Shown: positions 1 through 64,000 of the stretch, piece by piece
How the letters are laid out: each line of letters begins with the position of its first letter
How positions within the stretch are numbered: position 1 is the stretch's first letter
Source: Parashewanella spongiae
Lineage (GTDB): Bacteria; Pseudomonadota; Gammaproteobacteria; Enterobacterales; Shewanellaceae
DNA length: 64,000 bases
Assembly (NCBI RefSeq): GCF_004358345.1
Contig: NZ_CP037952.1
Location: 2,356,001 to 2,420,000, forward strand
Direction of reading: 5' to 3'
The notes under the pieces: generated by a model
Seen by the model: only the letters and a program-made list of their open reading frames with translations
What the model was told of the DNA's origin: nothing
Databases searched by the model: none
Made by a program: the position numbers and the translations under genes

Positions 1-397
1 CCAGAATTTGTTCTAAACTCATATGTTTTTTTGCATATTCGATACAGGCTAACCCAGACTCAGTGGCTAGGCCCTGTCCCCAATACTCAGGTAAAAAGCG
101 ATATCCAATATCGGTTGCTTGCACAGTAGAGCGAGTTTCAAACTTAAAACCAGTAAAACCAATTACTTTGCCAGTTTCTTTTAACTCAGTTGCCCACCTT
201 GCATAGCCATATTTTTGATATTCATACAGCCAAATTTCACGGATGATTTTTTTGGCATCTTCAATTGATTTAAGACAATCATCACCGGTAAATCGATTCA
301 CTTCATTATTGCTATTAAACATAAAAACATCTTCAGCATCTTCAAGTGTGAACTCTCGAATAATAAGACGTTCTGTTTCTGTTATAATCTTCGTCAT
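1..397 (-). CDS. GNAT N-acetyltransferase, RimJ/RimL-like (C-terminus outside window)
   Basis: Reading leftward from an ATG at 397, the frame stays open to the window edge. It begins MTKIITETERLIIREFTLED and carries the acetyl-CoA pocket signature YWGQGLATES near residue 100. This is the layout of GNAT acetyltransferases of the RimJ/RimL type, which move an acetyl group from acetyl-CoA to an amine. The acceptor cannot be told from sequence. AAGGAAAAA just before the ATG is a good ribosome site. About 132 codons are visible, so roughly the last quarter of a normal protein lies outside. A family-A repeat begins only 15 bases upstream of the start and may carry or disturb its promoter. Confidence 0.8.
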   Translation of the reverse strand, partial: MTKIITETERLIIREFTLEDAEDVFMFNSNNEVNRFTGDDCLKSIEDAKKIIREIWLYEYQKYGYARWATELKETGKVIGFTGFKFETRSTVQATDIGYRFLPEYWGQGLATESGLACIEYAKKHMSLEQIL

Positions 398-412
398 TTT
401 TTTCCTTGTTTA

Positions 413-773
413 TACCAATTACAGTCTTTAACCTCTCACTCAGCAAGAGCTAAAGGATTTCAGTGCAAGGCACAAGCTCGAAATACTATATTCCCTACGG
501 CTGCCATACAAAGCTGGCATTCAACGCACTTAGTGCTTTTGTTGGGATAATTCAAGTGCTTGTAGCGCAGTAATGTAACTCTTTAGTCTTGCCCTTCGGG
601 AGCTTGTATGTGCTCACTTTGGTTTATAAAGAATACTTCTCAAAACAGTCTTGACGTAGCAATGTAATAACGACAGCTTTGTATGTCGGTAACAACTATG
701 CCTTCATCAACTTCATTTGCACTTTGAGCACATACATAGCTCTGAGTTGAGCATTTAATTACTGTAATTGGTA
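413..773. repeat. Family-A miniature inverted-repeat element, copy A1
   Basis: Bounded by TACCAATTACAGT and its inverse complement ACTGTAATTGGTA. It has no coding capacity. It holds the shared hairpin module (671-688, one base changed). Other family-A copies are at 10272-10565, 42235-42515 and 62685-63075. This copy is longer than A2 because it retains an internal segment that A2 lacks. The flanks (TTA and TTG) do not form a clean duplication. It fills most of the gap between the acetyltransferase and the regulator gene. Confidence 0.75.
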
Positions 774-842
774 TTGTTCTCGTTTTTATTGACTTCAAGC
801 TGTATGCTACAGAAATAAAAAAATCATAACAGATACAGTTTT

Positions 843-2285
843 GTGACAAATAAACCAGTACAGATAAATGCTAAATTTAAATATCAAAAACTCGTTGATG
901 AAATAGTCGTTGCTATTGAATCTGGACTATTAACTGGGAAATTACCTTCAGTACGAAAAGCATCAAAAGATAGAAGCGTAAGCATATCTACAATTTCACA
1001 AGCTTATGCGGAACTCGAGAGGTTAGGGTGGATATTTTCAGAAAGTAAGCGCGGCTATTTTATTCATCAAACTCGAAATGAAAATAGCAAGCCACAATAT
1101 GGCCATGATATCACTAGTATAAGCAATGGACGAAGTCTTGCTGAGTCTGTTCAGTATTCTTTAAATGATCCAAATGTGTTTCCTTTATCATCTACAGCGC
1201 CAAGTAGTGTGCTTGATAATGAAAAGGTTCTAAATCGATTATCAAAAAAAACTTCAAATAATAGGGTCTTCCAAAAAAATCTAGAAGAGCCAATAGCAGG
1301 TTTACCTGAATATCGACAAGCGTTAAGCCGATATTGGTTATCGCAATCTTTGTTGCTTACTCAAGACCAAATCATAGCCACTCACGGTCGAAATGAAGGT
1401 TTGTTAACAGCATTACTTGCTATGAATAAGTCAGGTAAGGCTGTAGCGGTTGAATCACCAACAAGCTTTTATTTTCAAGCTGTAATATCACAGCTTAATT
1501 TTGATGTGATTGAAATTCCTCAACAGCATAATTATCAAGATGAACTGATGCTGTTAGAGCTTGCTTATTCAACACATAAATTTGATTGCTTAGTTGTTAA
1601 TCCTAGTTTTAATGATCCCACAGGTAGGCTTTTGTCCAAAGGAGATAAACTTGATCTATTGCATTGGGCTTCACGGAATCAGGTTACTATTATTGAATAC
1701 GATAGAAGTGAACTGTACTTTTCTTGCGACAAACCTTCAAGCTTGGTTAATTTAGCCATTAATCATTCGATTGATAATCTGAGACTCATTAGCATTGGAG
1801 ACTTTTTTGATACTTTGTCCCCAACCTTAAAATTGGGTTATATGGTTTGTCTGAATTGTTTTCAAGAATGCTTACTTACAAGACAAACAACTCTAGAGCC
1901 TGTTAATCTCCATATGCAACACATCATTACTGAATGCTTGGAAAGCGGACAGTATAGTAAGTTGTTAAGAAACCTACGCCATCAATTAAGAATTAATTAC
2001 ATCAAGGCGAATACTATTTTTAGTGAGCTTCTTGAGTTAGGGACATATATCAGTCAACCAAATGGCGGGCCGTGTTTGTGGTTTCAGTTACCGAAAGGTG
2101 TTTCCAGTCATGGATTGTGGGAAATGGCTATTAACGCACAGCTTTCGATAGCTCCGGGGACTGTATTTTCATTTTCTAATAATTTTGAGGACTTTTTTAG
2201 AGTAACGTTTGCTTTGCCATGGGATGATTCAATGGAGTCAGCATTAATTAAACTAACCAAGCTCACGAAGGACTTTGTCAAGTAA
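843..2285 (+). CDS. MocR-type GntR/aminotransferase-fold transcriptional regulator lacking the PLP lysine
   Basis: A GTG start gives 480 residues. Residues 10-75 are a GntR winged helix (PSVRKASKDRSVSISTISQAYAELE). The rest follows the fold-type I aminotransferase domain of MocR regulators, which bind DNA through the first part and pyridoxal phosphate through the second. The usual S-x-S-K Schiff-base site before LSP-x-L-x-LGY reads GDFFDTLSPTLKLGY here, so Asp replaces Lys. The usual NPTG loop reads NDPTG. If the frame is correct, the protein cannot form the normal internal aldimine; it may sense another ligand or be decaying. It stands alone, convergent with a lipoprotein gene that begins one base after its stop. 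Its target is unknown. Confidence 0.8.
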   Translation: MTNKPVQINAKFKYQKLVDEIVVAIESGLLTGKLPSVRKASKDRSVSISTISQAYAELERLGWIFSESKRGYFIHQTRNENSKPQYGHDITSISNGRSLAESVQYSLNDPNVFPLSSTAPSSVLDNEKVLNRLSKKTSNNRVFQKNLEEPIAGLPEYRQALSRYWLSQSLLLTQDQIIATHGRNEGLLTALLAMNKSGKAVAVESPTSFYFQAVISQLNFDVIEIPQQHNYQDELMLLELAYSTHKFDCLVVNPSFNDPTGRLLSKGDKLDLLHWASRNQVTIIEYDRSELYFSCDKPSSLVNLAINHSIDNLRLISIGDFFDTLSPTLKLGYMVCLNCFQECLLTRQTTLEPVNLHMQHIITECLESGQYSKLLRNLRHQLRINYIKANTIFSELLELGTYISQPNGGPCLWFQLPKGVSSHGLWEMAINAQLSIAPGTVFSFSNNFEDFFRVTFALPWDDSMESALIKLTKLTKDFVK

Positions 2286-2702
2286 TCATCTGATTCTTTC
2301 AGGTAAAAGTTCAACAATCACCCAACTGTCGTCTCTACGTTTGAGCCGAAGGGTACGATCATCTACCCAAGGGGAACCTCCTTTTAACCCTCTGAACTTT
2401 ACTCTGACAGTGACATCTTTGGTGAGCCGCCTAAAAAAATCGATGTCGATATCTTCGATTTCAAATTCTACGTCAGTCATGGATAAACCGATCACATTTC
2501 TTTGTACAGCAGAAGCTATATGATAATGATTGAGTAATTGTTTTATATCAGAAGTAACAAACTGAGTTGATTTTTTAATATCACGTTCAATGTAAATAGA
2601 ACTAAAGAACTTTATGGAAATATCTTCCGGTGAACCTTTTTCGACTTGCTGGGGCCCACAACCACTTACAATCAACGTAAGTATGATTACTATCCATTTC
2701 AT
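2286..2702 (-). CDS. Small putative lipoprotein, function unknown
   Basis: I do not recognise the family. From the ATG at 2702 the protein starts MKWIVIILTLIVSGCG, a short signal peptide ending in the lipobox VSGC, so it is probably processed and lipidated at that Cys. The remaining roughly 120 residues are charged and soluble, with possible strand-rich stretches (VTVRVKFRGLK, DDSWVIVELLPE). An in-frame ATG at 2735 would add 11 residues before the signal peptide and is less likely. Neither start has a clear Shine-Dalgarno site. The gene converges on the MocR-type gene with no gap, and no terminator is visible between them. Confidence 0.6.
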   Translation of the reverse strand: MKWIVIILTLIVSGCGPQQVEKGSPEDISIKFFSSIYIERDIKKSTQFVTSDIKQLLNHYHIASAVQRNVIGLSMTDVEFEIEDIDIDFFRRLTKDVTVRVKFRGLKGGSPWVDDRTLRLKRRDDSWVIVELLPERIR

Positions 2703-2735
2703 TAATGATACCGAAGCATTTTCAATTGTATTCAT

Positions 2736-3125
2736 ACTTTATATAACACGGAATGTGCTATAGCAACATTGACCAGTCAAAAGTTCGAATAATCAGTAAA
2801 TTATGGTGTAGAAAATGAACAGGTAATTAAATTATACAAAAAAGAAAAAGTTATCCACAAAACCTGTGGGAAACTTTGTTGATGACATTATATAAGTTAT
2901 GTAAGCAACTAATGTTGCAGGCTTTAAACGGTTGGTTGAATTTTGAGCTGTAGTTAGCTTGCTGTAAAAAAGGCCTAAATAAAGTTTTATCGTGTAGCGA
3001 TTTTATAACATTATTTCAATTAATTTGTAGTTTTTCATATTTTTATTTGAATATGAATAAATCTAACTTGCTTGTTGGCTTGGTACTCAATAAGATCCGC
3101 TAGTTTTCCGTCAGAGTATGTCTCA
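2736..3125. other. Intergenic region with one perfect DnaA-box sequence
   Basis: No credible gene is seen in these 390 A+T-rich bases. TTATCCACA at 2851-2859 matches the DnaA-box consensus exactly, and a partly matching inverted copy (within CCTGTGGGAA) follows directly. It presumably contains promoters for the flanking divergent genes, but I cannot pick one with confidence. Confidence 0.4.
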
Positions 3126-4337
3126 ATGTTAAAATTTTCACTTTCGGCAAGTTCAACTCAATTAGTTATTAATGTTCTCGACTTAGTACTGTCACGGGGT
3201 AAACCTCTTGACAGAGCTTATTCAGAGTTTTTTTCTGGGCAGCGTCTTGAAAGTGAAGAGTTAGCACGCATCACAATCGTTACTGGAGATATACTAAGAC
3301 GTCTAAATTTATATTGCTATTTAGCTTCTGTTGAACCAGAGGAGATAGAACGCTTAGGCTCAAGACTGCTTAATGTGTGGCACCAGTTCCACGACTTAGA
3401 GTTACCGAAATTAGAATATTCATTACCTATTGATCAGAAGGAATATGCTATCCGGTTGGAAGAAGCTAAACAAAACGAAGCACTTTGGGACGGCTGTCCT
3501 GAATGGCTGGATGAACTTGGACAAAAAAGTTTGGGTGATAGCTGGGCCGCTGAGCGAAAAGCGCTCACATTCATGCCTAAGCGTTACTTAAGAGTCAATG
3601 AATTAAAAGGTAATCGAGAAGAACTAGCTACGGCTTTACTCGCTGAACATATCACAACAAAACAAGTTGATGGTGTTGATAGCGCTTTGGAAGTGACTTC
3701 TAACTCTGCACTATTTCGTAGCGAAACTTTCAAAAAGGGCTTGTTTGAGCAACAAGATGCAGGTTCACAGCTAGTGGCTGCTGCAGTTGATGCACAGCCC
3801 GGCATGAGAGTTATTGATGCCTGTGCGGGTGCTGGTGGCAAAACGCTTCATATTGCGGCTCAAATGCAAGGTAAAGGGCGGTTACTCGCTATGGATGTTG
3901 AACAATGGAAGTTAGACGCATTAAAGCAACGGGCTCGACGAAATGGCGCTCATAATGTTGAAACACGTATCATTGCTAGCAGCAAAACCATCAAGCGTTT
4001 GAAGCTTTCTGCTGATAGAGTGTTATTGGATGTGCCTTGTTCTGGACTTGGTGTATTGAAGCGCAACCCAGATGCTAAATGGCGTGATACTTCAGAGCGT
4101 CTACCTGTATTAATCAACTTGCAAAAAGAAATTTTACAGAGTTACAGCCGTATGGTTAAGCCTGGTGGAATTTTGATTTATGCGACTTGCTCAATCATGC
4201 CACAGGAGAATCGTGAACAAGTTGATTTATTCTTAGAAAATAATTCAGATTTTAGACTTATTGAAGATGAAAACATCTCACCAGCTAAAACTGGATTCGA
4301 TGGCTTTTACTTAGCCAAATTAGAGCGGGTTAGTTAA
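3126..4337 (+). CDS. RsmB/NOL1-family RNA cytosine-C5 methyltransferase
   Basis: SAM-dependent m5C RNA methyltransferase. Seen in order: a helical N-terminal part, the SAM loop DACAGAGGKTLHIA, the motif IV loop LDVPCSGLGVLKR (Cys near residue 305) and motif VI YATCSIMPQENREQ (Cys near residue 355). In this family the TCS cysteine attacks C6 of the base and the PCSG cysteine releases the product. At about 404 residues it resembles the shorter paralogues of RsmB more than 16S-rRNA RsmB itself, so the substrate is uncertain (rRNA or tRNA). I chose the ATG at 3126 because the family's homologous sequence starts there; an in-frame start at 3072 would add 18 unlikely residues. It appears monocistronic. 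Confidence 0.85.
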   Translation: MLKFSLSASSTQLVINVLDLVLSRGKPLDRAYSEFFSGQRLESEELARITIVTGDILRRLNLYCYLASVEPEEIERLGSRLLNVWHQFHDLELPKLEYSLPIDQKEYAIRLEEAKQNEALWDGCPEWLDELGQKSLGDSWAAERKALTFMPKRYLRVNELKGNREELATALLAEHITTKQVDGVDSALEVTSNSALFRSETFKKGLFEQQDAGSQLVAAAVDAQPGMRVIDACAGAGGKTLHIAAQMQGKGRLLAMDVEQWKLDALKQRARRNGAHNVETRIIASSKTIKRLKLSADRVLLDVPCSGLGVLKRNPDAKWRDTSERLPVLINLQKEILQSYSRMVKPGGILIYATCSIMPQENREQVDLFLENNSDFRLIEDENISPAKTGFDGFYLAKLERVS

Positions 4338-4422
4338 TGAAAATTGATAAATTTCACTAAAAAATTCAAGTTATCATCAATTCTCATGCTATGGAGATAT
4401 TGAATTAAAGTAATTGATATGA

Positions 4423-5703
4423 CTACAGAATCGTGCACCGACACCAAACTCTGGATGTCGGTAATGGTTCAAGCTCAGAAGTACTGTCAGAGCCTAAACC
4501 TGATGTTTTACTCGACAATTCTTTGTATCCAACTTTCTTATGAAGCTCTTTATCAAGAATCAAACACAAATTTAGCTTTTGGAGTTTTGAAGCAATTTCT
4601 AATGCTGTTGAGTTTTCGTTTAAATCATTGTGAATTGTTGGAATAGGTGAATCTTCTTTAGATATTGCTTTTAGCCACTTAATTGCGGAACTAAAATCGG
4701 TAAGAATTCTTGTTAAGTCGTATTGTTCCTCAGGTATTAATTGAATTAAAGCAATTTTTAGGTGTAGAAGCGGAGTGCTCTCATCTATAGTAGAAATTAA
4801 TAGGGCTATTGTAGATAGTGCAACTGGAAATTGTTGATATAAACACTTGAATGCATCTAATGACATTCGTTTTGGAGGCGTATAAGCTCTTGAAAGCAAT
4901 TGTTTTAAAGGGAACACTAGGTCAGGCTCATTAGGGAATACATTTTCAATAGCGTTTAATAGGCAACCAATATTGGTATGAACATTTTGATCGACGCCCT
5001 TTGTATCTGGCGATTCTGTAAAGAAAATCGTATCAATTTCACTTTCGTTTCTTAAATAAATCCTTTTATCCACGGTTGTCTTGGGTTCAAGAATTAATAT
5101 TTTGATTAAATCTCTTCGATTGAATTTCATGGCAAGCTTCATGAAGGAAGAAACTTCTTGATCAGTTTCGTATTTATGAATGAGCAATCTTGCTTGACAA
5201 CTTTCTGATTTCATTAACGAAATTATACTGCTAAATTGTTTGAATATTTTTTTAAAATATACATGATCACTTTCACGTTCTGGTTCCATGCAGAATGGCA
5301 CCAGCATTACAGCCATTTTTTTTCGAAGTTCTAATGGTAATTGTTTGAAATCTGCACTGGTCAATATCGTCGTTAAATTTTCTAGCAATGAAGGTAACTG
5401 TCTATATATTTCTTTAAACAACTTTTCACTAACAACACGAGCACTTTCAAGTACGCAAACTTCAAAATGGGTAAAAATTGAAGCAATGTAGTTTTCATTT
5501 GGGAATTCATCTAAAAAATATGTTCGCAAAGTTTGAATATCTTGCTTTAGTTTTGAATTTATAGATTGGAATTCGTCACTCTTGATAAAATCGCGGATAG
5601 TCGGATAATGCGTTGTAACAGACATTTGAGACTGACTAGGGTTAAGGTTTTTTCTTTCAAAAAGATAGGTATTAGGTATTGCTGATTCGAGAGATAGTGA
5701 CAT
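4423..5703 (-). CDS. Unrecognised protein with a C-terminal CaaX-like lipidation motif
   Basis: I recognise no family. About 426 residues, predominantly helical, Leu/Ile/Lys-rich, no signal peptide and no transmembrane segment. The last 25 residues change character to a Ser/Thr/Gly linker (SGLGSDSTSELEPLPTS) followed by RVWCRCTIL and the stop. CTIL fits the eukaryotic CaaX box, with Leu at X typical of geranylgeranylation. A second Cys two residues upstream resembles the extra palmitoylation cysteine of Ras-like proteins. Such tails are known in secreted bacterial effectors of intracellular pathogens, for example Legionella. The effector role here is inference. The start is the ATG at 5703 (a GTG at 5715 is possible); no clear ribosome site. 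Divergent from ppiC. Confidence 0.6.
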   Translation of the reverse strand: MSLSLESAIPNTYLFERKNLNPSQSQMSVTTHYPTIRDFIKSDEFQSINSKLKQDIQTLRTYFLDEFPNENYIASIFTHFEVCVLESARVVSEKLFKEIYRQLPSLLENLTTILTSADFKQLPLELRKKMAVMLVPFCMEPERESDHVYFKKIFKQFSSIISLMKSESCQARLLIHKYETDQEVSSFMKLAMKFNRRDLIKILILEPKTTVDKRIYLRNESEIDTIFFTESPDTKGVDQNVHTNIGCLLNAIENVFPNEPDLVFPLKQLLSRAYTPPKRMSLDAFKCLYQQFPVALSTIALLISTIDESTPLLHLKIALIQLIPEEQYDLTRILTDFSSAIKWLKAISKEDSPIPTIHNDLNENSTALEIASKLQKLNLCLILDKELHKKVGYKELSSKTSGLGSDSTSELEPLPTSRVWCRCTIL

Positions 5704-5788
5704 GATTATAAGCACAAAAATTCAGTTTGACATATTTAGCCTATTCAATTAGTTAATTATTATTCATTTTAGATTTGAGGTATTAAGC

Positions 5789-6067
5789 ATGGCCAGAGCA
5801 TGCGCTCGTCATATTTTAGTAAAGACGAAACAAGAAGCTGAAAAGCTGATGAAACAGCTTGAGAAAGGGGCTGACTTCGGCAAGCTTGCTAAGCAGTATT
5901 CGACTTGTCCATCAAAAAAGCGTTTCGGGGATTTAGGTGAGTTTGGGCAGGGTGATATGGTCAAAGCATTTGATGATGTTGTGTTTAAAAAGCCAGTATT
6001 AGAAATTCACGGTCCGGTAAAAACAAAATTCGGATTTCATATTATCCAAACTGTTTACCGGACTTAG
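5789..6067 (+). CDS. ppiC: Parvulin-type peptidyl-prolyl cis-trans isomerase PpiC
   Basis: Catalyses cis-trans isomerisation of prolyl peptide bonds, probably in the cytoplasm because there is no signal peptide. At 92 residues it is a stand-alone parvulin domain, matching the 93 residues of E. coli PpiC. It has the parvulin opening [12 protein letters not shown], the [15 protein letters not shown] loop and the C-terminal [13 protein letters not shown], including the conserved His and Phe of the active site. GAGG eight bases before the ATG is a good ribosome site. A family-D repeat starts on the base after the stop codon, so the natural terminator, if any, has been displaced. Confidence 0.93.
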
Positions 6068-6562
6068 GAAAGTTGCGGAAGAAAGTATAACGATTAGTTC
6101 TCGTCACTCCAGCGCAGGCAGGAAACGAAGTAACGACAGTTTTGTATATCGCTAGTCTAGGGTCTGTTGATCTTTCAGGGTCAAATTTTGTGCTATTTGA
6201 GCCTTTATCTGTTCAAGGCGTGAGCAGTGATGCTTAGCCATCTAAGTGGGTCACAACACAGAACAGTGAATGCTCAAAAGCATCGAAAAAAGAGAGAGCG
6301 TAAATTGGTCGCTCTTTCTAAATAAAAGGTGCTGCGTTATCGTTTTCTTATTTGGAAACGAAGTAACGACAGTTTTGTATGTCGATAATAACCAAACCTT
6401 ACAAACTCTGCCTTGCATAAAATAACCAATTTATCGCTGCAAAAACAATCACGAAAGATCAACAGACCCTAGTGCCTTTGCTTTTTTCTATAAAAGTCAC
6501 TGGATACCCGCCTTCGCTGGTATGACAATGATTGGTACTTTCTAAATAGCTAGATCCCTTAG
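6068..6562. repeat. Family-D repeat, copy D1, split by a family-E element
   Basis: It matches copy D2 (20082-20265) along its whole length once the inserted element at 6160-6469 and one TA are removed (183 against 184 bases). The outer parts carry imperfect inverted arms (a CACTCCAGCG stretch at the left; CTGGATACCCGCCTTCGCTGG at the right, given here as two overlapping stems). It contains one shared hairpin module at 6134-6151. The same general repeat type recurs in simpler form at 53117-53202. Confidence 0.75.
6160..6469. mobile_element. Family-E miniature element (310 bp) with TA target duplication
   Basis: Perfect terminal inverted repeats begin GGGTCTGTTGATCTTTC and end GAAAGATCAACAGACCC. 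TA at 6158-6159 is repeated at 6470-6471; the uninterrupted copy D2 has a single TA at the matching place, so the boundaries are certain to within the TA. It has no gene. A TA duplication and short perfect termini suggest mobilisation in trans by an IS630/Tc1-type or similar transposase; none is present in the window. It contains a shared hairpin module at 6367-6384. Confidence 0.85.
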
Positions 6563-6567
6563 CAAAT

Positions 6568-7572
6568 TTATCGAGTTTCTTTTTTGATTGTATTTAACAG
6601 GAACTCGGCAAAATTGTCCCCGTTGTTTTCAAGCATTTTCGGGAACATAGAAATAGGTGTCATACCAGGGAAAGTGTTAATTTCATTTAGTAGAATGTCA
6701 TTTTTGTCAGTTAAAAAGAAATCAATTCTGGCTAAATGTTTCAATTTCATTCCGACAAAAGCTTTGATTGCGAGTAAACGAATTTTGTCGGTAATTTCTT
6801 TACTTAATTTTTTAGCTTCGATATCTGTGCGAGCTTTACTATTTTCTGAATATTTCTCATCAAAATCGTAAAACGTGTTTTTATCACAGATAATTTCACC
6901 AGGAAGTGAAGCAACGACCTCACCATTATGCTCGTATACCGCGACTTCCAATTCACGTGCAAGGATTGTTTTTTCAACGAGTACATATGGCGAATATTGA
7001 AAAGCTTGTGCAAGCGTATTTTCAATGTCATTTTTATTTTCTACTTTGTAACAACCTACAGAAGAACCTTGGCTTGATGCTTTTATAAAAACAGAGCCCC
7101 ATTCGTCAAACGCTTTTTCAGTTGTTTCAATTGTTGCTTGGGTGTATTCAGATAAGAATAAGTAAGGGGTATTTGGTATGCCTAACGAGGTGAACCATTG
7201 TTTTGCGGTTACTTTATTAAAACAGCAAACACTGGTTTCTGCGCTTGCACCCAAATATGGAAGGTTGAGAAGTGTTAAGAATGATTGTATATCACCAGTT
7301 TCGCCAGGAAAACCATGAAAACATGGGATAACAAAGTCAATATTCCAATTAAGTTCGTTTTGGGTTTGATGTTGCAAGTAGCCTTCATGAGTGATTTGAA
7401 AGACATTACCTTCAGTATCGCTGTATTGACCTTTTGCATCTAACTCTAGTTTTTTAAGACTGATTTCAGGCTGAGTTTCGAGGCGTGATTGGATGTACCC
7501 TGCAGAAATAAGCGATATATCATGTTCATCACTGCCTCCACCACAAAGTAAAAGCACATTAAATTTTGACAT
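6568..7572 (-). CDS. ddl: D-alanine--D-alanine ligase
   Basis: ATP-dependent joining of two D-alanines for peptidoglycan precursors in the cytoplasm. The 334 residues carry the family landmarks: N-terminal LLCGGGSDEHDISLISA, PCFHGFPGETGDIQ, the ATP-grasp loop KASSQGSSVGCYKV, LARELEVAVYEHNGEV, the metal site RIDFFLTDKNDILLNEINTFPGMTP, and a C-terminal helix. It is near the DdlA type in length and motifs. It lies alone, outside any cell-division cluster, so it could be the secondary ligase of the cell. Both sides are repeats, and its own stop lies six bases from the end of repeat D1. Confidence 0.92.
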   Translation of the reverse strand: MSKFNVLLLCGGGSDEHDISLISAGYIQSRLETQPEISLKKLELDAKGQYSDTEGNVFQITHEGYLQHQTQNELNWNIDFVIPCFHGFPGETGDIQSFLTLLNLPYLGASAETSVCCFNKVTAKQWFTSLGIPNTPYLFLSEYTQATIETTEKAFDEWGSVFIKASSQGSSVGCYKVENKNDIENTLAQAFQYSPYVLVEKTILARELEVAVYEHNGEVVASLPGEIICDKNTFYDFDEKYSENSKARTDIEAKKLSKEITDKIRLLAIKAFVGMKLKHLARIDFFLTDKNDILLNEINTFPGMTPISMFPKMLENNGDNFAEFLLNTIKKETR

Positions 7573-7702
7573 TCTTGCCCTAGGTTATAAAAAGAAGAGT
7601 ATTGCCCATGTTAGACAGCAACAAGGCTATCTATCAAGAGCTGTAAGCGATTTAATTGCCTAAGTGTTGAAGTTTAAAGCAGAGATTATTTTTTTTATTA
7701 TG

Positions 7703-7941
7703 TTTATCCTAAAAACATCAGTTGAACGCTGAGTATATGAGTAGCTGTTTGAGTCAATAAGATGACTTTATCATCATGGCTTTCACCCAATGAGTGAAGT
7801 GCTCTACGCTCACAAGCTTGCTAAAATGACTGCTATCTGCGTTGTAACTTTTGCAAGTAGAATAACTACTTGCTGCAAGCTACGCCTTACTATCAGCCAT
7901 TTTTTCTACGCTTGAGAACGCAGTCAACTGATGTTTCTAGG
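7703..7941. repeat. Family-B miniature element B1 with its left target duplication
   Basis: The element is 7708-7941; its ends are CCTAAAAACATCAGTTG and the inverse complement of CCTAGAAACATCAGTTG. Left of it is TTTAT (7703-7707). The matching right-hand TTTAT is not adjacent but lies at 9953-9957, beyond the group II intron. A second copy in the opposite orientation is at 42516-42736. It is related to family C, but lacks the hairpin module that family C has between GCAAGTAGAA and CTACTTGC. Confidence 0.8.
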
Positions 7942-8551
7942 GAGCGCCACGAAGCGCTTTATTCTGTTGCGGGATTTGTCTCAACGTATACGCAGCCAAG
8001 CGATTACATGGCCATAAACCAGAGACAGCAACGTTATTATTTATAATAAGTCCATCAGGTTGAAACGTACCTGACGGGATAATTACCAGTTCATCCCGAA
8101 ATCTGACGGGCATGCATAATGGGTAACCGCTATGACATGAAGCCCTGTGACAAAGGCCTTGAATAAAGGTTGAGATGCAATGTAGGCCGCAGCATCAAGC
8201 GAATTCAGTTAAGCGTCGTAAATCAAAAAATGAAGATGGGGAGTCTTTCCTAGTTGACGAACCCTGACACAAACAGAGAAGCAACTGGTAAATGCATCTG
8301 TTTGATCTTCCGGCGTAATATGAAGTGGCATGTATTGAAGGAAATAAAGTGAACGTGGGAGAGCCTGAGTGTTGGAAGGTAGTGACTTGCACTATCCGAA
8401 TATAAGGTAAACCGAAATTTCAGATAGGGCGCTCAGGCAGTCGGATGAGCCCATAGTACCGTTAACCGTGAAGACAACATAACTTTACATCAGGGAAGGG
8501 GCTCAGTGTTACACCCGTTTTTTAACGTAACTTTTGAGGTGAAATTGCCAT

Positions 8552-9832
8552 ATGGCTAACACTCCAGTAAATATCAGAATATTACAGCGAAAACTTTACT
8601 TACGCTCAAAGCTTAACTCGGAGCTTCGATTTTACAGCTTGTACGATAAACTCAGTCGCCTAGATATACTCGAAGAAGCCTATCGACGATGCAAAGCCAA
8701 TAAAGGCGGAGCAGGAATTGATGGCATCACATTCAGTTATCTAGAGCAGCAAAAGAAAGTCGTTGCGCTGTTAAAAGAAATTCAAACTCAATTACAACAG
8801 AAAAACTATCGACCTAGCCCAGTCAAACGAGTAGAAATACTCAAAGACAACGGCAAAACGCGGAAACTTGGGATCCCGATAATCAGTGACAGAATTGTGC
8901 AAATGGCGATGACAATAGTGATGCAACCCGTCTACGAACCTCATTTACATGAACACAGTTATGGTTATCGTCCATGTCGAAACGCCCAGCAAGCGGTAAA
9001 AGTCATTGAAATGAGCCTAAAACAAGGCTATCAGCACGTACTTGATGCTGACTTGAGCGCCTATTTCGATACCATCCCGCACGCTAAGTTGATGGCAAAA
9101 ATAGAAAGGCGAATAAGCGACAGCAGCTTTCTGAGTTTGCTGAAAAGCTTTATCAAAGCGCCCATCAGCGTAGAGACGGTCAACAGAAAATGGCGAATAG
9201 AAGCAAACCGATGTGGCACTCCGCAAGGCGGAGTTATCTCTCCACTACTGGCTAACATCTATCTCAACGATTTCTGTTTGAAAATACACGAAAAAACACC
9301 GTGTAAAATCGTTACCTATGCAGATGATTTTGTTGTACTTCATAAGCAAACCTACACACAAGAGCAACTGGACTGGATAACACAGCAATTAAGTGATGAA
9401 GGTCTGAAGCTAAATCAAAGTAAAACCCACTGTGTGGATATGGGAAAGCTGATGAATGAGTTTGATTTCCTCGGTTTTAACTTTCAACGGATCACAGGCC
9501 TCATCAAAGGCACCAGTTACATCAAGATAGAGGCGTCTAAGAAGAGCCAAACAAAGCTGAAAAATAAAATCAGAGACATAGTGAAACACCGAACCTCAAA
9601 TACACTTGGCGTACTGATAAATAAGGTTAATCAAGTTCTGAGGGGATGGAAACACTATTTTGGTGGGATAGGTTATCCCAGAGGTGTATTTTTCAGAATA
9701 AATGGATTTGTAGTAAACCGGTTCTATCGCTGGCATCGTCGCTTAAGTCAACGTCGAAGCAAGTATCTATCACGAGGTGCTTACGAAAAATTACGCCAAG
9801 CTGGTCTTGAGTATTTACCCACGACAAGATGA
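8552..9832 (+). CDS. ltrA: Group II intron reverse transcriptase/maturase
   Basis: 426 residues. In order: RT0-RT7 fingers/palm with KGGAGIDGITFSYLE, KLGIPIISDRIVQMAM, DADLSAYFDTIPH, GTPQGGVISPLLANIYLNDF and the catalytic YADDFVVL; a maturase X domain ending in GWKHYFGGIGYPRGVF and the basic stretch RFYRWHRRLSQRRSKYLSRG. It ends soon after domain X, with no HNH endonuclease module. Such introns usually insert using DNA structure or replication forks. It would help the intron fold and reverse-transcribe it into DNA. It differs from copy 2 by only a few residues over the shared part (for example KIERR against KVERR), indicating recent spread. Confidence 0.95.
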   Translation: MANTPVNIRILQRKLYLRSKLNSELRFYSLYDKLSRLDILEEAYRRCKANKGGAGIDGITFSYLEQQKKVVALLKEIQTQLQQKNYRPSPVKRVEILKDNGKTRKLGIPIISDRIVQMAMTIVMQPVYEPHLHEHSYGYRPCRNAQQAVKVIEMSLKQGYQHVLDADLSAYFDTIPHAKLMAKIERRISDSSFLSLLKSFIKAPISVETVNRKWRIEANRCGTPQGGVISPLLANIYLNDFCLKIHEKTPCKIVTYADDFVVLHKQTYTQEQLDWITQQLSDEGLKLNQSKTHCVDMGKLMNEFDFLGFNFQRITGLIKGTSYIKIEASKKSQTKLKNKIRDIVKHRTSNTLGVLINKVNQVLRGWKHYFGGIGYPRGVFFRINGFVVNRFYRWHRRLSQRRSKYLSRGAYEKLRQAGLEYLPTTR

Positions 9833-9869
9833 TAAGCAAAGTGAAGGGGCCGAGAGAAGTGTAACAACA

Positions 9870-9903
9870 GAGCCGTGTGAGGGAAAACCTCATGCACGGA
9901 ATC
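9870..9903 (+). ncRNA. Group II intron domain V (catalytic hairpin)
   Basis: The 34-base hairpin starting GAGCCGTGTGAGG with a GAAA loop and ending CACGGAATC is the characteristic domain V. Copy 2 has it as the inverse complement near 63125-63158. A domain VI stem follows up to 9952. Confidence 0.8.
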
Positions 9904-9984
9904 GAAGAGGGGCTGCTGGATAAGCGATAGCGAAGCCAGTAGCCTACTCTACTTTATTAATCGATGCTCTAATTTTTTTACTTG

Positions 9985-10109
9985 TTACTCACAATTAGTA
10001 CGTGATTTTCCAGATTTATTCTTGCATTCGTCGCCTTTACAGCCTTCGCGAACTAATGATGCTAATAGATAAGCCGCTGCATCTAATTCGTTGCATCGGT
10101 GACTTTTAT
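9985..10109 (-). pseudogene. C-terminal remnant of an unidentified gene cut by a family-C element
   Basis: On the minus strand the frame from the edge of repeat C1 reads SHRCNELDAAAYLLASLV and continues through a Cys-rich tail (GCKGDEC, TNCE) to a TAA at 9985-9987. Its composition looks coding, and the frame has no start before the repeat boundary at 10110. I infer the 3' end of a gene whose 5' part was lost when C1 arrived. The family is unknown. Confidence 0.4.
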
Positions 10110-10604
10110 CCTAAATAAATCAGTTGAACGCACAATTTAACTTTAATTCATTGAAGTTAAATACAAAATTAAGCAACCCTAATTCACCCATCAGGTGAGT
10201 GCTGAACATTCATATACTTGCCAAAATCACCGCTAGCTGTGTTCTAAATTTTGGAAGTAGAAACGAAGTAATACCAATTACAGTAATTAACTTCCCACTC
10301 AGCAAGAGCCAAAGGATTTCAGTACAAGACGCAAGTTTGAAGTGCTATCGGGATAATTCAAAAACTTGTAACGTAGTAATGGAATTCTTTAGCCTTGCCC
10401 TTCGGGAGCTTGTATGTGTTCAAATTACTACGCAAAATTGTCTCAACGTAGCAATGTAATAACGACAGTTTTGTATGTCGGTCATAACTATGTCTTCATC
10501 AATTTCACTTGTACTTTGAACACATACATAGCTCTGAGCTGGGAATTTAATTACTGTAATTGGTATAACGACAGTTTTGTATGTCGGTAACCACTACTTG
10601 TTGC
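10110..10604. repeat. Family-C element C1, split by family-A element A2 and truncated at the right
   Basis: The left end CCTAAATAAATCAGTTGAAC matches C2 (58916-59177). Similarity continues through TTCACCCATCAGGTGAGTG to the hairpin module, is interrupted at 10269 by A2, and resumes with CGACAG at 10569. It is lost after about 10604, so the right terminus has been deleted or has diverged. Confidence 0.7.
10272..10565. mobile_element. Family-A miniature element A2 (294 bp) with TAA duplication, inserted in C1
   Basis: Termini TACCAATTACAGTAATTAA and the inverse complement. TAA at 10269-10271 is repeated at 10566-10568. Removing the element and one TAA restores GAAGTAACGACAG, the sequence found uninterrupted in the D and E families. 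It contains a hairpin module at 10463-10480. It has no coding capacity. Confidence 0.8.
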
Positions 10605-10687
10605 TTGGCGATGCTTGCAGTTATTGTGTTCCTTTTCATTCTTATTTATTCTTTAACTAGCGCATATAATTGATTCATTACTTTGGA

Positions 10688-12667
10688 TTAGTTCCATAGC
10701 TTTTCACCAAGGCCAGAAGCTCTTTTGGTCGCGTGTTCAACAGCATGCTCAAAAACTTGTCGAGAGCCTAAGCATGAAAAATGCGACTTAGCTCTAGTTA
10801 TGGCTGTGTAAACAAGCTCTTTCGTTAACAATTGCCATTGCGCTTGACTCGGTTTAGGCTGCAAGACTAACGCGACACGTTCAAACTCGCTCCCTTGGCT
10901 TTTATGCACAGTCATAGCAAAACAGGTTTCATGCTTTGGCAAACGAGCAGGAAGCACCTTTAACACCGACCCATCAGCTTTAATAAAGTGTACCATTAAC
11001 CTCTTAGGTTGAGCAGAATCTTGCAAAATAATGCCGATATCACCGTTAAAAAGTCCAAGGTTATAGTCATTGGATTTGATAATAATTGGTCTACCAAGGT
11101 AAAACTCTTGTTTAGCATCGATAAGTTTTCTTTTTGTTAGAATGTCTGCCATTTGCTGATTAATGCCTTCTACACCATAATCGCCAGCACGAGATGAACA
11201 TAGAAGTCGATAATCATTAAATTTATCTATGATGCCAATAGCAGCTTCATCTCCTTCACCCATTCCGACAGTGTAGGCGACTTTGAGTTGCTGAATGAGT
11301 TGTAAATAAGGGCGATAATACTCGACAGATTGATTAATTAAAGTAACAAGGCCAATATTTTCTTGTTTGTTTGCAGATATAATTCCGTGCCCAAGCCAAG
11401 CGAGTTCGTCATAATTCTGTTGCCAAACACCTAAAACTTTAGATAAGTCAGATTGATTGACTGCAGTGGCTAATAAACCTATGCCTGCATCGCCTTTAAA
11501 TCTATGACTGTGTTGTAGCATGCACAAACTGTCTCCAAACGGAGTTTTATCATCAATAAACCCAGTTAATTGGGTTTCAGTTAATTCTGATAATAAGTGA
11601 GCTTGCTGAGCCGAATATCGCATCCGCCATGGTTGCTCTTTACTTGTTGGATCCTGTAAGCCTGCACAAATATCAGCTAAAACTGCTCCTGCTTCGACTG
11701 ATGCAAGCTGATCTTGGTCTCCTAATAATATGAGTCGAGCATGTTCAGGGAGAGCCGTTAAGAGTTTATGCATCATTGGCAAGTCAACCATTGAAGCTTC
11801 ATCAACGATCAATAAATCTAGACGTAACGGATTGTCTTTATTAAATCTGAATCGATGAGAATCTGGAATAACACCTAATAAGCGGTGCGCGGTTGAGGCT
11901 TCTTCTGGAATTTCTTTTATCACTGATAGATCAATGTTATCAGCCTCAAAAGAAAGCTGCTTAGCAAGTCTTATTTTTGAAGCTTTAATCGACTCACTGA
12001 GTCTTGCAGCGGCTTTTCCAGTGGGAGCAACCAAACGAATTGTCAGTTTTTGGTTTAAAAGGAGCAATAATAGAAGCTTAGTTACTGTTGTAGTTTTCCC
12101 TGTACCCGGACCACCGGTAATAACGGCCAGTTGCTTAGTGATTGCGGTTGCTGCTGCAATTTTTTGCCAATCTATACCTTCAAGATTATTAGGAGGAAAA
12201 ACAAGTGAAAGCTGCTGTTTAAGTTTTTCCTTTTTAACTTCTAGTGTAGGCCGAGATAAACGAGTCAGTACGTCACTGACTTGAGTTTCAAACTGGTGAT
12301 AACGCTGGAGGTATAAGCGGTTTCCGTCTATGACGAGTGGGGTTTGTGCTTTAGTTTCTTTGTTAAATTGACTAATCGCAGTAAATGATAATAAGGCCGA
12401 TACTAGTTCAGTTGGTTGAATATTTATAACGCACTGTCTAGGAGACTCATTCATTGGATTAGAATGTTCGATTTGGTCTAAAACAAGGCAGCTATTTTGG
12501 TTTGACAGCTGTTTGCTCAATAAAGCACAAATGAAAATGAAAAATGGATCACTTGTATTGTGCATTTTTGCCATTTCGACAGCGAAATGTCTGTCTAATG
12601 CCGTGAGCTGTCCTTGTTGCTCCCAATACTTGAGAAGTTCGGGCATAGGTTTGTTTGTGTGGATCAT
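10688..12667 (-). CDS. recD: Exonuclease V alpha subunit RecD (5'-3' helicase)
   Basis: The fast 5'-3' motor of RecBCD, which processes double-strand ends for recombination. The 659 residues show the superfamily 1 helicase motifs: Walker A GGPGTGKTTTVTK near residue 185, Walker B LLIVDEASMVD, LILLGDQDQLASVEAG, and C-terminal MTVHKSQGSEF and VYTAITRAK. It is somewhat longer than E. coli RecD (608). The ATG lies two bases beyond the recB stop, so it is translationally linked to recB as third gene of recC-recB-recD. The nearest repeat (C1/A2) ends about 80 bases past its stop. Confidence 0.95.
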   Translation of the reverse strand: MIHTNKPMPELLKYWEQQGQLTALDRHFAVEMAKMHNTSDPFFIFICALLSKQLSNQNSCLVLDQIEHSNPMNESPRQCVINIQPTELVSALLSFTAISQFNKETKAQTPLVIDGNRLYLQRYHQFETQVSDVLTRLSRPTLEVKKEKLKQQLSLVFPPNNLEGIDWQKIAAATAITKQLAVITGGPGTGKTTTVTKLLLLLLLNQKLTIRLVAPTGKAAARLSESIKASKIRLAKQLSFEADNIDLSVIKEIPEEASTAHRLLGVIPDSHRFRFNKDNPLRLDLLIVDEASMVDLPMMHKLLTALPEHARLILLGDQDQLASVEAGAVLADICAGLQDPTSKEQPWRMRYSAQQAHLLSELTETQLTGFIDDKTPFGDSLCMLQHSHRFKGDAGIGLLATAVNQSDLSKVLGVWQQNYDELAWLGHGIISANKQENIGLVTLINQSVEYYRPYLQLIQQLKVAYTVGMGEGDEAAIGIIDKFNDYRLLCSSRAGDYGVEGINQQMADILTKRKLIDAKQEFYLGRPIIIKSNDYNLGLFNGDIGIILQDSAQPKRLMVHFIKADGSVLKVLPARLPKHETCFAMTVHKSQGSEFERVALVLQPKPSQAQWQLLTKELVYTAITRAKSHFSCLGSRQVFEHAVEHATKRASGLGEKLWN

Positions 12668-12669
12668 GT

Positions 12670-15600
12670 TTATGCCCTCAAATCTTGTTTTGTTTCGGTG
12701 CCATTCATAAATAGCTCATCAAGTCTATTGATGAGTGCAAGAGGCGGTTTATCATAATAAATACCTGATTTTGGCTGATTTGCTGACATCCCACGCAGGA
12801 ATAAATAGTAACAACCACCGATATGTTTATCGTAATTGTAATCATCAATTTTCGGTTTTAGGTATCGATGTAAAGCCAATGTATAAAGAATGTATTGTAA
12901 ATCATAACGATGATCTAAAATCGCTTGAGACATGTTTCGGATGCTATAACATTCAAAGTCATCTCCGAGATGGTTAGACTTGTAATCTGCAATATAATAT
13001 TTACCGTTAAACTCGAAAGTTAAATCAATAAAACCTTTAAGCATTCCAATTAAGTCATCAAAAACCAAATTATCACCATAACCAAAATCTTGAAGTGCTT
13101 TATTGACTTGAGTTGCCTTAAGCTTCTTAATTGGCAGGTAAAACTCCATTTCGACAAGTTTTGCACTATTTGGCAGTTTATAGAGGCATAGCCCTTCAGA
13201 GTTCAATGGTGAGCCAAGTAAATCTAAGTACCATTCCATGAGCGGTGTTGTCCATTGTTCATCAATACCGTACTGGAGCATGGCTGCAGGAAGGTGCGTC
13301 TCTAAATCAGATTTTGCATTGGTGAAATCGATTAATTCTAATACTAAATGCATGAAGCTGCCGGCATTAGCACCTTTTTCAAAGTTAAACCTATCTTGCT
13401 TGGTGAAGGGGTCGATGATTTCTTTCTTATTTTGGCTTTCACTGAATGCTTCGGACAGGCTAAGACCTTCGTCATCGGCTCCGGGATGCACTCGTTCATG
13501 AGTCTGGTGTTTTACTAAACCCGAATAACTTCCAACGCGCCAAGGTGTTGTTATCATACGATTGAGTTCTTTTGTTGTAAATTCATCAGTGGCTTGATTT
13601 TTAGGTGAAAAGTTCGTTGTAGATAGTGCTTCAACATTTATTGTACTGATGTTTATCGCTTCAGACTGTAATGACAAAGCTTGCTCTTGCAGTTTATCAA
13701 AATCACAATCTTTACTATCAACACCTAAAAGATAACCGATAGCTGTTTCAAAGAGTTGACTACTTAACCCTGACTTTTTAGTGAATCGACTGTGGTTGGC
13801 AATGGCTAAATAACAACGATAAACAGGACGAGTAAGCGCAACATAAAGTAAACGCAAGTCTTCAGCGAGTGTTTCACGTTTTTGTTTTTCCCAGCCTTCA
13901 TCCGTTTGTTCAATATCCCATGTGAGCTTACCGTCTAAATGATAAATCATAGGCGATGGTCGGCGGCGGTTATCACGAGCTAGACTTACGAATGGCACAA
14001 AGCAAACAGGGTATTCGAGTCCTTTACTTTTGTGAATAGTAACAATTTGAACTAAGTTTTGTTCGCTTTCTAACCTAAGCTGTTGGTCGTCACTGTTGTT
14101 GCTGTTGACCAATTGCTGCTCATACCATGCAAGGAGGGCGCTTACACCATCAATCTCGGTAGATTTTTGTTGGAGAATTTCTGATAAATGGCGAAAATCA
14201 GTTAATCGCCGTCCGCCATCTTCATCATTTAATAATCGCGCAATAAGCTGAGAGTTTTTAGCAAAGGTGAGTAGTGTTGGCATGATCCCACGTTTATGCC
14301 ACACGTTATGTAGTTCAAAACATTGCTCTAACAGTTGTTGGCGTAAGGTTTCATCGTTATTAAATTGATCAATTTGTAGTGCGGTAAATCCAAATAACTT
14401 TGTGGCTAAGGCGCTTCTTAAAAGGCGTTCATTTTTGGGATCTGCAAAACTACGTAAAATAATGGCAAGTTCTTGTGCTTCGAGACAATTAAGTACACTG
14501 TCTCGACTTAAAAAAACGCTACCTACATTTCTATCGATTAATGCTTGCTTAATGACTGCCGCTTCATTGCGATCCCGAACAAGAATGGCAATGTCTTTGG
14601 CTTTTATAGGGTTATTGTCATTAGCGTTAGCACTCATTGAGCTCTGACCCGACTCACTTTCATTGAGTAGCCTTACGATTTCTTCCGCAGCATCTTCAGC
14701 AAGTATTTTTCGTGCCGTTGTTTTATTTAAACCTTTTTCAGGCTCTTCGCTCAACAATCTTATGCGCAAAGCGGAAAGATCGTTTTCTGAATCTTGAATC
14801 ACTTTATTTGCAGCATTAGGAGGTGTGCTTACTGCTTCAAATGGAATTGCTGCATTAATAAATGGATCTTTTGACTTTTTGAATAATTCATTCACACCTT
14901 CAACCATTTTGGTGCTCGAACGCCAGTTTTTTGCCAAAAAATATTGGTCATTCGTTTGATTTCTCGCGTTAATGTATGTGTGAATATCGGCACCACGAAA
15001 GGCGTAAATAGCTTGCTTAGGATCACCAATCATCAGCAATCCAGATTGATCAGTATGTTGGTAAATTTTTGAAAAAATATTGAATTGTAGTGGGTCGGTA
15101 TCTTGGAATTCATCAATTAGCGCAACAGGAAAACGCTGATTAATTTGTTGTGGTAATGATTCAGAATTTTGAGAAATGGCTTGTGATAGTTGAGTCAATA
15201 AATCATCAGGCGTCAGTACATTTTTTTGAATTTTTTGCTGGGCAAAGCGTTCTCGAATATCAGTCAGTGCCTGATACAAAAAGGCTGGTTTTATTTGATT
15301 CGTCAGTTCATTGATTCTTTCAATGTGAGCAAGTAGCTTGGCTTGTTTAGGATGAGGTAGCACTCCACCTTTGTTAAGTTTAATGTTCGATAATGCCAGC
15401 ATCTCCATCTCTTTTTTAGGAGGAAAACCTACACCATAATTTGCCCAATTATTGAGCCGATCGAACATTTGTATCAGTTTTGGATATCCGTCTGATTTTT
15501 TACCAAATCGAACACCACTTAAGGGTAAATCCATTAGTTGCTTGAGAGCGGAGTTGTGCTCTGAAGGCCAGCGAGCCTTAAATTGACTCAAGCTTTGGGT

Positions 15601-16257
15601 TAATTTTTCAGAAACCTCACTAAATTTGCCCGGCTTTACTAATGGCGTATTGTCGAAACTATTAAGCAAAGGGCGTAACTGTTTTATCAAAGTATCAGGA
15701 TCTGAAAACTCATTTTGAATTACTTGAGCCATTTCAGGTGGTAACGTGTAACAATACTGACGCCAATAATCACGAACAGCGTGGTGCATGTATTCGCTGT
15801 CATCTAAAGTAAATTCGGTTTCAAACAGCAATGACGACTCGAACGCCATGTCGGTAAGTATTCTCTGACAAAAACCGTGAATAGTAAAAATTGAAGACTC
15901 ATCGAGTGATTTAAGTGCTAAATCTAGCCTTTTTAAAGCTGCTTGTTTATCGGCTTTAGGTGTTTCTTTTAATAGCTGGTTTATAAAATCATCATTACAT
16001 TCAAGCCCTAAAAAAGCGTGGTAGGTAGCTCTGATACGATTACGAATACGATCACGCAACTCTTCTGTCGCTGCATTGGTGAATGTTACAACCAAAATTT
16101 GCTGGCAGGTAAGGGGAGTGTTTACTCCTCTACCGAGAAGCAGTCTTAAATAGATCCCTGAAATCGTATAGGTTTTACCTGTGCCAGCACTAGCTTCGAT
16201 GAGTCCTTTTCCATAAAGAGGGATGGTTAATGGGTTTAACACTTGGGCTTGACTCAT
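12670..16257 (-). CDS. recB: Exonuclease V beta subunit RecB (helicase-nuclease)
   Basis: 3'-5' helicase and the only nuclease of RecBCD. The 1195 residues (E. coli 1180) show: Walker A EASAGTGKTYTI near residue 20, TFTNAATEELRDRI, the DEXX motif LIDEFQDTDPLQF, GDPKQAIYAFRGAD, VTIHKSKGLEYPV and LLYVALTRPVYRC. The C-terminal nuclease domain is intact, with GSFMHLVLE, the metal-binding GFIDLTFEF and the catalytic DYKSN. The ATG overlaps the recC stop as ATGA. Chi recognition in RecBCD uses RecC, so the chi sequence of this organism cannot be read from this gene. Confidence 0.96.
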   Translation of the reverse strand: MSQAQVLNPLTIPLYGKGLIEASAGTGKTYTISGIYLRLLLGRGVNTPLTCQQILVVTFTNAATEELRDRIRNRIRATYHAFLGLECNDDFINQLLKETPKADKQAALKRLDLALKSLDESSIFTIHGFCQRILTDMAFESSLLFETEFTLDDSEYMHHAVRDYWRQYCYTLPPEMAQVIQNEFSDPDTLIKQLRPLLNSFDNTPLVKPGKFSEVSEKLTQSLSQFKARWPSEHNSALKQLMDLPLSGVRFGKKSDGYPKLIQMFDRLNNWANYGVGFPPKKEMEMLALSNIKLNKGGVLPHPKQAKLLAHIERINELTNQIKPAFLYQALTDIRERFAQQKIQKNVLTPDDLLTQLSQAISQNSESLPQQINQRFPVALIDEFQDTDPLQFNIFSKIYQHTDQSGLLMIGDPKQAIYAFRGADIHTYINARNQTNDQYFLAKNWRSSTKMVEGVNELFKKSKDPFINAAIPFEAVSTPPNAANKVIQDSENDLSALRIRLLSEEPEKGLNKTTARKILAEDAAEEIVRLLNESESGQSSMSANANDNNPIKAKDIAILVRDRNEAAVIKQALIDRNVGSVFLSRDSVLNCLEAQELAIILRSFADPKNERLLRSALATKLFGFTALQIDQFNNDETLRQQLLEQCFELHNVWHKRGIMPTLLTFAKNSQLIARLLNDEDGGRRLTDFRHLSEILQQKSTEIDGVSALLAWYEQQLVNSNNSDDQQLRLESEQNLVQIVTIHKSKGLEYPVCFVPFVSLARDNRRRPSPMIYHLDGKLTWDIEQTDEGWEKQKRETLAEDLRLLYVALTRPVYRCYLAIANHSRFTKKSGLSSQLFETAIGYLLGVDSKDCDFDKLQEQALSLQSEAINISTINVEALSTTNFSPKNQATDEFTTKELNRMITTPWRVGSYSGLVKHQTHERVHPGADDEGLSLSEAFSESQNKKEIIDPFTKQDRFNFEKGANAGSFMHLVLELIDFTNAKSDLETHLPAAMLQYGIDEQWTTPLMEWYLDLLGSPLNSEGLCLYKLPNSAKLVEMEFYLPIKKLKATQVNKALQDFGYGDNLVFDDLIGMLKGFIDLTFEFNGKYYIADYKSNHLGDDFECYSIRNMSQAILDHRYDLQYILYTLALHRYLKPKIDDYNYDKHIGGCYYLFLRGMSANQPKSGIYYDKPPLALINRLDELFMNGTETKQDLRA

Positions 16258-19200
16258 TTTACAGCCTCCTTATTTTTGTTAAGTAGCTCGGCATCGACGT
16301 AATTACTCAATTTCGCTAGAGTATCTGAAGAATAAATTGAAATCATTGGCAGCAATACATCGTGGCTTATTGCGCCAAATGTTTGCTCTGAAAAATCATC
16401 AGGAAACTGATATAACCGACGATAATGTGGGTCGTTACTTTCACCTAGCTGGCTTTGTTCGTCCAGCCATTGTTTTTGGCAGGTGGCAAGTTTTTTTGCA
16501 TGCTCACCTTCTTCATTGGCATAAGCTAATGATGTTTTCGGGAGAAAAGGTAATGGAAAAGTTAAACCGTTAAAGTAATGGCTTAATAGTCCAGCTAGTT
16601 TTTCTTTGGCTGAGTCAGCTTTTAAGGGTAACAGTGCATGATAATGGCTAATGTCAAGAAGGAAACTGTGATGTTTATGACCCATAGCATTTAATGCTAA
16701 GTGTCTGATGTATAGCCTGATTAAATCGCGCCCGTGGGCTTTACCGGGACGAACATTAATTAAGCCTTTTGCACAAACATCATCAATTCGACCAACAAGT
16801 GTTAAACTTTGTGCGACTTCGTCAAATGATAGGTTGATATCGATGTTTGATGATTTTTCTTCGCCCCTTAAAAACAAACAACGGCCAATAAGTGGTGCTA
16901 AATCTTGTTTATATTGGCTGAGTAATATGTCATCAAATGGCGAAACAGGTAATTCACCAGTGGCTTTTATTTTGGAATAAAAGCCATCGTCAACATCTTC
17001 AACTCCTTGAGAAATCGACTGTGTTAACAATGAGTCTTGTAGTTTATAACGCTCTAATGCATTGAGTGTGAATGGTTCATCGTTTTCATCTTGGTCGATA
17101 TTGATGCCAAGATCTAAATTTAAGGTTCGGTTAAAAAAGTATTGTGCAGGATTTCGATAAAATCGGATCAATGCGGATAAATCAAGTTCTTCAATAGCAT
17201 CTTGAGTTGTATTTATTTTTATATCGGAATTGATAAACGCTTCAGGTTCGATAAGCTTGTTTGGTGGACACCACTGCGCATCATAGCTGGCAATTTTTTT
17301 GGATATTTCTGCATTCTCACTTTCATATAGTGAAGTGTCAAATGGCTGTAACGGCTGTGATTTTATCAGTTTATTAATTAGTCCTTTTTCATAGTTAGGT
17401 GACGTTTTAGGTAATTGATAACAGAGCTGGCAATACTCTTGGAGTTCAGAAACCAACATGGACGGTATACGCTCACTGTTGTCACGCTCACTGTTCCCTA
17501 TGTAACTGATGTAAAGTTGTTGTCTTGCAGAAAGCAATGCTTCTAAAAACAGGTATCTATCATCTAGCCTTCTCGAACGATCACCTTTACGAGGTGCATA
17601 TTTGGAAACTAAATCAAAGCCCACAGGATGTTGGGTTCGAGGGTATACACCGTCATTCATGCCCAGCAAGCATACAAGTTTAAAGGGAATAGAGCGCATT
17701 GGCATCAAGGTGCAAAAATTGATTGAACCTGCAAGGTAGCGTTGGCCTACTCTGGACTCGGTGAGGCTTGCGGTAAACCAATTGTTTAAAATGCTAACGT
17801 TTAAATCGTCGTAGAAACCCGCGTCGGTGAGTTCTGTTTTTAATTTTGTTATCGCATCGCGGATCTCTTGTAACTGTGGACGCTCGTAATCATCGGCTAC
17901 ATAAAAAGCATCGACTAATGTGTTTAATTGTTCAAGACGTTCTGTTGCATTGATAGGTTGATTAAATAATTGGTGATATTCATCAATGGCCTCTATGAAG
18001 TTGAGCAGCTTTCCTAAGGATTGAGCTGACATGCCTTCAACGCCTTCAACTTTTAAACTGTCGTGGTAAAGTGGACTATCGTCACTGAAAGCGTACCCTA
18101 GGATTAATCTTTTTAAGCCAAAAGCCCAAGAGTTTTGCTCAAAACTTGGAATACCAAGTTCAGCACGGTTATCTTGATCTCTGCCCCAGCGAACGCCCGC
18201 TTGATTTAGCCAACGTTTAATAAGTTGAAGTTCGTCATCGTCAATGTTGAATTTTTGTAATACGGCAGGTACTTCGAGAATACTGATAATATCAGTGACC
18301 GCGTAGCGGCTTATCGATATTTTTAATAAACTTAAAAAGCTATTCACTAACGGAGATTCTTGAGCTACACCGCGATCTGCTATTGCATAGGGTAAGTAGT
18401 GTTGACCTTGCTTTGATGAAAATACTGCATCAATATATGGCGCGTATGAAGCGACATCAGGCAACATAATTACGATGTCTTTAGGTTTTAGTTTCGGATC
18501 CTGTTCAAGTTTTGTAAGAAGGTGATCGTGCAAAGTTTCAATTTCACGTAATGGGCTATGGCAACTTACAAACAGGATGGAATCATCACTTTCAGATACG
18601 ATTCTTCGTTGATCTGATTTACGATATACGTCAGCATCAGGCCCTAAAGGTTGCCCGAGTGTTTCCATTTCAAGGATATCGTGCTGAATACCATGCAAAA
18701 TTGTCGGTGAATTTTGATTTAACGGGCTTTGATAATATTCAATACTGAGATCTGAGTTCAGTTCAGGTAGCTCCAAAATTAAATCCAGTAATTCTCGCCC
18801 CATTTTACCATTGTTTGCAAGCAGAGGGTTTCCTACTTCAAGTTTATCTTCCCATAACTCAGGCAATTGATGCTTATCGGCAAATTGAACCGCCATTTTA
18901 GCTCTTAGCTTTGGATCAACAATATCACCCCAATAATGTTGGCATGGACTCAAATTAAACATGAAGACATCAATGCGCTGTGCGAGACCATGAAGGATCT
19001 CTATAAACTGCGGCGGCATTGATGAAATACCAAAGACGAATAAACGTTTAGGCAATGAGTCATAATTCGAACTTTCATCTATGAGTTTATTGATTAAATG
19101 GTGATGTAAGTTAGCGCGGTGATATTGGCTTTGTTCTAATACATTGTTATTAAAATCGATTAAACATCGCCATAAAATGGGTTGCCATTGTTGATCTGGC

Positions 19201-19721
19201 TCTAGTTCAATGAGTGATTCATTGTTTTCCCAAGATTCAATCCAGTCAGGCCTAAAAACTAAATATTGATCGAAAATGTCAGCGATTCGGTTACAAAGTT
19301 GATAATGCTTTTGATCATTAATTTGTTGTTGATTTTTTTGATAATTGATCGATACGGAATCATCTTGAGACTTGAGATACTGCTTTAAAGGTAAAAACTC
19401 GTCTTTATCAATGACTGTTGGTAACAGACTCATTAACTTCCATGTCATCATCGCTTTTGTGAATGCATTTTCTTTTGGTACTTGGGGCAATAAATCGTGG
19501 CAGAGTTGCCAAGTAAAACTAGATGGAAGAGGAAAGTCAATTGCGGCAGCAATACCATTATGCTTTGCAATTTCAAGTCGTAACCAAGTCGACATTCCAG
19601 GGCTTTGCACCAACACTTGTTCTGGTTGAAGAATTGAACGGCCATTTAAAGGTTGCGATAGCAAACTGGCGAGCTTTTCACTAAGTGATTCCATTCGGTT
19701 TGACTGGATAAGATAAAACAT
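16254..19721 (-). CDS. recC: Exonuclease V gamma subunit RecC
   Basis: The RecBCD subunit that splits the duplex and scans for chi; it is a degenerate helicase/nuclease fold without catalytic residues. The 1155 residues (E. coli 1122) begin MFYLIQSNRMESLSEKLA and contain VQSPGMSTWLRLEIAK, FGISSMPPQFIEILHGLA, DIVIMLPDVASYAPYI, and RSIPFKLVCLLGMNDGVYPR, all typical. First gene of the recC-recB-recD operon; its stop overlaps the recB ATG by four bases. The promoter must lie in the gap up to 20309, where repeat D2 sits about 360 bases upstream. Confidence 0.95.
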   Translation of the reverse strand: MFYLIQSNRMESLSEKLASLLSQPLNGRSILQPEQVLVQSPGMSTWLRLEIAKHNGIAAAIDFPLPSSFTWQLCHDLLPQVPKENAFTKAMMTWKLMSLLPTVIDKDEFLPLKQYLKSQDDSVSINYQKNQQQINDQKHYQLCNRIADIFDQYLVFRPDWIESWENNESLIELEPDQQWQPILWRCLIDFNNNVLEQSQYHRANLHHHLINKLIDESSNYDSLPKRLFVFGISSMPPQFIEILHGLAQRIDVFMFNLSPCQHYWGDIVDPKLRAKMAVQFADKHQLPELWEDKLEVGNPLLANNGKMGRELLDLILELPELNSDLSIEYYQSPLNQNSPTILHGIQHDILEMETLGQPLGPDADVYRKSDQRRIVSESDDSILFVSCHSPLREIETLHDHLLTKLEQDPKLKPKDIVIMLPDVASYAPYIDAVFSSKQGQHYLPYAIADRGVAQESPLVNSFLSLLKISISRYAVTDIISILEVPAVLQKFNIDDDELQLIKRWLNQAGVRWGRDQDNRAELGIPSFEQNSWAFGLKRLILGYAFSDDSPLYHDSLKVEGVEGMSAQSLGKLLNFIEAIDEYHQLFNQPINATERLEQLNTLVDAFYVADDYERPQLQEIRDAITKLKTELTDAGFYDDLNVSILNNWFTASLTESRVGQRYLAGSINFCTLMPMRSIPFKLVCLLGMNDGVYPRTQHPVGFDLVSKYAPRKGDRSRRLDDRYLFLEALLSARQQLYISYIGNSERDNSERIPSMLVSELQEYCQLCYQLPKTSPNYEKGLINKLIKSQPLQPFDTSLYESENAEISKKIASYDAQWCPPNKLIEPEAFINSDIKINTTQDAIEELDLSALIRFYRNPAQYFFNRTLNLDLGINIDQDENDEPFTLNALERYKLQDSLLTQSISQGVEDVDDGFYSKIKATGELPVSPFDDILLSQYKQDLAPLIGRCLFLRGEEKSSNIDINLSFDEVAQSLTLVGRIDDVCAKGLINVRPGKAHGRDLIRLYIRHLALNAMGHKHHSFLLDISHYHALLPLKADSAKEKLAGLLSHYFNGLTFPLPFLPKTSLAYANEEGEHAKKLATCQKQWLDEQSQLGESNDPHYRRLYQFPDDFSEQTFGAISHDVLLPMISIYSSDTLAKLSNYVDAELLNKNKEAVK

Positions 19722-20309
19722 ATTTAGCCCAAATGATTTTGTAAAAATTGATAGTTAAGCTCATAATCATGCGATATGCAGTGTTACTGCCTGATTTTGA
19801 GTATATGTGTCTGATTTACCTAGTTCAACAAACTAATCTATTTATTACTTTGATAAAACACTTTTATACGTAACTACAACTTTTAAGGTGAGTAAGGCGA
19901 TAGCATTCAGACCTTAAAAATGATGGTTTCATTTACCTTAAGTTGCACTTAAAATAATTAGTTACTTTCTACTACCGATGTTGTAGTGTTGGGTCAAATT
20001 TAGTCTGTTTTTTATATAGTTATCAAAGTGTAGCATGAGTTGCTAACTAAGCTGGCTCATTACAATATTATATCCAGCTTTGGAAAGTTGCGAAAGAAAG
20101 TATACCGATGAGTTCTCGTCACTCCAGCGCAGGCTGGAAACGAAGTAACGACAGTTTTGTATGTCGGTAGTCTAGTGCCTTTGCTTTTTTCTATAAAAGC
20201 CACTGGATACCAGCCTTCGCTGGTATGACAAAGATTGGTACTTTCTAAATCGCTAGATCCCTTAGTATATGCAATTCTTTTTGCTCAATCTTTTCTTTGA
20301 CGGCAAAAT
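19722..20309. other. Intergenic region upstream of recC holding repeat D2
   Basis: Between 19722 and 20081 I see only A+T-rich non-coding sequence that should hold the recC promoter. Repeat D2 occupies 20082-20265. Confidence 0.5.
20082..20265. repeat. Family-D repeat, copy D2 (uninterrupted)
   Basis: 184 bases starting GGAAAGTTGCGAAAG and ending TAGATCCCTTAG. Near-identical to D1, but without the family-E insertion, so it supplies the empty site (TAGTCTAGTGCC) proving the TA duplication there. Hairpin module at 20149-20166. Internal stems include CCAGCGCAGGCTGG and CCAGCCTTCGCTGG. Confidence 0.75.
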
Positions 20310-21791
20310 TTATGTTTTTGGTGAATCCTCCAAATCATTATTCAATGCGTTATCCAGTATGTGCGTGTCAAGTTTTTTGCTGGTATCAATACCCAACTGC
20401 TGCATTTGGTGAGCTTGCCTGATGACGTTCCCTTTTCCTGTTGACAGCTTACCCATGGCATTTGCAAAACTTTTATCAGCTGTTTCAAGAGCACGACCGA
20501 GTTTATTCATGTCGTCAACATAACCGCACAGTTTGTCATAAATTTTACCTGCATGTTGCGCGATACGCTGTGCATGTTGGTTTTGGTATTCATAACGCCA
20601 TATGTTATGAATCGTTCGCAAAGCAACTAATAAATTCGTAGGGCTGACCAACATAACATTATTCTCAAGCGCGAAAGTTACCAGATCAGGATCGTTTTCT
20701 AGTGCAATTAAAAATGCTGGCTCAATAGGGATAAACATCAACACATAATCAAGACTTTTGAGCCCATGAAGTTGCTGATAGTTCTTTTGACTTAACCCTT
20801 TAATATGTGAGCGTAGCGAGAGTATGTGCTCTTTAATGGCTTTTTGACGTTCGATGTCATCATCACTATTAAAGTAACGTTCATAACTGATCAATGATAC
20901 CTTTGAATCGATAACAACATCTTTATCTTCAGGTAAGTGCACAATGACATCAGGTTTGAAGTGCTTGCCATTGTCATCCTTTAAATCTGTTTGAGTTTGA
21001 TACTCATGCCCCTCTCGCAATCCACTTTCTTGTAAAACACGATCGAGAATAACTTCTCCCCAATTACCTTGCTGTTTATTGTCGCCTTTTAAAGCATTAG
21101 TAAGGTTTACTGCATCTTGACTCATTTGAATATTTAATTGTTGCAGTTGCTTTAGCTGATGCTTTAAAGCGCTGCGCTCTGATTGTTCGTGTGTATAAGA
21201 TTCTTTAATCTGTTGACGAAAGCCTTCAAGTTGTTGCCTAAACGGGCCTAGTAGTCCCGTGAGTTGATTGTTATTTTGATTATTGAGCTTTTCGCTACGT
21301 TCTTCAAAAATACGAGTAGCCAAGTTTTCAAACTCTGTTTTCAATCTTGCTTCTGCTGACTCTAGCATTAACACCTTGTCATTTAAGGCTTGAGACTCAG
21401 CCTCATACTTGGCTTGCAATGTTTTTTGCATTGCATTTGACTTTGATAGTGCGAGTTGAGATTCCATATGTTTTCGCTGAGCGTCATCGAGTTTTAATTC
21501 TAAGTCAGCAGCTTGATCAGCTTGTGCCTGATATTTCCCGAGAGATTGTATGCTATCCTCAAATTTTGCTTGATAAAGTTGTAATTGTTCTGTTGTATCA
21601 TCCAGTTTAAACTGCAATTGTTGTTTGATATTTTGATGTTCTTGATCTTTTATTTCAGCAACCTGTTCCCAGCGCCTTCGTGTGAGTTTTTGATTCAGCA
21701 ATGCCCCGATTAGAATAGATAAGCAACTCACTGCCAAGAAGGCTATAATTTGAGCTGTCGAGAGAGAATCAAGAATGGTTAAATTTGGCAT
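20310..21791 (-). CDS. rmuC: RmuC-family protein (putative DNA recombination protein)
   Basis: About 493 residues from the ATG at 21791. One N-terminal transmembrane segment (IIAFLAVSCLSILIGALL) is followed by a long charged coiled coil to about residue 200, then the RmuC domain: GNWGEVILDRVLQESGLREG, FKPDVIVHLPEDKDVVIDSKVSL, YERY, VLMFIPIEPAF, VMLVSPTNLLVALRTI. The domain has a restriction-endonuclease-like fold. E. coli rmuC mutants show altered inversion frequencies between short inverted repeats, a notable neighbour in a genome so rich in inverted repeats. A TTG at 21857 could extend the frame but would bury the membrane segment. It lies upstream of recCBD on the same strand, but 588 bases separate them. 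Confidence 0.9.
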   Translation of the reverse strand: MPNLTILDSLSTAQIIAFLAVSCLSILIGALLNQKLTRRRWEQVAEIKDQEHQNIKQQLQFKLDDTTEQLQLYQAKFEDSIQSLGKYQAQADQAADLELKLDDAQRKHMESQLALSKSNAMQKTLQAKYEAESQALNDKVLMLESAEARLKTEFENLATRIFEERSEKLNNQNNNQLTGLLGPFRQQLEGFRQQIKESYTHEQSERSALKHQLKQLQQLNIQMSQDAVNLTNALKGDNKQQGNWGEVILDRVLQESGLREGHEYQTQTDLKDDNGKHFKPDVIVHLPEDKDVVIDSKVSLISYERYFNSDDDIERQKAIKEHILSLRSHIKGLSQKNYQQLHGLKSLDYVLMFIPIEPAFLIALENDPDLVTFALENNVMLVSPTNLLVALRTIHNIWRYEYQNQHAQRIAQHAGKIYDKLCGYVDDMNKLGRALETADKSFANAMGKLSTGKGNVIRQAHQMQQLGIDTSKKLDTHILDNALNNDLEDSPKT

Positions 21792-21968
21792 AAAAATGAA
21801 TAGTTCAGATAAAAAGTTTAATCGAATAAGGATGTCACGCTTAGTAATTAGCTTCAAGTATTGGAAGCTGTTGTACGGAATAATTTATTGATAATTTCAC
21901 GAAACTAAAATCAAATTATCTCTGTCTAATCTTGCATTGAGGACATCGTAATCTGTGAGAGGTATAAA

Positions 21969-23006
21969 GTGACGAATAAACGAGTATTCATAAAAGGTAT
22001 TTTGAACAAAGCTACATGGAACACATCTGATAACGAAGTAACTCCGGAAGCCGTTTTTAAGTCGCGTCGCCAGATCATAAAAACGTTAGGTCTTGGTGCT
22101 GTAGGGGCTAGCTTGTCTACTAATGTAAACGCAGGATTAATTGATTTATTCGGAGACTCAAAGCCCGCTGAAAAATTTACGATTAAGCCTCTTGATTTTA
22201 GTGAAAATCAAGCATTCAAAATTTCAGAGCAACTCACTCCTGAAACAAAAGTAACCAGCCATAATAATTTTTATGAATTTGGTACCAGCAAAAGTAACCC
22301 AATTGAGAACGCGCAAGGTTTAAAAGTTGAGCCTTGGACTCTCACCATTGATGGTGAAGTTGATCATCCAATCACTCTGAATTATGACGATTTATACAAA
22401 ATAGTGGCTTTAGAAGAACGGACTTATCGCTTAAGGTGTGTTGAAGCATGGTCGATGGTTATTCCTTGGGTTGGTTTTTCTTTAGCTGATTTAATCAAGA
22501 AAGCCGCCCCAAATAGCAAAGCTCGATATGTTGCTTTTGAAACTCTGTATGATCCTGAGCAAATGCCAGGGCAGAGAAATCGTTTTGTTGGTGGTGGCAT
22601 TAACTATCCTTATGTTGAAGGGTTAACACTCGCAGAGGCCATGAATGATTTAAGCTTTTTAGCTGTAGGTTTGTATGGAAAAACATTACCACCTCAAAAT
22701 GGTGCGCCAATTCGCTTAGTTGTGCCATGGAAGTATGGTTTTAAAAGTATTAAGTCAGTGGTAAAAATCCGCCTTACCGATAAAAAACCGCCAACCAGTT
22801 GGAACTTACTCGCTTCTCACGAATACGGGTTTTATGCCAATGTAAACCCAAATGTTGACCACCCAAGATGGTCACAGGCATCCGAACGAAGGATTGGTGC
22901 GGGAGGCTTATTCTCAGCTAAACGTATCCCAACCTTGCCGTTTAATGGCTATGGTGAACAAGTTGCCAACCTATATAAAGGGCTTGATTTACGGAAAAAT
23001 TTTTAA
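21969..23006 (+). CDS. msrP: Protein-methionine-sulfoxide reductase catalytic subunit MsrP
   Basis: Periplasmic molybdopterin enzyme (YedY family) that repairs oxidised methionines in envelope proteins with electrons from MsrQ. GTG start with AGAGG upstream; 345 residues. A twin-arginine signal is visible ([19 protein letters not shown], Arg33-Arg34), so it is exported folded by Tat. The molybdenum-ligating Cys is Cys157 in [10 protein letters not shown]. Other family signatures are [18 protein letters not shown] and [11 protein letters not shown]. The stop shares bases with the msrQ ATG (TAATG), so the pair is translationally coupled. Confidence 0.94.
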
Positions 23007-23605
23007 TGAAAGTAAATCGAAAACATTTACCGTGGGTGAAAGCTGTCTTTCACCTATTTGCACTTGCACCAATAATCTATCTGTTCTTACTTGTTTTTGC
23101 GGATCAAGCTGGTGGCGATCCTGTGCAATTTATTATTCACTACACAGGTATTGGGGCTTTAAATACATTATTGCTGACATTATTGATTAGCCCAGCCGCT
23201 AAAAAATTTAAAATGTCTTGGTTAATGCAAACCCGTCGATTAGTAGGTTTATATGTTTTTGCGTACGCGACGTTACATGTTGCATCGTATTTTAGTTTTG
23301 ACTTATTGTTTGAGTGGTCACTATTAGGCGAAGAAGTAATTAAACGTCCTTATATATTAGTTGGTGCAGTTGCATATTTAATATTGTTTGCATTGAGCGT
23401 GACATCATTTAAAAAAGTAATGGCTAAAATGGGTCATAATTGGCAAAAACTTCATAATTGGGTTTATTTTGCTGTTATATTAATATCTATTCATTTTTAT
23501 TGGTCTGTGAAGTCAGAAATAATTGAGCCAAGTATCTATATTTTTATTGGGTTATTACTTGTGGGTTTACGTTTTAAAAAATTGACTTCCAAAAAAGCTA
23601 GATAA
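23006..23605 (+). CDS. msrQ: Heme-binding membrane subunit MsrQ
   Basis: Inner-membrane b-type cytochrome that passes electrons from the quinone pool or flavin reductase to MsrP. The 199 residues are strongly hydrophobic, about six membrane segments, with the ferric-reductase-like layout (RRLVGLYVFAYATLHVASYF with His, WQKLHNWVYFAVILISIHFYW with two His) giving the heme ligands. It overlaps the msrP stop. A perfect 13-base hairpin follows the stop by only ten bases. Confidence 0.93.
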   Translation: MKVNRKHLPWVKAVFHLFALAPIIYLFLLVFADQAGGDPVQFIIHYTGIGALNTLLLTLLISPAAKKFKMSWLMQTRRLVGLYVFAYATLHVASYFSFDLLFEWSLLGEEVIKRPYILVGAVAYLILFALSVTSFKKVMAKMGHNWQKLHNWVYFAVILISIHFYWSVKSEIIEPSIYIFIGLLLVGLRFKKLTSKKAR

Positions 23606-23614
23606 TACTCAAAT

Positions 23615-23652
23615 TTTAAAACTCATCTATTATTTGTTTGATGAGTTTTAAA
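23615..23652 (+). terminator. Hairpin after msrPQ
   Basis: A perfect 13-bp stem TTTAAAACTCATC/GATGAGTTTTAAA with a 12-base loop, ten bases past the msrQ stop. No T-run follows on the plus strand, so it may act as a weak or Rho-assisted terminator or an mRNA-stabilising end. Confidence 0.5.
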
Positions 23653-23824
23653 CCTCGGGCATAAATGTTCATTAATTTAACTATTAAGATGATAAATGTT
23701 TAATTTATAAATGTTAAATGTGCATGATATTCTACATTTAATACTTTATAAATAGGTGAGTAATTTGGCTATATACAAAGCTGGTATATCCGCTACCTCT
23801 CAGCCTGGAAGTGAAGGAGACTTC

Positions 23825-25414
23825 ATGGACATTGAGTATTCTGTTGCTACAGAAGCTGATAGTGTTTTGTGGAAAGATATATCAGGAAGCCTTCCATTAT
23901 TTGGACGTGCCGAATATAAAAAACAATTCGAAAAGCTTATAAATGTATCACTGAGCTGTAGTGAGCGATTGGCCGCTTTTGATATTTTAAAGCCCAAAAT
24001 AAACAGAGGTAAAACGGATAGAATTCTAGCCAAACTGAATTCCAGCGGAGTTCCATGTTTTGTATTTGCGTTAAAGAATAAACCAATTGAATATTCGGTT
24101 AAACATTCCGCTTTAGAAAATAAATTAGATGCTGAACTTCATGATGAATTTAAAAAATATAATTTTATTCACTGGGAATCAGCTTTTGTCGGCGATTTAA
24201 ATCGAGCTTGTTATGTATTTAAAAATGAATTTACTAAATTTTCATTTTCACATACAGACAATATTGCCCTTGAGGTAAAAAAGGAAAAGGCAGAGGCTAT
24301 ATGTTGTAATCCATTTCAAAAAGAAGTTGTTTATTGCCTTGGACATCAGCTCGTAGCTGGTATGCTTATGCAGACTTTTTCTGCATTGAAAAGCCCGCTT
24401 TTAAAAAAAGTGAATGCTGATTACGAATTTGAGAAAACGGCATTAAATACTATTAGATTCAATTATAAACAAGTGATGAAGTATGAAGCGAGTCGTCGAA
24501 GTTTTGTAGATGCAGAGTCAGATGAGTGCGATTATGAAACGGTGACGTGTAAACTTTCTTTTTTGATTAGTCAATTACACTTTTCATGTATTTCAGTCAC
24601 AATTGAAACGACTCCTAGAGAAAGTATCGATGGAGTAACACTAAGGCAGCAGAAGCTTCAGAATGCACTACTGTTGAGTAATAATTCAGCGCAATCTAAT
24701 ATATATCTCCATACCCTAGTTCTTTTTAACTCTAATAATACTAATTCAGCCCGCCTCGATGCTTATAGTGAGTTAAGGTCTTTGAGTGGTGAAGATTCGG
24801 GTATTGATTTCAAATTAGGATTATTAAGAAATCAATCTTGTTTATTATCAATGTCTCTTCCAAGGGAAAAACTGCGAATTGAATTGAAAAGAACAATTGA
24901 AGCGAGTCAGTTGCAAAGTAAATTCGAAAAGCAGTTGTTAGAACTCAACAAATCTGAAATATCAGATCAATTTTTTAAGGATTTAACAAGATCAGAATAT
25001 AGGTTTTATTTTGATGGCAAGGCAAAAGAGTATACTAGAGTAAAAGAGTCTAATGTAAAAGCGGTTGAAGAAGCTATAAACTCACTATGTGAAAGTGACT
25101 ATCAGCGAAATGTAGTACGTTTTTTAGGGTCTCAATTAATGTTTAACGAGGCTAAAAGAGTTATGCGGCGCTTTAATGTGTCATATCATCAAGGAACGAG
25201 TACACAATATAAATATACAAAACTTCAGGATAGCGTTGTGAAGTTTGATTTTGAATACAAAACCGAACTTAAAATGAAAACTGAATGTTCTCCTGTAGGC
25301 TTTGATTTGAAGTTTCGTTCATTGAAGTGGAAGGTGTCTTGTCTTATTTTTCAAAGCAAGTTGTTGTGTACGGATATGCACGTTGAAAGCGAATTGATCA
25401 ATTCAGGTGAGTAA
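23825..25414 (+). CDS. Unrecognised protein with an internal duplication
   Basis: I recognise no family. I place the start at the ATG at 23825 because AAGGAG lies five bases before it; a GTG at 23756 would add 23 residues but has only a weak site. About 529 residues, soluble, no signal peptide. Two segments resemble each other: one with QKEVVYCLGHQLVAGMLMQ then TIRFNYKQVMKYE, and one about 250 residues later with QRNVVRFLGSQLMFNEAKR then VVKFDFEYKTELKMK; both then continue with alternating hydrophobic strands (KLSFLISQLHFS; LKFRSLKWKVSCL). This suggests a repeated domain. It is flanked by hairpins at both ends, so it is a single-gene unit. A+T content looks higher than in neighbours. Confidence 0.6.
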   Translation: MDIEYSVATEADSVLWKDISGSLPLFGRAEYKKQFEKLINVSLSCSERLAAFDILKPKINRGKTDRILAKLNSSGVPCFVFALKNKPIEYSVKHSALENKLDAELHDEFKKYNFIHWESAFVGDLNRACYVFKNEFTKFSFSHTDNIALEVKKEKAEAICCNPFQKEVVYCLGHQLVAGMLMQTFSALKSPLLKKVNADYEFEKTALNTIRFNYKQVMKYEASRRSFVDAESDECDYETVTCKLSFLISQLHFSCISVTIETTPRESIDGVTLRQQKLQNALLLSNNSAQSNIYLHTLVLFNSNNTNSARLDAYSELRSLSGEDSGIDFKLGLLRNQSCLLSMSLPREKLRIELKRTIEASQLQSKFEKQLLELNKSEISDQFFKDLTRSEYRFYFDGKAKEYTRVKESNVKAVEEAINSLCESDYQRNVVRFLGSQLMFNEAKRVMRRFNVSYHQGTSTQYKYTKLQDSVVKFDFEYKTELKMKTECSPVGFDLKFRSLKWKVSCLIFQSKLLCTDMHVESELINSGE

Positions 25415-25419
25415 TAAAG

Positions 25420-25445
25420 TAAAGTACGGCCTGAGCCGTACTTTA
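25420..25445. terminator. Bidirectional terminator hairpin
   Basis: A perfect 11-bp stem TAAAGTACGGC/GCCGTACTTTA with a four-base CTGA loop between two convergent genes. A-rich on one side and T/A-rich on the other, so it can serve both directions. Confidence 0.75.
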
Positions 25446-25457
25446 AATAAATATGAA

Positions 25458-26468
25458 CTATTTAGCGTTCATAAGGGCGACGGCATTATCTAACATACGA
25501 TTGCTGAAACCCCACTCATTATCATACCAAGCCATCACTTTAACAAGACGGCCATTCACTCGGGTTTGAGTTGCGTCGAAGTTTGATGAATGTGGATCAT
25601 GATTGAAGTCAATAGAAACTAATGGCTCTTCATTTACATGAAGTACTTCTGACATAGGTGCTACGCTGGCTGCATCTCTAATGATTTGATTCACTTCTTC
25701 AACCGTAGTATCACGTGAAGCAACAAAAGATAAATCAACCAAAGATACATTAATAGTAGGTACGCGGACCGCTAAACCGTCAAATTTACCTTGAAGCTCT
25801 GGAACAACTAAACCCACAGCAGCAGCTGCACCTGTTTTGGTTGGTATCATTGACATTGCTGCAGCGCGAGCGCGACGAACGTCAGTGTGGTAAACGTCAG
25901 ATAAGCGCTGATCATTAGTATAAGCATGAATGGTAGTCATTAAACCCGATTCGATGCCAATTGCATCATTTAAAGGCTTAGCAAATGGAGATAGACAGTT
26001 AGTCGTACATGATGCACTTGAAATTACAGTCATGTCTGAAGTTAAAACATCATTGTTTACACCGTAAACAATCGTAGCGTCAACATTCTTTCCAGGAGCG
26101 GAAATGATGACTTTCTTTGCACCTGAATTCAAATGTGGTTGCACAGCTTCTTTTGAAGCGAAGATTCCAGTACATTCGAAAACGACATCAACATTAAGTT
26201 CTGCCCATGGAAGCTTGGCAGGATCTCGCTCTTGAAGAGTAACAATTTTGTCACCGTTTACATATATCGCTTCATCGTCGTGATCAACTTTGGCATTAAA
26301 ACGGCCGTGAACAGAATCATACTTTGTCAAATGGGCATTAATTGCCGCGTCACCGAGATCGTTAATAGCAACAATCTTGATTGGGTAGTTTTTTTCGCTT
26401 TCATATAAAGCACGAAGTACATTTCGACCGATACGGCCATAACCGTTAATTGCAACGCGGATAGTCAT
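25458..26468 (-). CDS. gapA: Type I glyceraldehyde-3-phosphate dehydrogenase
   Basis: Oxidises glyceraldehyde-3-phosphate with phosphate and NAD to 1,3-bisphosphoglycerate. The 336 residues have the Rossmann start [14 protein letters not shown], the catalytic SASCTTNC (Cys154), the general base His181 in IHAYTNDQ, and the C-terminal [21 protein letters not shown] and LVSIDFNHD are reminiscent of erythrose-4-phosphate dehydrogenase (Epd), so that activity is an alternative. Context favours GAPDH: it is divergent from gapB across a 710-base gap, an arrangement I recall from Shewanella where both answer to the sugar regulator HexR. Confidence 0.85.
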
Positions 26469-27178
26469 TCGATATCCCTTAATGTGAGTTTTAAAAATAA
26501 GTTAGTTATAAAATTACCAAACTGACATTATCAGTCAAGTGAGATCGTTAAAAGAGTGATGTTTTCGTCAAATAAAGTTCGTTTTTCCAACCTTGATCTC
26601 TATTTTGGATGGTTTTATTCAGGTTGTCGATAAAAAATTACATTCTGTTCTATGATTTTACACGTAAATTGTATTTTAAATTTGAGCTCAGAATCATTTT
26701 TCACCCAATCTTCTTATTGCCAAACTGTAGCACTTTATTCGAGTGAGTTTTCGTGACCTAATTCTCATGTTTTAGATTTTAAAATGAGCAACAAGCTGAT
26801 CATTTTATTGTCGCTGGTCAAGTCGTTAGTTAAATGTACTCATTAATGAAAATATTTTGATTAATTTTTAAGGAATTATTTTTACAGTTGTCATGCTAAG
26901 TAACTGATATATTTCAGTCTCAAATCATAATTATTAACGATTTATTTCTATTTGTTGTAATGATTACAACATTCAGCTTTTTCAAGCACAATAGTAGGCT
27001 TTTTATCTAATAAAATTACAGTCTTGTTGTAAGCGAGTAGGCTGGCTTGTGCATAAAGTTTTCATTACAATTGCGCCGAATCTGCTGCGCAGATATCTCA
27101 TACCCTACTTTTGATCGATTTTCACCGAGTGCTCTAATTTGTGGAGTCACTAAAGAAAGTGAAATAAAGGATTTTTAA
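26469..27178. promoter_or_regulatory. 710-base divergent control region between the two GAPDH genes
   Basis: No gene is visible. A perfect 17-base palindrome GTTGTAATGATTACAAC (26954-26970) stands 210 bases before gapB. It resembles the TGTAAT/ATTACA half-sites described for HexR, but with a one-base rather than three-base spacer, so the assignment is tentative. A smaller dyad ATCTGCTGCGCAGAT lies near 27080. The length of the gap suggests several regulatory inputs. Confidence 0.45.
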
Positions 27179-28615
27179 ATGAATGCTGATAAACACCTAA
27201 ATAGCTGGCAAGAACGTTTCGAACTAGCAGAATCTATGCAGCCTCTGCTAGGTAAGTTATATCGAAACCAAGGTGTAGAAGTTGAAGTTTATGGCAAGCC
27301 TCTTTTGAATGCCTCTACTATCGATATAATTAAAGCTCATCGGTTAGTTAAACATCACGTAGGCAATAAATTGCGTTTACGTGAGAGTTTCCCCTTTGTT
27401 GATGCATTAAGTAAGTTATCGGTTAAGCATTGTAAAGTTGATATCGGCAAATTAGCGGTTAATTATTGGCGTAATCATGGTGATGAAAGCAATGTAGAAG
27501 CATATATGGCGCTTGAGCTTGCTCAAGGTATTGAACATGCATCTGATATTGAACCAAAAGATGTCGTTTTATATGGTTTTGGTCGTATCGGTCGTTTATT
27601 GGCTCGACTGTTGATTGAAAAAACAGGTCGCAGTAATAAACTACGTTTGCGCGGTATTGTTTTACGTGGTGGTAAAAAAGGTGACCTAGAAAAACGTGCT
27701 AGTTTACTACGTCGTGACTCTGTACATGGTCCATTTAATGGTTCAATCGATGTCGATGAAGAGAATAATGCAATCATCGCCAATGGTACCTATATCCAAG
27801 TTATCTATGCCAATTCACCAAATGAAGTTGATTACACTCAATATGGCATCAACAATGCGCTTGTTGTTGATAATACAGGTATTTGGAAAGATGAAACTGG
27901 TTTAGGTCTACACCTTAAGTCAAAAGGTGCTGCAAAAGTGCTATTAACTGCTCCTGCGAAAGGGCAGATTAAGAATATTGTATTTGGTGTAAATGAAAAT
28001 GATATCACGTTAGAAGACAATATTGTTTCAGCAGCAAGTTGTACAACCAATGCAATTACTCCTGTCCTGAAAGCGTTGAATGACAAGTACGGGATTGAAA
28101 ACGGACATGTTGAGACCATTCACTCGTATACGAATGATCAAAACTTGATTGATAACTATCATTCTGCAGATCGCCGTGGACGTAGTGCACCACTTAATAT
28201 GGTTATTACTGAAACAGGTGCAGCCAAGGCAGTATCTAAAGCACTGCCAGAAATGGAAGGCAAGCTTACAGGTAATGCTATTCGAGTTCCTACGCCTAAT
28301 GTATCAATGGCAATTTTAAGCTTAAACTTGAATTCAGAAGCCAATAAAGAAGGTGTTAATGAATTTTTGCGTGAAACTGCTCTACATTCAGAATTACGTA
28401 GCCAAATCGACTTTACTGAATCGACAGAAATTGTATCAAGTGATTTAGTTGGTTCTCGTTATGCTGGCGTAGTTGATTCACAAGCTACTATTGCAAGCGG
28501 TAAGCGCGCCACATTATATGTATGGTATGACAATGAGTTTGGTTATAGCTGTCAGGTTGTTGGTGTTATGCAAAAAATGCTTGGCTTGAACACGCTATCT
28601 TTACCAAATGGCTAA
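27179..28615 (+). CDS. gapB: Long-form glyceraldehyde-3-phosphate dehydrogenase GapB
   Basis: 478 residues: a roughly 130-residue helical N-terminal extension not found in classical GAPDH, then a GAPDH core with VVLYGFGRIGRLLARLL, catalytic AASCTTNAITP (the second Cys of CTTNC is Ala), HSYTNDQNLIDNYH and C-terminal WYDNEFGYSCQVV. This length and arrangement is the GapB of Shewanella, Vibrio and relatives, thought to act in the gluconeogenic direction or with NADP. Its Rossmann loop continues VLRGGKKG, and lacks the acidic residue usual for NAD selectivity at the second strand as far as I can align it. A terminator follows at 28680. Confidence 0.88.
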   Translation: MNADKHLNSWQERFELAESMQPLLGKLYRNQGVEVEVYGKPLLNASTIDIIKAHRLVKHHVGNKLRLRESFPFVDALSKLSVKHCKVDIGKLAVNYWRNHGDESNVEAYMALELAQGIEHASDIEPKDVVLYGFGRIGRLLARLLIEKTGRSNKLRLRGIVLRGGKKGDLEKRASLLRRDSVHGPFNGSIDVDEENNAIIANGTYIQVIYANSPNEVDYTQYGINNALVVDNTGIWKDETGLGLHLKSKGAAKVLLTAPAKGQIKNIVFGVNENDITLEDNIVSAASCTTNAITPVLKALNDKYGIENGHVETIHSYTNDQNLIDNYHSADRRGRSAPLNMVITETGAAKAVSKALPEMEGKLTGNAIRVPTPNVSMAILSLNLNSEANKEGVNEFLRETALHSELRSQIDFTESTEIVSSDLVGSRYAGVVDSQATIASGKRATLYVWYDNEFGYSCQVVGVMQKMLGLNTLSLPNG

Positions 28616-28679
28616 TAATTCACCATTGGTTTTAGGTGTGAGACAGTAATTTAGTTTGCTGTAGTAATGAAAAATAATT

Positions 28680-28726
28680 AAAGCATCTTTGTTTTATATT
28701 TTGGTATAGAAGAAAGGTGCTTTTTT
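28680..28726 (+). terminator. Rho-independent terminator of gapB
   Basis: Stem AAAGCATCTTT/AAAGGTGCTTT (one G-T pair) with a 22-base loop, running into TTTTTT. Lies 65 bases past the gapB stop. Confidence 0.7.
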
Positions 28727-28821
28727 GTGGCTGAAAATAACGCACATTGCTGAATTAATAAGTGTTTTGGCGCATTATTATTCAAACAAACGCTTTTATT
28801 AATATTATTGCAAAATGATGT

Positions 28822-28849
28822 TTGACTCTGATTAATAAATCCGTAGAAT
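28822..28849 (+). promoter_or_regulatory. Sigma-70 promoter of the tRNA-Cys/tRNA-Leu unit
   Basis: TTGACT, a 16-base spacer, then TAGAAT, with a GC-containing discriminator (GCATCTCGC) downstream as is usual for stringently controlled stable-RNA promoters. It stands about 80 bases before the first tRNA. Confidence 0.65.
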
Positions 28850-28929
28850 GCATCTCGCAGTCAGGGGGTGGGACACATCAACTGATTAAGCAGTTTGGCG
28901 ATAAGGTACTGGGAAGTATTGGCTAAGCT

Positions 28930-29003
28930 GGCGCGATGGCAGAATGGCTATGCTGCGGATTGCAAATCCGTCGATCTCGGTTCGACTCCGGGTCGCGCCT
29001 CCA
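28930..29003 (+). tRNA. tRNA-Cys (GCA)
   Basis: 74 bases including an encoded CCA. Acceptor arms GGCGCGA and TCGCGCC pair perfectly, the anticodon loop ATTGCAAA gives GCA for cysteine codons UGC/UGU, and the T-arm has TTCGACTC. First gene of a two-tRNA transcript. Confidence 0.95.
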
Positions 29004-29067
29004 CTTCCTAATTAGGAAGTATGTAAGAATTTAGTTTTATTGTTTTGAACAGTAAAGCAAAGAGTTT

Positions 29068-29153
29068 GCCCGAGTGGTGGAATCGGTAGACACAAGGGAT
29101 TTAAAATCCCTCGCTTAATAGGCGTGCCAGTTCAAGTCTGGCCTCGGGTACCA
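29068..29153 (+). tRNA. tRNA-Leu (UAA)
   Basis: 86 bases including an encoded CCA. It is class II with a long variable arm (CGCTTAATAGGCGT). Anticodon loop TTTAAAA gives UAA, reading UUA/UUG leucine codons. Acceptor arms GCCCGAG and CTCGGGT close with one G-T pair. It is 64 bases behind tRNA-Cys; the strong hairpin at 29174 ends the unit. Confidence 0.95.
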
Positions 29154-29173
29154 CATTGCTTTTCGAAGCAAGC

Positions 29174-29206
29174 AAAAAAGCCTCAACATATGTTGAGGCT
29201 TTTTTG
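29174..29206 (+). terminator. Strong Rho-independent terminator after tRNA-Leu
   Basis: Perfect stem AAAAAGCCTCAACA/TGTTGAGGCTTTTT with a minimal loop and a T-run. Symmetric, so it would also stop transcription from the right. Confidence 0.9.
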
Positions 29207-29335
29207 TATTCAAAAATTAATTTGTCTATAAATTTCAATTTCCATATCACAAAGCAACCCCTTTTAAAGACCAATAATCAATTTTGAGATATTATCGATA
29301 ACGTTGATCTTAAAAATTGTCGCTAAGGGATTAAA

Positions 29336-29887
29336 ATGTACGCAAGTTCAGCTAAATTGTTTCTCCTCTTTCTAATCAGCTTATATGCTCATTCTGCTTA
29401 TGCAGGTAGTGAAGTATTATCTTCTGGTCCAGTATTCAAAAAGTTCGGAAAAATCGCTGCCGTAGATACCTCTTTTAACATACCTAAGGATATGAAGTTC
29501 AAAGTTGCTTTCGACATGAGTAAAGCTGCGGAAGTTGGTGAACCTAATCGAAACCTCAATACATTAGGGCGTTTTATTAATATGCACGTTGCATCTGGGG
29601 TAGAGCTAGAAAACATAACGTTAGCAATGGTAGTTCATGGCAAGGCGGTAGCTGACTTAGCGAATGATGATTTCTATGGAAAACGAAATGATGGTGCAAA
29701 TAATAGTAATAAAAGCATGGTTGCCTCATTAACAAAGCAAGGTGTCAAAATTATTATTTGCGGTCAAAGTGCAGCTTATTATGATTTAAAGCAATCTGAC
29801 TTACTTCCTAATGTAGACATGGCGCTTTCGGCAATGACGGCTCATGCAATACTTGTACAACAAGGCTTTTCATTAAATCCGTTTTAG
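29336..29887 (+). CDS. Exported DsrE-family protein
   Basis: 183 residues with a Sec signal peptide (LFLLFLISLYAHSAYA, cleavage likely before GSEV). The mature part follows the DsrE fold as in the periplasmic DsrE-like proteins of gammaproteobacteria: KVAFDMSKAAEV, LGRFINMHVASGVELENITLAMVVHGKA, and the terminal IIICGQSAAYYDL with the single conserved Cys that corresponds to the sulfur-accepting Cys of DsrE/TusD. The likely task is sulfur or redox handling in the periplasm; the partner is unknown. AGGGA precedes the ATG. It is 18 bases upstream of the dehydratase gene, probably cotranscribed. Confidence 0.75.
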   Translation: MYASSAKLFLLFLISLYAHSAYAGSEVLSSGPVFKKFGKIAAVDTSFNIPKDMKFKVAFDMSKAAEVGEPNRNLNTLGRFINMHVASGVELENITLAMVVHGKAVADLANDDFYGKRNDGANNSNKSMVASLTKQGVKIIICGQSAAYYDLKQSDLLPNVDMALSAMTAHAILVQQGFSLNPF

Positions 29888-29905
29888 TACTTGGAATAAT
29901 TAGTA

Positions 29906-30829
29906 ATGAAACTTCATATCAATACACCACTTATAGAATCCTTATCTGTGGGAAAAGGGTTGAATGGCAAGGTTTGGTTAAAGTTAGAGAACTGTCAGCC
30001 ATGCGGGTCTTTTAAAGCAAGGGGAGTAGGTTACGCTTGTCATCAACACGTTATAAATGGCGCTAAGAAACTTGTTACCTCATCAGGTGGCAATGCAGGC
30101 TTAGCGGTTGCTTATGCTGGTAGAGTGCTTAATATTCCTGTGACAGTGGTTGTGCCGACAACAACAAAAATATCTGCAATAAACCTTATAAAAGAGCAGG
30201 GCGCAGAGGTCGTTATAAAAGGTGATGCGTGGGATGAAGCTCATCAATATGGGTTACAACTTACCGAAAAAGACGGGGGGTACATACATCCATTCGATGA
30301 TCCTTTGTTATGGGAAGGTCACTCAACGTTGATTGATGAAGTTATCGAAACAGGCATTAAGCCTGACGCTGTTGTTCTGTCAGTAGGCGGTGGTGGATTG
30401 TTGTCTGGAATAGTCAAAGGACTTCGTAAGAATAAGTTATTTGATGTCCCAGTTATAGCTGTTGAAACAGATGGTGCTTCGTCTTTAGCTGCTTCTATGA
30501 ACGCAGGTAAATTGGTTAGTGTCAGTCAAATTATGAGTGTGGCCAGTTCTCTAGGCGCAAAAAAGGTATCTCAGCATGCGTTCGAGCTAACAAACACACA
30601 TCCGATCTATAGCCATATTGTAACGGATAAACAAGCTATTAAAGCATGTTCACAATTTTTAAATGAACATCGTTATTTAGTAGAGCCAGCTTGTGGCGCG
30701 AGCTTAGCCGCAGTTTACGATTCTCGGGTTATTTTAAAAGAGAAATCGAATATTTTGATTGTTGTGTGCGGCGGAGTAGGTATCAATACTGAGCAATTGA
30801 AAGAATGGAGTCGTTCTTTGGGTGTATAA
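29906..30829 (+). CDS. PLP-dependent L-serine/L-threonine dehydratase
   Basis: Fold-type II PLP enzyme of 307 residues, close to the eukaryotic-type serine dehydratases, which deaminate serine or threonine to pyruvate or 2-oxobutyrate. Schiff-base lysine in GSFKARG near residue 39, substrate loop TSSGGNAGLAVAYA, phosphate-binding VGGGGLLSGIVKGL, and the C-terminal ACGASLAAVYDS. It has no ACT domain, so it is not the isoleucine-controlled IlvA. It follows the DsrE-like gene by 18 bases. Serine versus threonine preference cannot be read from sequence. Confidence 0.85.
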   Translation: MKLHINTPLIESLSVGKGLNGKVWLKLENCQPCGSFKARGVGYACHQHVINGAKKLVTSSGGNAGLAVAYAGRVLNIPVTVVVPTTTKISAINLIKEQGAEVVIKGDAWDEAHQYGLQLTEKDGGYIHPFDDPLLWEGHSTLIDEVIETGIKPDAVVLSVGGGGLLSGIVKGLRKNKLFDVPVIAVETDGASSLAASMNAGKLVSVSQIMSVASSLGAKKVSQHAFELTNTHPIYSHIVTDKQAIKACSQFLNEHRYLVEPACGASLAAVYDSRVILKEKSNILIVVCGGVGINTEQLKEWSRSLGV

Positions 30830-30845
30830 ACGTTCAGTGGAAAAG

Positions 30846-30870
30846 TGGTGCCGCTTTGCGCGACACCATA
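30846..30870. terminator. Imperfect hairpin between convergent genes
   Basis: GTGGTGCCGC and GCGCGACACCAT pair around a TTT loop with one bulge, in the 50-base gap between the dehydratase and the ABC permease gene. A likely shared terminator. Confidence 0.4.
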
Positions 30871-30879
30871 TATTCGATT

Positions 30880-32121
30880 TTATTCGTATCTTAGGGCATC
30901 GATCGGATTTAATCGTGCCGCTTTAATTGCAGGTGCTAATCCAAAGATAATACCAATTGCAGATGTGAAACCGAATGAAAGCATAACGGCCCAGCCAGGA
31001 ATATGGGCGTCTGGCATATTAGGGGCAATAACCGAAATAAACGATGACAAACCATAACCGATGGCTAGACCTATCATTCCTCCAAAGAGGGATAAAACAA
31101 CGGCCTCAACTAAAAATTGAAGCATGATAAATCCTGGAGTGGCACCCAGTGCTTTTAGAGTACCAATTACTCTTGTTCGCTCTGTTACTGAAACCAACAT
31201 GATGTTCATCACACCAATTCCCCCAACCACGAGACTGATCCCAACGATACCGGCTGTAATTGCAGTTGCACTGTTGGTGAATTTATCAAAGTTTTCTCGT
31301 GCTTTTTCAGCCGTTTCAAATTCAAAATCGTCACCTGATTCAGCAGAGAGCTTATGCTTTTGACGTAATATACGAGTCATTATTGCTTTGGTTTGTTCCA
31401 CATCAGCATCAGGCTTGAGTCGATAGGATATTTCAAGATAGTTACTTCGACTATCTCCACCTTCCAAAATATTCATGGTGCTGATAGGAATGTTAATATA
31501 ATCATCTTGATCGAAACCAAAAAGACTTCCCTGAGCTTCAGCTACGCCAATGATATGAAACCATTCTCCGCCAAGTTTAATGTATTCCCCAACAGGGTTT
31601 TCGGGTAAGTGAAGCTTTTCAATAATGCTTGGGCCAATGAATGCTACGCGTCGTCGTTTATCATCATCGATTTTACGGATAAATCGCCCTTTCTCTGGGT
31701 ATGTTTTATAAACTTTTTGGTATTCTTCTTGAGTACCCATAATTCGGGAACTATGAGTGTAACTGCGATACTCTGCACCGCCAGAAAAACGTCTAGAAAC
31801 CATAATGGCAGTCATGGTTTCTGCTTGATCAATTTTGTTCTTTAAAAGGAGAAAATCACTGTAAGTTAAGCGTCCTCTCTTTCCGACCATCTCTTGCTGA
31901 ATGCTTGTGTAGGGTTTAATCGTGGTAACATCAGGAGATAAATCTGAAAATTGATCGTTGATTTGCTTAGTAAAACCTTGCATAACAGCGACAACCGTGA
32001 TGACTGCTGCAACACCAATAATAATACCTAAACACGTTAGTGCAGAACGCATAGCATTGACTTTAATTGCCGTTAAGGCTGCTTTTGTTCCTTCCATAAC
32101 AGCGATGGCTGATTTAAACAT
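30880..32121 (-). CDS. MacB/FtsX-type ABC exporter permease
   Basis: 413 residues. One N-terminal membrane helix (CLGIIIGVAAVITVVAVM) is followed by a large periplasmic domain (about 45-280) and three C-terminal helices (FtsX domain, with VVGGIGVMNIMLVSVTERTRVIGTLKALGA). This is the mechanotransmission permease of MacAB-type pumps, here without a fused ATPase. It overlaps the ATPase gene by eight bases and is the last gene of a four-gene minus-strand operon. The substrate (antibiotic, lipopeptide or toxin) cannot be told; naming it a macrolide exporter would be over-reading. Confidence 0.88.
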   Translation of the reverse strand: MFKSAIAVMEGTKAALTAIKVNAMRSALTCLGIIIGVAAVITVVAVMQGFTKQINDQFSDLSPDVTTIKPYTSIQQEMVGKRGRLTYSDFLLLKNKIDQAETMTAIMVSRRFSGGAEYRSYTHSSRIMGTQEEYQKVYKTYPEKGRFIRKIDDDKRRRVAFIGPSIIEKLHLPENPVGEYIKLGGEWFHIIGVAEAQGSLFGFDQDDYINIPISTMNILEGGDSRSNYLEISYRLKPDADVEQTKAIMTRILRQKHKLSAESGDDFEFETAEKARENFDKFTNSATAITAGIVGISLVVGGIGVMNIMLVSVTERTRVIGTLKALGATPGFIMLQFLVEAVVLSLFGGMIGLAIGYGLSSFISVIAPNMPDAHIPGWAVMLSFGFTSAIGIIFGLAPAIKAARLNPIDALRYE

Positions 32122-32812
32122 GAAGCACCTCCTTGCGACTATCGTTTACTACCTTTCCATCAACAAGTCGAATGACACGCTGGCAGTGATCGGCTATTTC
32201 TTGTTCGTGAGTGACCAAAATAATGGTATGGCCTTCGTCGTGTAATTGATCGAATAGCGCCATAATATCTTTTGTAGTTTTGCTATCGAGGTTACCCGTT
32301 GGTTCATCACCTAATAAAATATGCGGTTTTGTGACCAATGCACGTGCGATAGCAACGCGTTGCCTTTGCCCGCCAGAGAGCTGGCTAGATAAATGGTTTA
32401 CTTTGTCTTCTAACCCCACGCGTTTTAAAGATTCAAGTGCCATAGCTTTGCGTTTACTTGCTGTAATAAAACGATAAACAAGAGGCTGCATCACATTTTC
32501 ATGTGCAGTTACTCTAGGCAGTAAATTGAAACTTTGAAAAATAAAACCGACGCTTTTATTTCGCTGCTGAGCCAGTTCAGTTTCAGTCATATCTTTTACT
32601 AAACTGTTTTTTAAATAATATTCGCCAGATGTTGGGCTGTCTAAACAGCCGAGCAAATTCATGAGGGTCGATTTTCCTGAGCCTGAAGGGCCAATAATCG
32701 CAACATACTCATTTTCTTCAATTTCAATATTGACATCATCGAGCGCTTTAAAAACTTGAGAGCCCATTTGGTAGTGCTTATTGATATTTTTAAGCTTGAT
32801 AACGGCACTCAT
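32114..32812 (-). CDS. ABC transporter ATP-binding protein (MacB/LolD type)
   Basis: 232 residues with Walker [12 protein letters not shown]-loop [12 protein letters not shown], signature [15 protein letters not shown], Walker [14 protein letters not shown] and switch His in LVTHE. It powers the permease encoded downstream. The start codon overlaps the adaptor stop (TAATG) and the end overlaps the permease start, so the three are tightly coupled. Confidence 0.93.
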
Positions 32813-33987
32813 TACGCATTTTCCTCAGTGCTGTCATCATTGTCAGTTTTTATCTCAATAATGTCACCATCTTTAAGCTTACTTACTGGGCGAGCAGGTC
32901 CAGTAATAATTTTGTCTTTTTCAGTCAAGCCACTCTTTATTGATTGCTCAATATCAGAAGATATACCCACTTTTACATTTTGTTTTTTGATCGAGTTATC
33001 AGATGAAACAACCCATACATAGTATTTATTATCATCTTGGTGAACTGCTTCAATAGGCAGCTTTAGAGCTTCATCAGAGATGAATGAGGCAATTTCTGCA
33101 CGACTACTCATACCTGCATAGAGTGGGCGGTCAGTTTTATCTAGGAGTACTTTAACTTTAAAAGATAACCCATTCGAGCCAGCTTGATTCTTAGCTGAGG
33201 TACCAATATTAATGACTTTTCCTGTAAATGGCTCATCTGGGTAAGCGGCTGCAAAAATATCAGCTTTCTGGCCAAGCTTTATACTGGATATGTCCGTTTC
33301 ATCTACTCTTAGCTCAGCAAGAATGGCACTTGGGTCGGCAATTAACATTAAATTTGAGCCGATGATATTTGTCGTACCAGCAATAACTGTTTCACCAGCT
33401 TTAATATCAACTGAGGCAAGCAACCCTGTCATTGGAGAGCGGAAAACACTTTTATTCAATCTATCTTTAGCAATTGATAAAGAAGCTTTTGCTTGATCTA
33501 GTTGTGCGCGTTTGGCTTCAATATTAATTGTGGCTAATTCAAGTTGGTTGGTTAGGTCGTCATAAGTTTCAGCGTCTGATAAACCAACTTTGAACATTTT
33601 TTCTTGTCGCTTGAGTTTTCTTTCGATGTTTTTTAAGCCCACTATTGCACTTTTAATGTCTATTTCACTGGCTTTAACTACGGCTTCTGACCGTTCAACA
33701 TCAGCCTCAAATGCTTTCGTGTCCAAACGCATTAGCACATCACCTTTGGCGACATTTTGGCCTTCTTCAACTAATACTTCAGCCACTCGTCCTGTCACTT
33801 CTGAACGCATTTGAACTTGAGTATTAAAAACTAAATTGCCAGAGGCTAAGATGGAATCGGCTATTTGACCTTTTGTCGGATGAGTGACTTCTACTTTAAT
33901 GGATTCTTTAGAGCCGGTAATTTGTTTGCTAGCCAGTATCCCAATAAAAGCGACTATAGCTAATATAATAATGATGTTTTTTTTCAT
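32812..33987 (-). CDS. Periplasmic adaptor (membrane fusion) protein, MacA-like
   Basis: 391 residues. N-terminal anchor MKKNIIIILAIVAFIGIL, then a biotinyl-lipoyl half (EVTGRVAEVLVEEGQNVAKGDVLMRLD), a coiled-coil hairpin (about 95-180), the second lipoyl half (RSPMTGLLASVDIKAGETV), a beta-barrel domain, and a membrane-proximal domain. It would bridge the ABC permease to an outer-membrane channel; no TolC homologue lies nearby. The C-terminus is acidic (KTDNDDSTEENA). Confidence 0.9.
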   Translation of the reverse strand: MKKNIIIILAIVAFIGILASKQITGSKESIKVEVTHPTKGQIADSILASGNLVFNTQVQMRSEVTGRVAEVLVEEGQNVAKGDVLMRLDTKAFEADVERSEAVVKASEIDIKSAIVGLKNIERKLKRQEKMFKVGLSDAETYDDLTNQLELATINIEAKRAQLDQAKASLSIAKDRLNKSVFRSPMTGLLASVDIKAGETVIAGTTNIIGSNLMLIADPSAILAELRVDETDISSIKLGQKADIFAAAYPDEPFTGKVINIGTSAKNQAGSNGLSFKVKVLLDKTDRPLYAGMSSRAEIASFISDEALKLPIEAVHQDDNKYYVWVVSSDNSIKKQNVKVGISSDIEQSIKSGLTEKDKIITGPARPVSKLKDGDIIEIKTDNDDSTEENA

Positions 33988-34060
33988 GATTAACTCTTAA
34001 TAAAACGGTTGTTTAGAACTTTAAACAACCGTTAAGTGGAAATGTTATGAATTAATAAAC

Positions 34061-34771
34061 TTATACAAGAGCGATGATGAGCCAAACACCGTAAACCAAT
34101 GCAAAAGGCAGCAGACTATAAAGTACAGCTTTATTGGTACTGAAGTTCGTCCAGCATTTAAGGCCGATTATAGTCAGTGCGATTGTCCAAATACTGAAAA
34201 TTCCAATACTTTCAGTAAGCGTAAACAGTGAGCTAGTAGGATCTAGGCCCAAAAGAAGTTGATTTAAAGAGGCGTAGTTGGGTAAATAAATTGAAAGTTG
34301 GTCAGTATTTGCCGTTACTATCAACACAATGACGCCAATGCTATTGATGACTGCAGGCATCATGGTCCAAATACTAAAACCATACCAATCACCATACTTT
34401 GCGTCAGAAGTAGGGTCAATTTTGCTAACCAACATAAAATAAAGAGCATATATCGCATTTATGATTGGAAGACCAACAATAATTCCTATGACGGTTGTCC
34501 ATACCATAGAATCTTGCATCATTAAGATGCCTTGCTTTGCAGTTTCATAATCTTTTGCAGATATGTCGGCATCTAAGGTTGCCAATTGCTGATCTGTAAG
34601 ATATTGAGGATCTATGCTCGAAAATAAAAGGTAGGACGCAGCTGCGCTAAATCCTGCTACAAGAATAAACGCTAACCAAGACCAGCCTTTTGCTTCTTTC
34701 AAACCATTAAAGGCTTTCGACGGAGAGAGGTAAATATCAGTAATCGCACCAAACACTGTATTAGATTTCAT
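34061..34771 (-). CDS. YIP1-family integral membrane protein
   Basis: 236 residues with about five membrane segments (WLAFILVAGFSAAASYLLF, MVWTTVIGIIVGLPIINAIYALYFML, SIWTIALTIIGLKCW, LPFALVYGVWLIIALV). N-terminal IYLSPSKAFNGLKEAKGW is the typical bacterial Yip1 opening. Function in bacteria is not established. It is the first gene of the exporter operon (73 bases before the adaptor), a pairing I recall from Shewanella-type genomes. Confidence 0.8.
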   Translation of the reverse strand: MKSNTVFGAITDIYLSPSKAFNGLKEAKGWSWLAFILVAGFSAAASYLLFSSIDPQYLTDQQLATLDADISAKDYETAKQGILMMQDSMVWTTVIGIIVGLPIINAIYALYFMLVSKIDPTSDAKYGDWYGFSIWTMMPAVINSIGVIVLIVTANTDQLSIYLPNYASLNQLLLGLDPTSSLFTLTESIGIFSIWTIALTIIGLKCWTNFSTNKAVLYSLLPFALVYGVWLIIALV

Positions 34772-35118
34772 GATTGAGTTCCTTTAATCATTAAGTTGGC
34801 GTAAATCTAACATTTATATGTTTTTTTATTAACATTTTTTTATCAGTAATTCTTGATTGAGTTAGAAACTAATCCACTCAAATAGCATCAAAGCGAGTTG
34901 TGATGACATTTTATGTCAATAGTGCAGGAGGAGACAATAAATGTAACTAAATATTTCCAAAAGTAATAATTGGTTGTAAGAGCGATACCAATGCTAATTA
35001 TTTAACCTGACCTTTGCGCAACGAAATAAATTACTGAAATTTGTGAATTCACTGTAACGACTATTTATAAACAGAAAAGCCAACGCTAAAACGGTGGCTT
35101 TCTATTGCTAATTGACGA
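34772..35118. other. Intergenic region, nothing specific seen
   Basis: 347 A+T-rich bases downstream of msrA and upstream of the exporter operon. It must hold the operon promoter; no repeat or convincing hairpin was identified. Confidence 0.4.
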
Positions 35119-35598
35119 TTAAAAGCTAATGTGACAACTTGGCAATCCATTTTTTTCAATGTAGTTTTGATGGAAATCTTCAGCTGCGAAAAACTCTTGA
35201 GCAACAAGTATCTCAGTAACAACGATCCTGTTACCCCATTTTCCACATTCAATGAGTTCAGCTTTTGATTGTTGAGCAAGCTCTTTTTGGTATTCAGAAT
35301 GAAAAAATACAACACTGCGGTACTGATGACCAATATCTTCACCTTGTTGGTTTAAGGTCGTAGGATTGTGGTTACTCCAAAATACGGCAAGTAAATCATT
35401 GTAAGAAACTACAGATTCATCATACTCAACTTGAACAACTTCAGCATGACCTGTTGTACCTGACTTTACTTCTTCGTAGCGGATGAGGGTCTCGTCTCCA
35501 CCCATATAACCACTTGTAGCACTAATGACACCATTTACTTGTCTAAAGAAATACTCAACGCCCCAAAAACATCCGGCACCGAAAGTTGCTAATGCCAT
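35119..35598 (-). CDS. msrA: Peptide-methionine (S)-S-oxide reductase MsrA
   Basis: Reduces the S epimer of methionine sulfoxide in cytoplasmic proteins. 159 residues, short form. Catalytic Cys10 in FGAGCFWGVEYFF; further landmarks SGYMGG, GHAEVVQVEYD, FWSNHNPTTLNQQGEDIGHQYRS and the C-terminal NGLPSCHISF, whose Cys is a candidate resolving residue. Together with msrPQ at 21969 this window covers both cytoplasmic and periplasmic methionine repair, though the genes are 12 kb apart. Appears monocistronic. Confidence 0.93.
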   Translation of the reverse strand: MALATFGAGCFWGVEYFFRQVNGVISATSGYMGGDETLIRYEEVKSGTTGHAEVVQVEYDESVVSYNDLLAVFWSNHNPTTLNQQGEDIGHQYRSVVFFHSEYQKELAQQSKAELIECGKWGNRIVVTEILVAQEFFAAEDFHQNYIEKNGLPSCHISF

Positions 35599-35864
35599 AA
35601 CTACCTCTACTAAAAAAATACGCCCAACCGTCTAGATGGCTATATTGCTAAACAGCTAAATCAATTGCAAGTAATTTTTATAAAGAATTTTGCTTTTGGG
35701 GTTTTTATATACAAAAGAGAGGGAACATAATTTTAGAGCTATATGTGTTAATATGTTGGCCATAAAATAGTTGGGATCTTGATCACATATTACGAGTCAT
35801 ACACAACCTAGTAATGTCTATCTACATTAAGAAGCCCTAAACCAATAATCATAAGGAGCCGAAC

Positions 35865-36899
35865 GTGCTACAAACGTTAATGGAATCCAAAGACTTTCTT
35901 GCTTTCACTCTAGACAACCCAAACAATATTTCAGAAGCTTTCTCTTTTGCTATTTCAGATCACACTAATGTACATGTGTGGGATACTGGCGTTATTGTTT
36001 TTGAACCTAAAATCGACCTAGGGAAAGACGTTGTTTTATCATCGGCGGTTCATGGCAATGAAACTGCGCCAATTGAAATTTGTAATCGTTTGATTAAAGA
36101 ATTATTGGATGAAAAAATTGTAGCAAAGCAACGTACGATGTTTTTAATTGGCAACCCTGCAGCCATTCATAACGGTACTCGGTTTGTTGAAGAAAACATG
36201 AATCGATTATTCAACGGCGCCCATTCAAAAGGGCAAGGGTTAATAAATAAGGAGCGTATTAGAGCTAAAAATCTCGAGCAATATGTCGATCGTTTTTATA
36301 CTTCTCAAACAGATGGTCGTCATCGTATCCATCATGACTTGCATACAGCAATCAGAGCTTCAAAACATGAAAAATTTGCGATCTACCCTTACAGGCCGGG
36401 TAGAGCATATAGTGCAGAGCAGATGATGTTTTTAGGTGCTTGTGGTGTGGATACTATTTTGTTTCACCATGAACCCACAACGACGTTCAGTTATTTTTCA
36501 TCCGAAAACTATCAGGCTGATGCATTTACGGTTGAGTTAGGCAAAGTCAGACCATTTGGTCAAAATGATATGACTCGTTTTATTGCGACACATGAAATGC
36601 TGTCTCGCCTAATATCAGCAAAACCTTTAGAACTCGATTCTTTCTCAGAAGAAAAATTAAATCTGTATCAAGTTTGCCGTGTAATCAATAAAAGCTATGA
36701 AGATTTTGAATTTACATTCGCGAATGACGTTGAGAATTTTCGATCTTTTCCGAAAGGTTTTGTTCTAGCAAAAGAAGGCGGTTCAGAAATAAAAGTGGAA
36801 CACGAACAAGAGGCAATAGTGTTCCCTATCAGCAATATTCCTGTAGGCCAACGAGCGGTGCTTACTCTTATACCAGCAGTTAATATTAATGTTCAGTAA
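35865..36899 (+). CDS. astE: Succinylglutamate desuccinylase AstE
   Basis: Zinc hydrolase that ends the arginine succinyltransferase route, cleaving N-succinylglutamate to glutamate and succinate. 344 residues from GTG, with AAGGAG six bases upstream. Zinc ligands are visible in [10 protein letters not shown] (His and Glu) and HHDLHTAIR (second His); [13 protein letters not shown] and [13 protein letters not shown], with the catalytic Glu, complete the pattern. The other ast genes are not in this window, so astE is split from its pathway partners, as I recall it being in Shewanella. Confidence 0.92.
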
Positions 36900-36914
36900 T
36901 TGTTTATCGGTACG

Positions 36915-36946
36915 GCTGCACTGTAAAGTAAACAATACATTGCAGC
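36915..36946 (+). terminator. Hairpin after astE
   Basis: GCTGCACTGT and ACATTGCAGC pair with one mismatch around a 12-base loop, 16 bases past the stop. No T-run, so low confidence as a terminator. Confidence 0.3.
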
Positions 36947-36992
36947 TAAGTACTACTTTATATGTGACATTGGCGAAAAGTTGCTAGCTTAT

Positions 36993-37006
36993 TTACGTTA
37001 ACGTAA
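36993..37006. promoter_or_regulatory. Perfect palindromic operator ahead of the bkd operon, LiuR-like
   Basis: TTACGTTAACGTAA is a perfect 14-base palindrome 75 bases before bkdA1. It resembles the site reported for LiuR, the MerR-type regulator of branched-chain amino-acid catabolism in gammaproteobacteria (ACGT half-sites around an AT-rich centre). The palindrome is seen; the regulator is inferred from motif and operon function. Confidence 0.6.
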
Positions 37007-37080
37007 TGTGCATGTCGCGTATTAAAACATTTTGATTTTGGTTGAAACTGACCGGAGTTAGGTAATAAAAAGAGCACAAT

Positions 37081-38259
37081 ATGAGCAACGCAACACTGAA
37101 TAATGAAATAGTGCATAGCGTCAATTTTCTTGACAAAGAATCATTAACGATTCCAATGTTAAAAGTCATGAAAGCCGACGGCACCGTCTATCAAGACGCT
37201 GTTTTACCGAATATTGATGAAACACTCGCAAAGCGAATTTATGATACTTGTGTGTTTACACGAGTATTAGATGAACGGATGCTTGGCGCTCAACGCCAAG
37301 GGCGTATCAGTTTTTACATGACTTGTACCGGTGAAGAAGCGGCAGTTATAGGTAGTGCCGCTGCACTTGATGACAAAGATGTTATTCTGGCTCAATATCG
37401 CGAGCATGCAGCATTACGTTATCGTGGTTTTACGACTGAACAATTCATGAATCAAATGTTCAGTAATGAAAAAGACTTAGGTAAAGGTCGCCAAATGCCA
37501 ATTCATTATGGCAGTGCAGACTTGTGCTATCACACAGTTTCTTCTCCTTTAGGCACTCAAATACCACAGGCGACGGGTGTGGGCTATAGCTTAAAAATGA
37601 ATGGACAAAAAAATGTGGCGGTTTGTTATTTTGGTGAAGGCGCCGCTTCTGAAGGTGATTTCCATGCTGGTATGAATATGGCGGCCACGCTTAAATCGCC
37701 GACTATTTTCTTCTGCCGTAACAATGGCTATGCGATTTCAACACCGGCTGAGGAGCAATTTAAAGGTAACGGCATTGCGAGCCGCGGTGTTGGTTATGGC
37801 ATGCATACTATCCGTGTTGATGGCAATGACATGCTAGCAGTATTTGCAGCGACTCAAGCCGCACGTGATTTTGCTCTCGAAAACAATGCACCTGTATTAA
37901 TTGAAGCGATGAGTTATCGCTTAGGTGCACATTCTTCTTCGGATGACCCTTCAGGTTATCGTACTAAGGAAGAAGAAGATGCTTGGCGGGATCAAGATCC
38001 TGTTTTGCGCTTTAAAAACTGGATGCTTCATAAAGGATGGTTGACTGAAGCACAAGATGCTGAGATGTACAAACAGTACCGTGAAGAAGTGCTTGCTCAA
38101 GTAAAAGTATCAGAGAAAATTGACGTTCCAGCGCTTGATGAAATAATTGAAGATGTTTATGACACTCCAACACCAGCCCTGAAAAAACAACTGGATGAAC
38201 TCAAAACACATATAAGAAAGTATCCAGAATCTTATCCAAAAAGTTCAGGGAGAATCTAA
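37081..38259 (+). CDS. bkdA1: Branched-chain 2-oxoacid dehydrogenase E1 alpha subunit
   Basis: Thiamine-diphosphate half of E1, which decarboxylates the 2-oxoacids from valine, leucine and isoleucine. 392 residues with RQGRISFYMTCTGEEAA, the ThDP/Mg motif GEGAASEGDFHAGMN ending at RNNGYAIS, and the loop RLGAHSSSDDPSGYR, whose serines are the phosphorylation-loop positions of mitochondrial homologues. First gene of bkdA1-bkdA2-bkdB; three bases separate it from bkdA2. Confidence 0.94.
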   Translation: MSNATLNNEIVHSVNFLDKESLTIPMLKVMKADGTVYQDAVLPNIDETLAKRIYDTCVFTRVLDERMLGAQRQGRISFYMTCTGEEAAVIGSAAALDDKDVILAQYREHAALRYRGFTTEQFMNQMFSNEKDLGKGRQMPIHYGSADLCYHTVSSPLGTQIPQATGVGYSLKMNGQKNVAVCYFGEGAASEGDFHAGMNMAATLKSPTIFFCRNNGYAISTPAEEQFKGNGIASRGVGYGMHTIRVDGNDMLAVFAATQAARDFALENNAPVLIEAMSYRLGAHSSSDDPSGYRTKEEEDAWRDQDPVLRFKNWMLHKGWLTEAQDAEMYKQYREEVLAQVKVSEKIDVPALDEIIEDVYDTPTPALKKQLDELKTHIRKYPESYPKSSGRI

Positions 38260-38262
38260 GCC

Positions 38263-39240
38263 GTGGCTCAAATGAATATGTTACAAGCGATTAATGATGC
38301 GCTTGCCATCGCAATGAAATCTGACGACAAAATGCTTGTTTTTGGTGAAGATGTCGGCCATTTTGGTGGTGTTTTCCGTGCTACGTCAGGATTAAAAGAA
38401 CAATTTGGATCAGATCGTTGTTTTAACACACCACTTACTGAACAAGGCATTGCTGGCTTTGCTAATGGGTTAGCGGCTAACGGACATACTCCAGTTGCTG
38501 AAATTCAGTTTGCTGATTATATTTTTCCAGCGTTTGATCAAATCGTTAATGAATCAGCAAAATTCCGTTATCGCAGTGGTAATGAGTTTAATGTTGGTGG
38601 CTTGACGTTCCGATCCCCATACGGCGGTGGTATTGCTGGTGGTCATTATCATTCACAATCACCAGAAGCTTATTTTACTCAAACTCCTGGTTTGAAAGTC
38701 GTGATACCAAGAAACCCTGAACAAGCCAAGGGGTTGTTATTGGCTTCGATACGCGATAAAAATCCAGTAATATTTTTCGAACCTAAGCGTTTGTATCGTG
38801 CATCAGTGGGTGAAGTACCAGAAGGCGATTACCAGCATGAGCTAGGTAAAGCCGATGTTGTTCAGAAAGGAACAGATATCACAGTGTTGGCTTGGGGTGC
38901 CCAAATGGAGATCGTCGAAAATGCAGCAGAAAGGGCGGCAAAAGATGGGATCTCTTGTGAAATAATTGATTTACGCTGTTTATCTCCTTGGGATGTTGAA
39001 ACAGTCGCGGCTTCAGTTAAAAAGACGGGCCGCTTGCTTATCAATCACGAAGCACCTTTGACTGGTGGTTTTGCTGGTGAGATAGCCGCAACAATTCAAC
39101 AAGAGTGCTTTTTACATTTGGAATCACCAATCAGTCGAGTATGTGGATTAGACACTCCTTATCCGCTTATTCACGAAAAAGAATATATGCCAGATGCGCT
39201 TAAAACTTATGAAGCCATCAAAGCGACAATGGACTATTAG
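38263..39240 (+). CDS. bkdA2: Branched-chain 2-oxoacid dehydrogenase E1 beta subunit
   Basis: 325 residues from a GTG start. Transketolase-like pyrimidine domain ([17 protein letters not shown], with the cofactor-activating Glu in [13 protein letters not shown]) followed by the transketolase C-terminal domain ([27 protein letters not shown]). It forms the alpha2beta2 E1 with BkdA1. Nine bases separate it from bkdB. Confidence 0.95.
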
Positions 39241-39249
39241 GAGTCGGCA

Positions 39250-40782
39250 ATGATTAAAAATTTTATTTTGCCGGATATTGGCGAAGGTGTTGTTGAGTGT
39301 GAACTTGTTGAATGGCTAGTTGCTGAAGGTGATACTGTCGTTGAAGATCAGCCAATTGCCGACGTAATGACTGATAAAGCTTTGGTTCAAATTCCTGCGC
39401 CTTTTCCTGGTGTGGTTACCAAACTTTATTATGCTAAAGGCGAAATCGCGGTTGTACATCAACCACTTTATGCAGTTGAAGTTGATGGTGAAGCCCCTGC
39501 AACTATCGAAGATATTAATGTTGATGAACCTGTTATGACTCAACTAGGCACTCAGGTTGAAGATTTCTTATTGCCTGATATCGGGGAAGGAATCGTTGAG
39601 TGTGAACTGGTTGAGTGGTTGGTTAATGAAGGTGATGAGGTCATTGAAGATCAGCCAATTGCTGATGTTATGACGGACAAAGCTTTAGTCCAAATTCCAG
39701 CTATAAAAGCCGGTAGAATTTCTAAGCTTTATTATAAAAAAGGTGAGTTAGCGATAGTTCATAACCCCTTATTTGCTATAGAAGTCGCTGGTGAAATTGT
39801 AGTTGAATCATCTGCTGCTGTTATGGTTGAACAAACCAGCACTGTTTCGAAAGGTGCGACTCCCGTGCCACAAAGCAAAGCTTTAGCAAGTCCAGCTGTG
39901 CGCCGTATGGCCAGAACTCATGATATCGATATCAGTACAGTTACAGGTAGTGGTAAAAATGGTCGTGTTTATAAACATGACATTGAAGCCCATATGTCTG
40001 GAAAACAAAATACATCAACAGAAGTAGCTGTTGTTGCTGAGTCAAATGTGACTACATTGGTGACTACAACTAACAATGCTGATCGCGTAGAACCTATTCG
40101 TGGCGTCAAAGCTGTTATGGCTCGGATGATGCAAGAATCTGTTTCGACAATCCCTCACTTCACTTATTGTGAAGAAATTGATATGACAGATCTTATGATT
40201 CTTCGTAAGAGTATGAAAGAAAAATACTCAAGTGATGAACTTAAACTGACCATGATGCCATTCTTCATAAAAGCGCTTTCGCTCGCTATTAAAGAATATC
40301 CGATAGTAAATAGCCAAGTAAATGCAGATTGTACTGAGCTAACTTATTTATCAAGCCACAATATTGGCATGGCTGTTGATTCTAAAGCTGGCTTGCTTGT
40401 ACCTAATGTAAAAGATGTTCAAAACAAGAGTATTCTTGAAGTTGCAGCAGAGATTACACGCTTAACTACGGCTGCACGAAGTGGACGAGTATCTCCTGCT
40501 GATTTAAAGCAAGGTACTATTTCGATTTCTAATATCGGTGCTTTAGGTGGAACTGTAGCAACGCCAATTATTAATAAACCTGAGGTTGCTATTGTAGCTT
40601 TAGGACGAGTGCAAAAACTGCCAAGATTTAATGCTAAAGGCGAAGTTGAAGCACGTAATATTATGCAAGTAAGTTGGTCAGGGGATCACCGTGTAATTGA
40701 CGGTGGAACGATTGCGCGTTTCTGTAACTTGTGGAAGCAATACCTTGAGCACCCACAAGAGATGTTATTAGCAATGAATTGA
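39250..40782 (+). CDS. bkdB: Branched-chain 2-oxoacid dehydrogenase E2 (dihydrolipoyl acyltransferase), two lipoyl domains
   Basis: 510 residues. Two tandem lipoyl domains, near 1-80 and 104-182, each with the lipoylation motif VMTDKALVQIP (Lys43 and Lys144); E3/E1-binding domain at about 215-250 (SPAVRRMARTHDIDI); catalytic domain with the active-site HRVIDGG near the C-terminus. Two lipoyl domains are usual in Shewanella-type BkdB; many others have one. The operon has no E3 (lipoamide dehydrogenase) gene, so the complex must borrow one encoded elsewhere. A terminator follows. Confidence 0.94.
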   Translation: MIKNFILPDIGEGVVECELVEWLVAEGDTVVEDQPIADVMTDKALVQIPAPFPGVVTKLYYAKGEIAVVHQPLYAVEVDGEAPATIEDINVDEPVMTQLGTQVEDFLLPDIGEGIVECELVEWLVNEGDEVIEDQPIADVMTDKALVQIPAIKAGRISKLYYKKGELAIVHNPLFAIEVAGEIVVESSAAVMVEQTSTVSKGATPVPQSKALASPAVRRMARTHDIDISTVTGSGKNGRVYKHDIEAHMSGKQNTSTEVAVVAESNVTTLVTTTNNADRVEPIRGVKAVMARMMQESVSTIPHFTYCEEIDMTDLMILRKSMKEKYSSDELKLTMMPFFIKALSLAIKEYPIVNSQVNADCTELTYLSSHNIGMAVDSKAGLLVPNVKDVQNKSILEVAAEITRLTTAARSGRVSPADLKQGTISISNIGALGGTVATPIINKPEVAIVALGRVQKLPRFNAKGEVEARNIMQVSWSGDHRVIDGGTIARFCNLWKQYLEHPQEMLLAMN

Positions 40783-40807
40783 TGGTATAAACTAAATCTT
40801 CTTGAGC

Positions 40808-40836
40808 AAAAAGGGACGCGATTTGCGTCTCTTTTT
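40808..40836 (+). terminator. Rho-independent terminator of the bkd operon
   Basis: AAAGGGACGC and GCGTCTCTTT pair (one mismatch-like G-T) around an ATTT loop and run into TTTTT, 25 bases past the bkdB stop. Confidence 0.85.
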
Positions 40837-40921
40837 CATTATTATAAGCCGATCATTATTAGATTTTAATTGCTCAATTTCGTATAATTCCTAGATTGAT
40901 GTTACTCCATTGGAAGTTCTA

Positions 40922-41989
40922 ATGAGCCAAGCGGCACCTAAGATAGAAACGATTGATTATCCTTTTCCTCCAAAACCGATCCCATTGTCAGATTTTCAAA
41001 AACAACAATATAAAGATCGTATTAAAGCCTTACTAAAAGATCGTGATGCTGTACTTGTGGCTCACTATTACACGGATCCTGAAATTCAAGCTTTGGCTGA
41101 AGAAACAGGTGGTTGTGTGTCAGATTCTTTAGAGATGGCACGTTTTGGACGAGATCATCCAGCAAAAACATTAATTGTTGCTGGTGTTCGGTTTATGGGA
41201 GAAACGTCGAAAATTCTTAGCCCTGAAAAGACAGTGTTGATGCCAACGTTAGAAGCAACGTGTTCATTAGATATTGGTTGTCCAATAGAAACTTTTAGTG
41301 AATTTTGTGACGCACACCCAGAGCATACTGTAGTTGTTTATGCGAATACTTCAGCGGCTGTTAAAGCTCGAGCAGACTGGGTTGTTACGTCAAGTATTGC
41401 ACTTGAAATTGTCGAACACCTCGATAGTGAAGGCAAAAAGATTATCTGGGGGCCTGATCGCCATCTAGGGAGTTACATTGCCAAAGAAACAGGCGCTGAA
41501 ATGTTAATGTGGCAAGGAGAGTGTATCGTTCATGATGAATTTAAAGCCAAAGCATTACGTCTGTTGAAGTTAGAATATCCTTCTGCCGCGGTTTTAGTAC
41601 ACCCTGAATCACCTGCCGCTGTAGTAGAAATGGCTGATGCTGTTGGCTCTACAAGCCAGCTTATTAAAGCGGCTCAAACGATGAATAACGATACTTTTAT
41701 TGTTGCAACCGATAAAGGTATTTTTTATAAAATGCAACAAGCTGCGCCGGGTAAAACTCTAATTGAGGCGCCGACTGGTGGCAATGGAGCAACGTGTAAA
41801 AGTTGTGCTCATTGCCCTTGGATGGCGATGAATGGCTTGAAAGCCATCGAAGAATCATTATCAGCTATTGACACTAAACCACATGAAATTTTCGTAGATG
41901 ATGAATTAAGGCATGACGCCTTAATTCCATTAGATCGAATGTTAAATTTTGCTAAAAATTTAAACATGAAAGTGAAAGGTAACGCCTAA
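40922..41989 (+). CDS. nadA: Quinolinate synthase NadA
   Basis: 4Fe-4S enzyme that condenses iminoaspartate with dihydroxyacetone phosphate to quinolinate for NAD synthesis. About 355 residues from the ATG at 40922, preceded by GGAAG; a TTG at 40910 is in frame but less likely. Cluster cysteines are in [21 protein letters not shown] and the terminal [10 protein letters not shown]; substrate residues in [11 protein letters not shown] and [11 protein letters not shown]. Its own terminator follows at 41995. Shewanella-type neighbourhood downstream of bkd. Confidence 0.96.
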
Positions 41990-41994
41990 TTCGT

Positions 41995-42028
41995 TGTCAT
42001 AAAGAGAGTTTTTCCTCTCTTTATGACA
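41995..42028. terminator. Terminator hairpin after nadA
   Basis: Perfect 14-bp stem TGTCATAAAGAGAG/CTCTCTTTATGACA around a T-rich loop. Symmetric. Confidence 0.8.
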
Positions 42029-42239
42029 TTATTGAAATATGCGAGAATGATTTAATTTCTACAACTACCATCAGCGTTTCAATTACAAATCGAATAATCA
42101 TTCCTAGCCAATTTTGACCAATAAACTCCCATATTTTCGGCTTAGAGATAAAGTCAGGGCATCCGCACGAGTGAGTGATATATTCACAACTCCATGTGAT
42201 AACTTCGTCATTTCCACAATAGTGGGAATCTAATACCAA
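42021..42239 (-). pseudogene. Possible remnant of a small membrane/Cys-rich protein, cut by repeat A3
   Basis: A 72-codon frame whose only start is a TTG inside the terminus of repeat A3. Its product has Cys-rich polar sequence (SHYCGNDEV, SCGCPDF) then a hydrophobic run (MIIRFVIETLMVVVEI). It could be the 3' end of a gene truncated by the repeat, or chance. Its end overlaps the nadA terminator, which argues for caution. Confidence 0.25.
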
Positions 42240-42515
42240 TTACAGTAATTAAATTCCCAGCTCAGAGCTATGTATGTGTTCAAAGTACAAGTGAAATTGA
42301 TGAAGACATAGTTATTACCGACATACAAAACTGTCGTTATTACATTGCTACGTTGAGACAGCTTTGCGTAGTGATTTGGACACATACAAGCTCCCGAAGG
42401 GCAAGGCTAAAGGATTTCATTACTACGTTACAAGTTTTTGATTTATCCCGACAAAAGCACGAAGTGCGTTGAACGCCAGCTTTGTATGGCGGCCGTAGGG
42501 AATATAGTACTTCAA
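42235..42515. repeat. Family-A element A3, right end lost
   Basis: It starts TACCAATTACAGTAATTAA and carries the hairpin module as its inverse complement (42319-42336). It is cut at TTCAA (42511-42515), where element B2 begins; the remainder of A3 is absent beyond B2, so a deletion followed the insertion. Confidence 0.7.
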
Positions 42516-42736
42516 CCTAGAAACATCAGTTAACTGCGCTCTCAAGCGTAGAAAAAATGGCTGATAGTAAGGCGTAGCTTGCAGCAAGTAGTTATTCTAC
42601 TTGCAAAAGTTACAACGCAGATAGCAACCATTTTAGCAAGCTTGTGAGCGTAGAGCACTTCACTCATTGAGTGAATGATAAAGTCATCTTATTGACTCAA
42701 ACAGTTACTCATATACTTAGCGTTCAACTGATGTTA
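42516..42736. repeat. Family-B element B2, inserted in A3
   Basis: It starts CCTAGAAACATCAGTTAAC directly after TTCAA and matches B1 in reverse orientation to CAACTGATGTT at 42736, where it stops about seven bases short of its expected end. The missing end and missing A3 remainder point to one deletion. Confidence 0.7.
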
Positions 42737-42836
42737 CCATGAAAATTAATAGTATTAGACGCAACATAGTCCTCCCCACAATTATTGAAGGGATAAAAAT
42801 AAGTCTGGCTGTCTGTTAAGCTTTTTGCTTAACTGT

Positions 42837-43905
42837 TTATACCATATTGTATTTAACCATCATTTGAAGCCATCGGGGACTATTTCTCCTGACCATTAAC
42901 TCCTCGTAGTTAATATCTGGGTCAAAATAGGCTTTCCTTCGGCTTAATACTGTGTAGATAATACGTAAAAGTTTGTGGGCGATAGCAATGATACTTCTCT
43001 TGTGTCCTCGACGGATGACCAAACCTTGGTACTTGCCTTTGAATTGGCTTTTCGTCTTAACGGCAGCATTAGCTACTTCACACAAGAGTGTTTTGACCAT
43101 TTTGTTTCCTTTACGCATTCGCCCACTTTTTCTTTTTCCTGCACTTTCATTATTTCCCGGACATAAACCTGCCCATGAGCTGATACCCTTCATTCCATCG
43201 AAGCAACTCATGTCGTCACCGATTTCACCAATAAGACAAGCTGCACTGATAACACTAGTGCCCGGTATCGTTTGCAAAAGTTCCAGAGCCTCATTCCACG
43301 GTTTTATCGTTTCAATAATTAAGGTTTCTAGCTCAGCAAGCTGCTTCTCTAGAAACTCAATGTGACTTTTGATATTACGCAAGATATAAAGGTGTGACGG
43401 AGTAAGAGTTTCGTCCATACTCGCCATAAGTTCACTTCTATCGGCTTTCAGTCTTGGGTCGACCATTTTTATCAAGTCACACAATGGCTTTCCTTCAATC
43501 AGACCGTTCACGAGTATTTGCCCTGATTTCCCGTTAATGTCGCTAATAAACCCGCCCAGACGAATACCAGCATCATCTAAGGTTTTATGTAATCGATTTT
43601 TCTCATTACTCAATTCCTTTTTTTGTTTTGTCTCTTCTGCGAGTCAGTAATCTGAGTTGCTCCTGCTGTGGCGCTGGAACGAAACTTGACCGAACGAGTC
43701 CATAGTGACCAAGTGAAGCGAGCCATTGACTGTCAATGACATCTGTCTTTCGACCGAGAACATTCTTGACATGACTTGCATTAACGACCTGCGTTTTTAT
43801 GCCAGCTGTAACAAGTGAAAGGTAGATGCTTTTCCAGTAAACACCTGTACTTTCCATTACTGCTAGCTCAATATGATGCTGCTTGAGAAAATGGCATAAT
43901 TTCAA
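42837..43905 (-). pseudogene. IS110-family transposase, frameshifted and 5'-truncated
   Basis: Two adjoining frames make one IS110 transposase. The upstream part (43606-43905) has the DEDD catalytic end (VMESTGVYWKSIYLSL, TDVIDSQWLA); the downstream part (42837-43613) has the Tnp_20 region (LLQTIPGTSVISAACLIGEIG, GISSWAGLCPGN, GKRKSGRMRKGNK). They break at a run of seven A on the coding strand; six would restore one frame (DKTKKELSNEKNRL). The N-terminal DEDD Asp region is missing because the IS200-type element begins at about 43920. A programmed shift is possible but, with the truncation, decay is more likely. Confidence 0.75.
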
Positions 43906-43938
43906 GCGTTCTTTTTTTAACGAGCGTAGCGAAAATCT

Positions 43939-43997
43939 CGGGGGCTTGCCCCCGTGCTGGATAATGTAGACTGGGCGAAGTTCGGTCTATATTATCC
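43939..43997 (+). promoter_or_regulatory. Left-end hairpins of the IS200-type element
   Basis: Two hairpins: CGGGGGCTTGCCCCCG (43939-43954), the kind of end structure recognised by HUH transposases, and GGATAATGTAGAC/GTCTATATTATCC (43959-43997, one mismatch), ending five bases before the transposase ATG. The second fits the translation-blocking hairpin described for IS200. Confidence 0.5.
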
Positions 43998-44119
43998 TGT
44001 ATATGGAACTTCAAAGAAATTCACATCACGTATACAGATTAATGTATCACTTTGTATGGATACCAAAATATCGGCGCAAAGTATTTATAGAGTCTTATCG
44101 TGAAGGCTTAAAATCAATT

Positions 44120-45759
44120 GGGTGTGGGTCTTTTAAAACGACGAAGTTATCCACATCTGTATAACCTCTGTTTGGATTGCTTTTTGTGATACTCCCAATA
44201 CTTTTCAATATCACCACTCGATCTTAACGACCTAAGTTTTAATATAGCTTCTGCACCTTCAAGACTCCATCTCGCTCCAGTGATATCCAACCTATCATTA
44301 ATCAGATGACGACAAGCTCCCTCAATGACACCGCTAGCAATTGGGAAACCTTGCTCTAACGCTTTACCGTATTCTAATCTTGATTTATTTCTCAATAGAT
44401 AACCGATGCACTTATTAATGCCTTCTCGTTGTTTTAATTTCCGTTTTGTTGCACTGATCCCAAGGCCTTTTGCTACTTGTGACGCATTACCTCGTAAGAT
44501 TTCAGTCGCTCGCTTTTCTATCCAATCTTCGACTTCTGGATCATCTTTTTCAAATAAGCACCACGCCGCTTTCCAGAGATATTCAAGCACATGGATGAAA
44601 TCCATGACCACCGTTGCATTGATGTTGAGTTTCTTCATCACCCGATAAATTTGTTTTAGCTGATGAGGATGACCATCAACGAGTACAACCCACTGACGGC
44701 TTTGAGTTGGGTCTCGTTCCAGAGCTTCTAAAAATGCTTCTTCAATCACAGTCGCAGCGCTTCTTTCTACGCTTGCCCACACACGTTTATTTCTTGGTGG
44801 CACACGTAATGGACGAACATTTGAATTATCGTTTCTAGACATGATTGATTCTGGGGTACGATGCAAAGGCTTGGTGGTGTATACCGCTGCAACTTCTGCC
44901 ATTCGTTTGCGGTCTTTTTTTTCTCCAGCACTTAGGCGTCCTTTGAGCTTCTGTTGTTTCGCTGCTTTTTGCGTGCCCTCTCTCAAGCTATTAGGTTGCA
45001 TAACGATGCCTTTTCCATCCATAGTCAATACCAGTAAATCAGATGTATTTTCTGGCTTAAGGTATCTCTGCTGGAGATAAAAACCATCAAAATCTTGTGC
45101 AATATCCTGCACAATTTGCCTTGCTTGTCGCTTGGGCACGTGCGCACCTGTGGTGGTATCTATTGAGCTTACTGCATCATCATATGAGCCTTTGACTGCT
45201 TCTGTAGCGAGTCTTAGGCGTACACCATCAGAGTATTTATCTTTCGAAAGATTCAGCTCACCATCCATTGGAAACACGCTATCACACCGACGTTGACTGT
45301 AACCTTTTCGATGCATCGTTACGGTACCAAATAAACTTTCTAAGTTTCGTTTGCAGTTATTTTTCAAATGATTCAATGCAATGTCACGGTTGGAACAAAC
45401 TTGCTGACGGGGCTCTTCAGCGGTTTTGATATCTAAGAAACCCTGTAATAAACACCGCAACAACTCAGTTCCTTCGGTATCGATATAAGCTTCAACTTCT
45501 CCATGGCTCTCTTGCTTAACTTGCTCGTCTTCGAGGTGCGAAATAATACGTTCAAATTGCAATTTGGCTTCAGAAAAGAATGAAAATTCGAGTGAGTTTG
45601 AGTATGCTAGTTTCATGAAAGGAGCCTTTTTATATACTTGTTGTGTGTGGAAACTGATAAGTACTATAAAATTGCTCCTTTCGCACCATTTATTAAACCC
45701 ATCCAATTGATAATTAATGATCTTTTCATGGTTTTCGTCGATCAAAAAGATCTACACCC
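44120..45759 (-). mobile_element. ISKra4-family insertion sequence (1640 bp) with 9-bp target duplication
   Basis: Imperfect terminal repeats of about 26 bases: GGGTGTGGGTCTTTT at the left against GGGTGTAGATCTTTT (inverse complement) at the right, both followed inward by GACGAA. AAATCAATT is repeated at 44111-44119 and 45760-45768. One transposase gene, intact. It lies in the antisense direction to the IS200-type gene it interrupts. Confidence 0.88.
44147..45616 (-). CDS. ISKra4-family transposase
   Basis: About 489 residues from the ATG at 45616 (in-frame starts up to 45745 exist but add an atypical leader). Recognisable family features: CKRNLESLFGTVTMHRKGYS, the helix VRLRLATEAVKGSYDDAV, the DDE residues in VLTMDGKGIVM and WVVLVDGHPHQLKQI, and the very characteristic C-terminal GVIEGACRHLINDRLDITG followed by ARWSLEGAEAILKLRSLR, which carries the catalytic Glu. 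No frameshift is seen; it may be active. Confidence 0.88.
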   Translation of the reverse strand: MKLAYSNSLEFSFFSEAKLQFERIISHLEDEQVKQESHGEVEAYIDTEGTELLRCLLQGFLDIKTAEEPRQQVCSNRDIALNHLKNNCKRNLESLFGTVTMHRKGYSQRRCDSVFPMDGELNLSKDKYSDGVRLRLATEAVKGSYDDAVSSIDTTTGAHVPKRQARQIVQDIAQDFDGFYLQQRYLKPENTSDLLVLTMDGKGIVMQPNSLREGTQKAAKQQKLKGRLSAGEKKDRKRMAEVAAVYTTKPLHRTPESIMSRNDNSNVRPLRVPPRNKRVWASVERSAATVIEEAFLEALERDPTQSRQWVVLVDGHPHQLKQIYRVMKKLNINATVVMDFIHVLEYLWKAAWCLFEKDDPEVEDWIEKRATEILRGNASQVAKGLGISATKRKLKQREGINKCIGYLLRNKSRLEYGKALEQGFPIASGVIEGACRHLINDRLDITGARWSLEGAEAILKLRSLRSSGDIEKYWEYHKKQSKQRLYRCG

Positions 45760-46016
45760 AAATCAATTATTTATAAAATTGGTTACGACTATGACATTGA
45801 TATAGTTGAACTAGAAATTCCAGTTGATCATATCCACATGGTCATTAGAGGTGAGCCGAAGATATCACCAAGCGATGTCATGCAAATAATCAAAAGTATT
45901 TCAGCGAGAGAATTCTTCAAGCGTTACCCAGATATAAAAAGGCGTTACTTTTGGGGGAGATAAGCTTTGGACACAAAGTTATTTTGTCGAAACTATAGGA
46001 AACGCTACTGAAGAGG

Positions 46017-46565
46017 TCATACGAAAGTATGTTCAGGATCAATTGTCGGAATTAGATAAAAAAGAGAAAAGTGCGGATCAACTTGGGCTTTTCTAAAACT
46101 CGGTTGCTTGCGGCCGAGTTTTTTATATTTATTTAGACAGGAATAAATAAATCTGGCCGATAATACAAGTGTGACTGAGCAAAGCAAAACGGGAGTAATC
46201 ATAAAGCTCCAACTCTGTGAAGTGAGCATGATTAATATCGGATTTGCTCCTGCAGGTGGGTGAATTGTTTTAGTCAGTATCATCAATGTGATAGCCAACC
46301 CTGTAGCTATTGCTATTGAGAGTGAGGTAGCATCAAAAAAATTAACAAAACATAGACCAATAAAAGCTGTAAGCAAGTGGCCAAAAATAACATTTCTAGG
46401 TTGAGCTAACGGGCTTTCAGGAACAGCAAAAACTAAAACAGCTGTTGCTCCAAATGGAGCCATTAATAGTGCTATGTTGAAAGGCATATTACATACAAAA
46501 GACAGCAGCCCAATAGCCAAAGCTGCCCCTAAACCGGCAGTACAAGCGTATCCTATTTTTTTCAT
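46017..46565 (-). CDS. HPP-family membrane protein with a C-terminus supplied by an insertion sequence
   Basis: 183 residues from the ATG at 46565. Four membrane helices typical of the HPP family (ACTAGLGAALAIGLLSFV; APFGATAVLVFAVPESPLAQ; IATGLAITLMILT; ITPVLLCSVTLVLSARF) with the motif TIHPPAGANPIL. Homologues have been linked to nitrite transport in plants and cyanobacteria; the role here is unknown. From about residue 147 (KKLGRKQPSF to the end) the codons are the antisense of the IS200-type 3' end and hairpin, so the natural C-terminus has been replaced by about 37 foreign residues. Divergent from metA. Confidence 0.75.
   Translation of the reverse strand: MKKIGYACTAGLGAALAIGLLSFVCNMPFNIALLMAPFGATAVLVFAVPESPLAQPRNVIFGHLLTAFIGLCFVNFFDATSLSIAIATGLAITLMILTKTIHPPAGANPILIMLTSQSWSFMITPVLLCSVTLVLSARFIYSCLNKYKKLGRKQPSFRKAQVDPHFSLFYLIPTIDPEHTFV
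46095..46122 (+). terminator. Right-end hairpin of the IS200-type element
   Basis: AAAACTCGG/CCGAGTTTT around a ten-base loop, followed by T residues. Serves as the element's end structure and as a terminator-like stem; it is also translated in antisense as part of the HPP protein tail. Confidence 0.55.
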
Positions 46566-46644
46566 CAATCTATTTTAACCACTGCATAAAAGCGAAGCAT
46601 AATAGAAAATGTGAGGGGATTAGCTAAAAGTAATGAATAGCCAT

Positions 46645-46660
46645 GGACATCTAGATGTCT
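46645..46660. promoter_or_regulatory. MetJ operator (two adjacent met boxes) upstream of metA
   Basis: GGACATCTAGATGTCT consists of two 8-base met boxes close to the AGACGTCT consensus. It sits within a larger dyad with outer arms AATAGCC and GGCTATT, 48 bases upstream of the metA start, so MetJ with S-adenosylmethionine probably represses metA. Box identity is seen; binding is inferred. Confidence 0.75.
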
Positions 46661-46707
46661 TAAAGGCTATTATTGTTAAATGTCTTTAACATATTTTGGA
46701 TCTTAAA

Positions 46708-47622
46708 GTGCCTGTAAGAATCCCTGATAATTTACCAGCTGGTAAGATATTAAATGCTGAAAATATTTTCGTGATGCCAGACTCTAGAGCCTTGCATCAA
46801 GATATTAGACCAATACGAGTTTTAGTTTTAAATCTAATGCCAAATAAAATAGAGACAGAAACTCAGCTGCTAAGAATGCTTGGAAATACACCATTACAGA
46901 TTGAAATTGATCTTATGCGAATACATGAAAAACAATCTAAGCATACTTCTGTTGATCACATGGCAACTTTTTATTGTGACTTTGAACAAATAAACCATAG
47001 AAACTATGATGGGATGATCGTAACTGGTGCGCCACTTGGTCAGATTAATTTCGAAGAGGTGAGCTACTGGACACGTATATGTGAAATTATTGACTGGTCT
47101 CAACAGCACGTAACTTCAACCTTATTTTTGTGTTGGGCTGCGCACGCTGCTTTTTATCACCTGTATGGACTTAAAAGACAGCTACTTAAGCGTAAAAGAG
47201 TAGGAGTTTTCAAACATGTTTGTTGTAAACAGCATGTGCCACTTCTACGCGGATTTGATGATCAATTCACAGCGCCTCATTCTCGATTTTCTGAAATAGA
47301 TATTGAAAAAATAGTCAGTCACCCAGACTTAGAGCTGCTGGCAGTATCTGATGAGGCAGGGGCTTACATAACGCTCAGCAAAGATATGAAAAACTTATTA
47401 ATAACCGGGCATCCTGAATACGATAGAGAAACTTTAGCTCAGGAGTATGAGAGAGACTTACAACAAAACCTTCCAGTTGAAAAGCCAGTAAATTATTTTC
47501 CAGACGAAAACCCTCAATGCACGCCTATAACAAATTGGCGTAGTCACGGCAATTTGTTAATCAGTAATTGGTTAAATTATTATGTATACCAAGAGACCCC
47601 TTATAAATTAGAGAAAGTTTAA
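46708..47622 (+). CDS. metA: Homoserine O-succinyltransferase MetA
   Basis: First dedicated step of methionine synthesis, acylating homoserine. I place the start at the GTG at 46708: the protein then begins [15 protein letters not shown] like E. coli MetA and the catalytic Cys in [11 protein letters not shown] falls at residue 142, with His235 and Glu237 in [10 protein letters not shown], the same numbers as in E. coli. A TTG at 46696 would add four residues. 304 residues against 309. Substrate loop [16 protein letters not shown] and C-terminal [19 protein letters not shown] are typical. Succinyl versus acetyl preference depends on one residue at about 111 (Gly here, favouring succinyl-CoA). 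Confidence 0.94.
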
Positions 47623-47773
47623 TACTCATATAAAGAACTTTAAAGTAATGAATGTTTAATTTTTTGATGGTTAATTTTTAATGAAGAAAAAGGATTAAAG
47701 TGAGATACAATATTTGATTAGAAAATAGCAGTTATTTTTCAATTGGATATTAAATAATTAGTATTGGAATTCT

Positions 47774-48766
47774 ATGTCAGTTTTATATAATGAAAACTTA
47801 AGTATCCCAGCTTCAACAGTTGAGGTTATAAATCTACTAGAAATAGATGTTCCAATACAAAATGAAATCTATGAGCTTGAATTTAAAACTGGAAGCGGTC
47901 AATTACGATTTTATCGTGTTCATATTATTAATAATGAGGTTGAAAGTGTAACTAGGGCCTCGGGTTTTTCTGATGTTGTTGGATTTGTGACAGGTACTCA
48001 CGGTGGATTAACTTGTAAATCTATAAGAAAGTTTATGAACTCAAAACTTGATAAATTAAGATTAAAAGTTAAAGAGAATAGTCAAGAATATACAGTTATT
48101 AAAAATACAAAATGTAAAGCGATATTACCTTGTAGCCATAAATTTTCTCCAGTTACACCGAGTAATACTTTAGATTGGCTGAAAATAGCACAGACAAGAA
48201 ACTTTGGTGCTCAAACCGAATTGACCTTAGCAATAGTATTTAATTTGGCCTCTTTTGAAAGAAGATATTATGAATTAAGTGTTGGTCAGCCTTCTCACAG
48301 ACCTATAGACGAATTATCACTTGAAGAAATTAAATTTAAAGAATTTATAGTACATGGAGTGAAGTCTTTCGATTTATCCATTAAACATGAGATGTACAAA
48401 TTAGATACTAGGAATTTTGAAGTACTAAAACAGATAAAAGATAACGTCCATAGACTGGTTGTTATCAATGAATCTCCTCTAGAATGTGATGAAGTCAAAG
48501 CAATTTTTGGCGCTGAAGGTATTACTATAGATTCTGTTGATTATGTTGAAAATAGAAAAAAAGGTAATCGAACTGCACAAGTAAAAGGCAAAAATAAGAA
48601 AGAAGAATGGATTAAAAGTAGTGCCAATTTAGGTAAAAAACTACTCATAATAGACAATGAAATAAGTGAATCTGGAATTGCTAATAATTTAATGCTTCAT
48701 GGAGAGCGCTCGCCTTATCAGAAATTGGTCTGTCATTCTTCTTCGAAACGAAGAGCAACATTATAA
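47774..48766 (+). CDS. Unrecognised soluble protein
   Basis: I do not recognise it. 330 residues, ATG with GGAAT upstream, no signal peptide or membrane segment. The N-terminal third is strand-rich (IYELEFKTGSGQLRFYRV, HIINNEVESVTRASGF) followed by GFVTGTHGGLTCKSIRKFMN; the middle contains ILPCSHKFSPVTPSNTLDWL; the C-terminus is basic (VENRKKGNRTAQVKGKNKK; SSSKRRATL). Not in an operon: metA is 150 bases upstream and an inserted element starts 22 bases downstream. Very A+T-rich with many rare-looking codons (AGA, ATA), as in the unknown gene at 23825, which suggests acquisition. Confidence 0.6.
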   Translation: MSVLYNENLSIPASTVEVINLLEIDVPIQNEIYELEFKTGSGQLRFYRVHIINNEVESVTRASGFSDVVGFVTGTHGGLTCKSIRKFMNSKLDKLRLKVKENSQEYTVIKNTKCKAILPCSHKFSPVTPSNTLDWLKIAQTRNFGAQTELTLAIVFNLASFERRYYELSVGQPSHRPIDELSLEEIKFKEFIVHGVKSFDLSIKHEMYKLDTRNFEVLKQIKDNVHRLVVINESPLECDEVKAIFGAEGITIDSVDYVENRKKGNRTAQVKGKNKKEEWIKSSANLGKKLLIIDNEISESGIANNLMLHGERSPYQKLVCHSSSKRRATL

Positions 48767-48788
48767 GTTTTTTTATTGCTCGTTTGAA

Positions 48789-49132
48789 CCTAAATAAATC
48801 GTCTCTACTTCGAGTGTTGGAACGGCCTGAAATTCCGATACATACTAACGGCAGTGAAAACGATTTGCGAGAACATGTCAAAAGGCGAAAAGTAAGTGGT
48901 GGAACAAGAAGAGATTTAAGATGCCAATGTCGAGACACCTTTTCGAGTCTGCGCAAAACCTGCCAAAAACAAAACTTGTCATCTTGGAAGTTTTTAAATG
49001 ACAGGTTTTCTCTTAAAAATACCATCCCTTTACTGGGAGACTTGGTGCTGCAAGGGGCTCGAACTACCACAACTTTTTGAATAGTTACCAATAGATTAAA
49101 GTTAAATTGTGCGTTAAACCGATTTGTTTAGG
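48789..49132. mobile_element. Internally deleted insertion sequence with family-C ends and 5-bp duplication
   Basis: Ends CCTAAATAAATCG and CGATTTGTTTAGG are inverted repeats with one mismatch. TTGAA stands at 48784-48788 and again at 49133-49137. The right 35 bases continue to match the left arm of family-C repeats (GTTTAACGCACAATTTAAC read inward). Between the ends lies the 3' part of a transposase gene. Family C and B repeats are therefore probably miniature derivatives of this insertion sequence. Confidence 0.7.
48800..49080 (+). pseudogene. C-terminal fragment of a DDE transposase
   Basis: About 94 residues: RPEIPIHTNGSENDLREHV, RRKVSGGTRRDLRCQCRDTF, SSLRKTCQKQ, WKFLNDRF. HTNGSENDLRE looks like the region round the last catalytic Glu of a DDE transposase. 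The rest of the gene is missing from the internal deletion. I cannot assign the IS family with confidence. Confidence 0.6.
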
Positions 49133-49787
49133 TTGAATTTGTATTTAATAAAGGCCAGCCACCTAACGCTTTCCACTTGTTAACGATATAACAAAATAAC
49201 TCTGCAGTCCTTTCTGTGTCATATAGTGCGGAGTGAGCCTCTTTGTTATCAAAAGGAATTCCAGCTATTGAACAAGCTTTAGCTAGTACTGTATGCCCTA
49301 AAGCTAAACCCGAAAGCGCAGCTGTATCGAAAGTTGCAAATGGGTGAAATGGGGTTCTTTTAATCTTATTACGCTCAATCGCTTTCGTAACGAATCCATG
49401 ATCAAATGTCGCATTGTGGGCAACAATGATGCTTCTGTGACATTCAGATGCTTTTTGCCCTTTTTTGATTTCTTTAATTATTTCAAGGAAAGCTTCTTTT
49501 TCGCTTACAGCCCCACGCAAAGGGTTTGTAGGATCAATTCCATTAAATGCTAAAGCTTCAGGCTCTAAATTAGAACCCTCAAAAGGCTCAATGTGATAAT
49601 GCATTGTTTTATCAATGATCAACTCGCCTTCGTTAGTCATTTTCAGCATTGTTACAGCAATTTCTAATAGAGCATCGGTTTCTTTATTAAATCCAGCAGT
49701 TTCTACATCAATAACGACAGGGTAATACCCACGAAAACGGGATTTTAACTTATTGTGTTCCACTAAATCACTCATGTAATTGCTCAT
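49128..49787 (-). CDS. rnt: Ribonuclease T
   Basis: DEDDh 3'-5' exoribonuclease that trims tRNA CCA ends and matures 5S and 23S rRNA. 219 residues (E. coli 215): [15 protein letters not shown] (Asp and Glu), [11 protein letters not shown] (Asp) and [14 protein letters not shown] (His and Asp) provide the four acidic residues and the His. The final Thr codon and TAA stop (49128-49133) come from the terminus of the inserted element, so the original last residues have been replaced, with little likely effect. Divergent from motY, the usual neighbour in vibrios and Shewanella. Confidence 0.93.
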
Positions 49788-49913
49788 AAAAAAATGTCCG
49801 TGTTATTATCCTTAATACTGACTTATGTGTCATGTTTGTTTGTGGTTTATTTAAGCTAAAGATATAAAAAAATATGCCGATAAACTTAATAATAAGAACT
49901 TCAATGAGAAACA

Positions 49914-50789
49914 ATGAATATGTGGCGACAATTAATCATTTTATTGGTTTGTTGCGTACCCTTAACTGTCGGTGCCGAACTGCGTCATTTTGTTGCCTCT
50001 TTAGAAGAATCACAGTGGCGAATTACAAGTAATAGTCCAATAGCTTGCCAGTTAGAGCATGAAATCCCTATGTATGGCAAAGCTATTTTTGCGAGCCAAG
50101 CCAGTAAAGATATGAATTTGAATTTTGTATTGGATATGTGGGTAAAACCGAACGAAGTAACGAAAGCAGAATTAATCAGTAAAGCACCGAGTTGGCGTCC
50201 AGGTATTGCAAATAAAAAGCTAACGGCGATTACTTATCAGAAATACTTTGACGGTGAAGTGCCAAAATTGGCCGCTTGGTCAATGCTTAATGAATTAACA
50301 AAAGGAATGCAGCCAACTTTTTATTATGCAGATTGGAATAATAAGTCTAGACGTGTTGCCGTTGGGTTATCTTCAGTAAATTTTCATAGAAAATACAATA
50401 TCTTTAAACAATGCTTATCGAACTTATTACCTTATTCTTTTAATGACATCGCATTTACAGTATTAAACTTTAAAGAAGGAGGAACTGAGCTCACCCGACT
50501 TTCTCAACAACAAATGAATAAGGTTCAAGAATATTTATCTTATGATGCTGATGTTGAGTTAATCCTTATTGACGCTTATACAGACAGTTATGGTGGCAGA
50601 GGGATAAATAAAAAAGTATCACAACAAAGAGCAGACTCGATAAAAGAGTATTTTATTTCAAACGGTGTGCCTAAAGATAAGATTGTTACTCGAGGACACG
50701 GGGAAACTCGTCATGTGGCTGGAAACGATACTTTAGCTGATAGAGCGCGAAACAGAAGGTTAGTCATTCAAATCGACAAAGCAAGTTAG
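49914..50789 (+). CDS. motY: Sodium-type flagellar motor protein MotY
   Basis: Periplasmic T-ring protein that helps anchor the PomAB stator of sodium-driven polar flagella. 291 residues: signal peptide (LIILLVCCVPLTVGA), the MotY-specific N-terminal domain (ELRHFVASLEESQWRI; LEHEIPMYGKAIF; FVLDMWVKP), then an OmpA-like peptidoglycan-binding domain from about residue 175 (VELILIDAYTDSYGG, QQRADSIKEYFISNGV, NRRLVIQI). The position beside rnt agrees. It implies a motile, probably salt-requiring bacterium. Confidence 0.9.
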   Translation: MNMWRQLIILLVCCVPLTVGAELRHFVASLEESQWRITSNSPIACQLEHEIPMYGKAIFASQASKDMNLNFVLDMWVKPNEVTKAELISKAPSWRPGIANKKLTAITYQKYFDGEVPKLAAWSMLNELTKGMQPTFYYADWNNKSRRVAVGLSSVNFHRKYNIFKQCLSNLLPYSFNDIAFTVLNFKEGGTELTRLSQQQMNKVQEYLSYDADVELILIDAYTDSYGGRGINKKVSQQRADSIKEYFISNGVPKDKIVTRGHGETRHVAGNDTLADRARNRRLVIQIDKAS

Positions 50790-50807
50790 TTATAGTTATG
50801 GTATAAA

Positions 50808-51668
50808 TTATGTTTCAGAAGAGTTCGGACAAAAAGAAAAATAATCCGGACCAGTATCTGAACCTACAGTATAAGAAGCATGAACCCCAATAATATCTGT
50901 GCCTTTAATTACAAAAGAACATTTTACATGCATCGACTTGATGTGCCCTGGTTGCTCTTTAATTGCATTAACAATGTCATCTGCTTTGGAGCTACTTGCG
51001 TCTTTGTGAAGTACTACATTTAGCATTAAATAACTTTCTGCCCCTGGGCTTCGGTTGTAGTGATAAGTTTCATCAGACTCACCGATTGAGATGTAATGCT
51101 CGCTAGGGTTATTGAGCATTACGTTTTCCATTATAGTTGCTAATAATCTTTGATTAACAATCTCTTTAACAGTTTGAAATTCACTTCCACAACGTTTTTT
51201 TAGATCTACTTGAGAAAAAATTTTATCATCTTCCCACTGATGTTTTGCACGATAAAAGTCTACATCGAAAATAGTAACGTCTGTGTCAGGTTTATTAATA
51301 TCTTTTTGGAGTGTTTCTTGTAACTTTCTCAAATCGATCGCTAACCGTTTTAATTTAAACGAGCAAGGTCCAAGTTCATAGGTAGTATAGTTATTTTCAT
51401 CTTTTACACTAAATTCTTTTTTACCAATAGATGTAGCGTTTGTTTTGAGTGCATAAAATAAGTCAGGTTTGTCTCTATCATACGTTCTTAAGTCAGACAA
51501 AAGTTCGAATTTAGCTTTGCTCTCTTGCTTTAGGGAAGGCTGAAACAGCTTACTTATTTTTTTCCAACAATCATTGGTAGATTGATCTATGTTTGGATCA
51601 GATTCAAAGCTGGCTTTATCTTGTTTATTAAATAAGCTTGGAATTGCACTGCCAATCCTTGAAAGCAT
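50808..51668 (-). CDS. Unrecognised protein, possibly cytoplasmic
   Basis: No family recognised. 286 residues from the ATG at 51668, no signal peptide. N-terminal half is charged and helical (LKRLAIDLRKLQETLQKD), the C-terminal third reads as strands with Ser/His-rich turns (HYISIGESDETYHYNRS, MHVKCSFVIKGTDIIGVH). The stop is 20 bases from the convergent motY stop. The 1.1 kb insertion sequence begins about 100 bases upstream at 51766 on the right side and may have separated the gene from its promoter. Confidence 0.55.
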   Translation of the reverse strand: MLSRIGSAIPSLFNKQDKASFESDPNIDQSTNDCWKKISKLFQPSLKQESKAKFELLSDLRTYDRDKPDLFYALKTNATSIGKKEFSVKDENNYTTYELGPCSFKLKRLAIDLRKLQETLQKDINKPDTDVTIFDVDFYRAKHQWEDDKIFSQVDLKKRCGSEFQTVKEIVNQRLLATIMENVMLNNPSEHYISIGESDETYHYNRSPGAESYLMLNVVLHKDASSSKADDIVNAIKEQPGHIKSMHVKCSFVIKGTDIIGVHASYTVGSDTGPDYFSFCPNSSET

Positions 51669-51765
51669 GAAGTACTCCCTGTTTGCTGCTAAATTGCATG
51701 TAGCTCTATTGAGTTAATTATAGTGAAGGGTTTTAGTATTGCTAAATTGGATTAAGTTACTGGTG

Positions 51766-52883
51766 TAGGACTTACGCATTGACAGAATTTTGAAATTTTG
51801 GTTCGAGACAACTTTTACCTTCTGAAAATGTTGCAATAAAACCTGCGACTACACCCTTGTAAAGAACACGTTGGTGTTTATACACATTAGATATGACATC
51901 AGCAGCCTGCATTTTTTGAAGATGAACAAAGCTGCAAATTGATGCAAATATATGATTTCTTATAGGTTGCTCATTGCGTACTTGAAAGTGCTCAATATGG
52001 CAGACTTGTTTAATTGCACGATGATATTGTTCAATCTGCCAGTGATGGTCATGGATGCTTAAAAACTCTTTTCTCAGCAAGTAGTTAAAGTTGCCTTCTG
52101 GTAAGTAGACAACATAATGGCGTTGCTGGTCTTTTAGCATCGTCCGAAAAAGTTTCACTTTACCAAAGTCTTTCAACCAGACTTCGAGACCATCATCAGG
52201 TACATCTAGGGCTTGAACTTGCTGCAACTTTCCCTTTTCAAGCGATACTGCTCTATTGCTTTCAACTGAAAACATAAAACCTGTTTGGTAATTTTTTACC
52301 TTCTTCAGATTTGGAACGCCGCTGTACCAAGAGTCTCCCGTGACAAATGCTGGCTTCAAACCCCATGTTAAGACTTCACCCAGCATATCCTGAAAATAAT
52401 CATTTTTAGTTTTGCCTTCAGACTTATCATAAATACGATAATTGACTGGCATGTGCTGACCATCTGGATCTGTGTAGTATAAAGTGATGAGATTAATCCC
52501 TTTCACAACTCGATGATGCTTACCTGACCAAAAATGTCCAACAAGTGCCATATACTTGCTATAAGGTTTATCCAGAACGCTGTCATCAACGCTAAGAGTG
52601 CCACCAATCAAGTTGACGCTGGTTTTTATTTCATTAAATAAATCAAATGGTTCAAACAGTTCTCTTTGAAAAAAACGGTTTACACTGTGATGAGAAATAC
52701 CAGTTACCTCGGACAATCGAGTGCAAGTGGATGACTTGGGCTCACTGATCAAAAATCCCATATACATAGTTAAATTGCAGCGGGCTGTAGTTGGTCGAGT
52801 GGTACTTCTTATTATCAGTTACAATATTTAGATTTTTGAAGGATTATCATTAACTACGCAAACCTGTCAATGCGTAAGTCCTA
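51766..52883 (-). mobile_element. Intact insertion sequence (1118 bp) with perfect 20-bp termini
   Basis: TAGGACTTACGCATTGACAG at the left is the exact inverse complement of the right end. TGGTG is repeated at 51761-51765 and 52884-52888. One transposase gene fills the element; its stop codon lies inside the terminal repeat. Perfect ends and an exact duplication suggest recent arrival. Confidence 0.9.
51772..52767 (-). CDS. DDE transposase, IS701/IS4-like
   Basis: 331 residues from the first ATG at 52767; the frame stays open for a further twenty or so codons with coding-like sequence (STTRPTTARCNLT) but no ATG, GTG or TTG, so the true N-terminus may be longer. DDE landmarks: LIGGTLSVDDSVLDKPYSKY (first Asp), AFVTGDSWYSG (second Asp) and DHHWQIEQYHRAIKQ (Glu, Y-x2-K-like signature). 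HWSGKHHRV-like text (HFWSGKHHRVVKGINLI) is typical of IS701-type enzymes. The family assignment is from recall. Confidence 0.8.
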   Translation of the reverse strand: MYMGFLISEPKSSTCTRLSEVTGISHHSVNRFFQRELFEPFDLFNEIKTSVNLIGGTLSVDDSVLDKPYSKYMALVGHFWSGKHHRVVKGINLITLYYTDPDGQHMPVNYRIYDKSEGKTKNDYFQDMLGEVLTWGLKPAFVTGDSWYSGVPNLKKVKNYQTGFMFSVESNRAVSLEKGKLQQVQALDVPDDGLEVWLKDFGKVKLFRTMLKDQQRHYVVYLPEGNFNYLLRKEFLSIHDHHWQIEQYHRAIKQVCHIEHFQVRNEQPIRNHIFASICSFVHLQKMQAADVISNVYKHQRVLYKGVVAGFIATFSEGKSCLEPKFQNSVNA

Positions 52884-52888
52884 TGGTG

Positions 52889-53256
52889 TTTTAAATATTT
52901 ATAGAGATGAAAGATATAAACAGAAAATGATGTCGTTTTATCAATGATATTTAATGTGAGCCTATTATATGAGGAATAAATCGGTTTATTATCTTTATTA
53001 AAGTTTTATATCTTTTGTTATATTTGAATGTTTAGAACTGAGCATAACTCTTGATAGAGATATTCTAGGGTAAACGCAAGCATGTTTTTCGAGCAAAAAC
53101 CGTAAACTTTGTAACCCGACATTCCCGTAAAAACGAGAATCCAGTGACTTTGGGTATTCAGGTATAAGGTGCTAGACTCCCACTTTCGTGGGAATGACGA
53201 AATTACCACATGCAGTTGTTCATATCACTCATTCGTGTGGTCGCCCTGATAGATAT
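52889..53256. other. Intergenic region with a simple palindromic repeat
   Basis: Mostly A+T-rich sequence without a gene. It contains the repeat at 53117-53202 listed next, and probably the remnants of the promoter region separated by the insertion sequence. Confidence 0.4.
53117..53202. repeat. Family-D-like palindromic repeat
   Basis: CATTCCCGTAAAAACGAG followed by AATCCAGTG at the left, and CTCCCACTTTCGTGGGAATGACG at the right (two overlapping stems), form the same end pattern as the outer arms of family D but without the hairpin module. It resembles the dispersed palindromic repeats common between genes of marine gammaproteobacteria. Confidence 0.5.
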
Positions 53257-54204
53257 TCATACCTTTTTAGTATGTTTTGAGCTTTTAGGTTCATCAATAA
53301 AAATTTTGAAACTGTCAAAGAGAGAAATAAGTGTAGCTGACCATATGAAACCATAGAATATTAAATGTGACGTTTCAACTTGTTCATGAATTACTATTGT
53401 TGCAACGACAAAAAGAATTGATGGTTCAAGATAACTGAGCATACCAAACAAGCTAAGAGGTAAAAGCATTGAGGCTTGAATGTATAGAAACACTGAAATT
53501 ATCCCAACAATCCCAAATAATAAAATCAAAACTAAAGAATATGGTGTGGTATAAAGTGAGCTAAAAATATTAGGAGTATTTTTAAAAAATAAAATAGAGA
53601 CAGGGATCAAACAGAGGTGCTCGAGAAAAAGAATTGATGCCACTTTCTCCTTCATCATTTTCCTGATAGTAAAGTATAGTGGATAACCACCAAAAACAAT
53701 CACTGAAACCCATGATATTGAATGGTGTTGCATGAGCTCTATAACTAACCCTATCAAGGCTAAAGATATGGCTATTCTTCTTAAGAAATTTATTCTTTCT
53801 TTAAAAATAAGTTTGCCTAGTAAAGCTGTGCTTAACGGTAGCATGAAATAGCCCAAGGATAGCTCTTTCGTTAAACCGTTAGCTGGTGCCCATATAAATA
53901 TCCACCATTGAACACCAATCAAGCAGGCTCCAATGAGCAATAATGAGAGTCTTTTGGGGCTTTTAAGTATATCTTTTGCTGAATTGAACAGATCTATGTA
54001 TTTTTTTGAAAATGAAAAATAAGCAGTTAAAAATACAAAGCCTATTATTATCCTCAACGAAAATAACGTATTGCCATCGATATTTATTAAATTAATCAAC
54101 CATGGAATAATGCCGAAAATTAAAGATGCAATAACGGAAAATGTTATGCCAGCTCTATAATCATAATTAGTTAGCAAGAGATTTATACCGATTTTTAAGT
54201 TCAA
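53257..54204 (-). CDS. RarD-like EamA-family transporter
   Basis: 315 residues, about ten membrane helices in two EamA repeats. Landmarks: GITFSVIASLIFGIIPWL, FSLRIIIGFVFLTAYF, the RarD-typical GVQWWIFIWAPANGLTKEL and SLGYFMLPLSTALLG, and VFGGYPLYFTIRK. A presumed drug/metabolite exporter; the substrate is unknown. The C-terminus is basic (DEPKSSKHTKKV). It stands alone after the strong terminator of the KAS III gene. Confidence 0.82.
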   Translation of the reverse strand: MNLKIGINLLLTNYDYRAGITFSVIASLIFGIIPWLINLINIDGNTLFSLRIIIGFVFLTAYFSFSKKYIDLFNSAKDILKSPKRLSLLLIGACLIGVQWWIFIWAPANGLTKELSLGYFMLPLSTALLGKLIFKERINFLRRIAISLALIGLVIELMQHHSISWVSVIVFGGYPLYFTIRKMMKEKVASILFLEHLCLIPVSILFFKNTPNIFSSLYTTPYSLVLILLFGIVGIISVFLYIQASMLLPLSLFGMLSYLEPSILFVVATIVIHEQVETSHLIFYGFIWSATLISLFDSFKIFIDEPKSSKHTKKV

Positions 54205-54298
54205 AATTAATTTACGAGTGTATGTCTTTTATCGATTTTAGAGTAATTAAGATTTATTAACTTATGTGGAAGGCAAGTAATGAGAATATAATTAAAGA

Positions 54299-54340
54299 GT
54301 TAATAAATAAAGGCTCTGTACTGAGCCTTTATTTATTAAC
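54299..54340. terminator. Strong terminator of the hydroxyproline/KAS III operon
   Basis: Perfect 18-bp stem GTTAATAAATAAAGGCTC/GAGCCTTTATTTATTAAC with a six-base loop, 14 bases beyond the KAS III stop. Symmetric, so it insulates both sides. Confidence 0.88.
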
Positions 54341-54353
54341 GGGATAAAATCGA

Positions 54354-55421
54354 TCAAGAGTCGCAGAAGTGATCAGCGGCACGTTTAACAAGCTCTAAAG
54401 CTGTTTGATTACACTCTGGAAGCTCTGCGTCACTCTCTTTCAATGGTGTCACCCTGTCTCCCCATTTCATTAGTACGGCTGCAGAAGTTAAGCCAGCGCC
54501 AAAAGCACAAGATAAAATGTTTTGATTTGGCTTTAAAATTCCCTGTTCTAATGCATCACAAATTGCAATCGGGATGGTGGCTGCTGATGTATTGCCATAA
54601 TTAGCAATGTTTACGAAGGCTTTGTCTTTTGGCAATTTCATTTTGGAAATTAATGTATCGATGATGCGCTCATTTGCTTGATGAGGGATCACTAGGTCTA
54701 TTTGGTCGATTGGAAGATTACACATATCAATAACTTGGGTGCTTAAATTCTTCATGCCATTAATTGCACGTTTAAATATTTCTTGGCCATCAAATTGTAT
54801 GTGGAAGTCTAATGAAGCCGTGTCAAACCTATCCATTGTCGTTCCAAACCCTGCTTTAAGAAATTCACGACCAGCTGGGTCATTATTTAACTCGTACCCT
54901 AAAATACCGCAATCTTGCTCTGTTGCTTCCACGACCACGGCACCAGCACCGTCTCCAAAAAGTACAGCTGTATCCCGACGTGACCAATCAAGAAAAAAGG
55001 TAAGGCGCTCGGCACCAATAACAAGAACTTTCTTGCTTTGGCCACTTTTTATTTGGGAGTTTGCTAAACCTAATCCGTACAAAAAACCACTGCATGCAGC
55101 GTTTATATCGAAAGCACCGCAAGTAGCACCGATGTTTGCTTGAACAGTAGATGCAATATTTGGAATTAGGGTATCGGGACTTGCCGTAGCCAAAATTATC
55201 ATGTCAATTTCACTGCCTTCAACATTAGCTGCCGCTAATGCTCTTTTTGCAGCTAAGGATGCAAGCTCAGATGTTTCAACATGACTTACATGACGTTGAT
55301 GAATGCCGGTTCGAGTTTTAATCCACTCATCAGAAGTATCAATAAATGTGGCTAGATCGTCGTTTGTTAGTATTGCAGGAGGAACACATTTTCCCCAACC
55401 AGTGATCTTAGCATTGTGCAT
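54354..55421 (-). CDS. 3-oxoacyl-ACP synthase III (KAS III) homologue
   Basis: Thiolase-fold condensing enzyme of 355 residues. Catalytic Cys110 in [14 protein letters not shown], His in [10 protein letters not shown] and Asn in [12 protein letters not shown] form the KAS III triad; other signs are RTGIHQRHV and FGDGAGAVV. It has about 30 more residues at the C-terminus ([19 protein letters not shown] to the end) than FabH. It is not in a fatty-acid synthesis cluster; it follows the GntR-type regulator by 58 bases at the end of the hydroxyproline operon, so it may be a paralogue with a different acyl partner. Its role there is unknown. Confidence 0.82.
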
Positions 55422-55479
55422 AATATATTCTCTTAACCTTAAGAATTACAGTTCTGATCTGTAAATAATTGTTGTATTT

Positions 55480-56151
55480 CTAATCGATTTGCTGAGCCAC
55501 TAACGATTTAATTGTATCTGCCGAATGTAATATGTGTTGTTTTAATAAAGCTGTAGCCTTATCAATTTGGCGACTTTTGCAAAACTCAAGTAGGTCTCTA
55601 TGCTCCTGTTCAGCTCTGGGTATCCCACCGCCCAATAATAACTGTAAACGAATATAGCGATCGCAGTTTGTGTTTAGACCTTGTACTACTTCAAGTGTAT
55701 GTGGACGATTTGCTGGTTGGTATAAAAAGGTGTGAAATTGTGTGTTGAGTTCACTCCAGCTTGCAACAGCGTTTTCATGCTTAAAAGCAGATTCAAGAAG
55801 TTCAAGAACTTGCTCTGCTTTTGCAAAATCTTCATCGCTTATGTTAGGAATTGCTTTAGCAAGAAGATCTGTTTCAATCATTGCGCGTAACTCAAATAAC
55901 TCGGTTACTTGTTCGACTGAAAGCATTGTAGCTGTAGCTCCTTTATGGGCTTCAAACTTTACTAAGCCTTCAGCTTCAAGTTGTAAAAGCGCTTCCCTGA
56001 CAGGGATACGACTTACATTGAGTTGTTCTGCTAGTGCACTTTGTCTTAAAGGCTCTCCAGCTGCTATATCACCAGAAAGAATTTTCTCTCTTAGAACTTC
56101 AACAACTACTTGCGTACGAGTTTTGTGGACGATAGGGGGGGTTCGACTCAT
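55480..56151 (-). CDS. GntR-family (FadR/FCD type) transcriptional regulator
   Basis: 223 residues: winged helix at 10-75 (VLREKILSGDIAAGEPLRQS, ALAEQLNVSRIPVREALLQLE) and an FCD ligand domain (ELFELRAMIETDLLAKAI; metal ligands Asp, His in NTQFHTFLY, EHRDLLEFC, KQHILHSAD). FCD regulators of this type often control sugar-acid or amino-acid catabolism. Encoded inside the hydroxyproline operon, 105 bases after the dehydrogenase gene, so it is the probable repressor acting at the palindrome at 60154. The effector is likely hydroxyproline or a pathway intermediate (inference). Confidence 0.85.
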   Translation of the reverse strand: MSRTPPIVHKTRTQVVVEVLREKILSGDIAAGEPLRQSALAEQLNVSRIPVREALLQLEAEGLVKFEAHKGATATMLSVEQVTELFELRAMIETDLLAKAIPNISDEDFAKAEQVLELLESAFKHENAVASWSELNTQFHTFLYQPANRPHTLEVVQGLNTNCDRYIRLQLLLGGGIPRAEQEHRDLLEFCKSRQIDKATALLKQHILHSADTIKSLVAQQID

Positions 56152-56256
56152 GGATACCGTCTGTCATTAATTAAAATTGATTATTGCAGCCAAGATACCG
56201 TTTACGGCAAGATAAATAAAGGGAAATACAGCATTTCCCTCTATTTAATTGCAGTT

Positions 56257-57834
56257 TTATTTCACTATTAAGTTAGAAAAGCTATCTTGAAGATCGGCCG
56301 GTAATAAATATGTAGGACTATTTTGATAACAAATAGGTCGCAAAAATCGTTTTATTGCTGAAACGCCAACTGATGTAGACTGAACATTAGTGCTTGCAGG
56401 GTAGGGGCCACCATGATTCATTGAATAACAAACCTCTACACCTGTAGGCATTTGATTGAAAATAATCCGGCCTACCTTGTAGCTGATAGAGCGAATAAGT
56501 TCTTGAAGTTGTTCAAAATCACTTTCAAAGCCATGAATACTTGCACACAATTGACCTTCTAATTTATTAATGACAGATTGCATTTTATTAATATCAGAAC
56601 ACTCTACGATGATAGCGGAAGGTCCGAATATTTCATCGCGTATTTGCGGGTTTTGATTAAAACATTCAGCAGATGTAGAAAAAATGATTGGTTGTGTGTG
56701 ATGCGGTTGCTCAGGGCTTATTCCTCTGCCGACAACTGTCATTCCTGAATGCTTTTCAAGTCGTTCGATTTGTTGTTGATAGGTTTTGGCTATGCCGTTT
56801 GATAACATTGGAGCGCTGGCTTGTTGGCTGATTTCTTCTGATAGAGTTGCTTTGTAACGTTCGAGTCCTTGGCTTGATAAGCTTATTAAAACTCCTGGAC
56901 TCGTACAAAATTGACCATGACCCATCATCAGCGATTGAACTTGTGAAATTGCTAATGATTCAGCATCTTTTTCAAGGATATTAGGTAAAATGAATTGTGG
57001 ATTAACCGATCCAAGCTCACCAAAAAAGGGAATTGGAGTTTCACGCGCTGCACATAAGTCGGCGAGTATTCGTCCTACTTTAAGAGAGCCTGTGAAGCCA
57101 ACGGCTGCAACTTTATCATTAGTGACTAGAGAGGCGGCAATATCAGGCAAAGAGCTTTGTAATACACTAAAAACACCGGGGGCAATTGAACAAGATTCGA
57201 TCGCTCTTGAAATTGCTTTACCAACAAGCTCAGTAGTTGCTGGGTGAGCAGGGTGGCTTTTGACTATAACAGAACAACCAGCAGCTAATGCTGAAGCAGT
57301 GTCTCCTCCTGCAGCTGAGAAAGCGAGGGGAAAGTTAGATGCTCCAAAAACCACTACAGGACCAAGTGGAATGTAACCGAGTCTAGATTCTGGTTTAGGA
57401 GCAGGAGTTCGATTGGGATCCGCTTTGTCCATATAGCGTGGCTCAGTAGGATTTCTCAAATGTTGCGCGAACAATTTCAACTGGTTGCAGGTTCTAGCTG
57501 TTTCACCTTGAAGTCTAGCTATTGGCAATCCGGTTTCTATTTGTGCTACTGCAACAATGATAGCGATGTCTGAATTTAATTCAGTTGCAATGGCGTCCAG
57601 AAAATCAGCTCGCTGGGCTGGGGTTGTATTTCTATAAGATTGAAATGCATCTGTTGCCGACTGAGTGGCAAGATCAATATCTTTTGCTGTTGCTTCAAAA
57701 AATTTCCACTTTAGCTTTTGGTTTAAAACAGGGTTATGACTGGAAAATATATCTCTATCATTATTTCCAATCCATTGCCCGCTTATGAAGTGTTGGCCTG
57801 TGAGTTTTACAGTTTGTAAGTGTTGAGTGTTCAT
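56257..57834 (-). CDS. 2,5-dioxovalerate (2-oxoglutarate semialdehyde) dehydrogenase
   Basis: Last step of hydroxyproline degradation, oxidising 2-oxoglutarate semialdehyde to 2-oxoglutarate with NAD(P). 525 residues of the ALDH fold: cofactor region VVVFGASNFPLAFS and FTGSLKVGRIL, catalytic Glu in FFGELGSVNPQF and catalytic Cys in GHGQFCTSPG. GGDTASALAAGCSVIVKSHP and the absence of an aldehyde-generic EGLGGK motif match the group III KGSA dehydrogenases that occur with hydroxyproline genes (HypH in Sinorhizobium terms). The start is 12 bases after the epimerase stop, so the two are cotranslated. Confidence 0.88.
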   Translation of the reverse strand: MNTQHLQTVKLTGQHFISGQWIGNNDRDIFSSHNPVLNQKLKWKFFEATAKDIDLATQSATDAFQSYRNTTPAQRADFLDAIATELNSDIAIIVAVAQIETGLPIARLQGETARTCNQLKLFAQHLRNPTEPRYMDKADPNRTPAPKPESRLGYIPLGPVVVFGASNFPLAFSAAGGDTASALAAGCSVIVKSHPAHPATTELVGKAISRAIESCSIAPGVFSVLQSSLPDIAASLVTNDKVAAVGFTGSLKVGRILADLCAARETPIPFFGELGSVNPQFILPNILEKDAESLAISQVQSLMMGHGQFCTSPGVLISLSSQGLERYKATLSEEISQQASAPMLSNGIAKTYQQQIERLEKHSGMTVVGRGISPEQPHHTQPIIFSTSAECFNQNPQIRDEIFGPSAIIVECSDINKMQSVINKLEGQLCASIHGFESDFEQLQELIRSISYKVGRIIFNQMPTGVEVCYSMNHGGPYPASTNVQSTSVGVSAIKRFLRPICYQNSPTYLLPADLQDSFSNLIVK

Positions 57835-57846
57835 CTAAAATCCTTA

Positions 57847-58842
57847 TTAAACTTGAAAACCGAATGCATATGGATCATCATCATCTACTGTGATGGTGTT
57901 ATTACCTGTTACCCTAGCCCAACCTTGAATACTCGGTTTTATGGCTTTATAAGTGCCTACTTGCGTTTCAGATTCAATTTTTCCTATAAATTGACTGCCG
58001 ATAATGCTTTCATGTGAATAAACATCACCTACTGATAAAAGTCCTTTTGCATGAAGTTGTGCAAGACGGGCGCTTGTACCAGTGCCGCAAGGTGAACGGT
58101 CAATGGCTTTATCGCCATAAAAAACTGCGTTTGCGCCATTAGAGCCATCAGTAATTGTGTCGCCGGTCCAAAGGACATGAGAAACACCGCGAACCGTTGG
58201 ATCACTTGGGTGAATACACTCAATATTTTGAGCAGCCTTACGTACGATGGGACTCCAGTGTAGTATTTCTGAAGCCGACCATTTCCGAAGACCTGGGAAA
58301 TTTTCTTGTGGATCGACGATACAATAAAAATTTCCACCATAAGCAATATCGACCGTCAGTTTGCCGAGCTCTGGTACATTTAATTCAACGTCTTTATGGG
58401 CTAAGTAAGCCGGAACATTATAAATTTTGACCCATTCTACTTTTCCATTAGTGAGATGGTAATTAACCATTATTTGGCCCGCAGGAACGTCAATTATAAG
58501 TTGACCTGCTATTTTTGATTGTAAAAGACCTGATTCTAAAGCTGCAGTTATGGCACCAATCGTTCCATGCCCGCACATAGGTAAACAACCACTGGTTTCG
58601 ATAAATAGGATTGAGGCATCGGCATTATCGGTGCAAGGAGGATATAAAAATGCTCCAGACATCATGTCATGACCTCTTGGTTCAAACATGAGTGCAGTTC
58701 TTATCCAGTCGTGATGAGTTAGAAAGTCTTGTCGTTTTTCACTCATAGTATTGCCACGCAGAACTGGGTGGTCACTCGTGACCAGCCGAACTGGATTTCC
58801 GCAGGTGTGAGCATCAATGCAAAAAAAGGTGCCTTTAATCAT
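57847..58842 (-). CDS. 4-hydroxyproline 2-epimerase
   Basis: Interconverts trans-4-hydroxy-L-proline and cis-4-hydroxy-D-proline. 331 residues of the proline racemase fold. Both active-site cysteines are present: Cys90 in PMCGHGTIG and Cys252 in DRSPCGTGTSA. Two cysteines identify a racemase/epimerase rather than a dehydratase, and the genomic context favours hydroxyproline over proline. FFCIDAHTCGNPVR and FEPRGHDMMSGA are further signatures. A hairpin (58876-58905) and a family-C element separate its start from the deaminase gene upstream. Confidence 0.92.
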   Translation of the reverse strand: MIKGTFFCIDAHTCGNPVRLVTSDHPVLRGNTMSEKRQDFLTHHDWIRTALMFEPRGHDMMSGAFLYPPCTDNADASILFIETSGCLPMCGHGTIGAITAALESGLLQSKIAGQLIIDVPAGQIMVNYHLTNGKVEWVKIYNVPAYLAHKDVELNVPELGKLTVDIAYGGNFYCIVDPQENFPGLRKWSASEILHWSPIVRKAAQNIECIHPSDPTVRGVSHVLWTGDTITDGSNGANAVFYGDKAIDRSPCGTGTSARLAQLHAKGLLSVGDVYSHESIIGSQFIGKIESETQVGTYKAIKPSIQGWARVTGNNTITVDDDDPYAFGFQV

Positions 58843-58875
58843 TAAAAGCGTTCCAAAAATTGTTATTAATATGGG

Positions 58876-58905
58876 GCACTGACTGAATATTAATACAGTC
58901 AGTGC
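58876..58905. terminator. Perfect hairpin inside the hydroxyproline cluster
   Basis: GCACTGACTG/CAGTCAGTGC, a perfect 10-bp stem around a ten-base A+T loop, between the deaminase and epimerase genes. It is symmetric; on the minus strand it is not followed by a T-run. It could attenuate readthrough into the epimerase gene or mark the 5' end of its leader. Confidence 0.45.
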
Positions 58906-58915
58906 AATTCTTTAA

Positions 58916-59177
58916 TCTAATTAAATCAGTTGAACGCATAGTTTAAATTTAATTTATTGAAATTAAATACAAAATTAAACAACCCGAATTCACCTATCAG
59001 GTGAATGCTGAACATTCATATACTTGCCAAAATCACCGCTAACTGCGTTACAAATTTTGCAAGTAGAAACGAAGTAATGACAGTTTTGTATTTCGGTAAC
59101 CACTACCTGCTGCTATTCATACCTTGCTATCAGTAATTTTTTCTGCGTATATGAACGCTCCAACCGATTTATTTAGG
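58916..59177. repeat. Family-C element C2 (262 bp), full-length, with TTTAA duplication
   Basis: Left end TCTAATTAAATCAGTTGAAC, right end the inverse complement of CCTAAATAAATCGGTTGG. TTTAA is repeated at about 58911-58915 and 59178-59182. It contains a degenerate hairpin module (59078-59095, TGACA and TTTCG arms). The right end is six bases from the deaminase stop codon. Confidence 0.75.
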
Positions 59178-59183
59178 TTTAAG

Positions 59184-60095
59184 TTAGAAGTACTTAGATA
59201 AATCTAATCGTGTTTTCAATGCTTCAGAAATTACTTTTTCAACATAAGCTCTTTCATCGCCCTCTAGCATCATTCTTGGCATACGCACATTTTCACTTCC
59301 ACGGCCTACAAGTTGCTCAGCATACTTAATACATTGGACAAGCGTTGGGATAGTATCAAGGCGTAAAAGTGGCATAAACCATCGATAAATTTCGCGAGCT
59401 TCTTCAATTCGACCAGCTTTAGCAAGTTTAAATAGGGCAACAGATTCACGTGGGAATACATTTGTTAAACCAGAAATCCAGCCAGTTGCTCCAAGGAATA
59501 TGCTCTCTAAAGCGATATCATCAACACCACAAAGTAAACTGAATCTATCACCGAAGAGGCTTTGGAGTTCCGTTAATCGGCGAGTATCTGTGGTCGATTC
59601 TTTGATCGCGACAATATTTGATTCTTTAGCAAGCTCAGCGGTCATTTCTAGATTAATATCGACACCATAACTCACAGGGTTGTTGTAAATCATAATTGGA
59701 AGGGTTGGAACGGAACGCGCTACTGTTTGATAATGGGCTACGACTTCGCGATCTGTTCCGCGGTAAACCATAGCTGGTAACAGCATTAATCCATCTACGC
59801 CAAGGTGTTGAATATCTTTAGCATACTGAGAAGCCATCTGAGCCGTATTTTCTGTACAACCTGAAATTACTTTAATACGGCCATTTACTGTTTCGACAGT
59901 GTGCTTAATGAACTCTCTTTTTTCTTGAGCACTAAGGGATGCATTTTCCCCAATTGTACCTAGAGCAATAATTCCATCGATACCGTCGCTGATTAACTCT
60001 TCAAGCATGCGAGCATTGGATTGAAAATTGATAGAACCGTCTTCATTAAATTGAGTTGAAATTGCCGGAAATACACCTTGCCAATTTACTTTCAT
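59184..60095 (-). CDS. DapA-family 1-pyrroline-4-hydroxy-2-carboxylate deaminase
   Basis: 303 residues of the DapA (class I aldolase-like) fold. Schiff-base Lys in IVAIKESTTDTRR, catalytic Tyr in IMIYNNPVSYGVD and substrate loop ALGTIGENASLS. DapA itself has GTTGE; the GTIGE variant and the hydroxyproline neighbours favour the deaminase converting 1-pyrroline-4-hydroxy-2-carboxylate to 2-oxoglutarate semialdehyde (HypD in Sinorhizobium terms). First gene of the minus-strand arm, 60 bases downstream of the palindromic operator. Other DapA-family aldolases remain possible without the context. Confidence 0.85.
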   Translation of the reverse strand: MKVNWQGVFPAISTQFNEDGSINFQSNARMLEELISDGIDGIIALGTIGENASLSAQEKREFIKHTVETVNGRIKVISGCTENTAQMASQYAKDIQHLGVDGLMLLPAMVYRGTDREVVAHYQTVARSVPTLPIMIYNNPVSYGVDINLEMTAELAKESNIVAIKESTTDTRRLTELQSLFGDRFSLLCGVDDIALESIFLGATGWISGLTNVFPRESVALFKLAKAGRIEEAREIYRWFMPLLRLDTIPTLVQCIKYAEQLVGRGSENVRMPRMMLEGDERAYVEKVISEALKTRLDLSKYF

Positions 60096-60153
60096 TTTTA
60101 AACCTCATTGAGCAATCGCCAGTAACGATCTAAATTAACTTTTTATTTTGTGG

Positions 60154-60169
60154 ATATTGTATACAATAT
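60154..60169. promoter_or_regulatory. Perfect palindromic operator between divergent hydroxyproline arms
   Basis: ATATTGTATACAATAT, a perfect 16-base palindrome with core TTGTATACAA, typical of operators for FCD-type GntR regulators. It lies 60 bases from the deaminase ATG and 100 bases from the dehydratase ATG, so one site could control both arms. The GntR gene at 55480 is the obvious candidate (inference). Confidence 0.65.
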
Positions 60170-60268
60170 TGTAAAAAATAAAAGTCTTAAGTTAATTTCT
60201 TTGAAATATATTTGTGTTTACAGAATTTGAAATATGGCTTTAACAACTAAGAAAAGTAAGGAAACTCA

Positions 60269-61309
60269 ATGGATATCTTTCAAATAAGTGACAGTATCTT
60301 ACATGGTTTTAACAAAATTACTACATTGGATGCTCATACAGAAGGGGAGCCTTTACGGATTATTACCAGTGGCTTTCCCGAAATTAAGGGGAAAACAATT
60401 CTTGAAAAACGTCAATACGTCACGAAATATTTAGATTGGTATCGAAAAGTTTTAATGTTTGAGCCCCGAGGACATGCAGATATGTACGGTGCAATAATAA
60501 CTGAGCCAGTGACACCTGATGCTGATTTTGGTGTGTTGTTTTTACATAACGAAGGTTATAGCAGTATGTGTGGACATGCGATCTTAGCTATCGTTAAAGT
60601 CGCCTGTCAAACGGGAGCAATAAAACTAAATAATGAACCTAGAATTGTAAAAATTGATGCTCCTGCTGGGCTGGTAGTAGCAAAAGCCCAAAGAAATATA
60701 GCTAATGAAATTTTAGTGAGTTTCGAAAATGTCTTGTCTTGGCCAGAAGCATTAGATTGTAGTGTTTATGTCGAAGGAATCGGTGATGTTAAATATGACA
60801 TAGGTTTCGGTGGTGCATATTATGCATTTGTGGATGCAGACGAGTATGGTATTTCCTGCGAGGCGAACAATGTTGCCCAACTGATTGATGCAGGTCGTAA
60901 AATTAAGCAAGCCGTCATGGCTTCACGCACGTTAGATCATCCAGTTGAACATGATTTAAGTTTTTTATACGGTACCATTTTCACTAGCAAAAAAGTAAGT
61001 CATGAGGACTATCATTCAAAACATGTGTGCGTATTTGCAGATGGTGAAGTAGACAGATCTCCGACAGGTACTGGTGTGTCGGCTCGAATTGCACTTCTGT
61101 ATGAAAAAGGAAGTGTTGCTTTAAATGAAAAAATTACCATAGAAAGTATCGTTGGTGGGAAAATGAACGTTTCGGCACTGAGTGAAAGTATTTTCTACGG
61201 AAAGAAATGTATAACTCCTGAGGTTTCTGGTCGCTCATATATTACCGGTCAGCATCAGTTTTTAGTTGATAAAGAAGATATTTTTCAAAATGGCTTTTTA
61301 GTACGCTAA
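60269..61309 (+). CDS. trans-3-hydroxy-L-proline dehydratase (proline racemase fold)
   Basis: 346 residues. Same fold as the epimerase, but the second catalytic Cys is Thr: Cys101 in [10 protein letters not shown] and Thr266 in [11 protein letters not shown]. In this superfamily the Cys/Thr pair marks trans-3-hydroxy-L-proline dehydratase, which yields 1-pyrroline-2-carboxylate after water loss. Other signs: [18 protein letters not shown] and [19 protein letters not shown] before the ATG. The reductase needed to make proline from the product is not in the window. 32 bases separate it from the FAD gene. Confidence 0.88.
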
Positions 61310-61341
61310 TACTTATTAAACTACAAATGTGTGAGGCACTT

Positions 61342-62628
61342 ATGCCAAATCAACAAAAAATGGTTACCAACGACCAATTACATGAACAAATATGGGTTGT
61401 AGGCGCTGGAATAGTAGGGTTAACCTCAGCGCTTCAGCTACAAAGTCAAGGCTATCAAGTTACTATTGTAGATAAAAAAGGTGTTGCTGCAGGGGCATCC
61501 CAAGGTAATGCAGGACACTTTGCAACAGCCGAAATTTTTCCTCACGCTGAAGCTAGCTTGTTATTTGAACTGCCGAAAATGCTTCTCGACCCCCTTGGGC
61601 CAATTCGGATTTTACCTCGATATTTCTTAAAAGCACTCCCTTGGTTCAGTCGTTTCGTCATCAATATGCTGCCTAATAGAAGGTTAAAAAACACTAATGC
61701 AATAAAAGGCCTTAATTATTCAGCTATTCATGAAATGCGAGAGCTTGCCCAATCTTGTAATTGTGCCAACTTAATCGTAACTAAAGGTAGTTTATTGGTT
61801 TTCGAACAAACACCACTTCCTAAAGTCATTCAGCAATGGCGAAGGTATGCAGACGAAGGAGTGCCGGTTAGGCTACTTACTGGGAATGAAGCAAGGGAAC
61901 TAGAGCCATCATTATCTTTTAATATCCAACATGCATTATTTTTTACTGAAACGGCTCATACCAAAAACCCTAAGTTTCTCTGTGAAGCTTTTGCAGCAAC
62001 GTTTATTGAGCGTGGTGGTAAAATCTTGCAGGCAGAATTAGATGATATAGATACAATCGACAAATTGAGTTTAAAATACACCAGCACTGATAACCAGGCT
62101 GAGCACATGGTGAATCCTGATAAGATATTATTAACTACGGGTGCATGGTCTAAAAAGTTTACCACAAAGTTAGGTTATAACGTGCCTTTAGACACAGAGC
62201 GTGGTTACCACTTGATGCTGCCAAATAAAATTCCGTTAAACAGACCTGTAACATCTTTTGAAAGAAAATTCATTATTACACCAATGAATGATGGAACAAG
62301 ACTTGCTGGAATGGTGGAGTTTGGAGGTTTACATGCACCAAAGTCGAAAGGGTGCACAGAACGGTTTTTAGTGCATGGGAAAGCAATAATACCTATGTTA
62401 AATGTGGATGAACCTCATAATGGTATTGAGTGGATGGGATTCAGGCCGTCACTGCCCGATAGCTTACCGGTGCTGGGGAAAACAAAACATTCAAGTGTAT
62501 TTGTATCCTTTGGACATCAACATCTTGGATTAACTTGGTCTGCATTGACAGCAAAACTTGTAGCACAACAAATTACCGGCCGTACAGTGGATATTGATAT
62601 GAAACCGTACAGTATTGAACGATTTTAA
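61342..62628 (+). CDS. FAD-dependent D-amino-acid dehydrogenase, probable D-hydroxyproline dehydrogenase
   Basis: DadA-like flavoprotein of about 428 residues. N-terminal Rossmann IWVVGAGIVGLTSALQL with VTIVDKKG, ASQGNAGHF, a central substrate domain, TERGYHLML, and the C-terminal second FAD contact FGHQHLGLTWSALTAKL. I place the start at the ATG at 61342, preceded by GAGG at seven bases, over the ATG at 61327. By context it oxidises cis-4-hydroxy-D-proline to 1-pyrroline-4-hydroxy-2-carboxylate, passing electrons to the respiratory chain; it is a single-subunit enzyme, unlike the three-subunit HypOYZ type. D-proline or D-alanine are alternatives. Confidence 0.82.
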   Translation: MPNQQKMVTNDQLHEQIWVVGAGIVGLTSALQLQSQGYQVTIVDKKGVAAGASQGNAGHFATAEIFPHAEASLLFELPKMLLDPLGPIRILPRYFLKALPWFSRFVINMLPNRRLKNTNAIKGLNYSAIHEMRELAQSCNCANLIVTKGSLLVFEQTPLPKVIQQWRRYADEGVPVRLLTGNEARELEPSLSFNIQHALFFTETAHTKNPKFLCEAFAATFIERGGKILQAELDDIDTIDKLSLKYTSTDNQAEHMVNPDKILLTTGAWSKKFTTKLGYNVPLDTERGYHLMLPNKIPLNRPVTSFERKFIITPMNDGTRLAGMVEFGGLHAPKSKGCTERFLVHGKAIIPMLNVDEPHNGIEWMGFRPSLPDSLPVLGKTKHSSVFVSFGHQHLGLTWSALTAKLVAQQITGRTVDIDMKPYSIERF

Positions 62629-62684
62629 TATTAATAAACCACATTCGCCCCTTGTGAAAATATATTCATAAAGGTCGAGTGTTA

Positions 62685-63075
62685 CACCAATTACAGTAAT
62701 TAAATGCTTAACTCAGAGCTAGGTATGCGCACAAAGTACAAACGAAATTGGTGTAAACATAGTTATTACCGACATACAAAACTGTCGTTATTACATTGCT
62801 ACGTTGAGACAATTTTGTGAAGTATTCTTTATAAACCAAAGTGTGCGCATACAACTGACATTGAACACATCTATTAAAAAACCAAAATTAATGAATAGTA
62901 ACTCATCTTTGCGTTGTGAAAATGTTCATATCGGTTAATTTAAAGTAAAACATAGATAAAAAGTGATTTCTTATTCAACCTTAACCACATAACTATTTCG
63001 TGTGCGCAATGTCAGATACAAGCTCCCGAAGTGCAAGGCTAAAGGTTTCCATTACTGCGTTGCACCTTCTTGAAG
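62685..63075. repeat. Family-A element A4, split by element F and cut by the intron
   Basis: The left end is mutated (CACCAATTACAGTAATTAA). The hairpin module is at 62770-62787 as inverse complement. Family-A sequence is interrupted at 62855-63015 and resumes with GCTCCCGAAG, then stops at TTGAA (63071-63075), the 3' flank of intron copy 2. The rest of A4 should lie beyond the window on the far side of the intron. Confidence 0.7.
62855..63015. mobile_element. Family-F miniature element (161 bp) with 6-bp duplication, inserted in A4
   Basis: Terminal repeats CTGACATTG and CAATGTCAG are perfect; CACA follows two bases further inward at both ends. ATACAA is repeated at 62849-62854 and 63016-63021; removing the element and one copy restores GCATACAAGCTCCC, the family-A sequence. 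No gene. This is the only copy in the window. Confidence 0.82.
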
Positions 63076-64000
63076 TAGAGTAGGCTACTGGCTTCGCTAT
63101 CGCTTATCCAGCAGCCCCTCTTCGATTCCGTGCATGAGGTTTTCCCTCACACGGCTCTGTTGTTACACTTCTCTCAGCCCCTTCACTTTGCTTATCATCT
63201 TGTCGTGGGTAAATACTCAAGACCAGCTTGGCGTAATTTTTCGTAAGCACCTCGTGATAGATACTTGCTTCGACGTTGACTTAAGCGACGATGCCAGCGA
63301 TAGAACCGGTTTACTACAAATCCATTTATTCTGAAAAATACACCTCTGGGATAACCTATCCCACCAAAATAGTGTTTCCATCCCCTCAGAACTTGATTAA
63401 CCTTATTTATCAGTACGCCAAGTGTATTTGAGGTTCGGTGTTTCACTATGTCTCTGATTTTATTTTTCAGCTTTGTTTGGCTCTTCTTAGACGCCTCTAT
63501 CTTGATGTAACTGGTGCCTTTGATGAGGCCTGTGATCCGTTGAAAGTTAAAACCGAGGAAATCAAACTCATTCATCAGCTTTCCCATATCCACACAGTGG
63601 GTTTTACTTTGATTTAGCTTCAGACCTTCATCACTTAATTGCTGTGTTATCCAGTCCAGTTGCTCTTGTGTGTAGGTTTGCTTATGAAGTACAACAAAAT
63701 CATCTGCATAGGTAACGATTTTACACGGTGTTTTTTCGTGTATTTTCAAACAGAAATCGTTGAGATAGATGTTAGCCAGTAGTGGAGAGATAACTCCGCC
63801 TTGCGGAGTGCCACATCGGCTTGCTTCTATTCGCCATTTCCCGTTGACCGTCTCTATGCTGATGGGCGCTTTGATAAAGCTTTTCAGCAAACTCAGAAAG
63901 CTGCTGTCGCTTATTCGCCTTTCTACTTTTGCCATCAACTTAGCGTGCGGGATGGTATCGAAATAGGCGCTCAAGTCAGCATCAAGTACGTGCTGATAGC
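63076..64000 (-). mobile_element. Group II intron, copy 2 (3' part; 5' part outside window)
   Basis: Read on the minus strand it ends with the same domain V (about 63125-63158), domain VI and CTCTAC end as copy 1. It is inserted in A4, with TTGAA (TTCAA in intron orientation) directly after its 3' end. Nearly identical to copy 1 over the shared length. Confidence 0.85.
63195..64000 (-). CDS. ltrA: Group II intron reverse transcriptase/maturase, copy 2 (5' part outside window)
   Basis: The frame is open to the window edge; at least 268 C-terminal residues are visible, with the DLSAYFDTIPH palm region at the edge, GTPQGGVISPLLANIYLNDF, YADDFVVLHK and the same maturase end as copy 1. Differences from copy 1 include KVERR for KIERR, ISIETVNGKW for ISVETVNRKW and EASRC for EANRC. 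No frameshift is seen. Confidence 0.92.
   Translation of the reverse strand, partial: YQHVLDADLSAYFDTIPHAKLMAKVERRISDSSFLSLLKSFIKAPISIETVNGKWRIEASRCGTPQGGVISPLLANIYLNDFCLKIHEKTPCKIVTYADDFVVLHKQTYTQEQLDWITQQLSDEGLKLNQSKTHCVDMGKLMNEFDFLGFNFQRITGLIKGTSYIKIEASKKSQTKLKNKIRDIVKHRTSNTLGVLINKVNQVLRGWKHYFGGIGYPRGVFFRINGFVVNRFYRWHRRLSQRRSKYLSRGAYEKLRQAGLEYLPTTR

Follow-up and report, generated by a model that had tools for sequence, protein, structure and literature searches.

The short hairpin that recurs in several repeat families of Parashewanella spongiae is part of a 31-bp unit, which is real, is sharply bounded and is inserted in many unrelated repeats. The presence and absence of this unit suggest that the hairpin module probably belongs to a non-autonomous, REP-like mobile unit (probability about 0.75). 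Within the range searched, the unit is apparently peculiar to the genus Parashewanella. An earlier note on this DNA considered the module as a mobile unit, as a binding or recombination site, or as a functional hairpin. Its interpretation as a whole is supported, and the three alternatives are narrowed, though not fully separated, in that a small unit gained repeatedly fits best.

The window, which is the whole stretch of 64,000 nucleotides analysed here, contains 10 matches to the hairpin 18-mer CGACAGTTTTGTATGTCG at up to 3 mismatches, as compared with 0.03 expected from shuffles, and none of 100 shuffles reaches 10. All nine places reported previously are borne out with 0–2 mismatches, and the tenth, at 42474–42491 on the plus strand, has 3. 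The 18-mer is the hairpin part of a unit such as AAACGAAGTAA-CGACA-GTTTTGTA-TGTCG-GT, in which 11 bases before the hairpin, the 18-base hairpin (stem of 5 pairs, loop of 8 bases) and 2 bases after it make up 31 bp. The sequence GAAACGAAGTAA, which was said to be common to families C, D and E, is indeed shared by them.

In the window, family A elements carry units of the CAATG type at 660..690 on the plus strand (hairpin 671–688), where empty A copies share the junction, and on the minus strand at 42317..42347 (hairpin 42319–42336) and 62768..62798 (hairpin 62770–62787). Family D elements carry plus-strand units at 20138..20168 (hairpin 20149–20166), for which an empty D junction with 0 mismatches exists, and at 6123..6153 (hairpin 6134–6151), where a family E element interrupts the D element just to the right of the unit. 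This E element carries a plus-strand unit of its own at 6356..6386 (hairpin 6367–6384). At 6063–6567, the family E element, with ends GGTCTGTTGATCTTTC, lies within the family D element with CTAG on each side and holds the hairpin at 6367. A family C element carries a plus-strand unit at 59067..59097 (hairpin 59078–59095, 2 mismatches). The unit of another family C copy is cut into a left piece at 10261..10270 and a right piece at 10568..10588 (hairpin 10569–10586), both on the plus strand, by a family A element at about 10271–10567, which has ends of the ATACCAATTACAG type, is bordered by TA on both sides and contains its own plus-strand unit at 10452..10482 (hairpin 10463–10480). The hairpins at 10463 and 10569 therefore belong to two units, because the family A element is lodged within the family C unit. 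A C copy at L054 also has its unit interrupted, between about 941 and 3704; the inserted DNA measures about 2.7 kb and is accompanied by a duplication of about 10 bases (AAGTAACGAC). Family B lacks the module, as reported before, and the empty site that corresponds to the insertion point in family C, GCAAGTAG^AATAACTACTTGC, is located at 7860..7861 in one family B copy and at 42596..42597 in a second one on the minus strand.

The genome-wide search that had been proposed for the 18-mer at up to 2 mismatches gives 578 copies in 5,468,749 bases (299 on one strand and 279 on the other), a total that takes in some copies of a related second hairpin of family A, and 0 copies for the reversed control. 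A 28-base form that includes the 5' arm has 523 genome copies at up to 3 mismatches. At up to 1 mismatch, the 18-mer is present in all five Parashewanella genomes (476, 38, 19, 14 and 9 copies) and in none of the remaining 147 genomes of the family. The 28-base form is found in one of 394 genomes drawn from the order, which is the window's own, the genus genomes G001–G004 lying outside this draw. A scan of named genomes, which may omit records of the window's own genome, gives 37 stretches, of which Parashewanella curva, P. hymeniacidonis and 'Shewanella sp. OPT22' account for 33. The other four, exact 18-mers in unrelated bacteria, are rejected as units because the 5' arm is missing. A viral contig collection contains 0 matches, and neither the 16-base core nor the complement of this core occurs in the literature searched.

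The own genome was sampled as 40 stretches of 20 kb and the window (864 kb, about 16% of the genome), and the four relatives were sampled as 60 stretches of 20 kb and 40 short loci. The sampled stretches were picked partly around plus-strand matches, so that a replication-strand bias cannot be read firmly. A longer parent element is rejected: in the 864 kb of the own genome, the left half of the unit is found without the rest in 4 of 92 matches (a decayed copy, a unit that an insertion has split and two chance-like matches), the right half is found without the rest in 0 of 130 matches, and no larger form is seen. Long tandem coding-like repeats with TTCAGCGCAGGCCGTCAGCAAATT-type motifs at a spacing of about 250 bases are present at L038, L043, L048 and L056.

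When the unit is excised and its flanks are joined, the resulting sequence is found elsewhere for 141 of 183 units at up to 5 mismatches of 28, part of these being false because they are shifted filled copies. Empty junctions with 0 mismatches are TTGTCTTGACGTAG^AACAACTATGTCTT for family A, AATTTTGCAAGTAG^AACCACTACTTGCT for family C, CCAGCGCAGGCTGG^AGTCTAGTGCCTTT for family D, GCTTGCTTATTTGG^AATACCAAACCGCA for family E and GTTTGTTTATGTAG^AATAACTACACAGC for a relative of family E in P. curva. When 60-base flanks are aligned, a junction-spanning match with at most 3 gapped positions is obtained for 161 of 244 distinct hits, the other 83 being without one. After 17 of the 244 are dropped for failing the unit core, 227 accepted units remain, which fall into 35 flank classes in the sampled DNA of the five genomes; these classes include chimeras, copies cut by other insertions and two classes (46 entries) for the second hairpin of family A. 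Thus, families A, C, D and E are hosts as proposed in the earlier note, but they are not the only four.

Empty relatives that differ by the unit alone are found in 15 of the 35 flank classes (C0, C2–C8, C10, C12, C27 and C29–C32). Clean empty copies, the lack of which had been named as an argument against an insert, therefore exist not only for A, C, D and E but also for 11 other classes. The best identity between filled and empty copies is 99% for C2 and C4, 97–98% for C0 (with one gapped position at the junction), C3, C5 and C6, 92% for C7, C8 and C12, 90% for C31, 84–88% for C10, C29, C30 and C32, and 80% for C27, the alignments of C10, C27, C29, C30 and C32 being below 88% identity or short. 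Classes C9, C15, C17, C20, C21 and C26 are aligned but uncounted, their alignments appearing one-sided, chimeric, short or gapped. In the own-genome sample, family A gives 18 filled copies with 31 bases and 7 empty copies (6 of them one base short), and family C/B gives 17 filled copies with 31 bases and 31 empty copies. Family D gives 18 copies with 31 bases, 2 with 30, 1 with 29, 4 empty copies and 3 odd inserts (7, 17 and 28), and family E gives 10 copies with 32 bases, 2 with 31 and 8 empty copies, its reference being one base short on the right. These counts exclude 3, 22, 17 and 1 left flanks for which no usable right flank was available. The empty-site joins and the insert lengths indicate that the module is a discrete insert, as had been claimed, but of 31 bp rather than 28–30 bases.

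No target duplication is found at the 15 classes of junction, where L-unit-R matches L-R. In 19 empty contexts, which were chosen by the author from the flank classes and from four further relatives and are not all independent, G precedes the site in 13, T in 3, C in 2 and A in 1, and the site is followed by A in 16 and by G in 3. Filled copies mostly have A or C as their first base on the right, and the one or two bases there often do not agree with those of the empty relative. The edge of the unit is therefore not perfectly defined, and these differences may reflect either edge conversion or one or two more bases that are part of the unit. The site lies at the 5' edge of a predicted loop in seven or eight of the 19 contexts; targeting of palindrome centres as a rule is rejected as not significant (median fraction 0.40, with 3 of 19 contexts at or below 0.2). 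The P. curva element L087 carries three units at three sites, with empty relatives for each of them. Insertion at a gene end in P. curva (L167) is rejected, since the homologues are just 42–48% identical and the ends could not be placed, and no empty counterpart is found for a join between two repeats that two of the genomes share (L180/L184).

The representative flanks of families A, C, D and E have no homology running through the unit, such as would be expected if the four families were alike along their length. The sole match between families with an E-value below 0.05 is one of 20 bases between A and E, which starts 66 bases (A) and 83 bases (E) to the right of the unit. Families A, B/C and E and flank class C5 have a common layout, in which the site lies at the 5' edge of a loop, often AATAA, so that they do not all necessarily represent separate gains. 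The contexts D/F/C27, C6/C29, C7, C8, C12, C30, C31 and C32 are without this layout, and about nine unrelated host settings remain by our judgement. The central stem of family E itself changes pairwise among copies and species (TTTGG/CCAAA, TGTAG/CTACA and TGTGG/CCACA, around an AATAA-like loop), as seen in the own genome and in P. curva (L190, L179 and L046).

Loops like GTTTTGTA (one mismatch) are closed by at least 4 pairs in 164 of 1433 cases, as compared with 13 of 1266, 9 of 1501, 6 of 1066 and 1 of 933 for four permuted-loop controls. The stem covariation check proposed earlier yields several paired variants. CGCCA/TGGCG occurs 37 times in the sample, almost always in the second hairpin of family A, which is located in the window at 42474..42491 (plus strand), has a loop of like kind and is not an insert with known empty sites; a full unit with this stem is present in P. 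curva (L205 435). CGTCA/TGACG is found at L189, and TGCCA/TGGCA, with the outer pair changed jointly, in the second hairpin of another family A copy at window position 502..519 (minus strand). The compensated changes affect two of the five pairs. The second hairpin is inverted relative to the unit, at a distance of 152–166 bases, in 27 of 50 unit/second-hairpin pairs within 300 bp. In 44 family A copies with both anchors, its place is constantly occupied by 50–52 bases, and the hairpin is present in the one example inspected for each spacing. It is absent from the family A copy at 10271–10567. No Rfam family is found at the units at gathering score, and one sub-threshold match, WsnRNA46 (E 0.052), lies over a D element. 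The covariation, together with the low diversity of the unit described below, suggests that the hairpin is also a recognised structure.

Among filled copies, the ratio of the mean pairwise difference in the unit to that in the flanks is 0.45 for family A (bootstrap 0.24–0.77), 0.36 for C (0.11–0.91), 0.30 for D (0.19–0.44) and 0.07 for E (0.00–0.22). Because a copy is counted as filled only when its module is recognisable, these values are biased, to an extent judged small from the few odd inserts. None of 86 18-base flank windows is as uniform as the hairpin in families C, D and E; in family A, 24 of 86 match its uniformity, and the loop is variable (0.17). In the 31 empty C/B copies, the 12 bases on each side of the site differ by 0.02 and 0.04, as compared with 0.065–0.068 further out, and directly beside the site the uniformity is about that of the unit. 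The case for low unit diversity is weaker in A and C.

On the C/B tree, the filled and empty states are strongly clustered, with 3 state changes, a number as low as which none of 500 shuffles gives. The filled clade contains two empty copies, one of them 0.5% from a filled copy, which indicates an exact loss or a further gain. The weakly supported D tree has 6 state changes, as compared with a shuffled mean of 6.4, and 241 of 500 shuffles are as low; families A and E have 5 and 4 changes respectively, given without a shuffle comparison. When 145 units are classified by their flanks, 117 have both flanks from A, C, D or E, 1 belongs to F and 5 have two unnamed flanks. Five join two named families exactly at the unit (A-D twice, D-E, E-D and C-D), and 17 have a named flank on one side and an unnamed one on the other, in several cases through later insertions. 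At L040 4403, an inverted D is joined to C with the break within the stem. These joins show that the unit also recombines. The own-genome sample contains 148 units, among which 27 neighbour pairs lie within less than 400 bp in mixed orientations.

Matches to the Y1 transposase family (PF01797) are present in all five genus genomes, the only one in G003 having an internal stop. The unit is found at up to 2 mismatches in 2 of 30 Y1 loci (3 kb each, within about 1.5 kb), and the ends of six Parashewanella Y1 elements, compared by eye, do not resemble it. The cut-off of the RAYT model NF047646 is reached in none of the five genomes. RAYT-like HUH proteins of about 330–350 aa, with weak matches to the RAYT and Y1 models, are present in G001–G004, i.e. 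four of the five (genes at L143 1087–2079 and L150 1108–2160; loci L151–L157), and the gene is absent from G000, the genome with the most units. At up to 4 mismatches, the unit is found in none of ten loci examined, five of which hold RAYT-like genes; the flanks of two genes were also read. No mobilising enzyme was identified, and none of the Y1 and RAYT-like genes examined has the unit at its flanks. Two units at L166 enclose, as read by eye, a 941-aa ORF and an acetyltransferase-like ORF and no transposase. A group II intron was considered and rejected: the L048 copy ends in a D element outside the unit, and two window copies end elsewhere. The latter, at 9027–9954 and 63073–64000, contain a reverse transcriptase/maturase and are 99% alike over 928 bases; Rfam matches to group II introns in the window are located at 8053–8197, 9868–9952 and 63075–63159.

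The reading as a mobile unit is drawn from the 15 classes of filled and empty sites, the non-homologous flanks, the lack of target duplication, the restriction to one genus and the compensated stem changes, and also from the three units in L087, the G^A bias of the sites, the empty C copy 0.5% from a filled one, the low unit diversity and the Y1 genes in all five genomes. The clustering of states on the C/B tree, as under one gain, is a counterweight to it, as are the absence of the unit from the ends of the enzyme genes examined, the lack of the RAYT-like gene in the unit-richest genome, the loop layout common to A, B/C, E and C5, the imperfectly defined edge, the palindrome-centre result and the uniform flanking bases in A and in the empty C/B copies. 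If the unit is mobile, it would have entered several unrelated repeat families at RG^AA-like points without target duplication, and most copies in the own genome would then have multiplied as passengers of their host repeats. A trans-acting HUH (Y1-type) enzyme might recognise the hairpin together with the adjoining [GA]TAA in single-stranded DNA and join the excised unit 3' of a G; given mobility, we propose this mechanism only tentatively. It is conceivable, but rather doubtful, that a lone 31-base hairpin is a complete transposition substrate, which is excised and joined as single-stranded DNA by an enzyme other than a classical RAYT, without paired ends, and which enters the exposed DNA of other mobile repeats and alters their edge bases. 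Such a unit would be a parasite of parasites, smaller than any MITE.

The main rival to the mobile unit is a single origin without transposition, followed by spread among the repeats by recombination or template switching, for which the hairpin, short edge matches such as GAA/AA and hundreds of donor copies would provide the means. The exact joins of two named families at 5 of 145 units, those of named to unnamed flanks, the inverted join within the stem at L040 4403, the unclustered D labels on a weak tree and the edge bases that often differ between filled and empty copies all point this way, and the low unit diversity is compatible with gene conversion. Template switching is expected to give varied ends, whereas an identical 31 bp with two constant ends stands beside dissimilar flanks, and we regard this explanation as possible but the less probable one. 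Paired stem changes and low diversity would also be expected of a functional hairpin, an RNA or DNA signal or a protein site, that is selected and was inherited from a common ancestor of the hosts, the empty copies being losses; the AATAA-like loop at the site in A, B/C, E and C5 is consistent with such descent. This explanation is improbable, because A, C, D and E lack homology through the unit, the contexts D, F, C6, C7, C8, C12, C30, C31 and C32 lack the loop layout, each of the three sites in L087 has empty relatives and no Rfam family matches. Least probable, and very much so, is an ordinary REP moved by a RAYT. Its size, copy number, tetranucleotide beside the hairpin and genus restriction fit, as do the RAYT-like proteins in four of the five genomes, but the tag is mostly GTAA or ATAA, with a stem of 5 and a loop of 8, instead of the GTAG/GTGG, stem of 7–20 and loop of 2–5 of the published definition (PMC6006769). 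Moreover, the unit is not near the RAYT-like genes, the unit-richest genome lacks the gene and no genome reaches the NF047646 cut-off.

If the 31-bp unit moves by itself, it would set a very small lower size limit for bacterial transposable DNA and would contradict the view taken in REPIN work that single short hairpins are immobile. It would also form a second layer of mobility, spreading mainly inside other mobile repeats and acting as a site at which these are joined. With sharp edges, natural empty sites and five related genomes in which it occurs, the unit makes the spread of REP-like hairpins directly testable.

The statement that no element of this form had been described is too strong, because REPs/REPINs and the GC clusters of yeast mitochondria are close in kind. 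The host families A–F are MITEs, which are non-autonomous dispersed repeats like the unit; the unit differs from them in having no terminal inverted repeats (ends AAACG.. and ..CGGT) and no target duplication, and in being an insert within MITEs. IS200/IS605 elements insert without target duplication beside a short motif, are recognised through hairpins and excise exactly; they have two end hairpins and are far longer than 31 bp. The unit shares the lack of target duplication with a derivative of such elements, but the ends of the six resident Y1 elements, judged by eye, differ from it. REPs and REPINs are described as hairpin repeats of 20–40 bp that reach hundreds of copies, do not extend beyond a species or genus, are often intergenic and are believed to be mobilised in trans by a Y1 HUH enzyme (PMC3733652, PMC3116915). 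The unit is similar in being a small, genus-limited hairpin repeat with hundreds of copies. It differs in tag, stem and loop, in having no adjoining RAYT, and in being mostly single and inside other repeats. As defined for the GTAG type, the tag lies 0–2 nt 5' of the hairpin, the stem and loop lengths quoted above applying to the short hairpin (PMC6006769), and most units have [GA]TAA in place of this tag. The CGTC type is described with an unpaired CGTC (or TGTC, CCTC) tag, a stem of 8–9 and a loop of 4–5 (PMC3733652), which the stem of 5 and loop of 8 do not match. A RAYT gene flanked by the repeat is not seen in the loci examined. REPINs are inverted hairpin pairs that form one mobile unit, single REPs being regarded as immobile remnants (PMC3116915), whereas neighbouring units lie in mixed orientations and the second hairpin of family A, which is inverted to the unit, is a different hairpin. 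The GC clusters of yeast mitochondria (e.g. GC42) and fungal double-hairpin elements are described as palindromic, 32–42 nt long and present or absent at homologous sites; altered bases beside the insert are read as co-conversion, and the clusters merge and shuffle by a mechanism reported as unknown (PMC4478555). Unlike the unit, they reside in organelle genomes, are GC-rich and have AG target nucleotides, with two sets in their footprints (PMC4478555). In the manner of insertion, to which the comparison is confined, the unit resembles these clusters through presence and absence, changes of the edge bases and joining.
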